This document shows positions 1 through 64,000 of a DNA stretch of 64,000 nt, one piece after another. This stretch comes from Tumebacillus algifaecis. GTDB lineage: Bacteria > Bacillota > Bacilli > Tumebacillales > Tumebacillaceae. How positions within the stretch are numbered: the first letter of the stretch is position 1; each line of letters opens with the position of its first letter. Position numbers and translations under genes: made by a program. Location of the stretch: the NCBI RefSeq assembly GCF_002243515.1, contig NZ_CP022657.1, positions 3,187,001-3,251,000 of the forward strand, read 5' to 3'. The notes under the pieces were generated by a model. The model did no database searches. It saw nothing but the letters and a program-made list of their open reading frames with translations, and was not told the DNA's origin.

Positions 1-9
1 TTCAGCCAT
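1..9 (-). CDS. Possible start of a gene running off the left edge
   Basis: On the minus strand an ATG-GCT-GAA start is preceded by AAAGGGG and AAGG, which could be a ribosome binding site. Only three codons are visible, so the product cannot be named. A TATAAT match on the minus strand around 70-75 could be its -10 element. The rest of the first 199 bases shows no gene. Confidence 0.3.
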
Positions 10-199
10 CCTTGTGAACCCCTTTCCGATCGAGCTGCAGCCCTGTGTTGCCAAGACTTTCTATAAGTCATTATAGCATTTTTTGCCCCTTCCCATACGT
101 GGCCGGGCAGATTCTGTCACGAATAGGAAGCGTGGCTTTACTACATTCTAACAAGTGGAACGAAGTGTGCTTCGATTCCTATCAAAAGGAGGTATTGCA

Positions 200-358
200 G
201 TGCAGACCACGCATTCTCGCATCGGCGACATCGTCGCAAGTTGGAACGAGGATCTGGTGGCGGCGAACCATCTCGCAGAAGAGGATTGGCTCGAGGCGGG
301 TCGTCAACGAGCAAAAGAGGCAGTACCTCTTGTCAGCATGGACGAACAAATGGCCTAA
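200..358 (+). CDS. Small hypothetical protein, 52 aa
   Basis: The GTG at 200 is chosen because AAAGGAGGT ends six bases before it; the in-frame ATG at 155 has no such site. The product is acidic and hydrophilic (SWNEDL, AEEDWLEAGR, MDEQM), with no signal peptide, membrane segment or motif I recognise. It is followed at once by a strong bidirectional terminator, which supports a real single-gene transcript. The small size leaves function open. Confidence 0.55.
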   Translation: MQTTHSRIGDIVASWNEDLVAANHLAEEDWLEAGRQRAKEAVPLVSMDEQMA

Positions 359-373
359 CGACGTCACCAATGG

Positions 374-409
374 AAAAAGACCCTGACACTAAAGTGTCAG
401 GGTCTTTTT
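374..409. terminator. Bidirectional rho-independent terminator
   Basis: A 16-bp perfect stem (AAAAGACCCTGACACT and its complement) with a very short loop is flanked by A-rich sequence on the left and T-rich sequence on the right. It can end transcription of the 52-aa gene on plus and of the typA/DUF1450 unit on minus; the stop codon of the latter gene falls inside the hairpin. Confidence 0.9.
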
Positions 410-643
410 CTCGATCAATGCCAACAACTTGACTTCAAACTCTGCCAAGTCATGGCCCGAGACGATCTCATCTTCCACAAAGGCAAATGGGCGTACCGCG
501 CACTCACCGCAGTTAGTGAGGCAGCCGTAACGAGAAACTGTCCATTCTGGATGTTCTTCCCGCAAGCGCAGAAAAAGTTCCTGAGTGAACGACATCAAGT
601 TCCCATTGCAAAAATCGACGGTTACCCGTTTATTTTCGCCCAC
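389..643 (-). CDS. DUF1450 family protein (YuzB-like), 84 aa
   Basis: The protein has the DUF1450 layout: a short start containing VDFC, then the two-cysteine core GCLTNCGECAVRPFAFVE around residues 40-57. The pattern resembles thioredoxin-fold or Fe-S-type small proteins, but no reaction is established. The GTG start at 643 has AAGGAG five bases upstream and is needed to keep the N-terminal FC. The gene overlaps the last 22 bases of typA, so the two are co-transcribed and probably translationally coupled. Confidence 0.85.
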   Translation of the reverse strand: MGENKRVTVDFCNGNLMSFTQELFLRLREEHPEWTVSRYGCLTNCGECAVRPFAFVEDEIVSGHDLAEFEVKLLALIEKKTLTL

Positions 644-2460
644 TTCTTCTCCTTGTCGAAGCGGTCACGCTCATTTTTCTTGAGATACTTCTTGCGCAGG
701 CGCACCGATTTCGGCGTTATTTCACAGTATTCATCGTCGTTCAAGTATTCAAGCGCTTCTTCCAGCGACATGATGCGCGGAACTTTCAGGCGCGTGGTGT
801 CATCTTTCGTCGCAGAACGGACGTTGGTCGCCGCTTTGGTCTTGCAAGGGTTGACCGTCAAGTCGGAGTCACGGTTGTGCTCGCCGACGATCATACCTTC
901 GTACACTTCGGTACCCGGGTGGATGAACATCACCCCACGGTCTTCCAGACCTTCGATCCCATAGGTGCTGGACGTGCCAGTTTCAGCAGCGACGAGAACG
1001 CCCATGTGGCGACCTTCGATCGAGCCTTTGGACGGCATGTAGCTGTGGAAGGAATGGTTCATGATGCCAAAGCCGCGAGTGATCGTCAAGAACTCGGTTC
1101 GGAAACCGATCAGACCGCGCGCAGGGATCAAAAACTCCAAACGCACGTTGCCATTGCCAAAGTTGATCATGTTGGTCATGTCTGCTTTGCGCAGACCGAG
1201 ACGCTCCATGACAGAGCCCATATGATCTTCCGGCACGTCGATCAGCAGATGCTCATACGGTTCGGATTTCACGCCGTCGATCTCTTTGAAGATAACCTGC
1301 GGCTTGGATACTTGCAGTTCGAATCCTTCGCGGCGCATCGTTTCGATCAGGATCGACAGGTGCAATTCCCCACGTCCAGAAACGACGAACGCATCGGGCG
1401 AATCGGTTTCATCGACGCGCATCGATACGTCAGTTTCCAATTCTTGGAACAAACGATCGCGCAGTTTACGCGAGGTGACATGCTTGCCTTCCTGACCCGC
1501 AAACGGAGAATCGTTGACGATGAACGTCATTTGCAGAGTCGGTTCGTCAATATGCAGAAGCGGCAAGGCTTCTTGATTCTGTAAGTCAGCGATCGTTTCC
1601 CCCACATTCAGTTCGCCAAGACCGGAGAAAGCGATCAGATCGCCCGCTTCCGCCTGCTCGACTTCGATGCGGTTGAGCCCTTGGAAGCCAAACAGCTTGA
1701 CGATGCGCTGGCGTTCTACTTTGCCGTCACGCTTCATAACCGCTACCTGTTCATTGACCTTAACTTTACCGCGATGAACGCGGCCGATGCCGATGCGGCC
1801 GAGGTAGTCACTGTAGTCGAGCATGTTGACCTGGAGTTGCAAGGGCGCATCCGGGTCAACAGCCGGACTCGGGATGTGCTCGATGATCGCATCATAGAGC
1901 GGTTTCATGTCTTCGCCAGGCTGTTTGTAGTCGAGCATCGCATAGCCATTGAGCGCCGATGCATAGACCACCGGGAATTCGAGTTGTTCGTCGTTCGCAT
2001 CGAGTTCGATAAACAGTTCGAGCACTTCGTCGATGACTTCTTCCGGACGCGCTGTCGGGCGGTCGATTTTGTTCATGACGACGATCGGCTTGAGGTTTTG
2101 CTCAAGCGCTTTGCGCAGGACAAACTTCGTTTGCGGCATGACGCCTTCAAACGCATCGACGACGAGCAATACGCCGTCAACCATTTTTAAGATCCGTTCC
2201 ACTTCGCCACCAAAGTCAGCATGTCCCGGGGTATCGACGATATTGATCGTGTAGTCGCCGTAGCTCACGGCGGTGTTCTTCGCGAGGATCGTGATCCCGC
2301 GTTCGCGTTCAAGATCGTTGGAGTCCATCACGCGCTCAGACACTTGTTCGTTGGCGCGGAAGATACCAGATTGTTGCAAGAGTTTGTCAACGAGGGTCGT
2401 TTTCCCATGGTCAACGTGGGCAATAATCGCAATATTTCGAAGAGCTTCTTGATGCTTCAT
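622..2460 (-). CDS. typA: Ribosome-associated GTPase TypA/BipA
   Basis: A 612-aa translational GTPase of normal family length. The P-loop AHVDHGKTT is at residues 14-22, DTPGH at 76-80 and NKID at 130-133, followed by EF-G-like domains and the BipA-specific C-terminus. The family binds the 70S ribosome and helps subunit assembly and stress or cold adaptation. AGGAGG precedes the ATG. It is followed by, and overlaps, the DUF1450 gene. Confidence 0.97.
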   Translation of the reverse strand: MKHQEALRNIAIIAHVDHGKTTLVDKLLQQSGIFRANEQVSERVMDSNDLERERGITILAKNTAVSYGDYTINIVDTPGHADFGGEVERILKMVDGVLLVVDAFEGVMPQTKFVLRKALEQNLKPIVVMNKIDRPTARPEEVIDEVLELFIELDANDEQLEFPVVYASALNGYAMLDYKQPGEDMKPLYDAIIEHIPSPAVDPDAPLQLQVNMLDYSDYLGRIGIGRVHRGKVKVNEQVAVMKRDGKVERQRIVKLFGFQGLNRIEVEQAEAGDLIAFSGLGELNVGETIADLQNQEALPLLHIDEPTLQMTFIVNDSPFAGQEGKHVTSRKLRDRLFQELETDVSMRVDETDSPDAFVVSGRGELHLSILIETMRREGFELQVSKPQVIFKEIDGVKSEPYEHLLIDVPEDHMGSVMERLGLRKADMTNMINFGNGNVRLEFLIPARGLIGFRTEFLTITRGFGIMNHSFHSYMPSKGSIEGRHMGVLVAAETGTSSTYGIEGLEDRGVMFIHPGTEVYEGMIVGEHNRDSDLTVNPCKTKAATNVRSATKDDTTRLKVPRIMSLEEALEYLNDDEYCEITPKSVRLRKKYLKKNERDRFDKEKKWAKING

Positions 2461-2562
2461 AATTTCCTCCTACCTACATTCCATAGAGACACATTTCACA
2501 TTCTGCCACAGAATTCGAATTCGTGCCACTACAAATCCACAAAGAAGAGACGACTCTGGGCA

Positions 2563-3219
2563 TTACGTAGTCTTTGCCCCAAGTCGCCTGATCAACCACA
2601 TCATGAAGAAGGAAAATAGAAACAAACAGATCACCCATGCCCAAGCAAGTCCATTCTGTCCGCTTTCCACGGCATTGTAGATACCAAGCGGCAGGGTCTG
2701 CGTGCGACCTGGAATGTTGCCTGCGACCATCAAAGTCGCACCAAATTCGCCCGTTGCTCTTACAAAACTTAACAAAAAGCCAGAGAGTAGCGCTGGCCAT
2801 GACAGTGGGAGCGTGACATGCCATAGCACCTGCCAAGAGTTGGCTCCCATCGTCGTGGCAACCGCCTCCAGCTCCTTATCGATCATCTCAAAACCTGTTT
2901 TCGCCGCTTGATACATCAGAGGAAACGAAACGATGGAGCTGGCGATCACCGCTGCATACCACGAAAACAAAATCCCGTTGTCCGGAAAAATTTGACCCAG
3001 ACCGGAACGCCCCAACACGACGAGCAGTCCGAAGCCGACCACCGTCGGGGGCATCACCATCGGGAGCAACAGGATCGACTCCAGCACCATTTTCCCATGA
3101 AACTCCCGCCGTGCCATCCACTTACCGATGAGCGTGCCAAGAATTACGGTGATCAGCGTAGCACATCCGGCGACTTTGAGTGACAGCCAAACGGGAGACC
3201 AGAACGATTCACCTATCAT
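2563..3219 (-). CDS. modB: Molybdate ABC transporter permease ModB
   Basis: The membrane permease has about five to six hydrophobic segments and the binding-protein-dependent transport signature around EAVATTMGANSWQVLWHVTLP, the cytoplasmic EAA loop that contacts the ATPase. The RATGEFGAT stretch is typical of ModB. The start at 3219 is preferred over an in-frame start at 3255 because it matches the usual N-terminus, although GAGAGG lies only three bases before it. It lies just downstream of modA. No modC ATPase gene is adjacent, so the ATPase must be encoded elsewhere. Confidence 0.9.
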   Translation of the reverse strand: MIGESFWSPVWLSLKVAGCATLITVILGTLIGKWMARREFHGKMVLESILLLPMVMPPTVVGFGLLVVLGRSGLGQIFPDNGILFSWYAAVIASSIVSFPLMYQAAKTGFEMIDKELEAVATTMGANSWQVLWHVTLPLSWPALLSGFLLSFVRATGEFGATLMVAGNIPGRTQTLPLGIYNAVESGQNGLAWAWVICLFLFSFFMMWLIRRLGAKTT

Positions 3220-3287
3220 GATCCTCTCGTCCCTTCTGCTCCAAAAGCGCTGCACGAATCATCTGTCATCGTGCGTGCGGCACCACG

Positions 3288-4064
3288 TCACTTTTTATCG
3301 AAGCCCGCTTTTTCGAGAATGGCTTGGGACTGTTCGTTAGTCAAATAGTCGAGCAGCTTTTGCGATTTCTCCTGATGTTTCGTCTGTTTGAGCACCGCTA
3401 ATGGGTAGACGATCGGAGAGTGGGAAGCTTCCGGCGCTGTGACTGCAATCTTTACTTTGTTGGAGGAAAGTGCGTCCGAACGGTAGACGATCCCCGCGTC
3501 GACATCGCCACGCTCGACATAGGTCAGCACCTGTTTGACATCTTTACCGAACACCCCTTTCGGTTGCACGACGTCCCAGACACCTTCATGAGTCAGAGCT
3601 TCTTGCGCATATTTTCCTGCTGGTACCGTCTCCGGTGTGCCCAAGCCGATTTTGTTGATGTCCGGTTTGGCCAGATCTGCCAACGAGGTGAGCGCCGACG
3701 CCTGCTTCCCTTCGCTCGGTACGATCAATACCAATCGGTTCACAGCCGCATCGCGTCTCGTTCCATCCACCAGCAGGCCCTGCTTCTCCAGCGCGTCCAT
3801 CTGCCCTTTCCCCGCCGACCAGAAGAGATCGGCCGGAGCACCTTGCTCGATCTGCTTTTGCAAAGTTCCCGAGGCGCCCAGATTGATCGTCACTGCCACG
3901 TCTTTATGCTCTTTTTCAAAATTCGCTTTGATCGTCTCAAGCGGTTCAGCTAAACTTGCAGCTGCCGAGAGGATGATCTCCTCTTTCTGCACCACAGGTT
4001 CTGCCGTTGCGCATCCCAATGCCAACAACCCTGCGATCGGTAAAAGAAGCCAGCTCTTTTTCAT
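3288..4064 (-). CDS. modA: Molybdate-binding lipoprotein ModA
   Basis: A 258-aa solute-binding protein with a lipoprotein signal (lipobox LALGC, Cys18). The ModA landmarks LSAAASLAEPL, NLGASGTLQKQIEQGAPADLF and the C-terminal AGIVYRSDAL region are present. It should capture molybdate or tungstate at the cell surface and hand it to ModB. Its ATG overlaps the stop codon of the upstream ABC-F gene by one base (TAATG), so it is probably co-transcribed and coupled to it, an unexpected pairing. Confidence 0.93.
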   Translation of the reverse strand: MKKSWLLLPIAGLLALGCATAEPVVQKEEIILSAAASLAEPLETIKANFEKEHKDVAVTINLGASGTLQKQIEQGAPADLFWSAGKGQMDALEKQGLLVDGTRRDAAVNRLVLIVPSEGKQASALTSLADLAKPDINKIGLGTPETVPAGKYAQEALTHEGVWDVVQPKGVFGKDVKQVLTYVERGDVDAGIVYRSDALSSNKVKIAVTAPEASHSPIVYPLAVLKQTKHQEKSQKLLDYLTNEQSQAILEKAGFDKK

Positions 4065-5971
4065 TACTCATCCATCTCCATCCATCTCTCCAGCGCCTCA
4101 TCTAACTCGACCTGCGCCAAATCGCGCGCTTCCAAGAGTACATTCAGCTTCGAGGAATCTGTACTATTTTCCGGGTCGAGAAGCTCGGTATCGAGGTATT
4201 TTAATTTCTCCTCGAGCTCTGCGATCATCGCTTCTAATTTGGCTTTTTGGTACGGATTTACCTTCTTTGTGGCCTCAGAAACTTCTGATCGGGTCGGTTG
4301 CTGAATTTCTACAGGTGTGTGCACCCGCTCATGCGGCTGGACATCCCTCTGCTGTTCCTTATACTCATCAAAATCGCCCAGATAACGGGTCAGCCCGCCA
4401 CCTTCCAGCGCCCAGATTTTGTCGGCGAGGCGATTGATAAAATAGCGGTCATGAGAGATGACCAAAATCGTCCCCGGAAACTCATCAAGCGCCTCTTCTA
4501 GTGCTTCGCGGGACACGATGTCGAGATGGTTGGTCGGTTCGTCGAGCAGGAGCAGATTGGGCTTTTGAAACATCAACAGCGCCAGACGCAGGCGACTCCA
4601 TTCACCGCCAGACAAGTTTTTGACCAGTCGAAACACGTCTGGGCCAAAGAATTGGAACCGCGCCAACTGGCCGCGCGCCTGCCCTTCCTCCATCCTGACC
4701 TCATCCTTAAAGTACTGCAAAACGGTCTTCTCTTCGTCTTGCGGCGCTTCCTCCTGCGCCAAGTACCCGACTTCCACGCGTGCGCCCAAGCGCACACTGC
4801 CCGCATCTGCCGTTTCGCGCCCGAGGATCATTTTAAACAGCGTGCTCTTACCCGCTCCGTTGTCACCGATCAGAAAGACTCGCTCGCCATAGGTCAGCAC
4901 ATCGCTGACCCCTTGGAACAGCAGGCGTGGCCCATACGATTTGGCTGCTTCTTCGATCACCACGACCCGTTCGCCGGAGCGGTCCTTCAACTTCCAGTGC
5001 AGGTCCATCGCCTCTTGCTCGAGCTTCGGACGCTTCAGCTTCTCCATGCGGTCGAGCGCCTTTTGGATCGAGGCGGCCTGACGGTGGAATTTCGGATTCT
5101 GCGGGTTGCGTCGTGCCCAATCGTACAAGCGCTTGATCGTTTCCTGCATCTTCTTGATCTGCTTTTGCTGCTCCTGAAAATGCGCAAATTCCAGCAGTAG
5201 CCGCTCTTCTTTCTCTTTCTGATACCCGCTGTAGTCGGTGTGGTAGGTGAACGCTTCGCCGTCCTCAATCTCGACCACTTTCGTCACCACTTTATCCAAA
5301 AAGTAGCGGTCATGCGAGATGATCACCACCGTGCCGTCATACTCGCTCAGATAGCCTTCCAGCCACTCGATCGCCTTCATGTCCAAATGGTTGGTCGGCT
5401 CGTCGAGCAACAGCAAATCGGGCTGCTCCAACAGCAAGGCGGCCAGACCGATCTTGGTTTTCTCCCCGCCAGATAGCGAGGCGAATGGTCGTTGATATTG
5501 CTCGTTTGGCACGCGCAAACCGTTGGCGACTCGTTCGATGTTCGCTTCCATCTCATAGCCGCCTTCACGCTCAAAGCGTTCGCGCAACCGATCGTACTCT
5601 GCAAGCACCGCTTGCAGTTGCGCCTCTACCTCAAACACGGCCGGGTCGGTCATCTTGACTTCCAGCTCTCCCATCTGCCGCTGACAGGCGCGCAGTTCGG
5701 TGTAACCGCGGGCGATCACTTCATACACGGTCGTCTCATCCCCGTAGTTGGGAATCTGGGCCAAACTGCCTATCTTCGTCCCTTTGCGAATGTGAATCTG
5801 TCCGCCGTCATGCTTTTGTTCGCCGCTGATCAGTTTGAACAGCGTCGTCTTCCCCTCTCCGTTGCGCCCGATCAAGCCAACGCGGTCCTTTTGCTTAATC
5901 TCGAGCGTGACGTCGGAAAGCACCAGATTCGCACCATAATATTTTTGCACGTGTTGTACGCTTACGATCAT
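4064..5971 (-). CDS. ABC-F family ATPase with C-terminal coiled coil
   Basis: A 635-aa protein with two ABC domains and no membrane segments. Both Walker A motifs are intact (GRNGEGKTT; GDNGAGKST), as are both signatures (LSGGEKTKIGL; LSGGEWSRLRL) and both LLLLDEPTNHLD Walker B motifs. A charged linker separates the domains and a coiled-coil tail ends the protein. ABC-F proteins act on the ribosome E site in translation control or antibiotic protection; which applies here cannot be told. The start at 5971 follows AGGAGG by nine bases; a longer frame would begin inside a terminator. Confidence 0.93.
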   Translation of the reverse strand: MIVSVQHVQKYYGANLVLSDVTLEIKQKDRVGLIGRNGEGKTTLFKLISGEQKHDGGQIHIRKGTKIGSLAQIPNYGDETTVYEVIARGYTELRACQRQMGELEVKMTDPAVFEVEAQLQAVLAEYDRLRERFEREGGYEMEANIERVANGLRVPNEQYQRPFASLSGGEKTKIGLAALLLEQPDLLLLDEPTNHLDMKAIEWLEGYLSEYDGTVVIISHDRYFLDKVVTKVVEIEDGEAFTYHTDYSGYQKEKEERLLLEFAHFQEQQKQIKKMQETIKRLYDWARRNPQNPKFHRQAASIQKALDRMEKLKRPKLEQEAMDLHWKLKDRSGERVVVIEEAAKSYGPRLLFQGVSDVLTYGERVFLIGDNGAGKSTLFKMILGRETADAGSVRLGARVEVGYLAQEEAPQDEEKTVLQYFKDEVRMEEGQARGQLARFQFFGPDVFRLVKNLSGGEWSRLRLALLMFQKPNLLLLDEPTNHLDIVSREALEEALDEFPGTILVISHDRYFINRLADKIWALEGGGLTRYLGDFDEYKEQQRDVQPHERVHTPVEIQQPTRSEVSEATKKVNPYQKAKLEAMIAELEEKLKYLDTELLDPENSTDSSKLNVLLEARDLAQVELDEALERWMEMDE

Positions 5972-6020
5972 TTTCGATTTCCTCCTCGGGTGAACAACTG
6001 CCCTCCCGAAAACGGTGCGC

Positions 6021-6052
6021 AAAAAGGCCGCGGGGAAATTTCCCCGCGGCCT
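6021..6052 (-). terminator. Rho-independent terminator (minus strand)
   Basis: A GC-rich perfect stem (GGCCGCGGGGAAA with its complement) is followed on the minus strand by TTTTT. It separates the small 44-aa gene upstream from the ABC-F gene downstream. Confidence 0.85.
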
Positions 6053-6083
6053 GTGCTACCATCGATCGTGGTATAGGCAGGAG

Positions 6084-6218
6084 TCATTTCTCAATTTCTT
6101 CAACATCAATTGGGTTAAATTTGGACATACTGATCCCGTAAATTGGAGCATTCCCGCATTTTCCCAGAACTGCCAATGACATCTGGGACAATTGATTGTT
6201 GACGAATTGAGTATTCAT
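6084..6218 (-). CDS. Small hypothetical peptide with a single Cys, 44 aa
   Basis: The ATG at 6218 is preceded by GGGGGTG and AGGCAGG. The product has a polar start (MNTQFVNNQLSQM), a central LGKCGNAPIYG segment and an acidic end (VEEIEK). It has no signal peptide. TTGATG and TTTATG spaced by about 17 bases upstream could be its own promoter, and the strong terminator at 6021-6052 follows. I do not recognise the family. The size and composition would suit a small regulatory or leader-type peptide, but no processing enzyme lies nearby. Confidence 0.5.
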   Translation of the reverse strand: MNTQFVNNQLSQMSLAVLGKCGNAPIYGISMSKFNPIDVEEIEK

Positions 6219-6297
6219 CCTGCCTACACCCCCTTTACATAAATAGTTGTACTCACTATACATCAACTTAGCGCCACTGGCAAGCCTGATTTTCAGA

Positions 6298-6807
6298 CTA
6301 TTGCTCCAATCTTTGCTGCTCGGGCGCGCTCGCTTGTGCCGCTTTGTTCAACTTGCGCCGAGAAAGCCACAATCCGAGCAAGCAGAGGTACAATCCCCAG
6401 TGAATCCCTTTATCGGCAATGTTGAAGATATGCGATTCACCGATCGGGTTGATAAAATCGATCACATGCTGATAAAACACGCGGTCAAACAGGTTGCCAA
6501 GCGCTCCGCCAAGCATCAGCCCCAAGCCGATCTGCAGCCACAGGTTGCGATCGTGACGACCTTTGACCATAAACCCGACCAGCGCGATCACCGCCAGTGC
6601 AGAAACGGTGATCAAAAATTCAAGATGCCCGCTGAAAATCCCGCCTGCAGCACCTGGATTATAAAAGAGTGACCACTCATACCAGCCGTCGATACCAGGC
6701 ACCTTTTCGCCAAGCGTCAAGGTGCGTTCCGCCCATACTTTAGTCACTCGGTCGAAAGCAAAGACGAAGGAAGCGGACAGCCAAAACACCAGAAGGTTCT
6801 TGTTCAT
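6298..6807 (-). CDS. lspA: Lipoprotein signal peptidase LspA
   Basis: A 169-aa polytopic membrane protein with four hydrophobic segments. It has the LspA motifs GNLFDR (104-109), VIDFI with Asp117, and FNIAD with Asp132; the last two aspartates correspond to the catalytic dyad of type II signal peptidase. It cleaves prolipoprotein signal peptides before the lipidated Cys, for instance those of ModA and the two OppA proteins in this window. It lies 30 bases downstream of the GNAT gene, probably in the same transcript. Confidence 0.95.
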   Translation of the reverse strand: MNKNLLVFWLSASFVFAFDRVTKVWAERTLTLGEKVPGIDGWYEWSLFYNPGAAGGIFSGHLEFLITVSALAVIALVGFMVKGRHDRNLWLQIGLGLMLGGALGNLFDRVFYQHVIDFINPIGESHIFNIADKGIHWGLYLCLLGLWLSRRKLNKAAQASAPEQQRLEQ

Positions 6808-6837
6808 CCTCTCGTCTCCTCTCCGTATTCGCCTCGT

Positions 6838-7275
6838 CTATGCTTGTTTGACCATGCGCACATGCCAGATACCTGCATCTAAAAACGGTTCATCTGAGAT
6901 GTTGGCATAGCCGAGTTTCTCATAAAAGGTCTCTGCGTGCGTCTGCGCTTCCAAAATAAACTTGACAAATCCCTGCTCACGCCCGATTTCTTCAAGTTTA
7001 TGCATGATGGCAGCCCCGTATCCTTTGCCCCGCCCCTCTTTCCTCACGGCGATGCGCTCCATCTTGCCCGCCCCGTCCGTGTACGGTCGAATGCGGCCCG
7101 TCGCCACCGGACGGCCAGCTTCATCATAGGCCAGCACGTGGATCGCTTCATTCTCATATTCATCCACCTCGATCTCCGACGGCACGTTTTGCTCTTGAAC
7201 GAACACGATCATTCGAATCTCCAGCGCAAGTCCGTATTGTTCTTCTGTTGTAATCTGTTCGGTGCGGATTGCCAT
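6838..7275 (-). CDS. GNAT family N-acetyltransferase (YjcF/ElaA-like)
   Basis: A 145-aa single-domain acetyltransferase. The acetyl-CoA binding motif A is visible as ERIAVRKEGRGKGYGAAIM, and the FVQEQNVPSEIEVDEYE start and EAQTHAETFYEKLGY end match the YjcF-like subgroup. The substrate is unknown. The ATG at 7275 has AGGAGG eight bases upstream, so it is preferred over the longer frame from 7320. It is followed by lspA. Confidence 0.88.
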   Translation of the reverse strand: MAIRTEQITTEEQYGLALEIRMIVFVQEQNVPSEIEVDEYENEAIHVLAYDEAGRPVATGRIRPYTDGAGKMERIAVRKEGRGKGYGAAIMHKLEEIGREQGFVKFILEAQTHAETFYEKLGYANISDEPFLDAGIWHVRMVKQA

Positions 7276-7322
7276 ATGTAGTTCCTCCTCAGGAAATGCT
7301 TGAAAATGTAGTCTTCTCATTT

Positions 7323-7357
7323 TAACAAAAAAAGAGCCCTCGCGGTAACGAGAGCTC
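7323..7357 (-). terminator. Terminator after fixX (minus strand)
   Basis: An imperfect stem AGAGC-CTCG / CGAG-GCTCT around a CGGTAA loop is followed on the minus strand by a run of seven T. It ends the fixABCX operon. Confidence 0.75.
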
Positions 7358-7365
7358 TGTGTTGC

Positions 7366-7656
7366 TCAACCAAATTTGTACGTGATGCCATGACCGCCTT
7401 TTGGGTAGACCCACTCGATGTTGTAGTCTGGGCAACCGATGCGGCACGTACCGCACTCAATGCAGTTTTCAAAAGCTACGTGCGTGGTCAAGTCTGCCCA
7501 GGAATACACGTCGGCCGGGCAGAAGTCGTTGCATTCTTTGGTCTCACATTTGACGCACACCTGTTGATCTTTGATGATCAAGTGTGAGATGTCGTCCACT
7601 TTATAGCGAATCGTATAGAGCTTTTCCTCGATCGTTGAACCTTTGTTCTCACTCAT
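7366..7656 (-). CDS. fixX: Ferredoxin-like protein FixX
   Basis: A 96-aa protein with two cysteine clusters, CVKCETKECNDFCP and CIECGTCRIGCP, of the FixX/ETF-QO ferredoxin type. It passes electrons from FixC and FixAB. The ATG at 7656 overlaps the fixC stop (ATGA), with GGAGGG upstream, so translation is coupled to fixC. It is the last gene of fixABCX. Confidence 0.95.
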   Translation of the reverse strand: MSENKGSTIEEKLYTIRYKVDDISHLIIKDQQVCVKCETKECNDFCPADVYSWADLTTHVAFENCIECGTCRIGCPDYNIEWVYPKGGHGITYKFG

Positions 7657-8954
7657 CCGTTGATCGCCCTCCATCCCTTCCAGCCCAGTTTGACAAGATC
7701 CCATGTGCCGCCGGCCGTCTGTTTGATCTGGTTGATCGCATAGCGTTGTTTTTCCGCTTTGCTCTTTCCATCGACCTTGAGCATCTCAAAAGCGGCAGCG
7801 TTGAGCGCCCGCGGGAGGTCGGAGAAGAGCAATTTGGGATCGATCTCATTGAGCAGACCGTGCAAACCTTGATATTTCTTGAGGTCTTTGCGGATAAACG
7901 AAGCGGCCACTTGGCGGTCGTACAGCGACAAGGCGGATTTTGAATAGTCGCCTTTTTCTTTCGCCCCGATGATCGCTTCACCAGCCAATCGCCCGGAGGT
8001 CATCGCGAGGTTGGTCCCTTCCCGATGGACGAAGTTGATCAGTTGCGCCGCGTCGCCGCAGACGACCCAGCCATCGCCAGACAGCTGCGGCACCGCATGC
8101 AAACCGCCTTCCGGAATCAGGTGCCCTGCATACTCCTTCGTTTCTCCACCCTGTATCAGTTTACGAATGGCCGGGTGCTTTTTGACCTCTTCGAGCAGAT
8201 GATAGGGCTTGACCCTGCTTTTTTTCAGGTCTGACACCATCACGCCGATGCCAAGCGAGATCGATTCCTTGTTGGTGTACAGAAAACCAAGACCGGTCAT
8301 GCCAAGCGATGTTTCCCCGGCAAACTCGATCGTCGCCCCTTCATCGCCTTCCAGCCCAAAACGGTCTAGAATCTTTTCTTTCGGCAAAAAAATCTGCTCT
8401 TTCACGGCCAGTGACACTTGATCGGGCGCCCACTCCTTGTGAATGCCAAGCGATTTGCCAAGCAGCGAGTTGACCCCATCGGCGATGACGACCACATCCG
8501 CATAGAGGTCGCCATCCTCGCGATCGGTGCGAACACCGACCACTTTGTTGCCTTCGCGGATCAATTCCAGCGCGACCGTTTCGTAGACGGGCAAGGCACC
8601 CGCTTCTACCGCTTTGTTGGCAAACCACTGATCAAATTTCACCCGCATCCCTGTCCAGCAGTTCGCAGGATCTTTAAATCCTTCATTTCTGTGCCCGAGC
8701 TTGGTCACCGCTTCTTGACCCATGATCCATAAGTTCTGTTCGATTATTTTGCGCTCCAGCGGCGCTTCCTTCCAGAACTCTGGCACGATGTCCTCCAACT
8801 GCTTGCGATAGATCACACCGCCAAAGACGTTTTTCGAACCGGGGAACTCCCCTCGCTCCAACAGCACGACCGACAGCCCTGCACGCGCCATCGTCAGAGC
8901 TGCGGCGGCTCCTGCCGGACCAGCGCCGACGACGACTGCATCAAATTTTTCCAT
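7653..8954 (-). CDS. fixC: Flavoprotein dehydrogenase FixC
   Basis: A 433-aa FAD-dependent protein of the ETF-quinone oxidoreductase family. The dinucleotide-binding motif VVVGAGPAGAAAA is at residues 7-19, VVIADGVNS is mid-protein and GDAAQLI binds FAD near the C-terminal half. In FixABCX complexes it holds the FAD that reduces menaquinone, while the bifurcating FAD sits in FixAB. It is the third gene of the operon, 14 bases after fixB. Confidence 0.95.
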   Translation of the reverse strand: MEKFDAVVVGAGPAGAAAALTMARAGLSVVLLERGEFPGSKNVFGGVIYRKQLEDIVPEFWKEAPLERKIIEQNLWIMGQEAVTKLGHRNEGFKDPANCWTGMRVKFDQWFANKAVEAGALPVYETVALELIREGNKVVGVRTDREDGDLYADVVVIADGVNSLLGKSLGIHKEWAPDQVSLAVKEQIFLPKEKILDRFGLEGDEGATIEFAGETSLGMTGLGFLYTNKESISLGIGVMVSDLKKSRVKPYHLLEEVKKHPAIRKLIQGGETKEYAGHLIPEGGLHAVPQLSGDGWVVCGDAAQLINFVHREGTNLAMTSGRLAGEAIIGAKEKGDYSKSALSLYDRQVAASFIRKDLKKYQGLHGLLNEIDPKLLFSDLPRALNAAAFEMLKVDGKSKAEKQRYAINQIKQTAGGTWDLVKLGWKGWRAING

Positions 8955-8968
8955 GTCCTCTTCTCCTC

Positions 8969-10066
8969 CTAGTCGACGACCTCTTGCGGAATTGGCTCTT
9001 GGGCTGATGCAGTCGATTGTGCCGCCCGCTTTGCTTTGATCGCCTCGGTCAACGCCGGAACGATCTTGAACAGATCGCCTACGATTGCGAAATTGGCCAC
9101 TTTAAAGATCGGCGCATCTGGATCACGGTTGATCGCGAGGATGCAGTCTGAGTTTTGCATGCCGACCAGATGTTGCACAGCTCCGGAGATCCCGACAGCA
9201 AGGTAGAGTTTCGGGCGTACCGTGTAACCTGTCTGTCCGACTTGATGGGCGTGCCCGATCCAGCCCGCATCGACTGCAGCGCGTGATGCTCCGACCACAC
9301 CGCCCAGCGCATCGGCCAGCTCTTGGAGCAGTTGAAACGAATCGGGCCCGCCAAGGCCGCGGCCCCCTGCGACGATGATCTCCGCTTCTTCGAGGTCAAA
9401 ACGCTCCGTCGCCTCGATGAATTGCAGCACCTGCGCGTCAATTTCCTCTTCTGCCATCAGCGATGGTACGGAGTGAATCTCGCCTTGGCGCGTCGGATCA
9501 TACGGTGCGGCTTCAAACACACCAGCGCGGGCGGTCGCCATCTGTGGGCGATACTGCTTGCACAGGATTGTCGCTAACATCTTCTCAGAAAAAGCGGGGC
9601 GGGACGCTAGCAAGAGACGACTCGGGTGCGGTTCCACGTCAAGGATGGTGCAGTCGGCGGTGAGTCCGGTCGGCAAATGCGTGGCAATCGCGCCTGCTAA
9701 GTCACGGCCCGTCGCCGTCGCTCCAAAGAGCACGATCTCCGGTTTGACCTCGCGAATCACCTGAAGTGCCACCCGTGAGTACGGTCTGGTTCGGTAGTCT
9801 TTCAACTCCGGAGCATCGGCGATGTACACGCGATCTGCTCCGTATGCGATCGCGTCCTTAGCCAAATTGTCCACATCGTGGCCGATGACAAGAGCGATCA
9901 GATCGACTTCCAATTTGTCGGCCAGTTTCCGTCCCTCACCAAGCAATTGCCAAGAAACGCTTTTCGCGTGACCGGCCCGCTGTTCGACAAAGATCATCAC
10001 ACCGCGATAGGCCGACCAGTCGGGCATATCGTCAGGCACGTTCTGCTTTTTGTTCTCTGCTGCCAT
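8969..10066 (-). CDS. fixB: Electron transfer flavoprotein alpha subunit FixB
   Basis: A 365-aa EtfA-type protein. The N-terminal Rossmann-like half (GVMIFVEQRAGHA) is followed by the FAD-binding C-terminal domain, with IVAGGRGLGG, GQTGYTVRPKLYLAVGISGA and LAINRDPDAPIF all intact. It has an extended N-terminus and an Ala/Gln-rich tail. With FixA it forms the NADH-oxidising, bifurcating heterodimer. Confidence 0.95.
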   Translation of the reverse strand: MAAENKKQNVPDDMPDWSAYRGVMIFVEQRAGHAKSVSWQLLGEGRKLADKLEVDLIALVIGHDVDNLAKDAIAYGADRVYIADAPELKDYRTRPYSRVALQVIREVKPEIVLFGATATGRDLAGAIATHLPTGLTADCTILDVEPHPSRLLLASRPAFSEKMLATILCKQYRPQMATARAGVFEAAPYDPTRQGEIHSVPSLMAEEEIDAQVLQFIEATERFDLEEAEIIVAGGRGLGGPDSFQLLQELADALGGVVGASRAAVDAGWIGHAHQVGQTGYTVRPKLYLAVGISGAVQHLVGMQNSDCILAINRDPDAPIFKVANFAIVGDLFKIVPALTEAIKAKRAAQSTASAQEPIPQEVVD

Positions 10067-10087
10067 TTTGATAACACCTCCCTTTGA

Positions 10088-10921
10088 TTACCATCCGAAG
10101 CGGGTCGGCAGTTCCGTTTCCCAAAGCTTCTCGAGCGCAGCACCTGCCACCGCTTCTGGCGTATCGCCTTCCAGAAATGCGGTGTTGACCTGTTTCGATG
10201 CGGGAACCCACGTTTTGGCCACGATCGTCGGGGACCCTTTCAGACCGATCTTGCTTCGGTCCAGTTCCGGAAAGTCTTGGGTTGTCCAAATCACCGGCTT
10301 GAATTGTGCGGCGCGAATCATACCTGGTAGCGGCGCGCGACGCACTTTGTTCAATTCTTTGAGCGCCGTGATCAAAACGGGCATCTTGGTCTGCACCACC
10401 TCGACCCCGTCCTCGAGCAGGCGCTGGACGGTGATGCGCCGCTTGTCCACGTCGATATGTTCCACTTTCGACACGTAGGTCAACTGCTCCAAGTCGAGAC
10501 GGCAGGCAATGCCCGGACCCACTTGTCCTGTATCGCCATCGAGCGTTTGCTTGCCGCAGAACACGATGTCTACCGGACCGAACACGGCGGACACTTTCTG
10601 AATCGTCAGACCCAGCACATATGATGTGGCGAGCGTGTCCGCACCTGCAAAACCGCGGTCGGTGACGAGAACTGCGCCGTCAGCACCAAGCGAGATGCAT
10701 TGTTTCAATGACTTCTCCGCAGGCGGAGGTCCCATGCAGACCACCGTGATTTTAGCGCCCACCGTCTCTTTGATGCGCAGCGCCTCTTCCAATCCATGCA
10801 GATCATAAAAATTCGCAATCGCCGGAACCCCGTCGCGAATCAGCGTATTCGTCTTTGGGTCGATGCGAATCTCCCGGGAGTCCGGCACTTGTTTAACACA
10901 GACCACGATATGTAGCATCAT
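10088..10921 (-). CDS. fixA: Electron transfer flavoprotein beta subunit FixA
   Basis: A 277-aa EtfB-type protein with an adenine-nucleotide-binding fold. The family signature is visible: VCVKQVPDSREIRID at the start, and CGKQTLDGDTGQVGPGIA mid-protein. It is first in fixABCX, with AGGGGG before tandem ATGs (10921 and 10918). No nif genes are in the window. The complex probably couples NADH oxidation to menaquinone and ferredoxin reduction; the use of the reduced ferredoxin is not apparent. Confidence 0.95.
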   Translation of the reverse strand: MMLHIVVCVKQVPDSREIRIDPKTNTLIRDGVPAIANFYDLHGLEEALRIKETVGAKITVVCMGPPPAEKSLKQCISLGADGAVLVTDRGFAGADTLATSYVLGLTIQKVSAVFGPVDIVFCGKQTLDGDTGQVGPGIACRLDLEQLTYVSKVEHIDVDKRRITVQRLLEDGVEVVQTKMPVLITALKELNKVRRAPLPGMIRAAQFKPVIWTTQDFPELDRSKIGLKGSPTIVAKTWVPASKQVNTAFLEGDTPEAVAGAALEKLWETELPTRFGW

Positions 10922-10995
10922 GACTTCCCCCTAAGCGTTTGTCCTATTTCGATACATATGAACAATCCGCAGGATGTATGAAAGAAAAAAGATAT

Positions 10996-11010
10996 GTTAG
11001 ATAATCTAAC
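10996..11010. promoter_or_regulatory. Perfect 15-nt inverted repeat, candidate operator
   Basis: GTTAGATAATCTAAC has two 7-bp arms around a central A. It lies 75 bases upstream of the fixA start, in the 243-bp AT-rich space between the divergent fixA and RRNPP regulator genes. Its size and symmetry suit a dimeric repressor or activator site. Which protein binds is unknown. Confidence 0.5.
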
Positions 11011-11106
11011 GTATTACATTTATATTGGTCATATTTTGTAACTGAACCTTATTGCGTGAAGATGCTATTAATTTGATTTAAATTTATAACTGAATCTCTC
11101 TTTCGT

Positions 11107-11129
11107 TTGCATAATTATTCTTATATAAT
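11107..11129 (+). promoter_or_regulatory. Probable sigma-A promoter of the RRNPP regulator
   Basis: A perfect TATAAT is at 11124-11129, 35 bases before the regulator ATG, with the sequence upstream AT-rich. The -35 element 17 bases further up is weak, which would suit a regulated promoter. Confidence 0.5.
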
Positions 11130-11164
11130 GGGAGTCAGAAAGCGATAGACACGGGAGGAAACAT

Positions 11165-12448
11165 ATGGAATCTCTTGGCCGGAAGATCAGGCAGAGGCGT
11201 CAGGAAAAAGGACTGACCCAGAGCCAACTCGCCGAAGGTTTGGTTAGCGCCAGCGCGATCTCGCAGATTGAAGCGGACAAGATCAACCCGTCCTACAAGC
11301 TCCTCCTCCAGATTGCGGAACGTCTTGAGGTTCCGCTCGACTATTTTCTGACCGAGACAGGGGAGTATCTGGAGCAGGCCACTTCCCATAAGCTTGCCAA
11401 AACGTTCATCATGGCAAAAGAATATTCGAATGCCGTGCCGATCTTAGACAATTTACTCGCAACAGGGGCCGGTGATGAACTCGACCTGATGATGGATTTA
11501 TCGACTTGTTTTATTCATTTGGATAATTTATCTACAGTCAAAGAGCTATTGGAAAAGGCTATGACGATGTCACTAAAAGCGGACGATCATCGCGCACATG
11601 TATGGTCGTTGCATCGGCTGGGTCTTGTCTACTATAAGCAACACAACATCTCATTGGCGATGCACTATTGGCAGCGAGCCTATGATTCATTGCTCGAGAT
11701 GGGAGTAGACGATTCGTTTCTCAAGGCAGAGATCACGACCAACCTCGCAATCACCTACAACCGCTTAGGCCATTACGACCAATCAACCCACCTGTTTCTC
11801 AATTCACAAGACCTGTTAAAAAATTCATCCAACCTCTATCACCTAGCTACCAACTACCTTGGTCTAGGTTTGTCACTGTATGGAAAGAAGGAATACCAAC
11901 AGGCCCAAGAATATTGGCAGGAAGCGGTCACCCTCTTCAAAAGTCTCGACCACATTCACTATTCGATTCAGGTCAAAGAAAACTTCGGCATCTTACGCGG
12001 AGAGCTTGGCGACTATGCAGCAGCACTCGAAATTCTCCAAGAGTGTCTCCGACAATATCAAGAGCTCGGCTCGGACAAACAGTTGTCCAACACTCATGCA
12101 GAGATCGCCAAAGTGTTGCTTCGCTTGGAACGAGACGAAGAGGCGGCAGAACATGTTGAACACGCTTTTGCACTTTGTGAGCCGAACTCGATGTATCACG
12201 CTCAGTGCTATAATGTCCGCTCACTTTTACATGCCTACCGTCAGGAAAACGAAGCGGCGATTGAAGCGGCCTTGCTTGGGGCGGAAGTTTTCCGCACTCT
12301 CGATATGGTGCACGATTATCACAAGATGAGACTGCATGTCAGCGACTTATTCAAAAAGTTGGGAGATTATAAATCTTCTACTGAAATTCTGGAAGAAACC
12401 CAACAGTATATACAACATTTCTTCAAAGAAAAGGGGATCTTATTATGA
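11165..12448 (+). CDS. HTH-TPR transcriptional regulator, RRNPP-type peptide sensor
   Basis: A 427-aa protein. Residues 1-62 form an XRE-type helix-turn-helix (IRQRRQEKGLTQSQLAEG, SASAISQIEADKINPS, AERLEVPLDYFL). From about residue 70 to the end there is a chain of tetratricopeptide repeats, such as RLGLVYYKQHNISLAMHYW and YLGLGLSLYGKKEYQQAQ. This is the plan of PlcR, NprR and related RRNPP proteins, which bind re-imported oligopeptides in the TPR pocket. GGAGG precedes the ATG. Its stop overlaps the start of the next gene (ATGA), which encodes a secreted repeat peptide, very likely its cognate signal. Targets are unknown; the divergent fixABCX operon is a candidate. Confidence 0.9.
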   Translation: MESLGRKIRQRRQEKGLTQSQLAEGLVSASAISQIEADKINPSYKLLLQIAERLEVPLDYFLTETGEYLEQATSHKLAKTFIMAKEYSNAVPILDNLLATGAGDELDLMMDLSTCFIHLDNLSTVKELLEKAMTMSLKADDHRAHVWSLHRLGLVYYKQHNISLAMHYWQRAYDSLLEMGVDDSFLKAEITTNLAITYNRLGHYDQSTHLFLNSQDLLKNSSNLYHLATNYLGLGLSLYGKKEYQQAQEYWQEAVTLFKSLDHIHYSIQVKENFGILRGELGDYAAALEILQECLRQYQELGSDKQLSNTHAEIAKVLLRLERDEEAAEHVEHAFALCEPNSMYHAQCYNVRSLLHAYRQENEAAIEAALLGAEVFRTLDMVHDYHKMRLHVSDLFKKLGDYKSSTEILEETQQYIQHFFKEKGILL

Positions 12449-12723
12449 AAAAAGTAATGCTTTCCGCAATCCTGTTTGCATCGATCGTAACGGTAGGGTT
12501 TGGCCTCGACGCAAAAGAAAATGCCTTCATCAACGGTGGCGAGCCGCTCTCTCCGAAATTCGCTTTCATCAACGGTGGCGAGCCACTCTCTCCGAAGTTC
12601 GCTTTCATCAACGGTGGCGAGCCGCTCTCCCCGAAGTTCGCTTTCATCAACGGCGGTGAACCGCTTTCTCCGAAGTTCGCTTTCATCAACGGCGGTGAAC
12701 CGCTTTCTCCGAAAAAAGCGTAA
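12445..12723 (+). CDS. Secreted five-repeat signalling peptide precursor
   Basis: A 92-aa precursor. Residues 1-20 are a Sec signal peptide (MKKVMLSAILFA then a hydrophobic core ending GFG). After a short LDAKEN spacer, residues 27-90 hold five head-to-tail copies of AFINGGEPLSPKF; the last copy ends KKA. There is no other domain. It is translationally coupled to the regulator by a 4-base ATGA overlap, and a terminator follows. Regulator-then-exported-peptide is the usual RRNPP cassette order. The mature peptide probably arises by protease cutting near the K-F-A junctions and would be re-imported by an oligopeptide permease; both steps are inference. Confidence 0.88.
   Translation: MKKVMLSAILFASIVTVGFGLDAKENAFINGGEPLSPKFAFINGGEPLSPKFAFINGGEPLSPKFAFINGGEPLSPKFAFINGGEPLSPKKA
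12523..12714 (+). repeat. Five in-frame 39-bp tandem repeats
   Basis: The units encode the same 13 residues, with the last copy partial at its end. They differ only at synonymous third positions (GGT-GGC-GAG versus GGC-GGT-GAA, CTC versus CTT, CCG versus CCA, AAA versus AAG). Units 1-3 and units 4-5 form two sub-types, suggesting stepwise duplication. Confidence 0.95.
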
Positions 12724-12739
12724 CGAATACTCCAAAGTC

Positions 12740-12769
12740 AAAAGCCGCTTCGATTACGAAGCGGCTTTT
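12740..12769. terminator. Bidirectional terminator
   Basis: A 13-bp perfect stem (AAAAGCCGCTTCG) with loop ATTA is followed by T on plus and by TTTT on minus. It ends the regulator-peptide transcript; the stop codon of the converging minus-strand gene lies in its loop. Confidence 0.92.
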
Positions 12770-13029
12770 TCATGCTCATCTGCGCGTTCCCGTGTTCCGG
12801 TCATTCGAATCCGTTCCTCGCGCACCTCTTCTTCAGTTCGCGCGATCTGCTCAGCCTCGTCGATCGAGATGCGCATGCCATCATGCGTCCATGCGTACGT
12901 GTACGGGCCTCCAAACGGCAGCATCATATGGTGTGACAGGTCGATCGAGCCAAGCGATTGCCATGCAACGAGCAAAAAGGCTGCAACGCCGCTCATCACT
13001 TTGCGAATCCATCTTCTCAAAGCGTCCAT
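12754..13029 (-). CDS. Small membrane-anchored hypothetical protein, 91 aa
   Basis: The ATG at 13029 follows GGGGGTGAG. A hydrophobic segment (VMSGVAAFLLVAWQSL) near residues 10-25 could anchor the protein; the rest is charged, ending in an acidic/basic helix (EAEQIARTEEEVREERIRM). I do not recognise the family. It is convergent with the signalling-peptide gene and downstream of another small gene. Confidence 0.6.
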   Translation of the reverse strand: MDALRRWIRKVMSGVAAFLLVAWQSLGSIDLSHHMMLPFGGPYTYAWTHDGMRISIDEAEQIARTEEEVREERIRMTGTRERADEHEKAAS

Positions 13030-13095
13030 CGTCTCACCCCCTGTACTTACCATACGCCCGTTTCCAGCACCCTAGAAGCACGTATCCGCTCTGAA

Positions 13096-13524
13096 CTACA
13101 GCTTTGCCCAAGCGAAGAAATGTTCCGCAAAAAACAGTTCCCAGCACGCCCGCTCCGCTTTTCGCTTCTGAACAAAACCATGATTTTGCGGAAAAGACGG
13201 CAGGACAAACCCTGCTGGCACTAGCAAAAGCGGGTTGGGTAATCCGCTGCGTAAAAGCGCGCGCCGTGCACGGTGTAAACAACCGCTCAATCGGCTGTAC
13301 AAGACCTGCTCCGTAGCCTCGACCCTCAGCACTGTCTGCCAGGTGCGATAGTGCGGAGACAACTCTCCAAAAGACAGCCAGAACAGCAGTTCCACTCCGT
13401 TGCTCCACTCGCTAAAGCGGGGGTGGTTGCGATCGAGCCGTTCATCCCGCATTCGTTTAAAGTAGCCTTCCGCCTCTTCCAACCGTTGAAACACCTCTTG
13501 TTCCAACTGTCTGCGAATGCTCAT
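13096..13524 (-). CDS. Hypothetical protein, 142 aa
   Basis: The ATG at 13524 has GAGGTG nine bases upstream. The N-terminal 50 residues form a charged helix (RRQLEQEVFQRLEEAEGYFKRM); the remainder is rich in Arg, Leu and aromatic residues. There is no signal peptide and no known motif. It sits between the alpha/beta hydrolase and the small membrane protein on the same strand. Confidence 0.5.
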   Translation of the reverse strand: MSIRRQLEQEVFQRLEEAEGYFKRMRDERLDRNHPRFSEWSNGVELLFWLSFGELSPHYRTWQTVLRVEATEQVLYSRLSGCLHRARRALLRSGLPNPLLLVPAGFVLPSFPQNHGFVQKRKAERACWELFFAEHFFAWAKL

Positions 13525-13595
13525 CGGTGTCACCACCTCAGGTACAACGCTTCATCTTACAACCTATTCAGGGACCTGAAGAAACTTTCCCTGCT

Positions 13596-14375
13596 TCACT
13601 CAGCTCGAAGTTCGGTCAAAAAAGTTGCGATCGCGTCCAATACTCGCTCTGGCTGTTCGATCTGCGGGACATGCGCCGAACGCTCCAGGACGAGCAGTTG
13701 AGCATCCGGAATGCCCGCCGCCACCGCAGCGCCGATCGGCAGAGGAATCACCCCGTCATGCTCCCCCCAGATGACCAGTGCTTTCGCCTGTACCTCTTGG
13801 AGACGGTCACACAAGTCAATCGCGCGGGTGCGGGCGGCAAGTTGGTCATACAAGTGCCGCGCTCGGACGGTAGCCGCGCGGCTTTCGTCCGACTGAAGGA
13901 CTTGAAACAACTCAGGTTGCCAAAACAATCTGCGATCCATCTCGCTGTGCGGAAGCTCTAGCAGGTTGGGTACATGAACCTCTGGCAGCAGCACCCCGGC
14001 GCTACAAGCGAGCACTAGCCCTTGCACACGCTCAGGTACGGTCAACGACGCTTCCAAGGCAATCCGCCCGCCAAGCGAGTTCCCGACCCACACCGCCTCC
14101 CACACCTCTAGTGCATCCAGGACGCGAAATACAAACGGTGCCAGATCACTGAGCTCCTGTACCGTATCCGGAAGCTCACCCAACCCAGACAGTCCTGGTA
14201 ACTCGATCCCGATCATCCGCCCTGCTTCGCGCAACCCGCGCATCTGATACGCCCACACTTTCCCCGTGCTGCCCACACCATGTAAAAACACTACCGTCCG
14301 GTGGCCTGCTCCGTTTTGTTCATAGACTGTAACGATCTGTCCGTCTTGCTGTATCTTCAACCGCTTCATGCGCAT
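13596..14375 (-). CDS. Alpha/beta hydrolase
   Basis: A 259-aa alpha/beta-hydrolase fold protein. The oxyanion region is FLHGVGSTG, the nucleophile elbow GNSLGG places Ser100, and Asp207 (GEHDGVIP) and His235 (SAHVPQ) complete the triad. The family includes esterases, C-C hydrolases and lactonases. The substrate is unknown, although the VWVGNSLGG and LVIWGEHDGVIP context resembles the meta-cleavage hydrolase group. It is cytoplasmic, with no signal sequence. Confidence 0.88.
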   Translation of the reverse strand: MRMKRLKIQQDGQIVTVYEQNGAGHRTVVFLHGVGSTGKVWAYQMRGLREAGRMIGIELPGLSGLGELPDTVQELSDLAPFVFRVLDALEVWEAVWVGNSLGGRIALEASLTVPERVQGLVLACSAGVLLPEVHVPNLLELPHSEMDRRLFWQPELFQVLQSDESRAATVRARHLYDQLAARTRAIDLCDRLQEVQAKALVIWGEHDGVIPLPIGAAVAAGIPDAQLLVLERSAHVPQIEQPERVLDAIATFLTELRAE

Positions 14376-14430
14376 ACCGCCTTTGTTCGAGCTTGTACCT
14401 CCATTTTACAGAACATGGAGCCAAGATGCC

Positions 14431-14454
14431 AAAAGACCTGGCATCGGCCAGGTC
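14431..14454 (-). terminator. Terminator after the GGDEF gene
   Basis: An 8-bp stem GACCTGGC/GCCAGGTC with a four-base loop is followed on the minus strand by TTTT. Confidence 0.75.
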
Positions 14455-14468
14455 CTGTTGTTCATCCA

Positions 14469-16598
14469 CTACCCTAAATTTTCCGTTTGATCATAATGTG
14501 CGCGTGAGCTGTCGATGCGTTCAAAAATGTGAGGTTCCTCCTCACGAGACTGCATGTGGATCAACGTGATGTCACAGGTGACCGTAAGATCTGAAGGGGG
14601 AAAGGGATGGGCCGCGAACGCATCATGAATGCGGGCTTGCACCACATCGATCTCACTACGGCTGCACCCTTTGATGATCACAAGGAACTCATCGTCCAAA
14701 TAGCGACAGATCATATCATCGGTGCGCATCGTCCGCTTCAAGACAAACGAAGCATCCACCAACACCTCATTGCCCCGCTCAAACCCATAGCGCTCATTGA
14801 TTCGCCGCATCCCACGAATGTCGATAAGCAAAAAGAAGATCGGGAAATGTTTCTCCTGCTCACACAACGAGCGCAATTTGCGGCGCAGATAATGGGTCGT
14901 ATGCAATCCCGTCAAATGATCCACGAACAGACGATGATCATATTCGGCTTTGTACACAGCAATCCGGTTACGCCCCATCTCTTTGGCCCCCCAATAGAGC
15001 GCCTGATCCGCTTTTTCCAGCAAGTCGCTAGGAGAGAGCGCATCATGGTCCTGCAGATGTGCGATACCGCCTGAGATCGTGATGTTCTTGACGGTGTGTT
15101 CCTGATAGACGAATTGGTGACTCTCAATCTTTTGACGCACCGCTTCAGCAAGTAGCTCTGCCGCGGTCGTTCCCATCCGACCGATCGCCACAAATTCCTC
15201 TCCGCCATAGCGGGCCAGCAGAACATCGAACGGCTCCATCACCATTCTGATCACCTTTGCCACCTGCCGCAGTACCTCATCACCTACCATGTGACCGTAG
15301 ATGTCGTTGTACTTCTTAAAATGATCGATGTCAAAAATAAACAGACACAGATTCTCCTCCTGCTGCTTCGTCACGAGAAAGCGATGGTTCAGTTGGTCGT
15401 AAAAATATTGGTAGTTATAAAGCCCGGTCAGTTTGTTCGTCACCGCTGCCCGCTCCAACTCCTCATACATATGATTCCGATCAAGAATGATTGAGACTTG
15501 ACTGGCCAAAAAGCGCAGTTGGTCCCGATGCGCTTTGCGAAACCCATGTGTACTGAGCTTCCACAAACAAAGGATGCCAAACACTTTCGATTGCCCGGCC
15601 AGCGGGATTAACATCATCGACCGTGCCTCGATACCCTGAATATTAAATTCACTTTTGCGAACATCGTTGATGATTTGGACTGCACCGGACGCTGATGTCA
15701 ACTGCAAGAGCGGATGACCATTCAGTTCCACCATCTTGCCATCGCGGTCCACTCCGCGATAGCTACCGTCTGCCTGCAACTCCAACAGCAATCCATTAGG
15801 CGAATCGGTAAATTCCTGCGCCATCTGGAACGTCTTTTGATAGATCAAAGACAATTCTTTGGTACTCGCTACTTCCCAACAGGTCTGGTTGATGCGATTC
15901 GCCCACTGCAACCGATTGAATGAACGGATCATGTAGGTCAAAATTGCTACCGGCACCATCAGAATCACAAGCGTCCAAACTGCAGTGAACGGCTCGATCA
16001 CAAGACCCAATATCGCCAGAGGAAGAACGACCAAATAGACGAGTGCCTCCCAACGCAACGCATCAAAACAGGACTTGCGATTGAAGTGCGACGTTCGGAA
16101 AAAGAGCATCAAGTTGATGATCAGATGATTGATCAAGAAGAAGGAAGCCCCCACTGTAAACAACTTTATCACCGCATAGCCGGTGCTCTCCTGCCCCTCG
16201 AACATCCATGCTGCTACAAACGAAAACGCGGCATAGCCAGCAGCTAAGCAGACCACCTTGATCGCAGGATTGAGCAAAATGGCCATCTTCCGCGTCCCGC
16301 GCAACAGCAACAGTGAGGCGATCAACTCGCCAAAAAAATTGATCCACAAAGTTGTCGCCGTATCAAAGGCCAGCACCAGATAAAACGTAAACACAAGTTC
16401 CAAGCTGACCAGCATCGACGGTAGCGTGACCGGAAACAATACGGTCAATGCGATCAGCGGAACTGCGATCAGCAGCACCAGCCAAAAATCTGTGGTCAGC
16501 TCAAGCGGATGTTGAAACAGGAAATACAAGGCTACCCCGATCAACAAAAATTCCATTACTTTACTGCTTAGCCGCCACCATTTCCCGCTACTCATCAC
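14469..16598 (-). CDS. Membrane GAF-GGDEF-GGDEF diguanylate cyclase
   Basis: A 709-aa protein. Residues 15-225 contain about seven membrane helices (sensor-type). Residues 245-375 look like a GAF domain. The first GGDEF domain (385-550) has an intact GGEEF at 465-469 and FDIDHFKKYND, so it should make cyclic di-GMP; no RxxD inhibitory site is seen just upstream. A second GGDEF domain (555-700) is degenerate, with LDDEF at 634-638 and LIDIRGMRRIN, and probably has a regulatory role. It is followed by a terminator and looks monocistronic. Confidence 0.92.
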   Translation of the reverse strand: MMSSGKWWRLSSKVMEFLLIGVALYFLFQHPLELTTDFWLVLLIAVPLIALTVLFPVTLPSMLVSLELVFTFYLVLAFDTATTLWINFFGELIASLLLLRGTRKMAILLNPAIKVVCLAAGYAAFSFVAAWMFEGQESTGYAVIKLFTVGASFFLINHLIINLMLFFRTSHFNRKSCFDALRWEALVYLVVLPLAILGLVIEPFTAVWTLVILMVPVAILTYMIRSFNRLQWANRINQTCWEVASTKELSLIYQKTFQMAQEFTDSPNGLLLELQADGSYRGVDRDGKMVELNGHPLLQLTSASGAVQIINDVRKSEFNIQGIEARSMMLIPLAGQSKVFGILCLWKLSTHGFRKAHRDQLRFLASQVSIILDRNHMYEELERAAVTNKLTGLYNYQYFYDQLNHRFLVTKQQEENLCLFIFDIDHFKKYNDIYGHMVGDEVLRQVAKVIRMVMEPFDVLLARYGGEEFVAIGRMGTTAAELLAEAVRQKIESHQFVYQEHTVKNITISGGIAHLQDHDALSPSDLLEKADQALYWGAKEMGRNRIAVYKAEYDHRLFVDHLTGLHTTHYLRRKLRSLCEQEKHFPIFFLLIDIRGMRRINERYGFERGNEVLVDASFVLKRTMRTDDMICRYLDDEFLVIIKGCSRSEIDVVQARIHDAFAAHPFPPSDLTVTCDITLIHMQSREEEPHIFERIDSSRAHYDQTENLG

Positions 16599-16813
16599 CA
16601 GGTTTCATCCTCCGTCTCCAAAAAGAGTCATCCCCTGCATGTAAAACTATGTATATGAGAGTTTGCTAGCAATTTGCATAGAAATATTCTACAAGCGCAA
16701 CCTATTTCACCTTCTAAAATATGGAAACAACAAAGAACAGTCTCGTTTAAATGCGCCGAGCTCCTACCATCCTCCCTATTATTTTCATGCTACTTTCGAT
16801 CTATGTTGATTTA
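16599..16813. other. Intergenic region, no gene seen
   Basis: This stretch between the 59-aa gene terminator and the GGDEF start is AT-rich and should hold the GGDEF promoter on the minus strand. No open frame with a ribosome binding site is visible. Confidence 0.5.
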
Positions 16814-16841
16814 AGAAAAAAAGACACTCCCCCGAGTGTCT
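16814..16841 (-). terminator. Terminator after the 59-aa gene
   Basis: Stem AGACACT/AGTGTCT with a CCCCCG loop is followed on the minus strand by a run of T. It overlaps the stop codon of the 59-aa gene by one base. Confidence 0.82.
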
Positions 16842-17020
16842 TACTGCTTTTCTTGCTCCGATTCCCATCGTTCAGCTAATTCCCAACCTTCCACAGCATC
16901 GCTGACACCGGGGCGCATCGTCTTCATAAAATCAATCGCTTCTTCAACAGAAGACGCATCGGTCACACGCGCTTTCTGACAAGAGCCATCTTTCATCACT
17001 AAAGTCAATTTGACATGCAT
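16841..17020 (-). CDS. Small hypothetical protein, 59 aa
   Basis: The ATG at 17020 has AGGAGG eight bases upstream and a terminator follows directly, so this short frame is well supported. The product begins MHVKLTLVMKDGSCQKARV and continues SSVEEAIDFMKTMRPG and EGWELAERWESEQEKQ, a beta-strand start followed by acidic helices. I do not recognise the family. It lies downstream of oppA-1 but is separated from it by a terminator. Confidence 0.75.
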   Translation of the reverse strand: MHVKLTLVMKDGSCQKARVTDASSVEEAIDFMKTMRPGVSDAVEGWELAERWESEQEKQ

Positions 17021-17050
17021 GCAGAATCCCTCCTCTCTTGAAGTATATCA

Positions 17051-17086
17051 AAAAAGAAACCCCCGCAAGAGACGGGGGTTTCTTTT
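17051..17086 (-). terminator. Terminator after oppA-1
   Basis: A long stem AAAAGAAACCCCCG / CGGGGGTTTCTTTT with a 7-base loop and T-tracts on both strands. It ends oppA-1 on minus. Confidence 0.9.
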
Positions 17087-17106
17087 GATCGCAGGCAGTA
17101 ACGTGA

Positions 17107-18756
17107 TTAGTTTTTGCCTTCGATCCAGGTGTACTTGAGATCGTAGTCCGGACCAAAGGTACGCGGAGTCCAGCCCTTGACGTACGGACGGGATACGCGA
17201 GCAACCGCGCGGTGTACGATCGGGCCGATCGGCATATCTTCCATGATGATCTTCTCTGCATCGTACAGGTAACCCATACGTTTTTTCGGATCCGGCTCAG
17301 CTTGAGCTTTTTTGATCAGATCGTCATATTTGGTGTTGGAGTAGCCGCTCTCGTTGAAGTCACCATCGGTGATCCACATGTCGAGGAAGGTCATCGGGTC
17401 GTTGTAGTCAGCGCCCCAGAAGGAGAATACGATGTCGAAGTCGCCTTGTTGCGAACGTTGCAGACGCAGTTTGAACGGAACGTTCTCGATTTCTACATCG
17501 ACGCCCAGAGCTGTACGCCATTGTTCCTTGATGAACTCACCAGATTTCTTGGAGGTATCACCATCGTCCATCAACAGTTTGATGGTCGGCATTTTATCCA
17601 GACCAACTTCTTTCAAACCTTCTGCCAGCAGTTCTTTCGCTTTCGGAGCGGAGTTTTTGCGGTCGATCAGGTCGCCGTTGTCCTTACGGAACTCGCCGCC
17701 TTCACCGTTGGAAGTTCCCGGCGGTACGAGACCAGTTGCGCCGATGGAACCGTTGTGGTAGATGATATCTGCCCAAGTATCGCCATCGATGGTCGTGGTC
17801 AGAGCACGACGGATCTTAGCGTTGTTCAGAGCTTTTACTTTCTTTTGGTTAAATTGCAGGTAACCTACAGACAAATCTGCTTGAGTGGAGTACTCAGCGG
17901 TATCTTTATAACGATCCACTTGGTCACGTACGAGGGAGAAGCGGTCGATTTGACCAGCCAGGTACAAGTTTTCCAGAGCGGAGGAGTCTTTTACGATTTG
18001 GTAGTTAACGGTATCGAGTTTTACGTTTGCTGCATCCCAGTATTTCGGGTTTTTCTTCATGACTGCAGATTGCTCATGCACCCACTCGGTCAGTGCGAAC
18101 GGACCGTTGTACAGAGCTCTGTCAACCTCAGCGCCGAATTTGTCGCCTTGTTGTTCAACGAAAGCTTGTTTTTGCGGGAAGAACAGCGGGAACGCCAATT
18201 GCTCCAAGAAGAACGGAATCGGGTTCACAAGTTTGATTTCCAGAGTCTTTGCGTCGATCGATTTTACCGCTACATCGTCAGCAGTACCTTTGCCACCGTT
18301 GTATTCAGCGCCGCCTTTGATCCAAGTCATCATGAACGAGTACTGCGAAGCAGTTTCCGGGTTCAGGGTGCGCTTGAAAGAGTATTCAAAGTCTTGCGCG
18401 GTTACGTTCGAGTCATCAGACCACTTTGCGCCGTCACGCAGTGTGAAAGTATAGGTCAGCCCATCTGGGGAGATATTCCACTTTTCAGCAACGCCACCGA
18501 CAGCTACGCCATCTTTGTCAAGGCGGATAAGACCTTCGTTAGTTTGACCGAGAACGGTGAAACCGATGACGTCAGTTGCCAAGGACGGGTCAAGGGACGG
18601 AATTTCAGAAGTCATGTACAGGTTGAGTTCCTGTGCTTCTGTAGTAGTACCGCCTTTTTCGCCACCTTTTTCTTCTTTATCACCGCAACCAACAAGAGCT
18701 ACGGAAGACAGCATTGTTACTGCCAGGCCAAGACCAACCCACTTTTTCGTGTTCAT
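17107..18756 (-). CDS. Oligopeptide-binding lipoprotein OppA-1
   Basis: A 549-aa solute-binding protein of the SBP_bac_5/OppA family. The lipobox LVGC sits at the end of the signal peptide (MNTKKWVGLGLAVTML start), followed by a Gly/Glu/Lys linker. The family signature region is YTFTLRDGAKWSDDSNVTAQDF with LNPETASQYSF. It captures peptides outside the membrane for an Opp-type permease, which is not encoded here. The start at 18756 is set by the signal peptide. A perfect Spo0A box lies 113 bases upstream. It is a close paralogue of OppA-2 at 19306. Confidence 0.93.
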   Translation of the reverse strand: MNTKKWVGLGLAVTMLSSVALVGCGDKEEKGGEKGGTTTEAQELNLYMTSEIPSLDPSLATDVIGFTVLGQTNEGLIRLDKDGVAVGGVAEKWNISPDGLTYTFTLRDGAKWSDDSNVTAQDFEYSFKRTLNPETASQYSFMMTWIKGGAEYNGGKGTADDVAVKSIDAKTLEIKLVNPIPFFLEQLAFPLFFPQKQAFVEQQGDKFGAEVDRALYNGPFALTEWVHEQSAVMKKNPKYWDAANVKLDTVNYQIVKDSSALENLYLAGQIDRFSLVRDQVDRYKDTAEYSTQADLSVGYLQFNQKKVKALNNAKIRRALTTTIDGDTWADIIYHNGSIGATGLVPPGTSNGEGGEFRKDNGDLIDRKNSAPKAKELLAEGLKEVGLDKMPTIKLLMDDGDTSKKSGEFIKEQWRTALGVDVEIENVPFKLRLQRSQQGDFDIVFSFWGADYNDPMTFLDMWITDGDFNESGYSNTKYDDLIKKAQAEPDPKKRMGYLYDAEKIIMEDMPIGPIVHRAVARVSRPYVKGWTPRTFGPDYDLKYTWIEGKN

Positions 18757-18868
18757 CTCGTAAAACCCCCATTTCGTAATCTTCCCAGTCACAAAAAGCG
18801 CTGAGGACTTTTCTTTGTCTAAATAGATAGACAATTTTGTTATCTGTATTTGTTGATAATATAGCATG

Positions 18869-18877
18869 TTTCGACAA
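18869..18877 (-). promoter_or_regulatory. Candidate Spo0A box upstream of oppA-1
   Basis: TTGTCGAAA on the minus strand is a perfect match to the 0A-box core. It lies in the AT-rich promoter region of oppA-1. Confidence 0.5.
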
Positions 18878-19045
18878 GCAAAGCAATAGCTTAAAAAATT
18901 CTTTAGCTCTGTTAAAGTTAGCAAATAAGCTAAATCTAACACCTTTGCTACTTGTCTACAGAATATGTTACAAGTCCAAGAAAAAGACCTGAATGAAAAA
19001 CATTGTTACTGGCAGATGCTAAACCGAGAAAGGAGTGGTGTAGCG

Positions 19046-19255
19046 ATGGATTGGATGGAACAACTGCAGGCAAGCCTACAGGAGTCTGATACGGTTCAGC
19101 TCAGCATTGATGGACAGATCTGGACGGTGAAACAGCAAGCAGCCGGTTACACCTTCACCAATCACTTTGGCCGTGAGGAAGAATTCGATTCGGAAGCAGA
19201 CCTGATCAATGCCCTCCAATCGTGGTATGAGAATCCAGTGCTCGTTGTGTTGTAA
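19046..19255 (+). CDS. Small acidic hypothetical protein, 69 aa
   Basis: The ATG at 19046 follows AAAGGAGTGG. The product (starting MDWMEQLQASLQESD, ending WYENPVLVVL) has a predicted beta-rich centre (VQLSIDGQIWTVKQQAAGYTF). It is one of the few plus-strand genes here and lies between the two divergently placed oppA promoters and terminators. The family is not recognised. Its stop codon abuts a bidirectional terminator. Confidence 0.65.
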   Translation: MDWMEQLQASLQESDTVQLSIDGQIWTVKQQAAGYTFTNHFGREEEFDSEADLINALQSWYENPVLVVL

Positions 19256-19288
19256 AAGAGGATCGCCCTGTGTAGGGCGATCCTCTTT
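19255..19288. terminator. Bidirectional terminator
   Basis: A 15-bp perfect stem AAAGAGGATCGCCCT with loop GTGT is flanked by A and T runs. It serves the 69-aa gene (plus) and oppA-2 (minus). Confidence 0.93.
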
Positions 19289-19305
19289 CTTCATTAAGAT
19301 AGAGC

Positions 19306-20943
19306 CTATTTCTTGCCTTCTACATACGTGTCGATGAGATCGTAGTCCGGACCGAAGGACAGGATGCGGAAGTCCTTCACGTACGGCTTCATGACGAACG
19401 CACGGCCACGGAAAGTCAGCGGCCCGATCGGCATTTCCTTCATCAAAAGCTTTTCAGCGTCGTAGAGGTAGTTCATGCGCTTCTTCGGATCGGTTTCCAG
19501 TTGCGCCTTTTTGATGAATTCATCGTACTCTTTGTTCGACCATTTCGGATCGTTGAAGTCACCGTCGGTGATGAACATATCAAGGAAGGTCATCGGGTCG
19601 TTATAGTCAGCGCCCCACAGGGAGATAACCATATCGAAGTCATGCCCGTGCGATTTTTCCAGACGCAGTTTGTACGGTACGTTTTCAACTTCTACGTCAA
19701 CGCCCAAGTTTTGACGGATTTGCTCTTTAACGAATTCAGCCGCTTTTTTACCAACGTCGCCGTCGTCAGCCAGCAACTTGATTTTCGGGAACTCGGTAAG
19801 GCCAACTTCTTTCAAGCCTTCTGCAAGAGTAGCTTTCGCCTTTGACACGTTGTCTTTGCGCTTGATCAGGTCGCCGACATCTTTGGTGAAGTCGCCACCT
19901 TGACCGTTCGACATCCCTTTCGGGGTGTAACCGGTCGCACCAACGGAACCGTTGTGGTAAATAACGTCAGCGTAAGCATCGCCGTCTACTGCCCAAGTGA
20001 TCGCTTGACGCACTTTTGCGGACGTGAACGCTTTTACGCGTTGGTTGTACTGCAGGTACGCGGTGACCAGCTCCGGAACGGTAGCGAATTCTGCGGAAGA
20101 CTTATAGTTGTCCACTTGGTCACGTACGAGACCAGAACGGTCAACCATACCCGATTCATACAGGTTGACAGCTGCGTTGCTATCTTTAACGACTTGGAAG
20201 TTGACTTTATCCAACTTCGTGCGTTTGTTGTTCCAGTAGGTATCGTTTCTTTCGATCACTACAGATTGTTCGTGCTCCCAAGCGGTCATTTTGAACGGAC
20301 CGTTGTACAAAGCGGTAGCTGCATCTGCACCGTATTTGTTGCCTTGAGCTTCTACGAACTTTTTGTTTTGCGGGAAGAAGGTCGGGAACGCCATTTGCTC
20401 GATGAAGAACGGGATCGGGTGATCCAACGTAACTTCGAGCGTTTTGTCGTCTTTTGCTTTTACTGCAACTTGGTCAGCAGAGCCTTTGCCGCTGTTATAT
20501 TCGGTACCGCCTTTTACCCATGCTACCATGAAGGAGTATTGGGCGCCGGTTTCCGGGTTCAGGGTGCGCTTCCAAGAATATTCGAAATCGTGAGCGGTTA
20601 CAGCGTCACCGTTCGACCACTTGGCATCGTCGCGCAGGTGAAAAGTATAGGTCAGGCCGTCTGGAGAGATTTCCCAATCTTTTGCAACGCCCGCTTCAGC
20701 CTTGCCATCTTTACCGGTGCGAACAAGACCTTCATTAACTTGTGCGAAGGTGGTGAAGGAGAGCGTGTTAGTCGCCTTCGAAATGTCCATCGTCGGAATT
20801 TCGTCGGAAAGAACCAGATTCAGTTCCTGTGCTTCTTTCTTGTTTTCCGTCTTTTCGCCGGTGGAATCATCGTTACCGCAACCAGCAGCCAAGGTAGCTA
20901 CCATCGAAGCAGCAAGACCTATTGTGAGCCATTTCTTTGCCAT
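19306..20943 (-). CDS. Oligopeptide-binding lipoprotein OppA-2
   Basis: A 545-aa OppA-family protein with lipobox LAAGC, clearly paralogous to OppA-1. Shared blocks include ISPDGLTYTF, FEYSWKRTLNPETG, ALYNGPF and GADYNDPMTFLDM. It binds peptides at the outer membrane face for import. The start at 20943 is set by the signal peptide; AGGAACG lies just before. Two OppA copies without permease genes suggest distinct ligand preferences feeding one transporter, possibly including signal peptides. Confidence 0.93.
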   Translation of the reverse strand: MAKKWLTIGLAASMVATLAAGCGNDDSTGEKTENKKEAQELNLVLSDEIPTMDISKATNTLSFTTFAQVNEGLVRTGKDGKAEAGVAKDWEISPDGLTYTFHLRDDAKWSNGDAVTAHDFEYSWKRTLNPETGAQYSFMVAWVKGGTEYNSGKGSADQVAVKAKDDKTLEVTLDHPIPFFIEQMAFPTFFPQNKKFVEAQGNKYGADAATALYNGPFKMTAWEHEQSVVIERNDTYWNNKRTKLDKVNFQVVKDSNAAVNLYESGMVDRSGLVRDQVDNYKSSAEFATVPELVTAYLQYNQRVKAFTSAKVRQAITWAVDGDAYADVIYHNGSVGATGYTPKGMSNGQGGDFTKDVGDLIKRKDNVSKAKATLAEGLKEVGLTEFPKIKLLADDGDVGKKAAEFVKEQIRQNLGVDVEVENVPYKLRLEKSHGHDFDMVISLWGADYNDPMTFLDMFITDGDFNDPKWSNKEYDEFIKKAQLETDPKKRMNYLYDAEKLLMKEMPIGPLTFRGRAFVMKPYVKDFRILSFGPDYDLIDTYVEGKK

Positions 20944-21141
20944 CGTTCCTAAACCCCCTATGTGATTTTCATGTAACAAACATGTAATTTCTCTGTAATC
21001 TTTCTGAAAATATCTCTTGCACGAATCCAATATAGCAAGCAAATGAATTTTGCGCAATACTTTTTTTTGAATATTACATCACCTGCATACAAAACAAAAA
21101 AGACCCCCCTCATCTGGGGCGCCTTTTCGTTGAAATAAATG

Positions 21142-23271
21142 TCAGCCAATTTTGTCAAGTCTAGTAAAGCGCGGTAGCACCTTTTTCTCACCGATCGAAG
21201 GATGGAACATGACGGTCAGCTCCAACGTCTCATCTTCCCCTCGTTTGTCGAGCACCATGCCTTGGCCCCATTGCGGATGCTTGAGCATATCGCCCGATTT
21301 CCAGACGATATCCGACTCAACATAGCCAACCGTGCGATCCAAATATTCCTCGGGGATCTCATCGAGAAACCGTGACGGATCGTTGCGTTGTGTGTTCCCA
21401 AACAACGTGCGTTCCGCACAGTGTAGCATGTGCAGTTTCTCTTTGGCGCGAGTGATCCCGACATACGCGAGGTTCCGCTCTTCTTCAATGCCTTTGATAT
21501 CGTCCATCGAACGCATGTGCGGGAAGATCGTCTCCTCACATCCGATGATAAAGACGGTTGGAAATTCCAAGCCCTTCGACGCGTGCATCGTCATCATCAA
21601 CACCGCTTCACCGTCGTCCCCTTTTTCTTTATCATTGTCGGAGAGCAACGACACTTCCGCTAAGAAATCACCGACCGTACCACCCCGGCGGCGGTCAAAC
21701 GATTTGGTGATGGAAAACATCTCTTCGATGTTTTCAAGGCGCATCTGATCCTCCTCTTTAGAGGAGTGCGCATACATCTGCCGGTATCCGGACTTCTCCA
21801 AGACCTCGCTTAGATACTCGCTTACCGTCAATCCTTCTTGACAGACATGCAAATATTTCATCATATCATGAAATTCTTTACAGGTGGCAGCCGTTTTCAC
21901 CGGCAGGCCGTTTTCATCTGGGAAGCCCATCGCATCAAGCAAAGTCAGGTCGCGGTCATGCGCGTAGTCGAGCAGTTTTTGAATCGTGCCCGGCCCGATC
22001 GAACGCTTCGGTGCATTGATGATGCGAAGCAGAGAGATCTCATCCTGCGGGTTGGCCAGCGTTTTCAAATAGGCCATCACATCTTTGATTTCACGGCGGT
22101 CATAAAAGGTCATGCCGCCCAAGATTTTGTAGGGAAGGGCCGCCTGTAAAAACGCCTCCTCGACAATGCGCGACATCGCGTTGGCACGGTACAAAACGGT
22201 GCAATCCCCATAAGCACCACCGTTGTCCTTATGATTCTTGACCTGTTGCACAATATAGTGCGCCTCATCTTCCTGATCGAGGGCGGTGTAGATCGAGATT
22301 TTGTCCCCTTGCCCTTTTTTCGACCACAGCGCCTTGTCTTTGCGCGCAGTGTTGTTGCGGATGACCGCATTGGCCGCATCGAGAATCGTTGATGTGGAGC
22401 GATAATTCTGCTCCAACTTGATCACAGTCGCTTCCGGATAGTCTTTTTCAAAATTGAGGATGTTCGAAATATCGGCACCTCGCCACGCGTAAATCGCTTG
22501 GTCACCGTCGCCTACGACGCAAAGATTGCGGTACTTGGTGGCCAACAGCTTGACCAATTTATACTGGGCACGGTTGGTGTCTTGATATTCGTCAACATGA
22601 ATGTAGCGAAATTTGTTCTGGTATTGTTCCAATACGTCAGGATGCGTTTCAAACAACTCGACCGTCTTCATGATCAGATCGTCAAAGTCCATCGCGTTAA
22701 AATCCTGCAATTTGCGCTGGTACACTCGATACACTTGGCTCGCCGTGATGTCTTGCAGCTTCTTTCCTGCCGTTTTGACAAAATCGTCGGGCGTGAGCAG
22801 TTCATTTTTGGCAGCCGAAATTCGCCATTGGATCGAAGAAGGGTCAAATTTCTTAATATCTAAGTTTAAGTCGAGCATCGACTGTTTGACAGCAGATGCT
22901 TGGTCGTCCGCATCAAGGATTGTAAAATTGTTCTGATAGCCGATCCGTTCCGCTTCGCGTCGCAAAATACGCACGCACATCGAGTGGAAGGTGCTCATCC
23001 AAAGGTCTTCGGCCACATCACCGACCAGTTTGCGCACGCGCTCGTTCATCTCTTTAGCCGCTTTATTCGTGAAAGTGATCGCCAGGATGTTAAAAGGAGA
23101 CACCCCGCGCACGCCAAGCAAATACGCGATCCGGCGCGTCAGCACACTCGTCTTTCCCGATCCAGCTCCGGCCAAGATCAACAAAGGTCCTTCTGTCGTC
23201 TCCACCGCCGCTTTCTGCTCGGGATTGAGTCCTTTGGCAATTTGAGCCGGATTGATTGTTCGTGTCGTCAT
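21142..23271 (-). CDS. pcrA: ATP-dependent DNA helicase PcrA
   Basis: A 709-aa SF1A helicase. Motif I AGAGSGKT is at residues 34-41, with motif Ia ITFTNKAAKEM, motif II VDEYQDTN, motif III GDGDQAIYAWRGAD, motif IV EQNYRST, motif V MTMHASKGLEF and motif VI YVGITRAKEKL all intact. The C-terminal Tudor-like tail (WKSGDMLKHPQWGQGMVL) that binds RNA polymerase is present. It unwinds DNA in repair and rolling-circle replication. ligA, its usual partner, is not in this window. Confidence 0.96.
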   Translation of the reverse strand: MTTRTINPAQIAKGLNPEQKAAVETTEGPLLILAGAGSGKTSVLTRRIAYLLGVRGVSPFNILAITFTNKAAKEMNERVRKLVGDVAEDLWMSTFHSMCVRILRREAERIGYQNNFTILDADDQASAVKQSMLDLNLDIKKFDPSSIQWRISAAKNELLTPDDFVKTAGKKLQDITASQVYRVYQRKLQDFNAMDFDDLIMKTVELFETHPDVLEQYQNKFRYIHVDEYQDTNRAQYKLVKLLATKYRNLCVVGDGDQAIYAWRGADISNILNFEKDYPEATVIKLEQNYRSTSTILDAANAVIRNNTARKDKALWSKKGQGDKISIYTALDQEDEAHYIVQQVKNHKDNGGAYGDCTVLYRANAMSRIVEEAFLQAALPYKILGGMTFYDRREIKDVMAYLKTLANPQDEISLLRIINAPKRSIGPGTIQKLLDYAHDRDLTLLDAMGFPDENGLPVKTAATCKEFHDMMKYLHVCQEGLTVSEYLSEVLEKSGYRQMYAHSSKEEDQMRLENIEEMFSITKSFDRRRGGTVGDFLAEVSLLSDNDKEKGDDGEAVLMMTMHASKGLEFPTVFIIGCEETIFPHMRSMDDIKGIEEERNLAYVGITRAKEKLHMLHCAERTLFGNTQRNDPSRFLDEIPEEYLDRTVGYVESDIVWKSGDMLKHPQWGQGMVLDKRGEDETLELTVMFHPSIGEKKVLPRFTRLDKIG

Positions 23272-23361
23272 CCCCTGTGCAACCTCCTTGTCAGTATTCT
23301 ATTTTCTAACGTGGACAAAAGACTGTCAAGGATCGAACAGGGCTCGAAATGGTACAGGAAA

Positions 23362-23387
23362 AGAGCCTCCTCAAGCGAGAAGGCTCT
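23362..23387 (-). terminator. Terminator after the first SASP gene
   Basis: An 11-bp stem AGAGCCTTCTC with one G-U pair and a GCTT loop is followed by TTTTCC on the minus strand. Confidence 0.8.
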
Positions 23388-23410
23388 GAGAATAGGCTAT
23401 TTAGTTTTGC

Positions 23411-23611
23411 TTATCGTTGCTGTCCGCTCAGTGCCTGCTCTGCAAATGCGACCAGACGCTTGGTGATTTCACCGCCGACGGAGCCGTTCAGACGGGAAGG
23501 AGTTTCACCGCTGAGGTTTACGCCAAACTCAGATGCGATTTCGTATTTCATCTGATCCAGAGCACGTTCTGCACCTTGTACCAACTTTTGGTTGCTGTTG
23601 TTGTTTGCCAT
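23411..23611 (-). CDS. Alpha/beta-type small acid-soluble spore protein
   Basis: A 66-aa SASP with the conserved [20 protein letters not shown] and [14 protein letters not shown] blocks and the germination-protease site EFGVNL. It coats spore DNA and protects it from UV and heat. AGGAGGTG lies upstream of the ATG. It is one of three near-identical copies in a row. Confidence 0.95.
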
Positions 23612-23629
23612 TTGATGGCACCTCCTGTA

Positions 23630-23659
23630 TTTGATGTGAATTTATTTTGTCCTGATTCG
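23630..23659 (-). promoter_or_regulatory. Sigma-G-like promoter of SASP 1
   Basis: CGAATC and CATCAAA are spaced by 17 bases upstream of the SASP gene, close to the sigma-G pattern (TGNATR / CATNNTA). Confidence 0.45.
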
Positions 23660-23713
23660 CGATGGTTATGCGACCGTCGAGTCCTTGCTCATTTGCGAAT
23701 GTACCAACTTTGC

Positions 23714-23917
23714 TTATCCTTGACGGCCAGACATCGCTTGTTCCGCAAAGGCCACGAGACGTTTTGTGATCTCGCCGCCGACCGACCCATTCAATCGGGA
23801 CGGTGTTTCACCACCTAGGTTGACACCAAACTCAGAAGCAATTTCGTACTTCATTTGATCCAGAGCGCGTTCTGCACCTTGTACCAGCTTTTGGTTACGA
23901 TTGTTGTCGTTTGCCAC
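23714..23917 (-). CDS. Alpha/beta-type small acid-soluble spore protein
   Basis: A 67-aa SASP starting at GTG (23917) after AAGGAGGTGA. The sequence is almost identical to its neighbours apart from the N-terminal NDNNRNQ and C-terminal MSGRQG. It has the same DNA-binding blocks and germination-protease site EFGVNL. Confidence 0.95.
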
Positions 23918-23947
23918 TGTAGGTCACCTCCTTGATGGGATTGATCT

Positions 23948-23978
23948 TAGTATGCTTGTCAAGCCTCTGCACCATTCT
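23948..23978 (-). promoter_or_regulatory. Sigma-G-like promoter of SASP 2
   Basis: A perfect sigma-G -10 element CATACTA is preceded at 17-18 bases by GAATGG/AGAATG. Confidence 0.55.
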
Positions 23979-24043
23979 CCGCTGATCTGGTAATGTCTAT
24001 CAGTCGTTTTCGGTCGTTTTTCAGTTAATGCAAAGGAGAGGAA

Positions 24044-24071
24044 AGGAGACTTCCCGCGCGGGAAGCCTCCT
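24044..24071 (-). terminator. Terminator after the third SASP gene
   Basis: A long GC-rich stem (AGGAG-CTTCCCGC with its complement, one mismatch) is followed by TTTCC on the minus strand. Confidence 0.8.
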
Positions 24072-24095
24072 ACATTCAAGGATATTCAATTGGTG

Positions 24096-24290
24096 TTACT
24101 GACGACCGGCCATCGCCTGTTCCGCATAAGCGACAAGACGTTTCGTGATCTCGCCACCGACCGAACCGTTCAGGCGGGAAGGGGTTTCACCGCCCAGGTT
24201 GACACCAAACTCAGATGCGATCTCATATTTCATTTGGTCGAGAGCGCGTGTAGCACCTTGCACGAGTTTTTGATTGCTGTTGTTGGCCAT
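24096..24290 (-). CDS. Alpha/beta-type small acid-soluble spore protein
   Basis: A 64-aa SASP. The ATG at 24290 has AGGAGG eight bases upstream and gives the usual MANN start; a longer in-frame start at 24299 lacks this spacing. Conserved blocks are as in the two other copies, ending MAGRQ. It is expected only in the forespore. Confidence 0.94.
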
Positions 24291-24319
24291 GTATCTCACC
24301 TCCTAGTTGAGTGTGTCTA

Positions 24320-24350
24320 TAGAATGCCACCTGTCGTGAATTGAATACGC
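24320..24350 (-). promoter_or_regulatory. Sigma-G-like promoter of SASP 3
   Basis: CATTCTA (-10) is preceded at 17-18 bases by CGTATT/GCGTAT, upstream of the third SASP gene. Confidence 0.45.
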
Positions 24351-24473
24351 AAGGGTTGCTGGTAATGTCAGGGGAGGTTGGAAGAGGCGGGTACTCCTGT
24401 GAAAAGACCCAAGATGTAGGATAGGCATTCTGGACATTTTTATGCAAAATGGAAGGAAAGGAAGTGAAATCAA

Positions 24474-25328
24474 ATGATCGAAAGCGTTTTTCGCACTTAT
24501 CCGCATCTGCGAACTGAAGCGGTGCGCCCCGTCCATCACGGCTGGGCCAACCAAGTATGGATCATTGGAGAACGTCTGGTGTTTCGCTTTCCGCGCCATG
24601 CAGAAAGCCGTCGCGAGCTGATGCAGGAGATGCAGGTACTGCCCAGTTTGGCAAAATCTTTGCCTGTGCCAGTCCCCCAGTTTTTGTATCGCTCAGAACC
24701 GGATGCGGAAGTGATGTATGTCGGGTACGAGCAGATTCCTGGCGAACCGCTGACCAAGGCTGTCTTTTCGCTGCTGTCGGCGCCAGAAAAATTTGAAATG
24801 GCCGAAACGCTTGGGCGTTTCTTGACGTTGCTGCATAGCCACCTGCCTGAAGTCGAGTTGCCGATTTTTGCAAAAGCAGACTGGGCGACCTTTTTTGACC
24901 AGATCGAAGCGAGCGTCTTCCCTGTCCTGACTCCTCACGAGCGAGCATCGACGAGCGCAATGTTCTCCGCTTTTCTGCAAGACCCTGCGAATTTTATGTA
25001 TACACCGCGCCTGTTGCACGGGGACTTGAGTTGCGACCATCTGTTGGCGCAGTCGGGTAAGCTCTCGGGGGTGATCGACTTCGGAGATCTGCGCATCGGG
25101 GACCCTGCCTATGATTTTGTGGGCTTCTATGTGGAATACGGCGCCGATTTTACACAGCAGGTATTGAAGCACTATCTCTTGCCGCAGGATGATCAGTTCT
25201 GGTCGCGAGTAAGTGGTTTTTACACCCAGCGCCTCCCCTTGCACAGCATTTTGTACGGAGTGGAGACTGGCAGCGAGTTGCACGTTCAGGCTGGACTCCA
25301 CCAGTTTCGGAAAGGGCTCGGCAACTGA
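24474..25328 (+). CDS. APH-family phosphotransferase
   Basis: A 284-aa kinase-fold protein of the aminoglycoside phosphotransferase group. Nucleotide-binding strands (WIIGERLVFRFPRH) lead to the catalytic loop LLHGDLSCDHLL and the metal-binding VIDFGD. The family phosphorylates antibiotics or small metabolites. The substrate is unknown and resistance cannot be assumed. GGAAGTGA precedes the ATG. It stands alone on the plus strand. Confidence 0.9.
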   Translation: MIESVFRTYPHLRTEAVRPVHHGWANQVWIIGERLVFRFPRHAESRRELMQEMQVLPSLAKSLPVPVPQFLYRSEPDAEVMYVGYEQIPGEPLTKAVFSLLSAPEKFEMAETLGRFLTLLHSHLPEVELPIFAKADWATFFDQIEASVFPVLTPHERASTSAMFSAFLQDPANFMYTPRLLHGDLSCDHLLAQSGKLSGVIDFGDLRIGDPAYDFVGFYVEYGADFTQQVLKHYLLPQDDQFWSRVSGFYTQRLPLHSILYGVETGSELHVQAGLHQFRKGLGN

Positions 25329-25893
25329 GTGTTACAAGGAGATGGACCGCAAGAAGAGTCCGCTTGAGGTGTGACGGACTCTTCGAATTATATCAGGAAT
25401 AATTCCGTCAATTCTGACGAGTACATCATAGCGTTTCTGAAACGACGTCTGTAAGCACTCGAGAAACATGTGCTTATTATGGAAGGTTTTTTTCGAGCGA
25501 TGCCTCTCTCTCCCACTCGGTACGTACTCGGTTCGCGTTTTGAACGGACTGCACGTGATTGGAAATTCTTCATGAACAAGTATTATTGTATTGAAGTAAT
25601 AAATGAAGCACGCAATAAAAAAGGAATAAATTGGATGTATTTCAAAATCGTGTGTTTCCCTAATTTTTCGACCTAAAGAATTCAATGCGTGCATATCCAG
25701 AAAATAAACACCTCTACTTCCCCCCGTCCCCAGTCGCGCATCGCGTCTGGCATCCATGCCCCGTGCTTCGCCGCCCCCTCCCCATTCTTTTACGTTCCTC
25801 ATCGGTTCCTACGTATAGCACGAGCATTACTTGTTCAAGTGTGATATAGTAGGTTTTTGACAGAATAAAAAAGAAGGACGGTAATGCAAACCA
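25329..25893. other. Long intergenic region, no confident gene
   Basis: A hairpin AAGAGTCCG / CGGACTCTT at 25354-25383 follows the phosphotransferase but lacks a clear T-run. The remainder contains open frames on both strands without ribosome binding sites, domains or good codon use. The last 80 bases should hold the promoter of the ABC-F gene, but no clear boxes are seen. Confidence 0.5.
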
Positions 25894-27507
25894 ATGATCA
25901 GCACAAACGCTGTTACCTTACGATATGGAAAACGCGCTTTATTTGAAGATGTCACCATCAAGTTCACCCCAGGCAACTGCTACGGCCTCATCGGTGCGAA
26001 CGGAGCGGGGAAGTCTACCTTCCTGAAAATCCTCTCCGGCGAGATCGAACCGAGCGTCGGTGACGTGAACATCACGCCTGGCGAGCGTCTGGCGATCCTC
26101 AAGCAGAACCATTTTGAATTTGATGAGTTTCAAGTTTTGAAAGTCGTGATCATGGGTCACAAGCGCCTCTATGAAATCATGGAGGAAAAAGACGCGATCT
26201 ACGCAAAAGGTGAATTTACCGAAGAAGACGGCATGCGCGCCGCTGAACTGGAAGGCGATTTCGCCGACCTGAACGGCTGGGTGGCAGAATCGGAAGCGGC
26301 GGAACTGCTACAGGGTCTCGGTATCCCCGTTGACCTGCATGACACGCAAATGAAAGAACTCGACGGTAGCCAAAAAGTCCGCGTTCTGCTCGCACAAGCT
26401 CTGTTCGGCAACCCGGATATCCTGCTTTTGGACGAGCCGACCAACCACTTGGACCTCGCGTCGATCAAATGGCTGGAAAACTTTTTGCTGGGCTATGAAA
26501 ACACGGTCATCGTCGTTTCCCATGACCGTCACTTCTTGAACCAAGTCTGCACGCACATCGCCGACATCGATTTTGGCAAGATTCAGCTGTATGTGGGCAA
26601 CTACGATTTCTGGTACGAGTCCAGCCAACTGGCACTCTCTCTGCAACGCAACTCGAATAAGAAGAAGGAAGAGAAGATCAAGGAACTGGAAGAGTTCATC
26701 CGTCGCTTTAGCGCGAACGCTTCCAAATCCAAGCAGGCGACTTCCCGTAAGAAGCAGCTCGATAAGATCTCTCTCGACGATATCCGTCCGTCGAACCGTA
26801 AATATCCGTTCATCGATTTCAAGCCGGAGCGTGAGGCGGGTAACGACATTTTGACCGTCGAAGGTCTGACTGTAACCATTGAAGGCGTGAAAGTGCTCGA
26901 CAACATCTCCTTCACCGTTAACAAAGGCGACAAGATCGCGCTGGTCGGCCCGGACGAACTGGCAAAGTCCACGTTGTTCAAAGTGCTGGCAGGCGAGCTA
27001 GAGCCGGACAGCGGCGAGTTTAAATGGGGGATCACGATCACCTCGGCGTACTTCCCGAAAGACAACGCCGAGTATTTTAACACCGACCTGAACTTGGTTG
27101 ACTGGCTGCGTCAGTATTCGAAAGAGCAAGATGAGACCTACGTGCGCGGCTTCTTGGGCCGCATGTTGTTCTCCGGCGAAGAGTCGCTGAAAAAAGCGAA
27201 CGTTCTCTCCGGTGGCGAAAAAGTGCGTTGCATGCTCTCGAAGATGATGAATGTCGGCGCGAACGCGTTGATGCTCGATGAGCCGACCAACCACTTGGAC
27301 CTCGAATCGATCACCGCACTGAACAATGGGCTAATCAACTACACCGGCTCGATGATCTTCGTTTCGCATGACCATCAATTTGTGCAAACGATCGCAAACC
27401 GCATCATCCAAATCACCCCGAACGGTCTCATCGACAAGCAGATGAGCTATGACGAGTTTTTGGAAGATGCTCGTGTGAAGGAACAGCTTGAAAAAATGTA
27501 TAGCTAA
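25894..27507 (+). CDS. ABC-F family ATPase, YkpA/YbiT type
   Basis: A 537-aa soluble protein with two ABC domains. The first has Walker A GANGAGKST, a degenerate signature (ELDGSQKVRVLLAQ) and LLLDEPTNHLD. The linker contains the family hallmark RRFSANASKSKQATSRKKQ. The second domain has an unusual Walker A, GPDELAKST, a normal LSGGEKVRC and LMLDEPTNHLD. The family acts on ribosomes in translation-factor or energy-dependent throttle roles. It is followed by a strong terminator. Confidence 0.94.
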   Translation: MISTNAVTLRYGKRALFEDVTIKFTPGNCYGLIGANGAGKSTFLKILSGEIEPSVGDVNITPGERLAILKQNHFEFDEFQVLKVVIMGHKRLYEIMEEKDAIYAKGEFTEEDGMRAAELEGDFADLNGWVAESEAAELLQGLGIPVDLHDTQMKELDGSQKVRVLLAQALFGNPDILLLDEPTNHLDLASIKWLENFLLGYENTVIVVSHDRHFLNQVCTHIADIDFGKIQLYVGNYDFWYESSQLALSLQRNSNKKKEEKIKELEEFIRRFSANASKSKQATSRKKQLDKISLDDIRPSNRKYPFIDFKPEREAGNDILTVEGLTVTIEGVKVLDNISFTVNKGDKIALVGPDELAKSTLFKVLAGELEPDSGEFKWGITITSAYFPKDNAEYFNTDLNLVDWLRQYSKEQDETYVRGFLGRMLFSGEESLKKANVLSGGEKVRCMLSKMMNVGANALMLDEPTNHLDLESITALNNGLINYTGSMIFVSHDHQFVQTIANRIIQITPNGLIDKQMSYDEFLEDARVKEQLEKMYS

Positions 27508-27529
27508 TTCGCATTGCTGTGCGAACCGG

Positions 27530-27561
27530 AAAACCCTTTTCGATTATGAAAAGGGTTTTTT
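27530..27561 (+). terminator. Terminator after the ABC-F gene
   Basis: An 11-bp stem AAAACCCTTTT with loop CGATTATG is followed by a T-run on plus. Confidence 0.92.
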
Positions 27562-27686
27562 GGCGGTTGATATGAGGTTTGCATGTGGTAGATTTCTTTC
27601 TGCTGTCTTCGAACTGGGCCAACCAAATAAAGGACTATCTTACTTTGAAAGCGAATCAATGGCATTCGAGGAGGGGGGCATGTGTG

Positions 27687-28280
27687 ATGTTTGATTTCGA
27701 AGAAATTGAGGAAATTACGAAAGCCAATATGGAACATGAAGGCATGGCCTATTTAGATGCTCTTGCTGTCGCCATACATATTAAGATTAGCGAATGGGAG
27801 TTAGATCTCGGAATTGAAGGTTGGGACGAGGAGAGTATACAGTCAGACATACAAGCTGGTTACGAGCAATTCCTTTTAGAACTGAAAAGACGAGGAATAC
27901 AATATGATGGGCGGCATTCTAAACTACAAGAGGCAGATGATCCTTTTGAGGTAGCGGAAAGTCTTATGATTGACGGGCCTGCTATACAAGGCTCTATTGC
28001 GAGGGATCGTCGAAAACACTGGTATAAAATTACACCCAGTACAAGTGGCAATGTAAAATTTGAGGTGATCGATCTTGCTCTTGGGAAATCTGTGATGATT
28101 CATCTAACCGATTCTGAGGGACCGACGCAATTAAAATTTGCTTTGAACGATCCTCCTAAAAGTAAGATCGTCTTCTCTCAGTATCTTACAAAAGGCAGGA
28201 TTTACTTTATAGAAGTGTACCCGAATTTTATCGAACAGAGTCTTCCGATCACCTATACTCTTGTCTGCTCTAACGAGTGA
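27687..28280 (+). CDS. Hypothetical protein with a C-terminal beta-sandwich-like region
   Basis: The ATG at 27687 follows GAGGAGGGGGG, so a longer frame from 27579 is not used. The 197-aa product has an acidic helical N-terminal half (FDFEEIEEITKANMEHEG, QAGYEQFLLELKRRG). Its C-terminal 95 residues (AIQGSIARDRRKHWYKI, GNVKFEVIDLALGKSV, GRIYFIEVYPNF) resemble the pre-peptidase C-terminal beta-sandwich in pattern. No signal peptide is present. It marks the start of the more AT-rich accessory region. Confidence 0.6.
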   Translation: MFDFEEIEEITKANMEHEGMAYLDALAVAIHIKISEWELDLGIEGWDEESIQSDIQAGYEQFLLELKRRGIQYDGRHSKLQEADDPFEVAESLMIDGPAIQGSIARDRRKHWYKITPSTSGNVKFEVIDLALGKSVMIHLTDSEGPTQLKFALNDPPKSKIVFSQYLTKGRIYFIEVYPNFIEQSLPITYTLVCSNE

Positions 28281-28348
28281 CTCGCCTTCGCTCAAACAAT
28301 CCCCTTTGCTTCTAAACTCTCCAAACGCACTTTAGCTTCTTTCTCAGG

Positions 28349-29228
28349 GTGTGTCAAGAATTTTGCGTAAACTACAGAATGCGATGATTACTGAAGGTGT
28401 ACGTCGACACGACCTGAGAAATGAAAGGCGAGCTGTGGGAGGATGTTCCCCAGTTTCTCACCCACATCGTCCACTTCCTCACAACATCCATCGTCGCCAA
28501 TAATGCATCTTGAGCAGTCGTCACTGGGTAAAATGCTTTTGCGCCTCGTGGCCTTTCGTAGCAGGCAGTAGTAGTTCTCGAAGATATTAGTGGTATAGAT
28601 AATCTTGCAAAATTCACGAGAATACTTGAAAAAAGTCGAGAGTTTCTCCCTATTCGCTCGACAGGAACGGATCGTCAACGGATACTTTTCGCCCTATTTC
28701 GCCTCGAACTGATCCATCTCGGCTCGCGCCATTTCTTTATGATGTGCCCGTCCTGCTTCACTTTGAAATGAATGGCATCCAGAATTACCACTGCATTGAA
28801 GCTCTGCAACGGGCGGTTTTGCCACTACTGAATGAGCGGCAGAATTTTGTTTGTGACATTGGATTGATGCTTCTTAACCACTTGGGCTCGAACTCCCCCT
28901 TGCGATCCCAAGGGGACTAAAATCTCCATCCCCCGAACTCACTGGTGATCCGTTTGCGAGTCTTGCCGTTGCGGCTGTTGGTGGTGTGCTTGTTTTGCAC
29001 TTCATGCTCCAAATTGTCGTCCAGTTCTCCCGCCGGCATTTCCTGTAGCGTTTCTGCGAACAGGTCTTTCAACATGTACTGTATATCCAGAACGGACGAC
29101 ATTTGTTCTCTTTGATGAATTCTCGCAGTTGTTGTTTGAAAACTAGTTTTTATCCATATGTGTTCTCCGTTTCTTATTCGATATGAGTCTAGCAGGATTC
29201 GGAGTTTACACAAAATATTTTACAGACT
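28349..29228 (-). mobile_element. IS256-family insertion sequence remnant
   Basis: The ends carry related inverted repeats of about 25 bp; the left end reads inward TGTCAAGAATTTTGCGTAAACT and the right end TGTAAAATATTTTGTGTAAACT. At about 880 bp it is shorter than a full element (about 1.3 kb), so it has internal deletions. It holds the broken mutator-type transposase described separately. No target duplication is seen. Confidence 0.8.
28388..29213 (-). pseudogene. Degenerate IS256-family (mutator) transposase
   Basis: Fragments in different minus-strand frames match the family in order: MLKDLFAETLQEM and NSRNGKTRKRITSEFGG near the N-terminus, VVILDAIHFKVKQDG with the middle DDE region, EMDQFEAKYGEKYPLTI, then NREKLSTFFKYSREFCKIIY, TTNIFE and a GRV end. 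Several frameshifts and a missing block mean that no functional enzyme is made. Confidence 0.85.
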
Positions 29229-29327
29229 CGGACAGAATTATTAATGAACTTTTGTGCATTGATCGCAAGAACAAATAGAAACTAGTCACGAAGCGATTGT
29301 ATTTTGGCCACAAATCTTTTTAGATGC

Positions 29328-30944
29328 TCAGGGTTCAGATGTCAAATGCCTACCCACTGTATCAACGCTCAGATGATAATTGACAAATACTTTAAGTAGC
29401 GCATCTCGCTTCGAGACAAAGTATAAGTCACCGCCTTGTTGAATCAGACGCTCAAATCCACCTTGATGATAATGGAGCACTTTATGATGAAAAGGGCATA
29501 CTACAACCGCATTTCTATATGTGTCCAGTTGATCGTCAAACTCGCCAGGGATCAAGTTATGTGTTGCATGACTAAGCGCAATAATGTGGTGGACCTCCAC
29601 ATAAAATGTTCCATCTTCTTTTTCTATTGAGGGGTAGCCCTTTTCAGAATCACATAGCTGACAGCGATACTCATACAGTTCCTTGAGTTTGCCAACAAGG
29701 GCTCTATTTCTGTTGATAGACTCTACAGTTGTCATACTTCTCTCTAAACGTCCTTGCAATCCGTCAAGCTCCCTTAATATATCCTTCTTATCGCTTGGAT
29801 TCTTCTCTAATTGATTCGACTTTCGTTCCGTATCAAAGTTCACGACGCGATCATACACTCTTTCGAATCCGAGCTCTCGTAGGAATTCTTCAAGTGTAAT
29901 GCCTCTTCTTTTTGCGAAAGGGTAGAGACGTCTATACAGTGATGAGTCCGTAGGTAACAAGACTTTATTATGACTTCCTGGGATAACCAAATTACGTATC
30001 TCTTCAATGTAACCTGTGATTTTATTTTGATAGCTCGTCTCCAATCGACTGTCAACCTTAATGTAACCAAAATGCTCTAATAACTGTTCGAGAGTGATTG
30101 AAGCTCTGTTTGCTCGGACATTGAGTCTATGATAGTCGTCAGCATGACTTGGCAAGAACACCAGATTATCCTGAGTCACGTTATTCTTGATTATCTCCAC
30201 TAATTGATCATCGGACACAGTATTAGAACGGCAGAATCCACCTTTAAACCCATGCAGAACGCAGTAGTCATCAACTGTAATTCCTCGCTTTTGACATAGC
30301 TGCCTTATCTTATTTTTATATGAGTCATTTATTTTCGCGCAAGAACCGCCTAAGACAGTGACAGGTATTAATCCCTTTCTTACTTCAAAGTCGATTTCCC
30401 TAAAACTATCAATTCCATGTTCCTTTATCAGAAGTGACAAGGAACCAGGAAAATCAAATACAACTTTTGTTAACTCATTGGTAATAATGATGATACAAGC
30501 TTGCTTCAAGTTCGACCTAATAGCCACAATCAACTCGTCAGATTCATAGGTGAAAACTTTATCTATAATCATATCTGTAATTACTTCTAGTTCATTATCA
30601 TTCAAAGTTGTACTTATCCACTTCACATAGCTCGTGATCCTTTGGAGCTTTTGACTGATTGCTTGTCTAGACGTCCCAAACCATGCAGCAAAATCTACTT
30701 GAGTCATATCGTACTCATCAATTAATAACCTAGCAGTCTCTACATCGAATGTTGAAGGGATTCCTCTTGGCTTTGTGACGTATTGAAAGCCGTTGGACTC
30801 AAGAAAGTCTTTTATCGTTATTTGATTATGTCGGGAGTATGTTCCCGTTAGCTGATACAGTGAAGCATTCTGTTCAGCAAAGTTCTGAATTACCTTATCT
30901 GGATACGCTCTCTCAAGCTTTTTGATTATGTAAGAAGCATCCAT
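29328..30944 (-). CDS. HNH endonuclease with repeated helical modules
   Basis: A 538-aa protein. The C-terminal HNH domain has CQLC, VEVHHIIALS, N and CPFHHKVLH (about residues 428-492), the full zinc and metal set. Upstream are four copies of a short module ending in a (G)IT-x-E-x-L-x-x-x-GF pattern (ITIKDFLESNGF, ITVDDYCVLHGF, ITLEQLLEHFGY, ITLEEFLRELGF), spaced unevenly. A helix-turn-helix-like FAAWFGTSRQAISQKLQ lies at about 85-101. This suggests a sequence-reading nuclease. AGGAGG precedes the ATG at 30944. The gene is clearly more AT-rich than the core genes, so it is probably acquired. Its role (defence, mobile element or other) is unknown. Confidence 0.82.
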   Translation of the reverse strand: MDASYIIKKLERAYPDKVIQNFAEQNASLYQLTGTYSRHNQITIKDFLESNGFQYVTKPRGIPSTFDVETARLLIDEYDMTQVDFAAWFGTSRQAISQKLQRITSYVKWISTTLNDNELEVITDMIIDKVFTYESDELIVAIRSNLKQACIIIITNELTKVVFDFPGSLSLLIKEHGIDSFREIDFEVRKGLIPVTVLGGSCAKINDSYKNKIRQLCQKRGITVDDYCVLHGFKGGFCRSNTVSDDQLVEIIKNNVTQDNLVFLPSHADDYHRLNVRANRASITLEQLLEHFGYIKVDSRLETSYQNKITGYIEEIRNLVIPGSHNKVLLPTDSSLYRRLYPFAKRRGITLEEFLRELGFERVYDRVVNFDTERKSNQLEKNPSDKKDILRELDGLQGRLERSMTTVESINRNRALVGKLKELYEYRCQLCDSEKGYPSIEKEDGTFYVEVHHIIALSHATHNLIPGEFDDQLDTYRNAVVVCPFHHKVLHYHQGGFERLIQQGGDLYFVSKRDALLKVFVNYHLSVDTVGRHLTSEP

Positions 30945-31558
30945 GTGTATTCCTCCTGTAAGGTTCAACTTGATGAGCTGCCCACCTCAACGAAGCTAGA
31001 TTTAATTTTACCTCTCTAAATATGATTTTTATCTTTTCAGAATAAATGATCTCCAGGCTCCACTGTTTTACCATCTTATTATATTGTTATATTTTATTTT
31101 AAACAATTACACAATTTAACATCGATATAACTAACAAACAAGCCAAGGTGATTAAAAAGGCTTTTGTGCAAATGTTGTGTTAAGGCATCCGAGGCGGTAT
31201 CAAGGTTTGTCGGTTGGAAAATTTACTGATGAGACAGAATACGATTTCTGAGGTTCTTAAACGATGGGATTCCTTACCCGATGCGTTTCATGAGCATGTT
31301 TTTTGTATTCGTTTCTTCTGTAGAACCGTTCATGTATGGTTACAAAAAATATGTCACGATTTCGGATCGCCAGGCGAGGGTATTGATATAAAACTTGAAC
31401 AACCTCAAAGTCTATGAACTCATACATATTACTAACAAAAAACCGCCTTCCACCTTAGATGCGGTTTCTAATTTGATTGAAAAGTGACTTCATCCGAAAC
31501 CGTTCCTTTTTTAAATCGTATTATATATAATAGCATTTCAGAAAGGGGACGAATTCAT
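30945..31558. other. AT-rich intergenic region
   Basis: This region separates the divergent HNH and membrane-protein genes. It holds a short open frame at 31214-31417 on plus, with no recognisable product and no ribosome binding site, and a terminator-like hairpin at 31437-31467. No RNA gene is recognised. Confidence 0.45.
31437..31467 (-). terminator. Terminator-like hairpin
   Basis: Stem AAACCGC/GCGGTTT is followed on the minus strand by TTTTT. No minus-strand gene lies just upstream, so it may be a leftover. Confidence 0.45.
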
Positions 31559-32425
31559 ATGTATCTACTGGTTTTAATTATATTGTGTGCACTTTTAATT
31601 TTCACCATTTTTCTGTGGATAGCACCTATAGTAACAAATATCTACAACTTTTTTCAAACTACTACTCACACAATGATCATTAATGGGATAATAGTTTTTT
31701 GGGTAGAATTAAAAAGAGAGATCAAAATACAACTTCTAGACATGAGACAGGAAGTACCAGCTTGGATAAAAAGGAAAACCATCGGTATTGCTGCAATCAC
31801 CTATTTGGCATTTTGTTTTTATATGAATGAATTAAATTTTATTGAATTGATTATTGCTGTAATTTCTTTCTTTTACCTCATAATAACGGTTCCAATATCC
31901 TTACTAAAAGGGAGGAATGGAAGTGAATATGGTTCTAACCTTCTAAGTGTTCTGTTATTTTTATTTGCCGTTCTTATACTTCCAGCATTTGTAATAATTT
32001 CAAATAAACTGAATAATGGAATACAATTGTTTTTTTCAATAATGCTAATCATTTCCCCGATTGCACCTCTAACTACCGATATTTTGAAGAGAACGAGAAA
32101 CACCACATTTTCCCTTTTTGTTGGTGTTTTGTTCTTAATCATCACGTATGGAACAATTTTCTATGCATATGGTGTGTACAACATTAGACACTCAGAGAAC
32201 GTCACGATTTCAGAATTACCCTACTACACGAAAAATGACATTTGGGAAATTGCATATTCCGGAATATCGTCCGCCTTCCAATTCCCCTCTACTTTTACGG
32301 GAAGCATACTTCCAACCGCAGAATTTGTTTTTTTCTGGTTCTATAGCTTTGTTGTAGGAACAACCATTTTTGCGTATATCTCCGCTGCTGTATCTGAATC
32401 TAGAAGCGGAAGATATACAAATTAG
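31559..32425 (+). CDS. Polytopic membrane protein of unknown function
   Basis: A 288-aa protein whose ATG at 31559 follows GAAAGGGG. About six to seven hydrophobic segments are visible: residues 1-25, 72-90, 95-115, 135-155, 160-175, 190-210 and 260-285. A soluble loop with charged residues (LKREIKIQLLDMRQEVPAWIKRK) lies after the first segment. The last pair of helices brackets an AFQFPSTFTGS loop reminiscent of ion-channel pores, but without a selectivity signature. It is strongly AT-rich, next to the HNH gene and divergent from it. Confidence 0.7.
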   Translation: MYLLVLIILCALLIFTIFLWIAPIVTNIYNFFQTTTHTMIINGIIVFWVELKREIKIQLLDMRQEVPAWIKRKTIGIAAITYLAFCFYMNELNFIELIIAVISFFYLIITVPISLLKGRNGSEYGSNLLSVLLFLFAVLILPAFVIISNKLNNGIQLFFSIMLIISPIAPLTTDILKRTRNTTFSLFVGVLFLIITYGTIFYAYGVYNIRHSENVTISELPYYTKNDIWEIAYSGISSAFQFPSTFTGSILPTAEFVFFWFYSFVVGTTIFAYISAAVSESRSGRYTN

Positions 32426-32437
32426 TTAGTAATTTAA

Positions 32438-32492
32438 AAGGGTTCGTAAGCTATCACTTAAATACCAAAAAAAGGAATCGAACCCTTCTTTA
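32438..32492 (+). terminator. Possible terminator with a long loop
   Basis: Inverted arms AAGGGTTCG / CGAACCCTT are separated by 32 bases and followed by CTTTAAT, just after the membrane-protein gene. Confidence 0.4.
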
Positions 32493-32549
32493 ATAACACT
32501 ATATCGCACAAAACCAAAAGGCAACCCATCGGGTCGCCCAATTCACTGC

Positions 32550-32873
32550 TCATATACCCTTGCCCAAGCCCTGCAAATGCTCCTTTGCCTTCTTCTCTGA
32601 CTCAGCCTCAAACTCATGTCCACACTACACCCAAAGTCCTTGCTTCCTCTTGCTCTTATACAAGTAGCCCCAGATCCCATTCACGCCGATCATCGCCCCA
32701 ACACGTTCCCATATTACACGGTCCGACAAGCCCTCTGCACCGAATATACTCACTTCAAGTTTAGTCATAGCTTGATAGAAACCCTTTGCATCCACTCGAT
32801 GACCACGAAAGTACCAACGATCTCGATGTTTTTTATGGATGAACAGGCAACCTACTTGGTTCCCGATCCTCAC
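32550..32873 (-). pseudogene. Small zinc-ribbon-like gene interrupted by TAG
   Basis: Reading in one frame from a GTG at 32873, 82 codons (RIGNQVGCLFIHKKHRDRW, AMIGVNGIWGYLYKSKRKQG) run to TAG at 32625-32627. The same frame then continues CGHEFEAESEKKAKEHLQ to a TGA at 32550. The sense of the continuation and its CGHEF ribbon-like motif suggest that one nonsense codon split a protein of about 107 aa. The family is not recognised and the upstream end is uncertain. Confidence 0.5.
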
Positions 32874-32932
32874 CTTCGTTCGAGAATAACACTCCCAATT
32901 GTGTCACTCGGAAGGAGTCATAAGCCTTATTC

Positions 32933-33728
32933 TCACAAAATAATCCCACGCTCTTCTAACTGCTTGATCAAATAGTGGTGAAACGTTTCCATTCTCTCAA
33001 ATGCTTCCCGGTGATCCCCTTTGTCGCTCAGGAATCGGCACATGTGTAAGGTAACAGTTTCAAGCTCCGCAATTTTGCCGTGCTGCTCAAAAATCTTGAC
33101 CGCGTTCTCGAGATGCTTCTTCCCCTTTTTCTCATCATCGCGGCGAAAATAGACCATTGATAGAACACGGTGAACTTTCCCCATCGTAGAATCCGTATCA
33201 GGAAGAGCCATTCTCGCTTTTTCAGCATATGCCCAAGCTTCGTCGAACTCGTCATTTTCCAAGCAGATGAGAGCAAGGTCGGCGTAAACTTCACCGGCTT
33301 TCTGTTTCTTACCATCTTGCTCTTTTTGATCCGCGAAGGATGAAAGGATTTGAACGGACAATTTCCAATCGCTCGACTCACTCTGAAGCATTAGCAATCG
33401 ACGTTGCATCTCCTGCCTTTGTTCTCTCGTAGATTGTTCCTCCAACAGCACAGTTGCCTTCATTGCGTATTCTTCAACTAGCTCATGCATCTTTTGCCGA
33501 TCATAGACCTCCGCCAAACGGAGGTATGTCTTCCCTCTCTCTTCACCATTGCACTGATTGATTAACAAAGCCTGCTCGTAATACTCGACCGCCTTCGCAG
33601 CTTTACCGACCCGTTCATGGAGAGTAGCCAACTGCATGAGAATCTTTGCTTGAAAATCTGAGTCGATCTCCTCAGCCTTTTGTAGTTCTTCCCAAGCACG
33701 ATTTGAATGAAAGAGAGCGATTGGATAC
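32933..33728 (-). pseudogene. 5'-truncated RRNPP-type TPR regulator
   Basis: An open frame of about 264 codons enters from the transposon edge (YPIALFHSNRAWEELQKAEE) and runs through TPR repeats (QLATLHERVGKAAKAVEYY, YADLALICLENDEFDEAW) to the end LEERGIIL. The end resembles the KEKGILL terminus of the complete regulator at 11165. The HTH and first TPRs are missing: the frame stops exactly where the TniA-type element begins at 33729, and the lost part is not found beyond the mobile elements. A remnant translated from an internal start (33637) is possible but would lack DNA binding. Confidence 0.8.
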
Positions 33729-33799
33729 TGTAACAGCCGATTCTAAATGACCAAAAGCTGACGCTATTGCCTGTCCAAAGGTTGACGGATATAATGACC
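33729..33799 (+). repeat. Left terminal inverted repeat of the transposon
   Basis: It starts TGTAAC and contains TAAATGACC, CTGTCCAA, GGTTGACGGAT and TAATGACC. These are probably repeated transposase binding sites, matching the right end. Confidence 0.82.
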
Positions 33800-34441
33800 A
33801 CCATACATATCCTAGAACAGGAAAAGGACGCCTCTGAAAGATGTGCCACTGCGCCAACAGTTGCACCAGAGTCGTCCCCCAAAAAAACCATATGGTTATT
33901 GTATCTCATTATCAAATTGAAGAAAAGCTTGGTGTTTTTCATACGGAGTGCAGAGAAGCATATTTGCCCAATATGTGAAGATGACTTGTACACAATCGGG
34001 AGTCGGAGGCGCGTCGGGCGAAAGCCAACCGGCGATCAGATCACCTACATAATTCGTCGTTTGCGTTGCAAAGGTTGCGAGCGGATTCATCATGAATTAC
34101 CGGATTTGCTCGTCCCTTACAAACGTTATGAAACCGAATGCCTCGAATCAGTTGTGTCTAATAGACAGGCTCCAGACGTAGCAGCAGATGAATCGACCTT
34201 GTACCGCTGGCGCGTTTGGTTCGGGAAGTGTTGGCAGTATTGGGTGAATTGTTTATTAACAATTGCGTCGCGTTCAGGAAATCCGGTGGAGGCATTGTCC
34301 GTACCTTCATCATCTGCACTCCAACGGATCGGACATTTTGTCGGACAAGGCGTCGGATGGCTGGCGAGAGTTGTCCGCCCCATCGTTCATTCTCAATTAT
34401 GGGTACATACCCGTTTTGCCTTCTTGTCCGACATCCCTTGA
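33794..34441 (+). CDS. DUF6431 transposon-associated protein
   Basis: A 215-aa protein with a zinc-finger-like N-terminal half: CPICEDDL, then RRLRCKGCERIHHELPD, and LVPYKRYETECLESV, the DUF6431 pattern. The C-terminal part has a helix-turn-helix-like STLYRWRVWF. It is regularly found next to rve transposase and AAA genes and may be an accessory or target-site factor; the function is inference. The start overlaps the left inverted repeat. Confidence 0.75.
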   Translation: MTTIHILEQEKDASERCATAPTVAPESSPKKTIWLLYLIIKLKKSLVFFIRSAEKHICPICEDDLYTIGSRRRVGRKPTGDQITYIIRRLRCKGCERIHHELPDLLVPYKRYETECLESVVSNRQAPDVAADESTLYRWRVWFGKCWQYWVNCLLTIASRSGNPVEALSVPSSSALQRIGHFVGQGVGWLARVVRPIVHSQLWVHTRFAFLSDIP

Positions 34442-34485
34442 TATATGGTGAATCTACATCCTATTGGAAAGGACTGTAGACTCGT

Positions 34486-35841
34486 ATGAATAACGAAAAA
34501 AAGGCGGAAGAAGTCGCCGCAGAGCGCATGCAACTGATCTCTCCGCTAGTAGCCGAAGGGATTGACCCTGGCAAAGCCAAGGAACTGAAGAAAGCCATTT
34601 GTGAACAGACGGGCTTATCCGAGCGAACTCTTCGACGCTATTTGTCTGCCTATCGAACCGACGGCTTCGCTGGACTTCGACCTCAAGGAATGGGAAAGCG
34701 GCGATCAGCCGAAGCGATCACTCCTTATCTGCTAGAGCAAGCGATTCTGCTTCGTCGAGAAGTACCAAGTCGCAGTGTCGCACAAATCATTCAGATACTC
34801 GAATGGGAAGGTTTGGCCAAGCCCGGTGAGATTAAGCGTAGCACGTTGCAAGAGAAATTGATGGAGCGCGGCTACAGCACTCGCCATATGCGACTTTACT
34901 CAACCGCCGGCCTTGCGGCCAGACGCTTTCAACACAAACAGCGCAACCGCTTGTGGCAAAGCGATATCAAGTTCGGGCCCTATCTACCGATTGGTGAAGG
35001 CGGAGCTAACAAGCAGGTGTACCTCGTTGCATTCATCGACGATGCGACACGTTATGTGTTACATGCCGCATTCTATCCGACACTCGATCAAACGATTGTG
35101 GAAGACTGTTTCCGTTACGCAATCCAAACAAGTGGCGTTCCTGAATCTGTCTACTTTGATAACGGCAAGCAATTTCGAACCAAAAGCATGACTCGCACAT
35201 GCGCCAAACTAGGTATTCGCCTTCGCTTTACGAGACCATATGCAGCCGAATCCAAGGGGAAGATCGAGCGTTTCAACCGAGTCATAGACAGTTTCCTTGC
35301 GTAAGTGATGTTGGAAAAGCCGCAAACACTCGACCAACTCAATGAATTGTTTCAAGTTTGGCTCACCGAATGTTACCAGACCAAGCCCCACTCCGCACTT
35401 GATGACAGTTCAAGCCCTCAGGTAGCGTTCCGTAGCGACTCGACACCGCTCCGACTCGTCGAAGAATCAATTATCGCGGATGCGTTCCTACACAGCGAAT
35501 CCCGAAAAGTGGACAAGGCTGGTTGTATCAGCTTTATGGGTAAAAAATACGAGGTTGGGCTCCCGTTCATCGGGCATAGAGTGGAAGTCGTCTACGACCC
35601 GCGTGACATCTCAACAATTACCATTGAATATGGCAATCACACGCCGTGGCAGGCGAAAGAGCTGACCATCGGTGAATGGGCAGGACAACGCCCCTCGTTG
35701 CCATCGACAATTGAAACAGTTTCAGCAAATGGTTCGCGGTTATTGGTCGCTGCAGAGAAGAAGAATCAAGTTCGAAAAGAACGTCAGACACGCGCTGTCT
35801 CGTTCCGTAAGATGCGGGAGGAGGCACAGCCGGATGTTTGA
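34486..35841 (+). pseudogene. DDE transposase (TniA-like) with one in-frame TAA
   Basis: Residues 1-272 contain an HTH (LSERTLRRYLSAYRTDGFAG) and the complete rve core with Asp160 (WQSDIKF), Asp225 (YFDNGKQF) and Glu261 (KGKIERFNR). TAA at 35302-35304 stops the frame just after the core. The same frame continues from 35305 through the Mu-type C-terminal barrel (GKKYEVGLPFIGHRVEVVYD). The stop would remove the C-terminal domain; a GTG-ATG directly after it could restart translation of the tail as a separate chain. Confidence 0.88.
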
Positions 35842-36634
35842 AGCGTTTTACGAAATGACGAGAACACCTTTTTCACGCGACATGCCGACTCATGAGTTGT
35901 ATGCTTCAGATGTTTTGGAAGAAACGCTGGAGAGGTTGGCATATACCGCCGAAAGGCAATGGTTTTCAGTTGTGACAGGTGACTGCGGAACGGGTAAAAC
36001 AACGACGATCCGCCGGTTTGCAGATGTACTTGACTCATCGAGATTCAAATTGCTCTATTTATCTGATTCGAAGCTAACGCCACGCCATTTTTACAAAGGA
36101 TTGCTCGAACAATTGGGGTGTGAAGCGAAGTTTTATCGAGGAGACAGTAAGCGACAATTGCATCGGGAAATTGAATTGATGCGAGGAGTTCATCGCTTAC
36201 AGCCTGTAGTGGTGGTTGACGAGGCGCATTTGTTGGACAAGGAGATGTTCGAAGAAGTGCGATTTTTGCTCAACTTCAGAATGGACGCTCAGAGTCCTAT
36301 GGCCTTGATCCTGGTCGGGCAAAATGAGTTGTGGGAACGTCTGCAACTGCAGACGTTCACGGCTATTCGCCAAAGAATTGATCTGCAATGCAAACTTGTT
36401 CACTACGACCGCTCACAAGTGGGAGCATATATCTCACGTCATTTGGAATATGCCGGCGTTAGCCGGGATCTTTTTACGGACGGTGCGATCGATGAGATTT
36501 ACCGTTATTCGAGCGGTACAGTTCGCTTGGTGAACAAAGCGGCGACACATAGTCTTATCTACGGTGCAGCGAACAAGCACCGGATCATTGACGACCACAT
36601 GATAAAACGGGTGATCGAGGGAGAATTGACTTAA
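35834..36634 (+). CDS. Transposition ATPase, ExeA/TniB-like AAA protein
   Basis: A 266-aa AAA ATPase. Walker A is GDCGTGKTTT, Walker B VVVVDEAHLL, sensor LILVGQNEL, and arginine-finger region AIRQRIDLQC. The family selects target DNA and activates the DDE transposase. The ATG at 35834 overlaps the transposase stop by eight bases, so translation is coupled. This gene looks intact. Confidence 0.88.
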   Translation: MFEAFYEMTRTPFSRDMPTHELYASDVLEETLERLAYTAERQWFSVVTGDCGTGKTTTIRRFADVLDSSRFKLLYLSDSKLTPRHFYKGLLEQLGCEAKFYRGDSKRQLHREIELMRGVHRLQPVVVVDEAHLLDKEMFEEVRFLLNFRMDAQSPMALILVGQNELWERLQLQTFTAIRQRIDLQCKLVHYDRSQVGAYISRHLEYAGVSRDLFTDGAIDEIYRYSSGTVRLVNKAATHSLIYGAANKHRIIDDHMIKRVIEGELT

Positions 36635-36673
36635 TTCTCCCGCTTTTCCTTTCAGGGGTGGCACCGCTAACGC

Positions 36674-36744
36674 GGTCATCATTTCCGTCAACTCTTGGAC
36701 AGCAAAACCTGTCAGTTTACGGACATTATAGGGCAGTAGTAACA
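36674..36744 (-). repeat. Right terminal inverted repeat of the transposon
   Basis: Read on the minus strand it starts TGTTAC and contains TATAATGTCC, TGCTGTCCAA, AGTTGACGGA and GATGACC, in the same order and spacing as the left end. Confidence 0.82.
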
Positions 36745-36881
36745 GCATAATGAAAATGCAGAATGTCGCGGCGTAAAAGTGCAGACTTTGCCCGCGACAT
36801 TTTGGCATAAAAAAAGCACTTGCCAACATCGATCTACTAACTTACCCTACGGTTTGCGACGACCAAGGGGGGATCGAGAGG

Positions 36882-38372
36882 ATGTTGAAAGTGCCTGAAC
36901 AACAGTATATCAAATTTTTGCGCGAACACGAAGGGTGTTCGATAACCGAAATTGCAGAACGAATGAACTTGAATTGGCGAACTGCAAAAAAATATGCGGA
37001 CAAAGACGATTGGAACGAGACGGTGGGAAAACGATTCGGTCGTTACCCAGTTCTCGGTCCGTTTCTCGAAATCATAGATACGTGGCTATTGGAGGACGAG
37101 GCTCTTCCCCGCAAACAGCGCCACACCGCTCGGCGGATCTTCCACCGTCTCAAGGCGGAGCATGAATTTACTGGCGGCGAACGAACGGTTCAGGAGTACG
37201 TGGCTAAATGGCGGGCGGCTTACGCCCATGACCGAGCGAAGAGCTACGAACGGCTGGAGCATCCAGGTGGCGAAGCCCAGGTAGACTTTGGAACCGTACA
37301 GGTTGCGCAGAACGGGAGGCTCGTGGAGCGTAAGATTCTTACCGCGTCCTTCCCATTTAGCAACGCGGCCTTCGTTTTCCCCGTTCCATCTGAGAATGGC
37401 GAGTGCTTTCTCGAAGCCTTAAAGCGGCTATTCGGACAAATGGGCGGAGTACCGCGACGCATCTGGTTCGATAACCTCTCGGCTGCGGTTGCATCTATCG
37501 AGAAAAACGGAGAACGAAAGCAAACTGATGCATTCACAAGGTTCTGTGCTCATTATCGCTTCGAGCCTATCTTTTGTAATGTGGCGAGTGGCAACGAGAA
37601 AGGCAATGTAGAGAACAAGGTTGGTTATGGAAGGCGGAACTGGTGTGTCCCGATCCCGGTCATTCAATCGCTCGATGAACTCGCAGTACACCTTGAAAGG
37701 GAAGCACTGGAGGATCGTCAGCGCATTCACTATTCGAAGAAGGAGAAAGTGGACGATCTATGGCGACAGGAGCAGCAAATGCTTTATTCCCTGCCGCTTG
37801 AACCGCTAGAGGTATTTCGTTTGGACACAGGACGATTGAACTAATATCGTGAACTGTCGTTCGAGAACATCAAGTATCCACTCCCGCAATGCAAGGCAGA
37901 GCAGCGCGTGTTGCTCAAGATTAAGTGGGATCTGATCGAGGTATTGGACGAGTCGTACAGCAATATCTTCGAGTTCCCTCGGCCTTATACGGACAAGACG
38001 ATGGATATCGAGTGGAGAGCTGTGTTAGATGGACTCAAGCGACGCCCTCGCTCCGTCAGATATTCGACTTTTGTGTCGATGATGCCAGAAACACTGAAAC
38101 ACTTCCTGAGGGAAGTTGAGTCGGAGATGTGCAAGGCACGCCTGTCCCTTGTGAGGCGTTTGTTGGAGAACTACACGATGGGGGAGATCGCTAAAGGTCT
38201 GCACGAACTCATGCCTTGGGATTCTCGCGTCGAAACAGCGTTGGAGCACGCTTTGTACAAACAACGGTATCCCGAGTTTCATCCTGAACCGTTCCAAGAG
38301 GTACACACCCCATCGAAGATTCAAGGCTATCATCCAGGTGACTTGGCCAATTACAACGATCTGTTGGGGTGA
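36882..38372 (+). pseudogene. istA: IS21 transposase IstA with one in-frame TAA
   Basis: The frame encodes an N-terminal HTH (ITEIAERMNLNWRTAKKY), then the rve core with Asp (AQVDFGT), Asp (WFDNLSAAV) and Glu (EKGNVENKVG). TAA at 37842-37844 follows GRLN; the same frame then continues YRELSFENIKYPLPQC to the normal end near 38372. A single A-to-T change in a Lys codon would explain the stop. The truncated product keeps the catalytic core but loses about 175 residues. Confidence 0.88.
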
Positions 38373-38376
38373 CATT

Positions 38377-39086
38377 ATGAATCGAAAAATGTTAGCGCAG
38401 GCGTGCAAAACGCTCCATCTGGCACATGTAATGAACCATTACGAATCGCTTCCGTTCGAGAGTCGTACTGACTTCTTGCTGGCAATCCTGCAGTCAGAGA
38501 TCCAATGAAGAGATTGATGAAGCGCGCCGGATTTCCTCAATTGAAAACGTTCGAAGGATACAACTTTGAGGCGATCATGTTTCCGAATCATTGCACGGAA
38601 CAGTCTCTACGAGAGCTTATCTTCCTGAAACATAAAGAGAACATCTTGATGTTGGGAAAGGTGGGAACTGGGAAAACCCATCTGGCAATTGCTTTAGGGG
38701 TGGAAGCCTGTCGGCAGGGGCTTGATGTGAGGTTTTATCGCGTCTCGGAGCTTGTCGCCAAGTTGCAGGAAAGACATGCGAGCGGGACGCTGACGAGATT
38801 TCAAAAAGAACTGATGAAGTGCGACCTGTTGATATTGGATGAGGTGGGCTTCGTGCCGTTTCACCAAACGGGCGCCGAACTTCTGTTTCACGTCATCTCG
38901 GAATGCTACGAGCAGCGAAGTCTCATAGTGACCTCCAATCTTGAGTTTGGACAATGGAACAGTGTGTTTGGTGATACTAGATTAACGAAAGCGCTGGTGG
39001 ATCGTTTGGTTCACCACGCGCACATCCTGAGCTTTACAGGCGAGAGTTATCGCTTGTGTCATGCTCTGTCGAGCATAAAATCATGA
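38377..39086 (+). pseudogene. istB: IS21 helper ATPase IstB, split by a frameshift
   Basis: Codons from 38377 give the IstB start (KTLHLAHVMNHYESLPFE) to TGA at 38506-38508. The rest (AGFPQLKTFEGYNFEAIM, Walker A GKVGTGKTH, Walker B LLILDEVGF) is in another frame from an ATG at 38505 that overlaps this stop (ATGA). Several residues usual at the junction are missing, so a small deletion is likely, although coupled translation of two chains is possible. The second part alone is 193 aa. Confidence 0.8.
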
Positions 39087-39325
39087 ATTTCGATGTCGGC
39101 GGTGCTATGCACAAAATGGCCGCGATACTCTGCACTTTTCAGTTGCGAACCACACCTCTGAATCATGTCTAGCCGAGCGGTCATAGCAACAAGCGCATTA
39201 TATGAGGGACGCGCTCGGATACTTCAAACTTGACTTCTTAAACTTGATATTCAGATTCCGAGGCATACTCGATTTGAATGATACTTTTCCATGCGAATTT
39301 GACGAATTCGTTGACCATTGACATT

Positions 39326-39356
39326 AAAAAGCCCCTCGAGTACCTAGATCGAGGGG
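39326..39356 (-). terminator. Terminator after the 42-aa peptide gene
   Basis: Stem CCCCTCGA/TCGAGGGG with a 9-base loop is followed by TTTTT on the minus strand, nine bases beyond the stop codon. Confidence 0.9.
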
Positions 39357-39364
39357 ACATATGA

Positions 39365-39493
39365 TCAGTTGTACATCACAATGCCTGATGGAATCGGTGG
39401 TTTAAATTCAGCATGATTCGTGGTTGTAAAACTGCCAACTACTAACACTCCAACCATAATGACTACTAAACCGTACACCCATGCTCTTTTCAT
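39365..39493 (-). CDS. Phr-like exported peptide precursor, 42 aa
   Basis: The ATG at 39493 is preceded by GAGGGGGAG five bases upstream, and a terminator follows closely. The product has a positively charged start (MKRAW), a hydrophobic core (VYGLVVIMVGVLVVG), a polar SFTTTNHA region and a short tail EFKPPIPSGIVMYN. This is the build of Phr/RRNPP pheromone precursors, where the C-terminal tail is released outside and re-imported. The only related regulator nearby is the truncated TPR gene at 32933-33728, now separated by two mobile elements. The pairing is inference. Confidence 0.75.
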   Translation of the reverse strand: MKRAWVYGLVVIMVGVLVVGSFTTTNHAEFKPPIPSGIVMYN

Positions 39494-39630
39494 TAAAACT
39501 CCCCCTCGTCTAAGATCCGCTTTTTTTTACCTGCAAAATACATAATTCCCCCGAAAAATCGGAATCGGAGAAAATATATCACCACCCCCATTCGATGTGT
39601 TTTTGCTACTTTTGACCCCTAATCCGATCA

Positions 39631-39653
39631 CTGTCGGAAAGATCTTTCGACAG
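39631..39653. promoter_or_regulatory. Near-palindromic site upstream of the peptide gene
   Basis: A 23-base inverted repeat has arms CTGTC-GAAAGA and TCTTTC-GACAG with one extra G in one arm. It lies about 140 bases upstream of the 42-aa peptide gene. The right arm contains TGTCGAAA on the minus strand, a Spo0A-box core, so Spo0A or a dedicated dimeric regulator could bind. Confidence 0.45.
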
Positions 39654-39808
39654 GTAGGCAAAGAATAACCGCGATGCCTGTTCGTAAGATTTACATTATC
39701 TTTCGGGAAAAAATTTTGTTCTGGCAATGTTACAGAAAATTTCGCATGTTAAATTCCGGTTCTGTTACTTTTATCATCGTTTCCTCTATCTCTTGATACA
39801 AACGCAAA

Positions 39809-39839
39809 CACCCAATAAATCATTTCGATTTATCGGGTG
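39809..39839 (-). terminator. Likely terminator after spo0A
   Basis: A 13-bp stem CACCCGATAAATC (one G-T pair on the minus strand) with a 5-base loop is followed by TTTGCGTTT. Confidence 0.55.
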
Positions 39840-39947
39840 AGATGGAAGAAGTTTATTGGTCTCAAAACAAGTTTGTTGGCTCTTCACAATGAAGATAGAT
39901 GATTGCGAGTTGCCCTGCTTCCCTAGTCCTGTCAATGCTCAACTGCC

Positions 39948-40712
39948 CTACGAAATCTTCGCCTCAATCCTCAACTTATCCGCGACCATCGCGATGAACT
40001 CCGAGTTGGTCGGTTTCGCCTTGCCCACGTTGACGGTGTTGCCGAACAGGTTGCGGATCGAGTCTACGTTGCCTCTGCCCCAGGCGACTTCGATCGCATG
40101 GCGGATCGCACGCTCGACACGGGATGGAGTTGTATTGTACTTTTCTGCGATCTTCGGATAGAGCACCTTGGTGATCGAACCGAGGATCTCCACATCTTTG
40201 TAGACCATGCCGATCGCTTCCCGCAGGTAATGATACCCTTTGATATGCGCGGGGACACCGATTTCGTGGATGATGTTAGTAATCGAGGCATCCACGTTCT
40301 TGCCGCGGGTCATCTGCTGTTTCGGAGCAGTCCCTGGAACGCGCACCACTTGGCGAATGCGGTTGGCCAACACATCCATGTCAAACGGCTTTAAAATATA
40401 GTACGCTGCGCCAAATTCCACAGCGCGCTTGGTGATATTTTCTTGACCGAAAGCCGTTAACATAATGACTTTCGGGTCATACGCTAGTTGCATCCCTTGA
40501 ATCTTCTCGAGAACCCCAATGCCGTCCAGAACGGGCATGATGATGTCGAGGATGATTACGTCCGGCTGGTGGCTGTCCAGCAGTTCCAACACCTCGCTGC
40601 CGTTGTACGCAACGCCGATGACTTCCATATCGCTTTGCTCGGTGACAAACTCCTTGAGAAGCTCCGCAAATTCGCGGTTATCATCTGCGATCAGAACTTT
40701 GATATTCTTCAC
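39948..40712 (-). CDS. spo0A: Sporulation master regulator Spo0A
   Basis: A 254-aa response regulator. Receiver residues Asp10, Asp11 and phospho-acceptor Asp56 (ILDIIMP) are present, with LTAFGQE and ILKPFD. The C-terminal DNA-binding domain has the invariant [15 protein letters not shown]. The GTG at 40712 with AAGGGGG upstream is chosen; the longer frame from 40802 has no family support. Two perfect 0A-box matches lie upstream, consistent with autoregulation. Confidence 0.97.
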
Positions 40713-40756
40713 TGAGTAAGAACCCCCTTGTGTACGCTCACCTGACTGAAAAGATA

Positions 40757-40765
40757 TTTCGACAA
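40757..40765 (-). promoter_or_regulatory. Spo0A box in the spo0A promoter region
   Basis: TTGTCGAAA on the minus strand, 45 bases before the spo0A GTG, matches the 0A-box consensus. Confidence 0.6.
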
Positions 40766-40884
40766 GGCAGTATTGATTCCTCCATTGCAGTCTTCCAAAC
40801 ATTTAGACTTGTTTCAACAAAATACGCGCAATTCATTCTTTATTTTAACCTATTTCGATCAAAAAATTGGCTACGATACTTAAC

Positions 40885-40893
40885 TTTGTCGAA
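40885..40893 (+). promoter_or_regulatory. Second Spo0A box between spo0A and the divergent gene
   Basis: TTTGTCGAA on plus, followed by AAAATAT. It lies about 90 bases before the plus-strand gene at 40980 and could control either direction. Confidence 0.5.
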
Positions 40894-40979
40894 AAATATC
40901 AAATATCCGTTAGTAAAATAGTACATTAGTCCTATGCGAAATATGTGACAATGGAGAACGAAGGAAGGTGAAACGTCAC

Positions 40980-41399
40980 GTGTTGACAAAAACTCGAATC
41001 ACCTTGCTGGTGGTCTCCATCGTTCTGATCCTCATCGGCTCGTGGATCTATCAGCAGCAAAACAATACGACGATCGCCGTCTACCAACCGTTGCAAACGG
41101 ATGGGTCCAATATCGATACGTCCTTGCCGAAACCGTTGCTCTCGAGGATGCCGATTCAAAAAATTCAAAGTAACGCGAAGCTTGGGATGACTGAGCAGGA
41201 AGTCGAAGCATTATTTGGAACGGAGCATACGGAGACTGAACCCAAGCCCAACACGAACCAAGTTTGGCGCTATGAATTTGACCAGTCGTACCAGCTGTAC
41301 ATCGAATGGGTCGCACCCAATGTCTCGGGCAAAATTGAGTTCTCGTTTCAAAATCAAAACGGTGACGTCGTGCGTCAAACTCTTGTTCCTACTCCATAA
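40980..41399 (+). CDS. Membrane-anchored protein with a BamE/SmpA-like domain
   Basis: A 139-aa protein starting at GTG after AAGGAAGGTGA. One N-terminal membrane helix (ITLLVVSIVLILIGSWIY) is followed by an outside domain containing IQSNAKLGMTEQEVEALFG and NQVWRYEF, a pattern like small BamE/SmpA-type domains. It lies between spo0A and spoIVB on the opposite strand, divergent from spo0A. Possible Spo0A control is suggested by the nearby box. Function is unknown. Confidence 0.72.
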   Translation: MLTKTRITLLVVSIVLILIGSWIYQQQNNTTIAVYQPLQTDGSNIDTSLPKPLLSRMPIQKIQSNAKLGMTEQEVEALFGTEHTETEPKPNTNQVWRYEFDQSYQLYIEWVAPNVSGKIEFSFQNQNGDVVRQTLVPTP

Positions 41400-41425
41400 C
41401 TGCCTGCGTCGCCCGTACATAGGCA

Positions 41426-41452
41426 AAAACGCCCATGAGCTGGGCGTTTTTT
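41426..41452. terminator. Bidirectional terminator
   Basis: A perfect 10-bp stem AAAACGCCCA with loop TGAGC and T-runs on both strands. It separates the converging BamE-like and spoIVB genes. Confidence 0.93.
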
Positions 41453-41460
41453 GATTCCGA

Positions 41461-42774
41461 TTAGGAAGCGGCAGCCGTTTTGGTTTTCACACCCGCTTCG
41501 TTGAGCATCCATTCGATGAACACACCGTATCCTTGCGTTGGATCGTTGACAAAGACGTGGGTGACCGCACCGACAACTTTGCCTTCCTGCAAGATCGGAC
41601 TGCCGCTCATCCCTTGGATGATCCCGCCCGTCTTCGAAAGCAGGCGCGGGTCGGTGACTTTGATCACCATGCTTTTGGTCGCCGGATACTTTTGTCGCAT
41701 GACGTTGACGATCTGAATGTCAAACTCCTCGACCTTCTGCCCATCTACGACGGTGAGAATCGACGCTTTCCCTTCATGCACCTGCTCGGCAAGTGCGATC
41801 GGCAAGGCTTTGTTGACTTTGGCGTTATCCGGCAAGGACTCCATCTTGCCGAAGATCCCAAAGTCGCTGTTGCGGGTGATCGAGCCGAGCACGCGATCTT
41901 CGTCGATGAAGATCCCCCTTTTTTCGCCAGGTGTGCCGCTCTCCCCTTTATCGATCGAGGTCACTCGCGAATGCACCACTTGTCCTTCACCGACGCCAAT
42001 CGGCTGACCCGTGTCCACATCGGTGATCACATGGCCCAGCGCGCCAAAAACTTTATAATCTGGCTGATAGAACGTCAAGGTGCCAACTCCTGCTGCCGAG
42101 TCACGAATGTAGAGCCCGATCCGATAGGTTTCGCCGTCTTTGTCATAGATCGGCTTGACCTTAACCTTCAACATCTCTTTAGCGCGCTTGACGGTAAACT
42201 CCAGCGAACGCTCCATTTTCCCCGCCTTGTTGATCCAATCGGCCGCCTCTTCGACCGATTTGACCTTGTGCCCGTCGATGGCGGTGATGATGTCACCGAC
42301 CTTGATCTGCGCTTGCTCAGCGGGCGAAACAGACTCGCTGCCCGATTTCACAAGATTGTATCCGACGACCATAATTCCGGAGGATTTGAGTTTGACGCCG
42401 ATCGACTGACCGCCCGGAATGACTTTCAAGTCGGGAACGACACTGACATGCACCGATTTGACCGGGATCATTCCGAAAAGTTTGACTTGTAAATTGGCCG
42501 ATCCGGTTTTGCCTGAATCGAGTTTGAGGGATTGTTTGTGGCGGGAGGTTGATTCTACCTCCGGAGACCCGGCAACTGAGACGACATCCGGCTCGGACGT
42601 GGTCACCGTGGCAAACGAGCGCAACCCGACATCGAGAGCCGTACTGGTGCCTTGCAAAATCCGTAGTTCCTGGGGAATGCTTGCGAGCTGATGAATAGGT
42701 GTGAACCAACACAAAGCGACAAACATTGTTGCGACGAAAAGTCCTAAGAGTTTTCTGCGAGTGTGTTTTGTCAA
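41461..42774 (-). CDS. spoIVB: SpoIVB serine peptidase
   Basis: A 437-aa protein with an N-terminal membrane signal helix, a PDZ domain (about 120-205; VGDIITAIDGHKV) and the SpoIVB peptidase domain with His248 (GALGHVITD), Asp375 (TDPRLL) and Ser390 (GMSGSP). It is released from the forespore and activates SpoIVFA/SpoIVFB processing of pro-sigma-K. It starts at TTG with GGGGAG upstream. Its usual neighbour spo0A is separated by an opposite-strand gene. Confidence 0.95.
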   Translation of the reverse strand: MTKHTRRKLLGLFVATMFVALCWFTPIHQLASIPQELRILQGTSTALDVGLRSFATVTTSEPDVVSVAGSPEVESTSRHKQSLKLDSGKTGSANLQVKLFGMIPVKSVHVSVVPDLKVIPGGQSIGVKLKSSGIMVVGYNLVKSGSESVSPAEQAQIKVGDIITAIDGHKVKSVEEAADWINKAGKMERSLEFTVKRAKEMLKVKVKPIYDKDGETYRIGLYIRDSAAGVGTLTFYQPDYKVFGALGHVITDVDTGQPIGVGEGQVVHSRVTSIDKGESGTPGEKRGIFIDEDRVLGSITRNSDFGIFGKMESLPDNAKVNKALPIALAEQVHEGKASILTVVDGQKVEEFDIQIVNVMRQKYPATKSMVIKVTDPRLLSKTGGIIQGMSGSPILQEGKVVGAVTHVFVNDPTQGYGVFIEWMLNEAGVKTKTAAAS

Positions 42775-42947
42775 ACCATCTCACGCTCCCCTTCCTTCCC
42801 TGTCTGCACCTCCGTATTCCGCTGCCGAATCGACAGTGTCGTCTTGGAGTGATAGCTTTAGAATACCTCCCTCAGCACTCGCCTATCCTGCGTAACATCT
42901 GCCATGAGTAGGTGCAATTGGCACACCGCATGCCCGCACCTCCCCGC

Positions 42948-44678
42948 TTACACTTTGATCAAAGAGGCGCGCTCCAGCATTTCGGCAGCATGTTTTAGGG
43001 TCGTCTCGGTCATCTCCGCGCCAGAGAGCATCCTCGCGATCTCTTCGACTCGCTCTGACTCGTTTAGCTGGGTCACTTCCGTTCGCGTTCGCGACTCATC
43101 CTGACGCTTTTGAATCAGATAGTGCGCGTCTGCCATCGATGCGACCTGCGGCAGATGTGTAACACAGATCACCTGGCGTTTCAGACCGATCAAGCCCAGT
43201 TTCTCAGCCACCGCTTGGGCCGCTCGCCCAGAGATGCCCGTGTCCACTTCGTCGAAGATCAACGTGCCGACATCGTCCACATCGGCCAAGATCTTTTTGA
43301 TCGCCAGCATCGTCCGAGACAATTCGCCACCTGACGCGATTTTGGCAAACGGGCGCAGCGGTTCCCCCACGTTAGGGGAGAACAAAAATTCGACTCGGTC
43401 GATACCCAACTCGCTGACATGCACTTTTCGAGTGCCGATCTGCAACCCATCGACCTCTTGAATCTGCGTGAACGTGATCGCAAATTGTGTCTTGGGCATC
43501 ATCAGTTCGGTCAGTTCATCCATGACGGCCTCCGACAACTGTTCTGATGTTTGGCGGCGCGCCTTTGACAGCGCGACGGCGCGTTTCCCCAGCACCTGAC
43601 CTGTGCGTTCCACGTTCTGGGTCAAATTTTCCAAACTTTCCTCATGGTGCTCAAGCGCATGCAGTTCTCGTTCGATCCGCGCAGCAAAATCCAAGATCTC
43701 CATCACCGTATCGCCATATTTTTTCTTCAGACGGTTGATCAAGTTGAGACGCTCCTCGATCTTCGACAGGCGCGCCGGGTTGAATTCGATCCCATCCCGG
43801 TAATCGCGCAGCGAATGTGCCGCCTCTTCTAATTGGTAGAGCGATGATTTGACCAGATCGAGCACCGGAAACAAGCTCTCATCATACCGAACCGCGCTCT
43901 CCAGTTCGCGGATCACTCGATTCACGCCGTCCAACGTGGACGTACTGTTGCGGCCACCACCGTTATAAAGCAGTTCATACGATGAATTGGCCGCGTCGAA
44001 CAGCTTTTCGGAGAAGGACATTTTCTTATGCTCCTCTTCGAGCCGTTCGTCCTCTCCTTCGCGCATTCCAACTTCGGTGATCTCCTGCAGTTGAAAGCGC
44101 AGGATGTCGAGGCGCTGAATGCGTTCTTGCTCGCCAAGCCTTGCTTCTCGCAGACGATTTCTCGCATCACGGTAGTCAAAATAGGCCGTTTCCACCTCTG
44201 CACGCAACCTCAGCAGTTCCTCCCCGCCATATTCGTCGATCAAGGCGAGCTGTTCGCGCACATCGTGTAGAGTCTGATGCTCATGTTGTCCATGCATGTT
44301 GATTAAGTATTGCCCAAAATTCTTGAGCATCTGCACGGTGACCATTCTTCCGTTTATTCTGCAAACATTTTTTCCAGCGGCAGAGATCTCGCGTACGATC
44401 AGAATACTGCCATCCTCCACCTCGAGGCCGTACTCGTCGAACAACTCCTGAAATTCTGCAGACGGATCAACGGCAAAAAGAGCCTCGATCGTAGCTTTGT
44501 CTTTGCCTTGCCGAACAAATTCGGACGAGGCACGACCGCCTAAGATGAGACTCACAGCATCGAGGAGAATCGACTTCCCAGCCCCGGTTTCCCCGGTCAT
44601 GATGCAAAGGCCCGTCTGAAAAGACAGGCGCACTTCCTCGATCAAAGCAAAATTCTTAACAGTCAGTTCTTGAAGCAT
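42948..44678 (-). CDS. recN: DNA repair protein RecN
   Basis: A 576-aa SMC-like ATPase. Walker A GETGAGKS is at residues 29-36, there are long coiled-coil arms, and SGGELSR and TLIFDEVDTGISG are at the C-terminal end. It acts early in double-strand break repair. It lies between argR and spoIVB as in other Bacilli, 11 bases after argR. Confidence 0.96.
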   Translation of the reverse strand: MLQELTVKNFALIEEVRLSFQTGLCIMTGETGAGKSILLDAVSLILGGRASSEFVRQGKDKATIEALFAVDPSAEFQELFDEYGLEVEDGSILIVREISAAGKNVCRINGRMVTVQMLKNFGQYLINMHGQHEHQTLHDVREQLALIDEYGGEELLRLRAEVETAYFDYRDARNRLREARLGEQERIQRLDILRFQLQEITEVGMREGEDERLEEEHKKMSFSEKLFDAANSSYELLYNGGGRNSTSTLDGVNRVIRELESAVRYDESLFPVLDLVKSSLYQLEEAAHSLRDYRDGIEFNPARLSKIEERLNLINRLKKKYGDTVMEILDFAARIERELHALEHHEESLENLTQNVERTGQVLGKRAVALSKARRQTSEQLSEAVMDELTELMMPKTQFAITFTQIQEVDGLQIGTRKVHVSELGIDRVEFLFSPNVGEPLRPFAKIASGGELSRTMLAIKKILADVDDVGTLIFDEVDTGISGRAAQAVAEKLGLIGLKRQVICVTHLPQVASMADAHYLIQKRQDESRTRTEVTQLNESERVEEIARMLSGAEMTETTLKHAAEMLERASLIKV

Positions 44679-44689
44679 GGACAGACCCC

Positions 44690-45136
44690 CTAGACGTAGG
44701 AGAGAAAGCGGCCCACAACTTCGGGTGCCACCTCTTTGGTTCGGACGATGATTAGGATCGTGTCATCCCCGCAGATGGTGCCGAGCACTTCCGACCAGTC
44801 CAGTGCATCAACAATCGCCCCGACAGCATGTGCGTTGCCAGGCAGTGTTTTCATGACGACCAGATTTTCCGCTCGGTCGATCGAAACGAACGAATCGAGC
44901 AACATCCGGCGTAGTTTTTGCTCTGGGTTGTAGCTAGGTTCGGCAGGAAGTGAATATTTATAGGCACCGCTTTGGGTTGGCGTTTTCACGAGGTGCAGTT
45001 CTTTGATGTCACGCGATACGGTCGCTTGCGTCACTTGAAACCCGGCAGCACGCAGTTTGTCTACCAATTCTTCTTGAGTTTCGATGTCTTGCGTCGAGAT
45101 GATCTCTCGAATTTTCAGCAAGCGTTGGCCCTTCAT
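44690..45136 (-). CDS. argR: Arginine repressor ArgR/AhrC
   Basis: A 148-aa protein. The winged-helix half has [20 protein letters not shown]; the C-terminal half has the arginine-binding [12 protein letters not shown]. The start at 45136 gives the normal [14 protein letters not shown]-terminus; the in-frame GTG at 45157 overlaps the AAGGAG. It controls arginine biosynthesis and catabolism. Confidence 0.95.
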
Positions 45137-45159
45137 GTTTCGATCAATCTCCTTCACTT

Positions 45160-46017
45160 TTACGGCGCGCAGTGCAGTTTGCGGCGTAGCACCTCATAGA
45201 ACTCGCGATCACGCCATTTAATCAACTTTGTCTTATAAGTAGCTTGTCTTACGCGGACGATATCATGGTTTTCCAAGGTGCGGAAGTCCTGCCCATCAAC
45301 GAGCAACACCATCTCTTCTTGCGTCCCGGTCACTTCGACCCGCACTTCCTGATTGGCCGCGATCACCAACGGACGCGAGTGCAACGTATGCGGACAGATC
45401 GGTGTGATCAGCATCACGTCGATGTGCGGGGCGACGATCGGTCCACCACAGGAAAGCGAATAGGCTGTCGAACCGGTCGGCGTGGAGACGAGCAGCCCAT
45501 CACCTGTGTACTGGTCCACATACATGTCATCCACATACAAACGTCCAGTGACCATCGTGCCGAAGCGGTCTTTGCAGATGCCGATGTCGTTTAAGGCGAT
45601 CAGGTCTTTATAGATCACCTGACCGTTGCGTTCCACCTGCGCTTCGAGCATCAGGCGGTTTTCCAAGCAATAATTGCCGTCTAAGACGCGCTTGACCGAC
45701 TCTTCGAGATCCTGCGGTTCCGCTTCCGAAAGAAAGCCGAGATGACCGATGTTGATACCGAGCAAAGGTAGTCCGGTTTTCGCAAACTTGCGTGCGAAGC
45801 CGAGGATCGTGCCATCACCGCCCAGCACAAACAAAAGTTCGACATGGTCAGCAAACTCGCTCTGCGGCAATTGAATGTCTTCGCGGCCGATCGTCGCAGC
45901 TGTCGTCTCATCCACCCGCACAGCAGCGCCATTCTTTTCGATGATCTCTATCAGTCGGTGAGCCACTTCCTTCGCCATCGGCTTGGTGTGATTGACCAAA
46001 AGCCCTATCACCTTCAT
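45160..46017 (-). CDS. nadK: NAD kinase
   Basis: A 285-aa protein with [11 protein letters not shown] (catalytic GGDGT), the LNDIGI motif, and the [21 protein letters not shown] core. It phosphorylates NAD to NADP in the cytosol. The ATG at 46017 follows AAGGAGG by eight bases. It lies 23 bases before argR and is likely in the tlyA-nadK-argR-recN unit. Confidence 0.95.
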
Positions 46018-46145
46018 CTCTGGCTCCTCCTTCTCCACAAGCCTTAACAATTCCTCTTTATGCGGACGCAATCAAGCGTTTATGTACAAACTGATGTCCA
46101 ACTAGCAGTAATAAAATCAATTCGAGAAAGAGGATTAAAATCCTT

Positions 46146-46979
46146 TTATTTTTCCAACGTCTTGTGCGAATCTGCAATGATCGCGTCGATTGCCGCCTGC
46201 AAGTCTTCTGCTTGCAGACCTTCGCCTTGTTTGGTCAAATGCGCTAAAAATTCGATATTGCCGTCACCGCCTGTGATCGGCGAAAACGTCACCTTTTGCA
46301 CCTGCCACCCTTGGGCAACTGCGAGTCCGAGCACACGCTGTAACACGGCACGGTGCACTTCTGGGTCGCGAACAATGCCGTTTTTGCCGACATTTTCACG
46401 CCCTGCTTCGAATTGTGGCTTGATCAAGGTAAGCAACTGCCCATCGTCAGTCAAGATGGCATGAATCACGGGCAAAAGCAGGCGAATCGAAATGAAGGAT
46501 ACGTCCATCACCGCAATTTGCGGGGTTTCGCCTTTGAGATCTTCTGGCTTCAGATGGCGAAAGTTGGTGCGCTCCATCACGACGACGCGCGGGTCGTTGC
46601 GCAGTGTCCAAGCGAGCTGCCCGTAGCCTACGTCGATCGAATAGACTTGCTTGGCCCCATTTTGCAACGCACAGTCGGTAAAACCTCCGGTCGAAGCTCC
46701 GATATCCACGACAACGCGTTCGTGCAAGGACACGCCAAACTCCTTGATCGCTTTTTCCAGCTTCAGACCGCCCCGCGACACATACGGGTGCAAATCGCCT
46801 TTCACGGTGATCACAGCTTCCATTTTCACTTTCGTACCGGCTTTGTCCACCCGCTCGTTGTCAACGATCACCAGCCCCGCCATAATCGCTGCTTTCGCTT
46901 TTTCTCGTGATTCAAAATGTCCTTTATCCACCAGCAACACATCAAGGCGCTCTTTTGCACCTGGCTTTGGTATGGTCAT
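46146..46979 (-). CDS. tlyA: TlyA family rRNA methyltransferase
   Basis: A 277-aa protein with an N-terminal S4 RNA-binding domain (RLDVLLVDKGHFESREKAK) and a FtsJ-like methyltransferase domain: SAM-binding VVDIGASTGGFTD and MDVSFIS. Family members 2'-O-methylate rRNA. It lies first in the unit leading to nadK, after the dxs terminator. Confidence 0.93.
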   Translation of the reverse strand: MTIPKPGAKERLDVLLVDKGHFESREKAKAAIMAGLVIVDNERVDKAGTKVKMEAVITVKGDLHPYVSRGGLKLEKAIKEFGVSLHERVVVDIGASTGGFTDCALQNGAKQVYSIDVGYGQLAWTLRNDPRVVVMERTNFRHLKPEDLKGETPQIAVMDVSFISIRLLLPVIHAILTDDGQLLTLIKPQFEAGRENVGKNGIVRDPEVHRAVLQRVLGLAVAQGWQVQKVTFSPITGGDGNIEFLAHLTKQGEGLQAEDLQAAIDAIIADSHKTLEK

Positions 46980-47026
46980 GATCTTCCCTCATTATTCTGT
47001 AGAATGCTTTACTAGTACAGTTCACT

Positions 47027-47055
47027 AAAAACGGGAGGGACATGCGTCCCTCCCG
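47027..47055 (-). terminator. Terminator after dxs
   Basis: A 9-bp stem CGGGAGGGA/TCCCTCCCG with a six-base loop is followed by TTTTT on the minus strand. Confidence 0.9.
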
Positions 47056-47079
47056 CAAGAATGACCTGTTTCAGGTTGA

Positions 47080-48975
47080 TCAGGCACGCTTTTGTTTCAA
47101 AGGCACCATCGTTTTTACAGAGTCGGCCACCGACTGTGCGTTCAAGCCAACCGAGTCCAACAAGACCTGAGGCGCACCGTGTTCGATAAATTGATCGGGC
47201 AGGCCCATCGGAAAGAGTTCAACACCTGTGATGCGCTGCTTCGCATAAAACTCGAGGATCGCAGATCCCAATCCGCCAGCGATCGCCGCTTCCTCGAGCG
47301 TGATGATCAGCATGCCGCTTTCGGCCAGTTCGAGCAGCAGTTCTTCATCGAGCGGCTTCGCAAAGCGCATGTTGACGATGCGCGCATCCACTCCGTCTTG
47401 AGCGAGCAGTTCTGCGGCATGTTCGGCTACGTGCACCATCGGGCCCAAGGCGAGCACCGCAACATCTTTACCGTCGCGAACCGTTTCCGATTTGCCAAAC
47501 GGCAACAGCTTGAACGATTCGTCCATCTTCACACCGTACCCATTGCCGCGCGGATAGCGGACGGCGATCGGACCTTCTTGATACTCCGATGCGGTGTAAA
47601 GCATGTGCTGCAATTCATTTTCATCCTTTGGCATCATGATCTTGATGTTCGGAATGCAGCGCAGGAAGGAGAGGTCGAACGCACCTTGATGCGTTTCACC
47701 ATCTTCACCGACCAGACCTGCGCGGTCGATGGCGATCACAACCGGCAGATTTTGAATGCAGATGTCGTGAATCACTTGGTCATATGCACGTTGCAGGAAG
47801 GTCGAGTAGATCGCGAGCACTGGCTTTTTGCCCGTACAAGCAAGACCGGCCGCAAACGTTCCGGCATGCTGTTCAGCGATGCCCACATCGAAGAAGCGAT
47901 TCGGAAACTCATCTGCAAACTTGACCAGCCCGGAGCCGATCGGCATCGCAGGTGTGATCGCCACGATGTTTTCGTTTTGTTGGGCCAGTTTGATCAAAGT
48001 GTCACCGAACACCTTGGTATAGGTAGGCGCGGCCGCTTTGACCACTTTCGGTGCAGCACCAGGTTTCGCATTGAATCCGACAGAGACCGAGTGCATCTTG
48101 TCGGGCGCATCGGCCGCAACCGCGTAGCCTTTCCCTTTTTGGGTGACGACGTGAAGTAACACCGGGCCTTTGGTGTTCCTAGCCTGCTCCAAATATTTTT
48201 TCAGCGTCGTGAGGTCATGTCCGTCGATCGGCCCCATGTACGTAAAGCCGAACTCTTCAAACAGCATACCTGGCACGAGCAACGTTTTGAAGGAATCCCT
48301 CAGTCGTTTGAGGTATTTCTCCGTCTTGTCGCCAACATTTCCAATCTTGTGCAGGATGCTAGCCAAGTCTTTCTTAAACGAAGAATAATGCGGATCGACG
48401 CGCAGTTTGGTCAAATAGTTCGTGATCGCACCGACGTTGGTCGCGATCGACATCTCATTGTCATTGAGCACGACGACCATGTCCGATTTGACATGACCGG
48501 CATGATTGAGCGCTTCAAATGCCATCCCGCCAGTCATCGCGCCATCACCGATCACCGCGACCACCTTACTATTTTCCTTTTTCAGATCGCGACCGATCGC
48601 ATAACCGAGCGCCGCCGAGATCGACGTGCTGGAATGACCGACGTCGAACATGTCGTGTTCCGACTCGCCACGCTTAGGAAAACCGGACATGCCTTTGAAC
48701 TTGCGCAAGGTGGGGAACAAATGCTTGCGTCCCGTCAAAATTTTATGCACATACGCCTGATGACCGACGTCCCAGATGATCTTATCTACTGGCGAGTTAT
48801 ACACTTGATGAAGAGCCAGCGTCAATTCGACCACTCCAAGATTGGAGCCGAAATGACCGCCTGTGGTGGCTAGGTTCTCAATCAGGAAGTGGCGAATCTC
48901 TTCGGCCAACCTGCCCAGTTGTTCCACCGATAAATTCTTTATATCAGAGGGGCAGTTTACTTTGTCGAGCAACAT
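47080..48975 (-). CDS. dxs: 1-deoxy-D-xylulose-5-phosphate synthase
   Basis: A 631-aa thiamine-diphosphate enzyme. The ThDP/Mg motif GDGAMTGGMAFEALNHAG, the N-terminal HFGSNLGVVELT with catalytic His, and GIAEQHA in the transketolase pyrimidine domain are present. It makes DXP from pyruvate and glyceraldehyde-3-phosphate, the first step of the MEP isoprenoid pathway, feeding IspA encoded nearby. Confidence 0.97.
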   Translation of the reverse strand: MLLDKVNCPSDIKNLSVEQLGRLAEEIRHFLIENLATTGGHFGSNLGVVELTLALHQVYNSPVDKIIWDVGHQAYVHKILTGRKHLFPTLRKFKGMSGFPKRGESEHDMFDVGHSSTSISAALGYAIGRDLKKENSKVVAVIGDGAMTGGMAFEALNHAGHVKSDMVVVLNDNEMSIATNVGAITNYLTKLRVDPHYSSFKKDLASILHKIGNVGDKTEKYLKRLRDSFKTLLVPGMLFEEFGFTYMGPIDGHDLTTLKKYLEQARNTKGPVLLHVVTQKGKGYAVAADAPDKMHSVSVGFNAKPGAAPKVVKAAAPTYTKVFGDTLIKLAQQNENIVAITPAMPIGSGLVKFADEFPNRFFDVGIAEQHAGTFAAGLACTGKKPVLAIYSTFLQRAYDQVIHDICIQNLPVVIAIDRAGLVGEDGETHQGAFDLSFLRCIPNIKIMMPKDENELQHMLYTASEYQEGPIAVRYPRGNGYGVKMDESFKLLPFGKSETVRDGKDVAVLALGPMVHVAEHAAELLAQDGVDARIVNMRFAKPLDEELLLELAESGMLIITLEEAAIAGGLGSAILEFYAKQRITGVELFPMGLPDQFIEHGAPQVLLDSVGLNAQSVADSVKTMVPLKQKRA

Positions 48976-49060
48976 GCAGTTACCGCCTCGCTTCTTTTCT
49001 TAGAGTTTGTATAGGCGCGTCTTTTGAGTTAAAACGACAATATTATATCACACCTGCCCA

Positions 49061-49423
49061 CTACTTACCTGTACTATTTTTCTCGACAGGCTGGACCGCA
49101 TCTCGGTCGTACCAGATGTGACCCTGCCCATCCAAGGTGACCAACGAGAGTTCACGGATCTTGGCGGCAAGCACTCCTTGCCCTTGCAGTTGCATGATCA
49201 CATCATTTTTGTTGCATCCGAGGGTATTCAGATTGTCTTCGATCCAAGTTCCGTCGATCAGCACCGGCACCGGCTCTTTTTGCACCTTGTTAGGTGTACG
49301 TTCGCCCTGCTTTTTGGTTTCAGTACGCTGTCGTAGCTCCGCTCGCCTACCGATTAGGCGCATCAGAAAGAGTCCAGCGATCACGATCAGGATCGGAACC
49401 CACAGGATGCGATACGCTTCCAT
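49061..49423 (-). CDS. Single-helix YetF/DUF421-like protein
   Basis: A 120-aa protein with one N-terminal membrane helix (ILWVPILIVIAGLFLMRLIG), a charged linker, then a domain resembling the C-terminal part of DUF421/YetF proteins: PVPVLIDGTWIEDNLN, NDVIMQLQGQGV and SLVTLDGQGHIWYD. Full YetF proteins have three helices and two such domains, so this is a reduced form. It is located between ispA and dxs. Confidence 0.72.
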   Translation of the reverse strand: MEAYRILWVPILIVIAGLFLMRLIGRRAELRQRTETKKQGERTPNKVQKEPVPVLIDGTWIEDNLNTLGCNKNDVIMQLQGQGVLAAKIRELSLVTLDGQGHIWYDRDAVQPVEKNSTGK

Positions 49424-49493
49424 TGATACTCCTCCCTTGGAAAATCCTTGTAAGCGTAGTGTGTGTCTTTTGTGTCCTCACTATGAAAAAAAG

Positions 49494-49527
49494 AAAAAAG
49501 GCACTGGGGCATCGACCCTTGTGCCTT
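49494..49527 (-). terminator. Terminator after ispA
   Basis: Stem AAGGCAC/GTGCCTT with an inner GGG/CCC pairing is followed by a long T-run on the minus strand. Confidence 0.85.
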
Positions 49528-49534
49528 ATTCTGC

Positions 49535-50431
49535 CTACACGTCGCGGTTGATCAGCCAATCTGCGATCTCTTGCAAACGGTTGGTGCGAAGCGCAACGCC
49601 TGACAGCGCCTGGTGCGCTTCTGTCGTCAAGCGGCGCACCATCTCACGGGATTCCTCCAACCCGTAGAGCAGCGGGTAGGTAGACTTGCCTTGCGCCGCA
49701 TCGGCGCCGACCGCCTTGCCCAACTTTTCCGCAACGCCTTCCACATCGAGAATGTCATCGACAATCTGAAAGGCGAGTCCGATCTTTTGCGCATAGGAGG
49801 TCAGCGCTTGCACCTGCTGTTCGTCTGCGTCGGCAAACAACGCACCGATGCGCACCGATGCGGTCAAAAGTGCTCCCGTCTTGTGGGCGTGGATAAAAGC
49901 CAAACGTTCCTCGCTCGCTTTCGACCCTTCATTTTCCATATCGGCCATCTGACCTGCCACCATGCCAATCGATCCAGCTGCCGTCGCCAGTTCGCCTACG
50001 ATGCGCAACAGCACCGCTTCTCGGCCCTTCGCCTCCATCGTGCCAAGCACCTGAAACGCCTGTGTCAACAGCGCATCGCCTGCCAAAATCGCCGTCGCTT
50101 CACCATAGATCTTGTGATTGGTCGGCTTGCCGCGGCGGAAATCGTCATCGTCCATCGCAGGCAGATCATCGTGCACCAGCGAGTAGGTATGGATCATCTC
50201 AAGTGTCGCAGCCACAGGCATTGCTGCCGCCATATCGCCACCGAGCGCCTCCACCGTCGCCAAGGTCAGCACCGGACGCAGCCTTTTTCCCCCGGCAAAC
50301 AGCGAATAGCGCATCGAGTCATAGAGACTTTCTGGATATTGTGTCGCGGCAGGCACCAAAGCGTCCATCGCCTGCTCGATCTGCGCGCTCAACGTGCGAA
50401 GATAGTGTTTGAGATCCGCTTTTTCGCTCAT
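49535..50431 (-). CDS. ispA: Farnesyl diphosphate synthase
   Basis: A 298-aa polyprenyl synthase. The first Asp-rich motif DDLPAMDDDDFRRGKPTNHK and the second, DDILD, are intact, with GKRLRP near the N-terminus. It condenses IPP with DMAPP/GPP to FPP for quinone and cell-wall lipids. It follows xseB by 10 bases in the xseA-xseB-ispA unit. Confidence 0.95.
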   Translation of the reverse strand: MSEKADLKHYLRTLSAQIEQAMDALVPAATQYPESLYDSMRYSLFAGGKRLRPVLTLATVEALGGDMAAAMPVAATLEMIHTYSLVHDDLPAMDDDDFRRGKPTNHKIYGEATAILAGDALLTQAFQVLGTMEAKGREAVLLRIVGELATAAGSIGMVAGQMADMENEGSKASEERLAFIHAHKTGALLTASVRIGALFADADEQQVQALTSYAQKIGLAFQIVDDILDVEGVAEKLGKAVGADAAQGKSTYPLLYGLEESREMVRRLTTEAHQALSGVALRTNRLQEIADWLINRDV

Positions 50432-50441
50432 CTTCTTTTAC

Positions 50442-50678
50442 TCATTCCTCTGTTTGAAAAGATTTTTTGGTCAGCCCACCTGCATCTGCAACCAGCATTT
50501 CGATCTTCTGCTCCGCTTGGTCAAGCTTTTCACGACAGACCCGAGCCAATTGCATGCCTTCCTGAAACTCAGCGATCGCTTTTTCCAACGGCAGATCGCC
50601 CGCTTCCATCGCGCGCACGATCGCTTCCAGCCGCTCCAACGCCTGTTCAAATGTTTGCTCTTGCTCCTGCTTCTCCAT
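50442..50678 (-). CDS. xseB: Exodeoxyribonuclease VII small subunit
   Basis: A 78-aa protein with the XseB signature TFEQALERLEAIVRAME and LPLEKAIAEFQEGMQLAR. The ATG at 50678 follows GAGGAGGAG, which includes the end of xseA, and lies four bases after the xseA stop. It forms the ExoVII complex with XseA. Confidence 0.94.
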   Translation of the reverse strand: MEKQEQEQTFEQALERLEAIVRAMEAGDLPLEKAIAEFQEGMQLARVCREKLDQAEQKIEMLVADAGGLTKKSFQTEE

Positions 50679-50682
50679 TCGC

Positions 50683-52035
50683 TTACTCCTCCTCCAATCC
50701 CCAAACCGTGCAATCGATCCAGCCGTCTTGAACGCGCACCTGCACCTTGTCACCCAACTGCACGTTGTCGATGCTGTTGATCAGCCGCTTTTTGTCCCCG
50801 GTGTAGGTCAGGGAATAGCCGCGCTTCATCACCGACAGCGGACTTAGCACGTCCAATTTGTCGAGCAGGCGCTCAAATTTAACCTGCTCCTTGCCAACCC
50901 GGTCTGCTGTCGCGCGCTGCAAGAGCTCCACCGTGTACAGCAACGTCTGCTCCATCCGCTTCGCCCGCTCGATCGGACTTGTTTGCAACAATCGACCTTC
51001 TAAGTGCGACAATTGACGGGCGCCCGAGTTGGCCAACTTGGTCAGGGCGAGTTGCAAGCGGTCCTCCGCGTTGTCAACCACCTGCTGCCATTGCTGCAAC
51101 TGATGAGTCGGACGGGTGAAAACGGTCGATGATTCGATGCGTCGCAGGCGCTGTTTTGCCTCACGCATCCGTCCGTCTAACGCGCGATGCATCCGTGCCG
51201 TCAACTGCTCCACATGCTGTTTGAGATCATACAGATTGGGCACGGCGATCTCAGCGGCAGCCGTCGGGGTTGCGGCGCGCATGTCGGCCGCAAAGTCGGC
51301 CAACGTCGTATCTGTCTCATGTCCTACCGCCGAAATGATTGGGATCAGCGAGGCATCGATTGCCCGCACCACCGGCTCTTCGTTAAACGCCCACAGTTCC
51401 TCTAATGAACCGCCACCCCGTCCGACGATCAGCACGTCCGCTTCTGCCAGTTCGTTCATCGAAACGATCGCCTCAGCAACCGAGGCGGCAGCGCTCGGTC
51501 CCTGCACGATGACCGGATGCAATAAAATGTGTGCGACCGGATAACGGCGGCGAATCGTGGTGATGATGTCGCGCACCGCTGCCCCCGTCGGGGAGGTGAT
51601 GACCCCGACCACGCGCGGATATTTCGGAATCGGCTTCTTTCGTAGCGGATCGAAGAGACCTTCTCGCTCCAACTGCTCCTTCAACTGCTGAAAGGCCAAA
51701 AAAAGCGATCCGAGTCCGTCCGGTTGAAGATCATCAACATAGAGTTGGTAGGCCCCATCACGGTCGAACACCGACACATAGCCGTGTGCGATCACCTTCA
51801 TCCCTTCCTTGGGGATGAATTTTAAAGAGCGATTGTTTCCTGCGAACATCACGCTCTTAATCCGGCTTTGCGAATCTTTGAGCGTAAAATACATATGACC
51901 TTTGCTATGATGGGTGAAGTTAGAAATTTCACCCCGTACTAAACAGTTTTGCAATCCTTCATCCGCTTCAAACATCCCTTTGATTCTCGCCGTCAGTTCA
52001 GAAACGGATGGAACGTGTTCTCTCGTTTGCAGCAT
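50683..52035 (-). CDS. xseA: Exodeoxyribonuclease VII large subunit
   Basis: A 450-aa protein with an N-terminal OB fold (LVRGEISNFTHHSKGHMYF), the catalytic domain (VVGVITSPTGAAVRDI, IVGRGGGSLEELWAFNEE, SAVGHETDTTLADFAAD) and a long coiled-coil arm. It degrades single-stranded DNA. The ATG at 52035 is taken; a TTG nine bases upstream is possible. Confidence 0.95.
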   Translation of the reverse strand: MLQTREHVPSVSELTARIKGMFEADEGLQNCLVRGEISNFTHHSKGHMYFTLKDSQSRIKSVMFAGNNRSLKFIPKEGMKVIAHGYVSVFDRDGAYQLYVDDLQPDGLGSLFLAFQQLKEQLEREGLFDPLRKKPIPKYPRVVGVITSPTGAAVRDIITTIRRRYPVAHILLHPVIVQGPSAAASVAEAIVSMNELAEADVLIVGRGGGSLEELWAFNEEPVVRAIDASLIPIISAVGHETDTTLADFAADMRAATPTAAAEIAVPNLYDLKQHVEQLTARMHRALDGRMREAKQRLRRIESSTVFTRPTHQLQQWQQVVDNAEDRLQLALTKLANSGARQLSHLEGRLLQTSPIERAKRMEQTLLYTVELLQRATADRVGKEQVKFERLLDKLDVLSPLSVMKRGYSLTYTGDKKRLINSIDNVQLGDKVQVRVQDGWIDCTVWGLEEE

Positions 52036-52167
52036 CAGGTTCAACTCGCTTTATCAACAAAAATCTCAAGCCTATCATACCATAGTGTGCCAAGAGCGGC
52101 TATTTCTCGTCCGCCATCACGAGCGGAACGAATCGTTCATTGAGATCGTGGATATGCGCAGGATAAA

Positions 52168-52198
52168 TAAAAAAGTTCACGCCACATCGGACGTGAAC
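52168..52198 (-). terminator. Terminator after the ferredoxin-NADP reductase gene
   Basis: Stem GTTCACG/CGTGAAC with a CCACATCGGA loop is followed by a T-run on the minus strand. Confidence 0.82.
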
Positions 52199-52216
52199 CT
52201 TTCCTTCTCGATCAGA

Positions 52217-53218
52217 CTATTCCTTGCGGTTGGAAGAGTGGCCCGGGTGCAATTTTGCATTCGGGTCGAAGAACATTTTCGCATTGTTGACCGCAGTCGG
52301 AGCTTCACCAAAACCGGTCGCGATCAGCTTCACTTTGCCTGGGTAGGTGACAATGTCCCCTGCCGCGTAGACCCCTGGAATGTTGGTCTCCATCTTGGTG
52401 TTGACCACGATCATGCTGTCTTCAATTTCCAGCCCCCACTCCATAATCGGGCCGAGCGATGCGGAGAAGCCCAATGCACCGATGATCAAGTTCGCATCGA
52501 TCTCTTCGGTCGATTTGTCCTTGTTGTTGATCAGTACCGCTTTCTCAAGCGCACCATCACCGTGAACAGACTTCAGTTCATTGAAGACTTTGACGTCGAT
52601 CGAAGAATCGTACAGTTTCTTCACCGACTCTTCATGTGCGCGGAACTGGTCGCGGCGGTGAATCAAGGTCACTTTTTCACAAACTTCTTCGAGCATCAGC
52701 GCATAGTCAACCGCCGAATCGCCACCGCCGACAACCAATGCTTTTTTGCCTTTGTGGCTTTGCAAGTTGTCGATGAAATAGTGGATGCCTTTGCCTTCGA
52801 AGTCCTTGGTGTTCTCAGCCGGCAGAGAGCGCGGGGTGAAGGCGCCAATGCCTGCGGTGATAATGACCGTCTTCGAAAGATGCACAGTCGAATTGGTCGT
52901 CAATTCAAACGTGCCGTCTTCCAACTTCTTGAGACCGATGACTCGCTCATTCAAGCAGACGGTCGGATTGTATTGGGCCGATTGCTCTTTCAAGTTGTTG
53001 ACGAGGTCGCGCGCCAAAACTTTCGGGAAGCCCGCTACGTCATAAATATATTTTTCTGGATACAGCTCGGCCAATTGGCCGCCAAGTTGCGGGAGCGAAT
53101 CGATGATCTTGGTCTTCGCATCACGAATTCCTGCATAAAACGAGGTAAATAAACCGCAAGGGCCGCCGCCTATGATCGTAATATCATACAACTGTTCGTC
53201 ATGTTTCAGTTCGGTCAT
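52217..53218 (-). CDS. Ferredoxin-NADP reductase, thioredoxin-reductase-like (YumC type)
   Basis: A 333-aa flavoprotein. The FAD motif is TIIGGGPCGLFTSFYAG, the NADP motif VVGGGDSAVDYALML, and the C-terminal FAD contact is GVYAAGDIVTYPGKVKLIATGFGEA. It lacks the CxxC redox pair of thioredoxin reductases, as expected for YumC-type enzymes. It moves electrons between NADPH and ferredoxin or flavodoxin. Tandem Spo0A-like boxes lie about 33 bases upstream. Confidence 0.93.
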   Translation of the reverse strand: MTELKHDEQLYDITIIGGGPCGLFTSFYAGIRDAKTKIIDSLPQLGGQLAELYPEKYIYDVAGFPKVLARDLVNNLKEQSAQYNPTVCLNERVIGLKKLEDGTFELTTNSTVHLSKTVIITAGIGAFTPRSLPAENTKDFEGKGIHYFIDNLQSHKGKKALVVGGGDSAVDYALMLEEVCEKVTLIHRRDQFRAHEESVKKLYDSSIDVKVFNELKSVHGDGALEKAVLINNKDKSTEEIDANLIIGALGFSASLGPIMEWGLEIEDSMIVVNTKMETNIPGVYAAGDIVTYPGKVKLIATGFGEAPTAVNNAKMFFDPNAKLHPGHSSNRKE

Positions 53219-53250
53219 GCTATCTTTCCTCCATGATCATTCTCTATTTT

Positions 53251-53271
53251 TTTCGACAAGTTTTTCGATAA
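53251..53271 (-). promoter_or_regulatory. Tandem Spo0A-like boxes upstream of the reductase gene
   Basis: Minus-strand TTGTCGAAA (perfect) at 53251-53259 and TTATCGAAA (one mismatch) at 53263-53271 lie in the same direction, about one helical turn apart, in front of the ferredoxin-NADP reductase gene. Confidence 0.5.
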
Positions 53272-53318
53272 CAGCAAAGACTATTATACAATAATTTTAC
53301 GTTATAACCAAGCAAGAA

Positions 53319-54263
53319 CTAGTCCAATAGAGATAAACCGAGGCGAGCCACACCAAAGGCGTTATCGGTCGAATAGCGCGGTAAAGCAAAGTACAGTTTC
53401 GCGCCGACTGCGCGATGCTCCAGACGGCGGACGAGACGCTCGCGAATGTAAAGGTTGGCCGCGACGCCGCCGACGATCAACAGCGACTTCACCCCTTTTT
53501 CCTGCACCGCTTTGCGCAGCACTTTCTCCAATCCTTTCGCGATGCAACGCTCTACCGCCCGCGCCACATCGGCCGGGTTGGCACCCGCTGCGATCAGACG
53601 CATGGCCGCGCTTTCCGGGCCGGCTAAAGAGAGGTTGTAGCCATCGACAGGAGAAGGCAATGTCACCTCTACATCGGACGCTTCCTGAGCCAATTTTTCA
53701 AGATGCGGACCTGCCGGGAACGGAAGTCCCAACGCAACGCCGACGCGGTCAACAAATTGTCCAGCGTGCAAGTCGATGCTGGTACCCAGCTCTACAATGT
53801 CATAGCCGTCGGACAGCCTGTTGACTACCAACAGATCGGTCGTGCCGCCGGAAAGGTGGACGGCGAGAAAATGGTCGGTCGGTACCTCGCCCGCACTTCC
53901 TTCACCCGCTGCGATATGTCCTTCCTGATGGGTCGTTTCGAAAAAAGGCACCCCGTGCGTGGCCGCCAACGCCCGGCCCAAGCCACTGCCTGCGGTGAAG
54001 ACCGGCATGTAGGAACCTGGCAGACGGCGTGGGCGGGTCGAGGCGATCACTGCACGTAGCTTTCCGGTCAAATCTCCGAGCGCTTCGACCAAGACGGGAA
54101 GATTCTGAACATGCTGGAAGAGGGCTGCCGATTGCTGCAACCCTCGCTCCCCTTGTTCTACCGTTAAGAGTTTCCGCTCTTCTTGAACGATCTGCCCCGC
54201 TTCGTCGATCAGGCAGATCGAGGTTGTATAATTGCTGGTGTCGATACCAAGCACGTACATCAA
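53319..54263 (-). CDS. Kae1/TsaD-like paralogue
   Basis: A 314-aa ASKHA-fold protein. The start YVLGIDTSNYTTSICLID, the metal-site HQEGH, the phosphate loop LSGGTTDLLVV and the VGGVAANLYIRERL region all echo TsaD, but spacing and motifs differ from the true tRNA t6A enzyme. It is best called a Kae1-like protein of unknown role. It lies one base from nusB, so the two are coupled. Confidence 0.85.
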   Translation of the reverse strand: MMYVLGIDTSNYTTSICLIDEAGQIVQEERKLLTVEQGERGLQQSAALFQHVQNLPVLVEALGDLTGKLRAVIASTRPRRLPGSYMPVFTAGSGLGRALAATHGVPFFETTHQEGHIAAGEGSAGEVPTDHFLAVHLSGGTTDLLVVNRLSDGYDIVELGTSIDLHAGQFVDRVGVALGLPFPAGPHLEKLAQEASDVEVTLPSPVDGYNLSLAGPESAAMRLIAAGANPADVARAVERCIAKGLEKVLRKAVQEKGVKSLLIVGGVAANLYIRERLVRRLEHRAVGAKLYFALPRYSTDNAFGVARLGLSLLD

Positions 54264-54264
54264 T

Positions 54265-54693
54265 TTACTCCTGCCTTACAAAATCGCCGCGCAGCCCGTC
54301 CACTTCCGGAACGATCTTAGCCAGCACGCCGTTTACAAATTTGCCTGAGTCAGGGGTCGAGAACGCCTTGGCCATGTCGATTGCTTCGTCGAGCACAACC
54401 GAAGTCGGCGTCTCTTCGTGAAACAGCATTTCGTAAAGCGCCATGCGCAAGAGGTTGCGATCAACGTTCGCCATCCGTTTCAAATCCCAGCCAGTCGTAT
54501 GTTTGCTCAGCACCGCGTCAATTTTCTCCACATGCTTCGTGGTTCCGTTCACCAGATCGCGCACGAACATGGGGTCGATTTCCGCACCTTCCTGCTCCAA
54601 TACATGCTCAATCGCTTCACGAACATCCGCTTTGGCGACATCAATTTGGAATAAACCTTGTAATGCAAACTCACGAGAAGTTCTACGGCTCAT
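54265..54693 (-). CDS. nusB: Transcription antitermination factor NusB
   Basis: A 142-aa all-helical protein with the NusB pattern SRRTSREFALQGLFQIDV, VDRNLLRMALYEML and VVLDEAIDMAKAFS. It binds boxA RNA with NusE in rRNA antitermination. The start at 54693 follows GGGAGTG. folD, which commonly follows nusB in Bacilli, is not here. Confidence 0.95.
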   Translation of the reverse strand: MSRRTSREFALQGLFQIDVAKADVREAIEHVLEQEGAEIDPMFVRDLVNGTTKHVEKIDAVLSKHTTGWDLKRMANVDRNLLRMALYEMLFHEETPTSVVLDEAIDMAKAFSTPDSGKFVNGVLAKIVPEVDGLRGDFVRQE

Positions 54694-54772
54694 CTCTCGC
54701 ACTCCCTTATGTATCGTCTTGTTTCGTCTAGTATTCCCGAAGGACAAAAAGGAAACCACCAAGTTCTGGTGG

Positions 54773-55000
54773 TTAGTCCCGGGATTTATCGGGCATGATC
54801 TTCTCGATCACATCGCGCCAGTCTTCGCGTTCTTCAAGCTTCTTTCCGACATAAAAGCCGCCGATCACGAAAAGTACAAAGAAGATGGTCTTGATCAGTC
54901 CAAAGATCAGGAAAATCAGTCCAAGCAACACGCCGATGGCAGTGCCCAACAACTTCAAATTACCGGTGAGCGCATCGTACAGCTTCAACCATTTGTCCAT
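54773..55000 (-). CDS. DUF2273 membrane protein
   Basis: A 75-aa protein with two adjacent hydrophobic stretches (LLGTAIGVLLGLIFLIFGLI and IFFVLFVIGGFYVG) and a charged end. It is typical of DUF2273 proteins found with AmaP and Asp23. It follows amaP by three bases. Confidence 0.88.
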   Translation of the reverse strand: MDKWLKLYDALTGNLKLLGTAIGVLLGLIFLIFGLIKTIFFVLFVIGGFYVGKKLEEREDWRDVIEKIMPDKSRD

Positions 55001-55003
55001 GGA

Positions 55004-55540
55004 TTATTCCACCCGCTTCTTGACGACTTGTGCCTGTGTCTGCTGCGCGAGTTCCAACACATAGACCGTCACCTGTTCAACCGGAATACCGGTTGTCAGC
55101 TCAACAAAGTCTTTCACCGAGCTTTGAAGCTCTGCGGTCGTCTTCGTAATCTCCAGGCCCGCCTCGATCGAAAACTTGATCGCGATGCGCATCGTTCCGC
55201 CTTCATTCATGTGCACGCGGGCTTTAATATCCGAGATGCCACGCACGCGTGATGCTGCCTTGAGCGATAACTGCTCCAAGGTGTCATAAGAGATCTTGAG
55301 ATCCCCATGGTCCAACTGATGCGTGATCGTCTGCGGCTCATGATCACCCTGCTTCGAGCGGTAAATCAAAAAGAAAATTGAGAGCAGTAAGAAGATTACC
55401 GCTGCGGCCGCGCCGTCCTCGTAGATCATAAAATGCCTGCCGAGCAATTCAAAGCCCGCGTATTGCAACAGGACGACAACACAGGCTGCCGCGACCCCGA
55501 GCGCATACAGCCAAAGGATCATACGTGGAATTAATTTCAA
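55004..55540 (-). CDS. amaP: Alkaline shock response membrane anchor AmaP
   Basis: A 178-aa protein with two N-terminal membrane helices (MILWLYALGVAAACVVVLL; AAAVIFLLLSIFFLIY) and an Asp23-like domain (LEQLSLKAASRVRGI, VHMNEGGTMRIAIKF, VPVEQ-type end). It anchors Asp23 to the membrane. It is located after asp23, across a terminator. Confidence 0.9.
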   Translation of the reverse strand: MKLIPRMILWLYALGVAAACVVVLLQYAGFELLGRHFMIYEDGAAAAVIFLLLSIFFLIYRSKQGDHEPQTITHQLDHGDLKISYDTLEQLSLKAASRVRGISDIKARVHMNEGGTMRIAIKFSIEAGLEITKTTAELQSSVKDFVELTTGIPVEQVTVYVLELAQQTQAQVVKKRVE

Positions 55541-55564
55541 AAGCTTGTCCTCCTCTCCTAGCCA

Positions 55565-55592
55565 TAAAACCCCCCTGTCATTCAGGGGGGTT
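55565..55592 (-). terminator. Terminator between asp23 and amaP
   Basis: A 10-bp stem AACCCCCCTG/CAGGGGGGTT with loop TCATT is followed by TTAT on the minus strand. Confidence 0.85.
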
Positions 55593-55605
55593 CTCAGTTT
55601 GATTT

Positions 55606-56028
55606 TTACAGCACCCGACTCGGCGGAAGTTGCAGCGCTCTTTCTTCGTCCTTGTTTCCGTTATCTTCATCCTTGTTCTTGAAGGTAACGCCAAGCACGT
55701 GAACGTTGACTTCAACAACTTCAAGGCCGGTCATGCTTTCGATCGCACGCTTGATGTTGTCTTGAATCTCGCCTGCTACTTCCGGAATGCGCACACCGTA
55801 GTCAGCTACGATCGATACATCAACCGCACATTGTTTCTGTCCGACTTCAACTTTGACCCCTTTGGCAAGGTTCTTGCGCCCTAGCAGTTCAGCGATACCG
55901 CCGACCACGCCGCCCGACATCCCGGCTACGCCTCGGACTTCGGTCGCGGCAAGACCTGCGATGATCTCGATCACTTCGTTCGCAATGCGAATGTTGCCCA
56001 CATCGGTGTTGTCATACTCCATATTCAT
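55606..56028 (-). CDS. Asp23/Gls24 family protein (YqhY-like)
   Basis: A 140-aa protein with the Asp23 fold: NEVIEIIAGLAATEVRGVAG, KGVKVEVGQKQCAVDV and YGVRIPEVAGEIQDNIKRAI. Next to accBC it corresponds to YqhY, which is linked to acetyl-CoA carboxylase control in Bacilli. It starts at MNMEYDN. Confidence 0.92.
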   Translation of the reverse strand: MNMEYDNTDVGNIRIANEVIEIIAGLAATEVRGVAGMSGGVVGGIAELLGRKNLAKGVKVEVGQKQCAVDVSIVADYGVRIPEVAGEIQDNIKRAIESMTGLEVVEVNVHVLGVTFKNKDEDNGNKDEERALQLPPSRVL

Positions 56029-56089
56029 GGCTGATTCGCTCCCTTCCTCATCTTGTCCCTGTTTCTATTAGTATAAACTTCCTGTCCAA

Positions 56090-57433
56090 TTATGACAAAG
56101 GATACATCTCAAGAAACTTGGTGGTGACATCGCCTTCGATAAACTTCTCGTGACGTAGCACCTTTTGGTGGAAAGGAATCGTCGTTTTGATACCGCTGAT
56201 TGTAAATTCACTCAAGGCGCGCTCCATGCGGAAAATCGCTTCTTCACGGCTCGGTGCCCAGACAATCAGTTTCGCGATCATCGAATCGTAGAACGGCGTG
56301 ACCGTGTAACCTGGGAACGCTGCGCTGTCCACGCGCACTCCAAAGCCGCCCGGCGGCAAGTAGTCGATGATCTTACCCGGATTCGGCATGAAGTTCTTGT
56401 CGGGATCTTCGGCGTTGATGCGGCATTCGATCGCCCATCCGTCAAACACCACTTCTTCCTGGGTAAGCGAAAGCGGCAGACCTGCTGCCACACGGATCTG
56501 TTCTTTGATCAGGTCGATGCCGGTGATCATCTCGGTCACCGGATGCTCCACCTGAATCCGCGTGTTCATCTCCATGAAATAGAAATTGCCGCCTTCATCA
56601 TAGATGAACTCGATCGTGCCAGCACCGCAGTAATTGACCGCTTTTGCTGCTGCGACCGCCGCCATGCCCATCTCGTTGCGCTTGTCTGGCGTCAATGCCG
56701 GAGACGGTGCTTCTTCGATCAGCTTCTGCATCCGGCGTTGGATCGAGCAGTCGCGTTCACCAAAGTGGATCGCATTGCCATGCGAGTCGCCCATCACCTG
56801 AATCTCCACATGGCGCATCGAGGTGATGAATTTCTCCAAATAGACGCCCGCGTTGCCAAAAGCGGTCTGCGCTTCGGTCTGAGCCATCTGAATCAGGCGA
56901 GCCAACTCATCCTTCGAATTCGCGATGCGGATACCTTTCCCGCCACCGCCTGCAGTTGCTTTGATAATGATCGGGTATCCGATCTCGTCGGCGATCTTCA
57001 ACGCCTCATCGAGATCTTCCACGAGGCCGTCGGTGCCCGGTACGATCGGTACGCCCGCTTTTTTCATCGTGTCTTTCGCGACAGCCTTATCCCCCATCTT
57101 CTCGATCGCTTCCACGCTCGGACCGATGAAGGTGATGCCGCATGCTTTACAGAACTCAGCAAAATCGGAGTTCTCAGCTAAGAAGCCGTAGCCCGGATGG
57201 ATCGCATCAACGCCGATCGAAGTGGCAAGCGACAGGATATTCTTGATGTTCAGGTAGGAGTCTCTGGATAAGGTCGGTCCTACGCAGTATGCTTCATCCG
57301 CCATCTTCACATGCAAAGCTTCCCGGTCCGGCTCCGAATAGATCGCGACGGTCGGGATGCCCAGCTCTTTGCAGGCGCGAATCACGCGCACCGCAATTTC
57401 ACCACGGTTAGCAATCAGCACTTTATGAAACAT
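56090..57433 (-). CDS. accC: Biotin carboxylase subunit of acetyl-CoA carboxylase
   Basis: A 447-aa protein of normal length. It has an N-terminal [20 protein letters not shown], the ATP-grasp glycine-rich [13 protein letters not shown], the catalytic [15 protein letters not shown], and a biotin-carboxylase C-terminal domain. It carboxylates biotin on AccB for malonyl-CoA synthesis. It is directly downstream of accB. Confidence 0.97.
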
Positions 57434-57447
57434 AGTTGTCCTCCGTT

Positions 57448-57954
57448 CTAGTCAACCTTTACCAAGAAAAGCGGTTGACCGTATTCAACCAGTTGACCGT
57501 TCTCAACCAAAACTTCGACAATCTCGCCGCGGACGTCCGCTTCGATTTCGTTCATCAGCTTCATCGCTTCGACGATGCAGACGATCGTTTTTTCCTCGAC
57601 GCGTGCATTCGCTTTTACATACGCGTCTGCATCCGGAGCCGGCGAGCTATAGAACGTTCCGACCATCGGAGAAACGATCTTATGTAGGGAAGGATCTACC
57701 GCTTTTTGCGCTGCTGCTTCTGCAGGAGCTGCTGCAGCGGCCGGAGCCGGAGCTGCCTCTTGAACCGGAGCTACTGCTACAGGAGCTGCAACCGGAGCTG
57801 CTTGTACTGCTTGTACGACCGGAGCAAGAACTTGTACTCCTTCTGTCGTCTTCTTAATCGAAAGTTTAGCACCTTCTATTTCGTAGTTGAATTCGGCGAT
57901 GCTCGTCTCATCGAGCAGACGCACCAATTCGCGGATTTCATTGAGTTTGAACAT
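57448..57954 (-). CDS. accB: Biotin carboxyl carrier protein AccB
   Basis: A 168-aa protein with an N-terminal domain ([15 protein letters not shown]), a long Ala/Pro/Val/Gln linker, and the biotinyl domain with the lysine motif [12 protein letters not shown]. The ATG at 57954 is used; a GTG four codons upstream sits too close to GAGGAG. Confidence 0.95.
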
Positions 57955-58072
57955 GTTGTATGTCACACTCCTCGTGCATTTATGTTATTCCTTCTGACAC
58001 AACACCCTCAATAGTATATCATAACCCAAGTTTTTCTTTCTACTTTTTGGTCAGTTCGGAAGTTATCAATCG

Positions 58073-58108
58073 AAAATCCCCCTCGCACATGGCGGTCAGG
58101 GGGATTTT
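58073..58108 (-). terminator. Terminator after spoIIIAH
   Basis: Stem AAAATCCCCCT / AGGGGGATTTT with a 14-base loop and T-rich flanks. It separates the spoIIIA operon from accBC. Confidence 0.85.
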
Positions 58109-58126
58109 CTTGGCCTCTGTTTGAAA

Positions 58127-58639
58127 TTAGTTGTGCGCTGCGACAGAGATTTTGCTAGAGGATACGGACATCTCATTGGCCACGATGCCCATGATCTTCA
58201 CCGCTTTGTTTTTATCGAGCTCCTGCGCTTGCACCGTCACGTGGAATTTGTTGTTATCTTTCGCTTCGATAAATGCATCCGGGTAGCCTTCCGCGGTGAT
58301 CAGGTCGATCGCGCTCTCCATTTTTTCATCGAGGTTATTCATCGTCTCCAAGTCTTTTTTAGCCTTCTCAACGGCGGTGGCATCTTTGCCGCTTGCAATC
58401 AGCTTGTTCAGCTCCTCCACACGGGCAGAAAATTTCTCTTGCGCATCAAGGTGCTGTTTGATGAAGAAATCGCTACCCTCCGCTACGGTGGGTTTATCTT
58501 CCCCTTTCTCCTTCTGATCTGCCTTTGGCGCCGGGTCGGTGTTGACCGGTTCTACATTGTTGTTGACCGTGTAGAAGCCGATCAGCATCAGGGAGAGCAC
58601 CATCATTGTGGACAACCAGATCGTTTGACGCTTAGCCAT
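58127..58639 (-). CDS. spoIIIAH: Stage III sporulation protein AH
   Basis: A 170-aa protein with one N-terminal membrane helix (IWLSTMMVLSLMLIGFY) and an outside helical/YscJ-like domain with NNLDEKMESAIDLITAEGY. It pairs with SpoIIQ in the mother cell-forespore channel. It is the last gene of spoIIIA. Confidence 0.94.
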   Translation of the reverse strand: MAKRQTIWLSTMMVLSLMLIGFYTVNNNVEPVNTDPAPKADQKEKGEDKPTVAEGSDFFIKQHLDAQEKFSARVEELNKLIASGKDATAVEKAKKDLETMNNLDEKMESAIDLITAEGYPDAFIEAKDNNKFHVTVQAQELDKNKAVKIMGIVANEMSVSSSKISVAAHN

Positions 58640-58681
58640 TGAAAATTCCTCCTTAGGATCACCTATGAATTTTGGAGTGCG

Positions 58682-59278
58682 CTATTTCTTGGGCAAAACA
58701 GAAATTCTATGTGGAGGCACCTCCAACGCTCGTTGGACGGCTTCCTTGATCAACGCTTCGGTTTTGATCTGTTCAGCACCGCGTGCGACCACCACCACAC
58801 CGCGTACGCGAGGCTTGATCGTTTTGACCACCACCGGCTGTTCTTGACCGCTCTCTTTGGTCATCACCAGTTGCCCACTCTTGTCGAGTTGAGTCACTCC
58901 GCGCGTGCCGCCTTTGGTGTCGGACTCATTGTTGGTCTGGCGGTTCTCCTGCGAATTTTCCGCGTAGATCACCTCTTCGCTGGAGTCGATCGTCACCATC
59001 ACCGAAGCATCGCTCACTCCCATCACCATGTTGAGGATTTCGGTCAGGCGATTTTCGTACACCTGTTCATATTGGCCGAGGTCGCCTCTGTCCGTATTGT
59101 TGATGACCTGACCCGCTTTGACGCTTTGTTCACCTTTGATCGTCGCGTTATTTGGTGCGCTCTGAAACCAAGTCAGGGGATTGAGCAGAAGCACGACGCC
59201 AAGAGCACCCAAGGCGATCAGCAATTTTTTATTTTTCATCAAGTTTTGCATCCGCGTTTGCACGTTGTCCTTTTCCAT
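58682..59278 (-). CDS. spoIIIAG: Stage III sporulation protein AG
   Basis: A 198-aa protein with an N-terminal membrane helix (LLIALGALGVVLLLNPLTW) and a ring-building domain (YENRLTEILNMVMGVSDASVMVTID, TKESGQEQPVVVKTIKPRVRGVVVVA). It forms the large ring of the feeding channel. It lies four bases after spoIIIAF. Confidence 0.95.
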   Translation of the reverse strand: MEKDNVQTRMQNLMKNKKLLIALGALGVVLLLNPLTWFQSAPNNATIKGEQSVKAGQVINNTDRGDLGQYEQVYENRLTEILNMVMGVSDASVMVTIDSSEEVIYAENSQENRQTNNESDTKGGTRGVTQLDKSGQLVMTKESGQEQPVVVKTIKPRVRGVVVVARGAEQIKTEALIKEAVQRALEVPPHRISVLPKK

Positions 59279-59282
59279 CTCC

Positions 59283-59933
59283 TCACCCCCCTTGCGCGTC
59301 TTGCCAAATCACGCTGATCTTCGATGCGGGCAACTGATATTCTCGGGAAAGTTGCTGCAAGATCGCGGCTGTTGTCGCGTTTTGCTCGCCAGGCGGCGTT
59401 TTCTGCACCTCCTGCCCCCCACCGCCGCCGATGATGACTGGAACGACCTCCTGTATCGGCTTGATCGCGCCCTTTTCCTGTTTGGACATGACGATCACCG
59501 CCAGATAATCGAGAGCGGTCGGCTTCCCAGCCGCATCTTGAGCGATGCGCGCTTCCACCGCATCGACCGTCACCGCATGCTCCTGTTCAATCACCTGTTT
59601 TACATGGTCAGACAGCATCGCCTTCCACTGCTCGACGGTGCGATTCGACTGCTGATCTTGCAGGGAGAGACCCTGTGCGGTGATCTGATCGATGCTCTGC
59701 ATCTTCCCAGCTCCCTCCTTAGCAAGCAGTTTGTCGAGCGCAAAGTCGATCTCGTAAACGGAGGTGCCGTACATTTTCAGCAACGGGCTTAGCATCAGCA
59801 GGATGATCAACAGGCCCATCACCAGCTTCACGTAGCGCTGCATCGCATTGTTGGGCAGGATCATGTCGAGCACCACGGCGAGGAAAATGACGAGAATCAA
59901 GCCCCGCATCCACTCACTCAAAAATTCGATCAT
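59283..59933 (-). CDS. spoIIIAF: Stage III sporulation protein AF
   Basis: A 216-aa protein with two N-terminal membrane helices (LILVIFLAVVLDMILP; LVMGLLIILLMLSPLL) and a soluble domain ending in a SREYQLPASKISVIW motif. It is a component of the SpoIIIA-SpoIIQ complex. Confidence 0.92.
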   Translation of the reverse strand: MIEFLSEWMRGLILVIFLAVVLDMILPNNAMQRYVKLVMGLLIILLMLSPLLKMYGTSVYEIDFALDKLLAKEGAGKMQSIDQITAQGLSLQDQQSNRTVEQWKAMLSDHVKQVIEQEHAVTVDAVEARIAQDAAGKPTALDYLAVIVMSKQEKGAIKPIQEVVPVIIGGGGGQEVQKTPPGEQNATTAAILQQLSREYQLPASKISVIWQDAQGG

Positions 59934-59945
59934 CTCCTCCTCACC

Positions 59946-61205
59946 TCACCTCACCATCACCGACAAATTGCTCGCCGCGATGATCACCGTGATTGCAAGG
60001 AAGAACATGAAACCGACGGTGGCAAGCGCTGCGAACACCAAGATCAAGCTTTTGCCGATCGTTGACAGGCAGCGGATGATCGGCGAGTCGCCAAGCGGCT
60101 GCATCAGCGCCGCCGAGACATTGTAGATCAGGGCTAACGACAGAACTTTTAAAGCAGGAAAAGCACAGATCAACAGCACGATCGCCGCTCCGGAGACACC
60201 AAGCGCATTCTTGACGATCAGACTGGCACCGACCACCGTGTCGGCTGCATCAGCAAACAATTTTCCAACGACCGGAACAAAATTGGAGGAGACATATTTT
60301 GCCGCCTTGATCGAGACGCCGTCGGCCACAGCACCCGCTGCGCCTTGAACGGAGATGACACCTAGGAAGATCGTGAAAAACACGCCGAGCACCCAGACGG
60401 CGGTGCCGCGCAAAAGGCTTGCTAATTGTGTGACCTGATAGCGATTGGAAATCTGACTGACCAAGGTGAGGATGGCGGAGAAAAAGATCAGCGGGAAGAC
60501 GACATACATGATCAGATCCCCGATCACGTTGATCAAAAACACGATCAGCGGATGGATCATCGTCGCGGAAGCAAGTCCCCCCGTCGCGGCGAGCAGTGCG
60601 AGGTACATCGGGATGGAAGCGATCATAAAATCGACCATCGTTTGAATCGCGCTTTTCGCATAGGCGGTTGCCGCGGCGAAAGACTGGACCGCCAGGATCA
60701 TCAGGACCAAAAAGCAGATCGCGTGGGCGATCTTCGAGACGTTGTTCGCTTCGAACGCCGCTTGCATCGATTCGAGCAGCGCAGCGAACACGGCAAGGAC
60801 TAAAATCGTCCCCAGCAGCCTCGAATTGAGGAACAGCTCATGGAACAGAAATTTGAGCAGGCCGCCCAGCAGGCCTTTGATGACCACACCGAGCTCCCCT
60901 TTGAGGATCAAATCGAGCAGGTGACCTTTGATCTCAGGCGGCAGATACTCGCTGTACTCTGCGGTAAGTTCGTCCAAAAACTGATCAAATTCGTGCAGAT
61001 CGAGCTGCTTGAGCTGTTGGTCAACCAACGGGTCTGTCAACTGACTGCCTGGCGCTCGCTCCATGCCTCCTCCCGTTTGTACTTGCGGGATGTTTTGCAC
61101 CGCTCCGGGCGGCGACGTCCCTTCCGCGTGCGCGGTGAGGCTGCCTAAACATGCAGCGATTAACAGAGCGAGCAACATCAAGCTGTGGTAATACCGTTTG
61201 GGCAT
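59946..61205 (-). CDS. spoIIIAE: Stage III sporulation protein AE
   Basis: A 419-aa polytopic membrane protein with an N-terminal signal peptide, an outside segment (QLKQLDLHEFDQFLDEL) and about eight helices. It is the largest membrane component of the SpoIIIA complex. Confidence 0.95.
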   Translation of the reverse strand: MPKRYYHSLMLLALLIAACLGSLTAHAEGTSPPGAVQNIPQVQTGGGMERAPGSQLTDPLVDQQLKQLDLHEFDQFLDELTAEYSEYLPPEIKGHLLDLILKGELGVVIKGLLGGLLKFLFHELFLNSRLLGTILVLAVFAALLESMQAAFEANNVSKIAHAICFLVLMILAVQSFAAATAYAKSAIQTMVDFMIASIPMYLALLAATGGLASATMIHPLIVFLINVIGDLIMYVVFPLIFFSAILTLVSQISNRYQVTQLASLLRGTAVWVLGVFFTIFLGVISVQGAAGAVADGVSIKAAKYVSSNFVPVVGKLFADAADTVVGASLIVKNALGVSGAAIVLLICAFPALKVLSLALIYNVSAALMQPLGDSPIIRCLSTIGKSLILVFAALATVGFMFFLAITVIIAASNLSVMVR

Positions 61206-61223
61206 CGCCTCACCTCCCTTTCG

Positions 61224-61613
61224 TCAATTGGGCAGAAGCCCCATCACAAGCTCAATGATCCGCTGAATGATCGGCAGTGCGAGCACGAGAATCAGAATTT
61301 TCCCTGCCAGTTCGATTTTTGATGCGATCGCCCCTTCGCCCGAATCTTTGGCAATCTGTGCGCCAAATTCGGCGATGTAGGCGATTCCGATAATTTTTAA
61401 GATCGTCTGCAAAAAGATCATCTCTACACCAGCCGAAACGGACAAACGCTCCAGCAGGCGGATGACCAGCCCGATTTTATCGAGCAAAAAGATGAAGATG
61501 AAAACCCCGGTCACAAGTGAGATCAGAAAAGCGGTTTGAGGCGATTGACCCTTGAGCACGACGATCAAGATGGTGGCTGCCAATCCAAGACCTACGATTT
61601 GGATGATTTCCAT
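61224..61613 (-). CDS. spoIIIAD: Stage III sporulation protein AD
   Basis: A 129-aa membrane protein with about four helices (IIQIVGLGLAATILIVVL at the start, ILILVLALPIIQRIIELVMG at the end) and the family KIIGIAYIAEFGAQIAKDSG motif. It lies between AC and AE. Confidence 0.94.
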   Translation of the reverse strand: MEIIQIVGLGLAATILIVVLKGQSPQTAFLISLVTGVFIFIFLLDKIGLVIRLLERLSVSAGVEMIFLQTILKIIGIAYIAEFGAQIAKDSGEGAIASKIELAGKILILVLALPIIQRIIELVMGLLPN

Positions 61614-61642
61614 ATGTCGTACCCTTTCTGCAGCCGCCTGCC

Positions 61643-61846
61643 TTAGTTCATCAAGAACACGTTGCGCACCTTATCAAACAAATTGCTGATATACGTGATC
61701 ACAGTGAGCATGATGACGATAAAACCTGTGAGCGTCGCCCAACTGGCGAACTCTTCTTTTCCTGACTGCTTGAGCACCGTATGAATGACAGCAGTCAAAA
61801 TCCCGATCCCGGCGATAAAAAAGATGGTATTCACATCTGAGTTCAT
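61643..61846 (-). CDS. spoIIIAC: Stage III sporulation protein AC
   Basis: A 67-aa two-helix membrane protein (FFIAGIGILTAVIHTVL; WATLTGFIVIMLTVI). The ATG at 61846 has GAGGAGG seven bases upstream, so a longer frame that would overlap spoIIIAB is rejected. Confidence 0.94.
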   Translation of the reverse strand: MNSDVNTIFFIAGIGILTAVIHTVLKQSGKEEFASWATLTGFIVIMLTVITYISNLFDKVRNVFLMN

Positions 61847-61881
61847 GCCTGTACCTCCTCGCCCGCCTAAACGTTTGGGTA

Positions 61882-62400
61882 TCAATACAAGAGAATGACG
61901 AGTGTCAGACCCATCAGAGCCCCCAGATACCGCCACATCTTTTCGTTCTTCGACTGCTCTTCGCGGGCGCCTTGCTCTTCGGTGCCAAGGTGTGCGAGGG
62001 CAAGCTGGATGTGTTTGATCTGGTCTTGGCGGTCAGATATCCCGAGGGTCTGGCCGAAACTATGCAACACGTCGCGGTCCGCCTCCTTTAAGCGCAGGTT
62101 CACTTTGTGTGCAGTGAGCGTCTCCCGCCAAATCTCGCCTGCGGTAACACCCTGTCCTTCACGAAGCTTATGTCCAAGCTCCGCAAAAAATGTCCCGACC
62201 GGCCCAGGAATCCGAGTTCCGATTTTCCGACACGCTTCAGAGAGCGGTGTTGCGGTGTACAATATCTCCGTCTCCAGCAATTGCAAGGCGTTGATGAACA
62301 ACCGCAGCTGCTTGGAGCGCTCCGCATAACGGCTCGCCATGCGAAACCCAAAGCTTGTCGCGACCAGCAAAATGATGAGGCTCCCGAACAGTTTGATCAT
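61882..62400 (-). CDS. spoIIIAB: Stage III sporulation protein AB
   Basis: A 172-aa protein with membrane helices at both ends and a helical soluble core resembling a GspF-type fold (LFINALQLLETEILYTATPL). Its start overlaps the spoIIIAA stop by four bases. Confidence 0.94.
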   Translation of the reverse strand: MIKLFGSLIILLVATSFGFRMASRYAERSKQLRLFINALQLLETEILYTATPLSEACRKIGTRIPGPVGTFFAELGHKLREGQGVTAGEIWRETLTAHKVNLRLKEADRDVLHSFGQTLGISDRQDQIKHIQLALAHLGTEEQGAREEQSKNEKMWRYLGALMGLTLVILLY

Positions 62401-63416
62401 GTGCGATCACCTCTGGTTTGGATCAGCTCCCCAGTCCGGTCGTAGACGCCTTCGATCGTGCAAGGGCCCTGACGGCGAGAGAGGATGATGTAGCGCGAGA
62501 AAGCGCCAAGTTCAAACAATTGCCGAAGCAGCGGACGCGTGCGCACTTCATGCATGCCAAAACCGTGGGCGGTGGTGATCACCGTCACCCCAGCGTGAAT
62601 CGCTTCGAGCAGAGCATGTCCGTCTTCAGTGCGTCCGATCTCGTCTGTGACCAGCACCTGTGGGGACATCGAGCGGATCATCATCGCCATTCCTTCCGCC
62701 TTCGGGCAGGCATCGAGCACATCGGTGCGCGGGCCGAGATCGTGCTGTGGCGACCCCTGCCAAGAGGCGGCGATCTCAGAGCGCTCATCGACGATCCCGA
62801 CCTTTTGACCTGCCACTTTCGGATGCAACACCCCTTGCGAAATCTTGCGGGCCAAGTCGCGAAGCAGTGTCGTCTTGCCACATTGCGGCGGGGAGATCAA
62901 CAGCGTGTTGTGCAGGCGATAGGAGGTCGAATCGATGAGCAGTTGACCTACATCGTTCGCGGCGTGCTTGACATCGCGAGCGATGCGGATATTAAAAGCG
63001 GCAATCTCCTTCATCCCCCGCACCAGACCGTTCCCGTCTAGCAAGATGCGCCCGGCGATGCCGACGCGGTGCCCACCTTTGATCGTGATGTAGCCGCGTC
63101 GCAGTTCCTCTTCCAGCGCGTACAACGACGACCCGCTCAGCAGGTTCAAACTCTGTTCCAGATCTTCAGCAGTAAGCGGGTATCCCGCATCGGGTTCCCC
63201 AGTCACTTTTCCTTGTGAAGTAACAAAACAGTCGCGCCCACCATACAAAATTTGAATCGGGCGGCCCAACCGCAACCTGATCTCTTCGATCTGTCCTAGC
63301 ACGTCGATGGGCAGTCCCAAGATCGCCTGCCGGATGCGCACAGGCAGTACACAAGCGATCTGTTCCCGAATCACGGTCAACATGTCGCTTGCTCCCGGCG
63401 TCGTTCGTAAGATCAT
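62397..63416 (-). CDS. spoIIIAA: Stage III sporulation protein AA (ATPase)
   Basis: A 339-aa secretion-type ATPase. Walker A ISPPQCGKTTLLRDLA, VGIVDERSEIA and VTDEIGRTEDGHALLEAIHAG are present. It is thought to power the feeding channel. The ATG at 63416 with AGGGGTGA upstream is used; a longer frame to 63569 has no such site. A later ATG at 63383 is possible. Confidence 0.94.
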   Translation of the reverse strand: MILRTTPGASDMLTVIREQIACVLPVRIRQAILGLPIDVLGQIEEIRLRLGRPIQILYGGRDCFVTSQGKVTGEPDAGYPLTAEDLEQSLNLLSGSSLYALEEELRRGYITIKGGHRVGIAGRILLDGNGLVRGMKEIAAFNIRIARDVKHAANDVGQLLIDSTSYRLHNTLLISPPQCGKTTLLRDLARKISQGVLHPKVAGQKVGIVDERSEIAASWQGSPQHDLGPRTDVLDACPKAEGMAMMIRSMSPQVLVTDEIGRTEDGHALLEAIHAGVTVITTAHGFGMHEVRTRPLLRQLFELGAFSRYIILSRRQGPCTIEGVYDRTGELIQTRGDRT

Positions 63417-63571
63417 CGTTTCTCTCACCCCTGTCCTATCGCGTTGATAGTTCATCTCTATGAGCCAAGTTGAAGCGATATACCTGAACGGCATGCAAAT
63501 CTCCCAAAATTTATTCATAGAAAGAGGAGCCAGCGATCCACCCTGCGAGCCACAATCAAAAAAAGGCAAAC

Positions 63572-63599
63572 AAAAAACCCCGGCTGCCTATGGCCAGAG
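63572..63599 (-). terminator. Terminator after the DUF188 gene
   Basis: Stem CTCTGGC / GCCGGGG (with G-U pairs) is followed by TTTTTTG on the minus strand, between the DUF188 gene and spoIIIAA. Confidence 0.7.
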
Positions 63600-63607
63600 T
63601 TTTTTGT

Positions 63608-64000
63608 TTACCCGTGATCTGTCGTTGTCATGATGCGGTCGAGCAATTCGGTCAGCGCGCTTTGAAAGCGCTCTTCATCAAGCATCGTCCGCTTCTTTGG
63701 ACCTTTGGTGCGCCCGCCGCCACGACGATGTTTGGCAGCTGCCTCCCGCATTTCGAGGATCAGCGCCATGTCATCGCTCCTGTACTCCTGTCCGGTCGGA
63801 GAGAGCGCATACCCCTGCCGACTCAATACCAGCGCCGACAACCCGATGTCCTGTGTGATCACCACATCGCCTTTCTGCATGCGGTTGGCGATCGCCATAT
63901 CGACCGCTTGGGCACTACCGTCTACGATGAGGCGGTGCTCCGACTGGGTCTCATGGTGAATGTTTGTGACCAGCACCACTTTGATGTTGCGGCGCTTTCC
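63608..64000 (-). CDS. DUF188 (YaiI/YqxD) family protein, 5' end outside the window
   Basis: The frame is open to the right edge (GKRRNIKVVLVTN enters from outside), so the start is not seen. The visible part has the family motif VDGSAQAVDMAIANRMQKGD, VVITQDIGLSALVL and RRGGGRTKGPKK. It is a PIN-like small protein family with no assigned reaction. Confidence 0.9.
   Translation of the reverse strand, partial: GKRRNIKVVLVTNIHHETQSEHRLIVDGSAQAVDMAIANRMQKGDVVITQDIGLSALVLSRQGYALSPTGQEYRSDDMALILEMREAAAKHRRGGGRTKGPKKRTMLDEERFQSALTELLDRIMTTTDHG

Follow-up and report, generated by a model that had tools for sequence, protein, structure and literature searches.

A probable RRNPPA-type receptor gene and an adjacent precursor with five identical peptide units in Tumebacillus

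We describe a two-gene locus that very probably encodes a peptide-pheromone system of the RRNPPA type, in which a receptor with an HTH and nine TPRs (NprR/Rap-like) is followed by a precursor carrying five identical peptide units. The locus lies in a 64 kb window (the whole stretch of DNA analysed here) of a 4.5 Mb genome assembled as one contig. The sequence-only reading had proposed an RRNPP-type receptor and pheromone, and this is supported by the domain composition of the receptor, by an adjacent precursor in 7/7 orthologs, by the conserved core and variable copy number of the units, and by the existence of single-copy orthologs. RRNPPA receptors are 250–500 aa long with peptide-binding TPRs (PMC10075063), and the receptor in the window has 427 aa, matches HTH_3 (5.2e-15) and TPR_12 (9.5e-22) in Pfam, and shows nine TPRs in its structural model. 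The N-terminal HTH is shared by all RRNPPA receptors except the Rap type. The adjacent exported propeptide of 10–100 aa typical of these systems has its counterpart in a 92-aa ORF, whose export is judged by hydrophobicity and an MKK start only, and with five identical 12-mers it belongs to the multi-copy propeptides, defined by at least two identical or similar units.

The gene pair and the repeat array

The features of the locus are collected in Table 1. The sequence-only reading had the regulator gene ending in an ATGA overlap with a gene for a signal peptide and repeats, and the ORF coordinates confirm this (an overlap of translational type, at 12445–12448). It had also counted five perfect copies of AFINGGEPLSPKF; this stands for the 12-mer AFINGGEPLSPK, which occurs five times without change, but not for the residue that follows it, which is F in 4/5 copies and is replaced by a terminal KA after the fifth. 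The signal peptide was recognized by the MKK start and a crude hydrophobicity score.

Table 1. Features of the pheromone locus and its surroundings (positions in the window)
Feature	Position	Strand	Details and basis
etfB-etfA-FAD oxidoreductase (fixC-like) genes, divergent	7653..10921	-	Pfam ETF, ETF_alpha and FAD families
Intergenic region between etfB and receptor, divergent	10922..11164	.	7-species alignment
Receptor/regulator gene	11165..12448	+	427 aa; ORF, Pfam, AlphaFold2 model
Receptor domains: HTH (residues ~8-61), flexible linker (~63-70), nine TPRs (~67-422)	within 11165..12448	+	
Putative pheromone precursor gene	12445..12723	+	92 aa; MKK and hydrophobic N-terminus, then five repeats
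Signal-peptide-like N-terminus MKKVMLSAILFASIVTVGFGLDA-KEN	12445..12522	+	Sequence, hydrophobic core score; cleavage site inferred
Unit 1, AFINGGEPLSPK	12523..12558	+	Unit alignment
Unit 2, AFINGGEPLSPK	12562..12597	+	Unit alignment
Unit 3, AFINGGEPLSPK	12601..12636	+	Unit alignment
Unit 4, AFINGGEPLSPK	12640..12675	+	Unit alignment
Unit 5, AFINGGEPLSPK, then KA-stop	12679..12714	+	Unit alignment
Terminator-like hairpin AAAAGCCGCTTCG-ATTA-CGAAGCGGCTTTT	12740..12769	+	RNA fold

The repetition was also detected by Tandem Repeats Finder, which is blind to reading frame and reports a 39-bp period with 4.8 copies at 12526–12713 (93% matches, score 299), the sole strong tandem array within the window. 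A degenerate pattern for the unit core gave 5 matches as opposed to 0 in 100 shuffles, and a chance repeat is ruled out by the array and the shuffle control together. When the five 36-nt units are aligned, eight nucleotide columns vary, and every one of them is a synonymous third position, an outcome with a probability of ~1.5e-5 to 1.5e-4 under the assumption that 25–33% of random changes are synonymous.

In the 7-species alignment of the upstream intergenic region, a promoter-like TATATAATG and a GGAGG are kept in most orthologs. The hairpin downstream of the precursor, a stem with a T-run, has a folding energy of -20.7 kcal/mol (z = -5.27) and is fitting for the end of a two-gene operon. 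It is absent from the output of a consensus terminator scan, the likely reason being that its T-run is paired within the stem. Elsewhere in the window, 14469–16598 (-) encodes a protein of 709 aa with a GAF domain and two GGDEF stretches, a candidate diguanylate cyclase.

Processing of the precursor may be pictured by analogy with known systems. The precursor would be exported by Sec and lose its signal peptide, extracellular proteases would cut the SPKFA linkers and thereby release several identical short peptides built on FINGGEPL, and an oligopeptide permease would re-import the peptide, which would bind the receptor at its concave TPR surface and switch its DNA binding. With extra copies, more signal would be obtained per translated chain, and a reservoir would exist for the evolution of new specificity. 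The closest tested precedent for linker cutting is Phr105, whose two identical ERPVGT units, separated by a four-residue spacer, are both released by extracellular proteases (PMC11343458). Less than 10 kb from the pheromone locus, two tandem genes at 17107–18942 (-) and 19306–21057 (-) encode proteins of the oligopeptide-binding type (SBP_bac_5), both of which are putative candidates for pheromone uptake.

The receptor and its known relatives

The AlphaFold2 model of the receptor, computed from an input that included 20 related receptors, has a pLDDT of 89.3 and a pTM of 0.76 and contains 18 TPR helices, i.e., nine TPRs. The best TM-score among RRNPPA structures is obtained with NprR (5dbk, TMq 0.61/TMt 0.72), followed by RapJ with bound peptide (4gyo, 0.60/0.70). 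The top Foldseek E-values belong to eukaryotic LGN/Pins and designed TPR proteins, above RRNPPA, and membership in this group therefore cannot be read from the fold alone. A family profile of 20 sequences scores best with PlcR (2e-20), ahead of NprR (3e-12 to 4e-12) and RapF (2e-11), and the HTH is likewise closest in sequence to that of PlcR among RRNPPA structures; by fold, the receptor is nearest to NprR and RapJ. No NCBIfam model matched the receptor above its curated cut-off. We place the receptor in RRNPPA without a subfamily, and do not assign it to NprR.

Like NprR-NprX of the Bacillus cereus group (RRNPPA clan B), the locus combines an HTH and nine TPRs with a pheromone gene directly downstream. 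It differs from that system in its weak sequence similarity to NprR and in its unrelated pheromone motif (that of NprX is SKPDIVG), and no sign of the second, sporulation-related role of NprR was seen here. The PlcR-PapR system similarly has an exported peptide encoded downstream, but PlcR has five TPRs (293-residue PDB chain), and the PapR precursor usually contains one unit. Several identical pheromone units per secreted chain are also found in the yeast alpha-factor precursor, which is an analogy only. An HTH plus nine TPRs is also the architecture of NprR, QssR and AloR (PMC12700828). The AloR-AloP systems of Paenibacillaceae, with dozens of paralogs per genome and up to 40 receptors, pair such receptors with a short downstream precursor (PMC7425212), but the mature peptide of AloP13 is SHGRGG and the TPRs of AloR are more degenerate (clan C, PMC12700828), whereas those of the window receptor score well in Pfam; this comparison was drawn from published descriptions of AloR. 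Rap-Phr systems with duplicated Phr (Phr3T, Phr105) share the nine-TPR type of receptor and the multi-unit exported precursor; unlike the present locus, they are phage-borne, Rap has no HTH and the units number two instead of five.

A viral origin of the receptor was considered and rejected, as no phage record matches it and a Foldseek search against viral models returned general TPR proteins only. A plasmid origin was also rejected; plasmid matches are distant (<60% identity) and none covers 80% of the query.

Orthologs, paralogs and their precursors

Receptor orthologs with 54–86% identity were found in six further genomes. The nearest with a species name, all of the family Alicyclobacillaceae, belong to Tumebacillus avium (86% identity), T. 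lacus, T. flagellatus and T. permanentifrigoris; in a scan of genome contigs, full-length orthologs were confined to these four named genomes and the other matches cover only part of the receptor. All seven orthologs sit at the same locus, as judged by the etfB start upstream of the receptor (the etf gene set is a conserved neighbour), and all have a secreted-looking small gene directly 3' of the receptor. The number of units is 5 in the window, 4 in T. avium, 4 in genome G001, 2 in T. lacus and 1 in the three others. The seven cores are FINGGEPL, FIHDAEPL, FIHDAEPL, LFEGPEPL, IWNNGEPL, IWNEHEPM and IFYGGDPV. Among the 15 units of the four multi-copy species, the core is invariant within each species and its nucleotide changes are all synonymous, which is partly circular because the core was picked for its conservation; the 39-bp array of the window, detected without regard to frame, is free of this circularity. 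Linkers of the multi-copy orthologs differ in both sequence and length (SPVIG, PHAPVIG, SKAPVIG, KKAPVIG). The comparison thus shows, at the level of sequence, that evolution keeps a unit core of about eight residues (FINGGEPL here) and leaves copy number and linkers free, a pattern that would be expected of a released peptide with disposable spacers.

The receptor belongs to a large set of paralogs, with about two dozen long ones in its own genome and about fifty in T. avium. Candidate pairs were collected by searching downstream of every receptor for a short ORF whose start resembles a secretion signal and curating the lists by eye, a crude procedure that yields approximate counts: ~10 pairs in the genome of the window, ~21 in T. 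avium, ~7 in T. lacus and ~11 in T. flagellatus (~49, or roughly 50). About a third of the precursors (~17/~49) have at least two units, for example SITTPI x2 (L044), YEPGIPM x2 (L108) and AVIDPADPF x3 (L159), and a core resembling Pro-x-Pro-Leu/Met is common to many precursors of the four Tumebacillus genomes. Presence of a precursor requires 4 changes on a tree of 105 receptors, compared with 24 when labels are shuffled, so the receptor-precursor pairing is inherited by lineage. Single and multiple units interchange at least six times on the tree of 27 precursor-bearing receptors.

N193, on TPR4, is Asn in 7/7 orthologs and is the receptor column most tied to a precursor (25/27 receptors with one and 19/78 without, as raw counts that ignore kinship); this tie is a lead only, drawn from the alignment. 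In RapF, Asn227 on a TPR helix (TPR4 in that paper's numbering) holds the peptide backbone (PMC3601957). N193 is not equated here with RapF Asn227 or with a PlcR site, as the TPR register is ambiguous and Asn is also a general TPR consensus residue.

Homologous regulators lacking an adjacent repeat peptide had been named in advance as evidence against an RRNPP system, and they exist in part: in these genomes an adjacent precursor is missing from most paralogous receptors, which fall into conserved ortholog groups, and three orthologs are single-copy. The RRNPP reading is not harmed by this, because RRNPPA families are known to include receptors that have no pheromone gene next to them (PMC9765709). 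Among the regulators of this kind found here are the paralogous HTH-TPR proteins at L038-L041 and L043 and their orthologs (L083-L088, L112-L116, L141-L145), conserved across the four genomes examined, which have no downstream precursor and may be eavesdroppers or respond to a different ligand.

The T. avium loci (L005, L083-L111, L170-L189) hold its roughly fifty receptor homologs and ~21 candidate pairs, numbers comparable with those published for Paenibacillus. At L186 of this species, two precursor-like ORFs stand in tandem behind the receptor, the second with two units, DLDPGPLGV / DRDGEPLGI. In a distant Bacilli genome (G025), a distantly homologous receptor is followed after 116 bp by a secreted-looking 67-aa ORF (L031:2894-3097, +) that has a good ribosome-binding site and contains four GLSHDFPD units; it represents another multi-copy precursor, of a different family.

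Alternative explanations and significance

Surface proteins often carry tandem repeats and the secretion of the precursor is inferred, and one could imagine that the repeat protein remains intact and works as a small protein of the cell wall or surface, cotranscribed by chance with a TPR regulator. We consider this very improbable because the three single-unit orthologs at the same locus are only 41–42 aa long, no wall-anchor motif was seen in the precursor, and the linkers change freely while the eight-residue core, linked to a receptor in 7/7 cases, does not. The single-copy orthologs indicate that repetition is dispensable, and a structural repeat protein was rejected on that ground. It is also very unlikely that the units are a secreted antimicrobial or effector peptide under the control of the regulator and not its own ligand. 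HTH-TPR regulators do control bacteriocin loci as well, but immunity, transporter and modification genes are absent alongside the pair, the paralogous receptors have paralogous precursors kept by lineage, and the unit resembles other candidate pheromones of the genus.

Within quorum sensing, two further explanations concern the role of the copies, and we regard each as rather unlikely. Units from several loci may take part in cross-talk and act on two or more paralogous receptors, among them those without a precursor; the similar core motif of paralogous precursors, the non-identical units in L167, L179 and L086, and the many receptors without a precursor of their own speak for it. The five identical units in the window and the four identical cores in the sister species speak against it and favour dose over diversity at this locus. 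Alternatively, the copies could be neutral products of slippage, one being sufficient, as suggested by copy numbers from 1 to 5 among orthologs and the repeated changes on the receptor tree; however, decay of extra copies would then be expected, and every copy is intact with synonymous changes only. As for the pheromone system itself, we offer as a tentative, on balance doubtful, possibility that pheromone copy number serves Tumebacillus as a gain control that can evolve, with identical units that repeatedly expand and contract and are homogenised within species. If true, this would allow the dose and the identity of the signal to change together, as a block.

The multi-copy layout is already known, and the earlier impression that no bacterial example had been characterised was mistaken. 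Identical and variable repeats were described in Phr and NprX, including in nprX genes, and compared with fungal mating pheromones (Even-Tov 2016, PMC5199041). A 2022 survey found multi-copy RRNPPA propeptides among partners of Rap, NprR, PlcR and AimR, with up to six identical copies and with repeats in 17/17 atypically large nprX genes (PMC9765709), and a 2024 study tested experimentally the maturation of the two-unit phage Phr precursors Phr3T and Phr105 (PMC11343458). What is new is the genus, the five-copy example, the 1-2-4-5 series among orthologs and the block change of the unit between sister species. Our literature search found no paper linking Tumebacillus with RRNPP systems; the RRNPP_detector survey included Alicyclobacillaceae, and its supplementary tables may therefore already contain these receptors.

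The locus adds Tumebacillus, with its rich set of receptors and pheromones, to the RRNPP systems, and the about 21 candidate pairs of T. avium would give the genus one of the larger RRNPP repertoires. With its 1, 2, 4 and 5 copies in different species, the orthologous site provides a natural series for asking whether the quorum threshold is set by copy number, as has been asked earlier for Phr. Between the window and its sister species the unit has changed across the whole array (FINGGEPL vs FIHDAEPL) while the receptors are 84–86% identical, which opens the way to a direct test of co-evolution of receptor and pheromone specificity.
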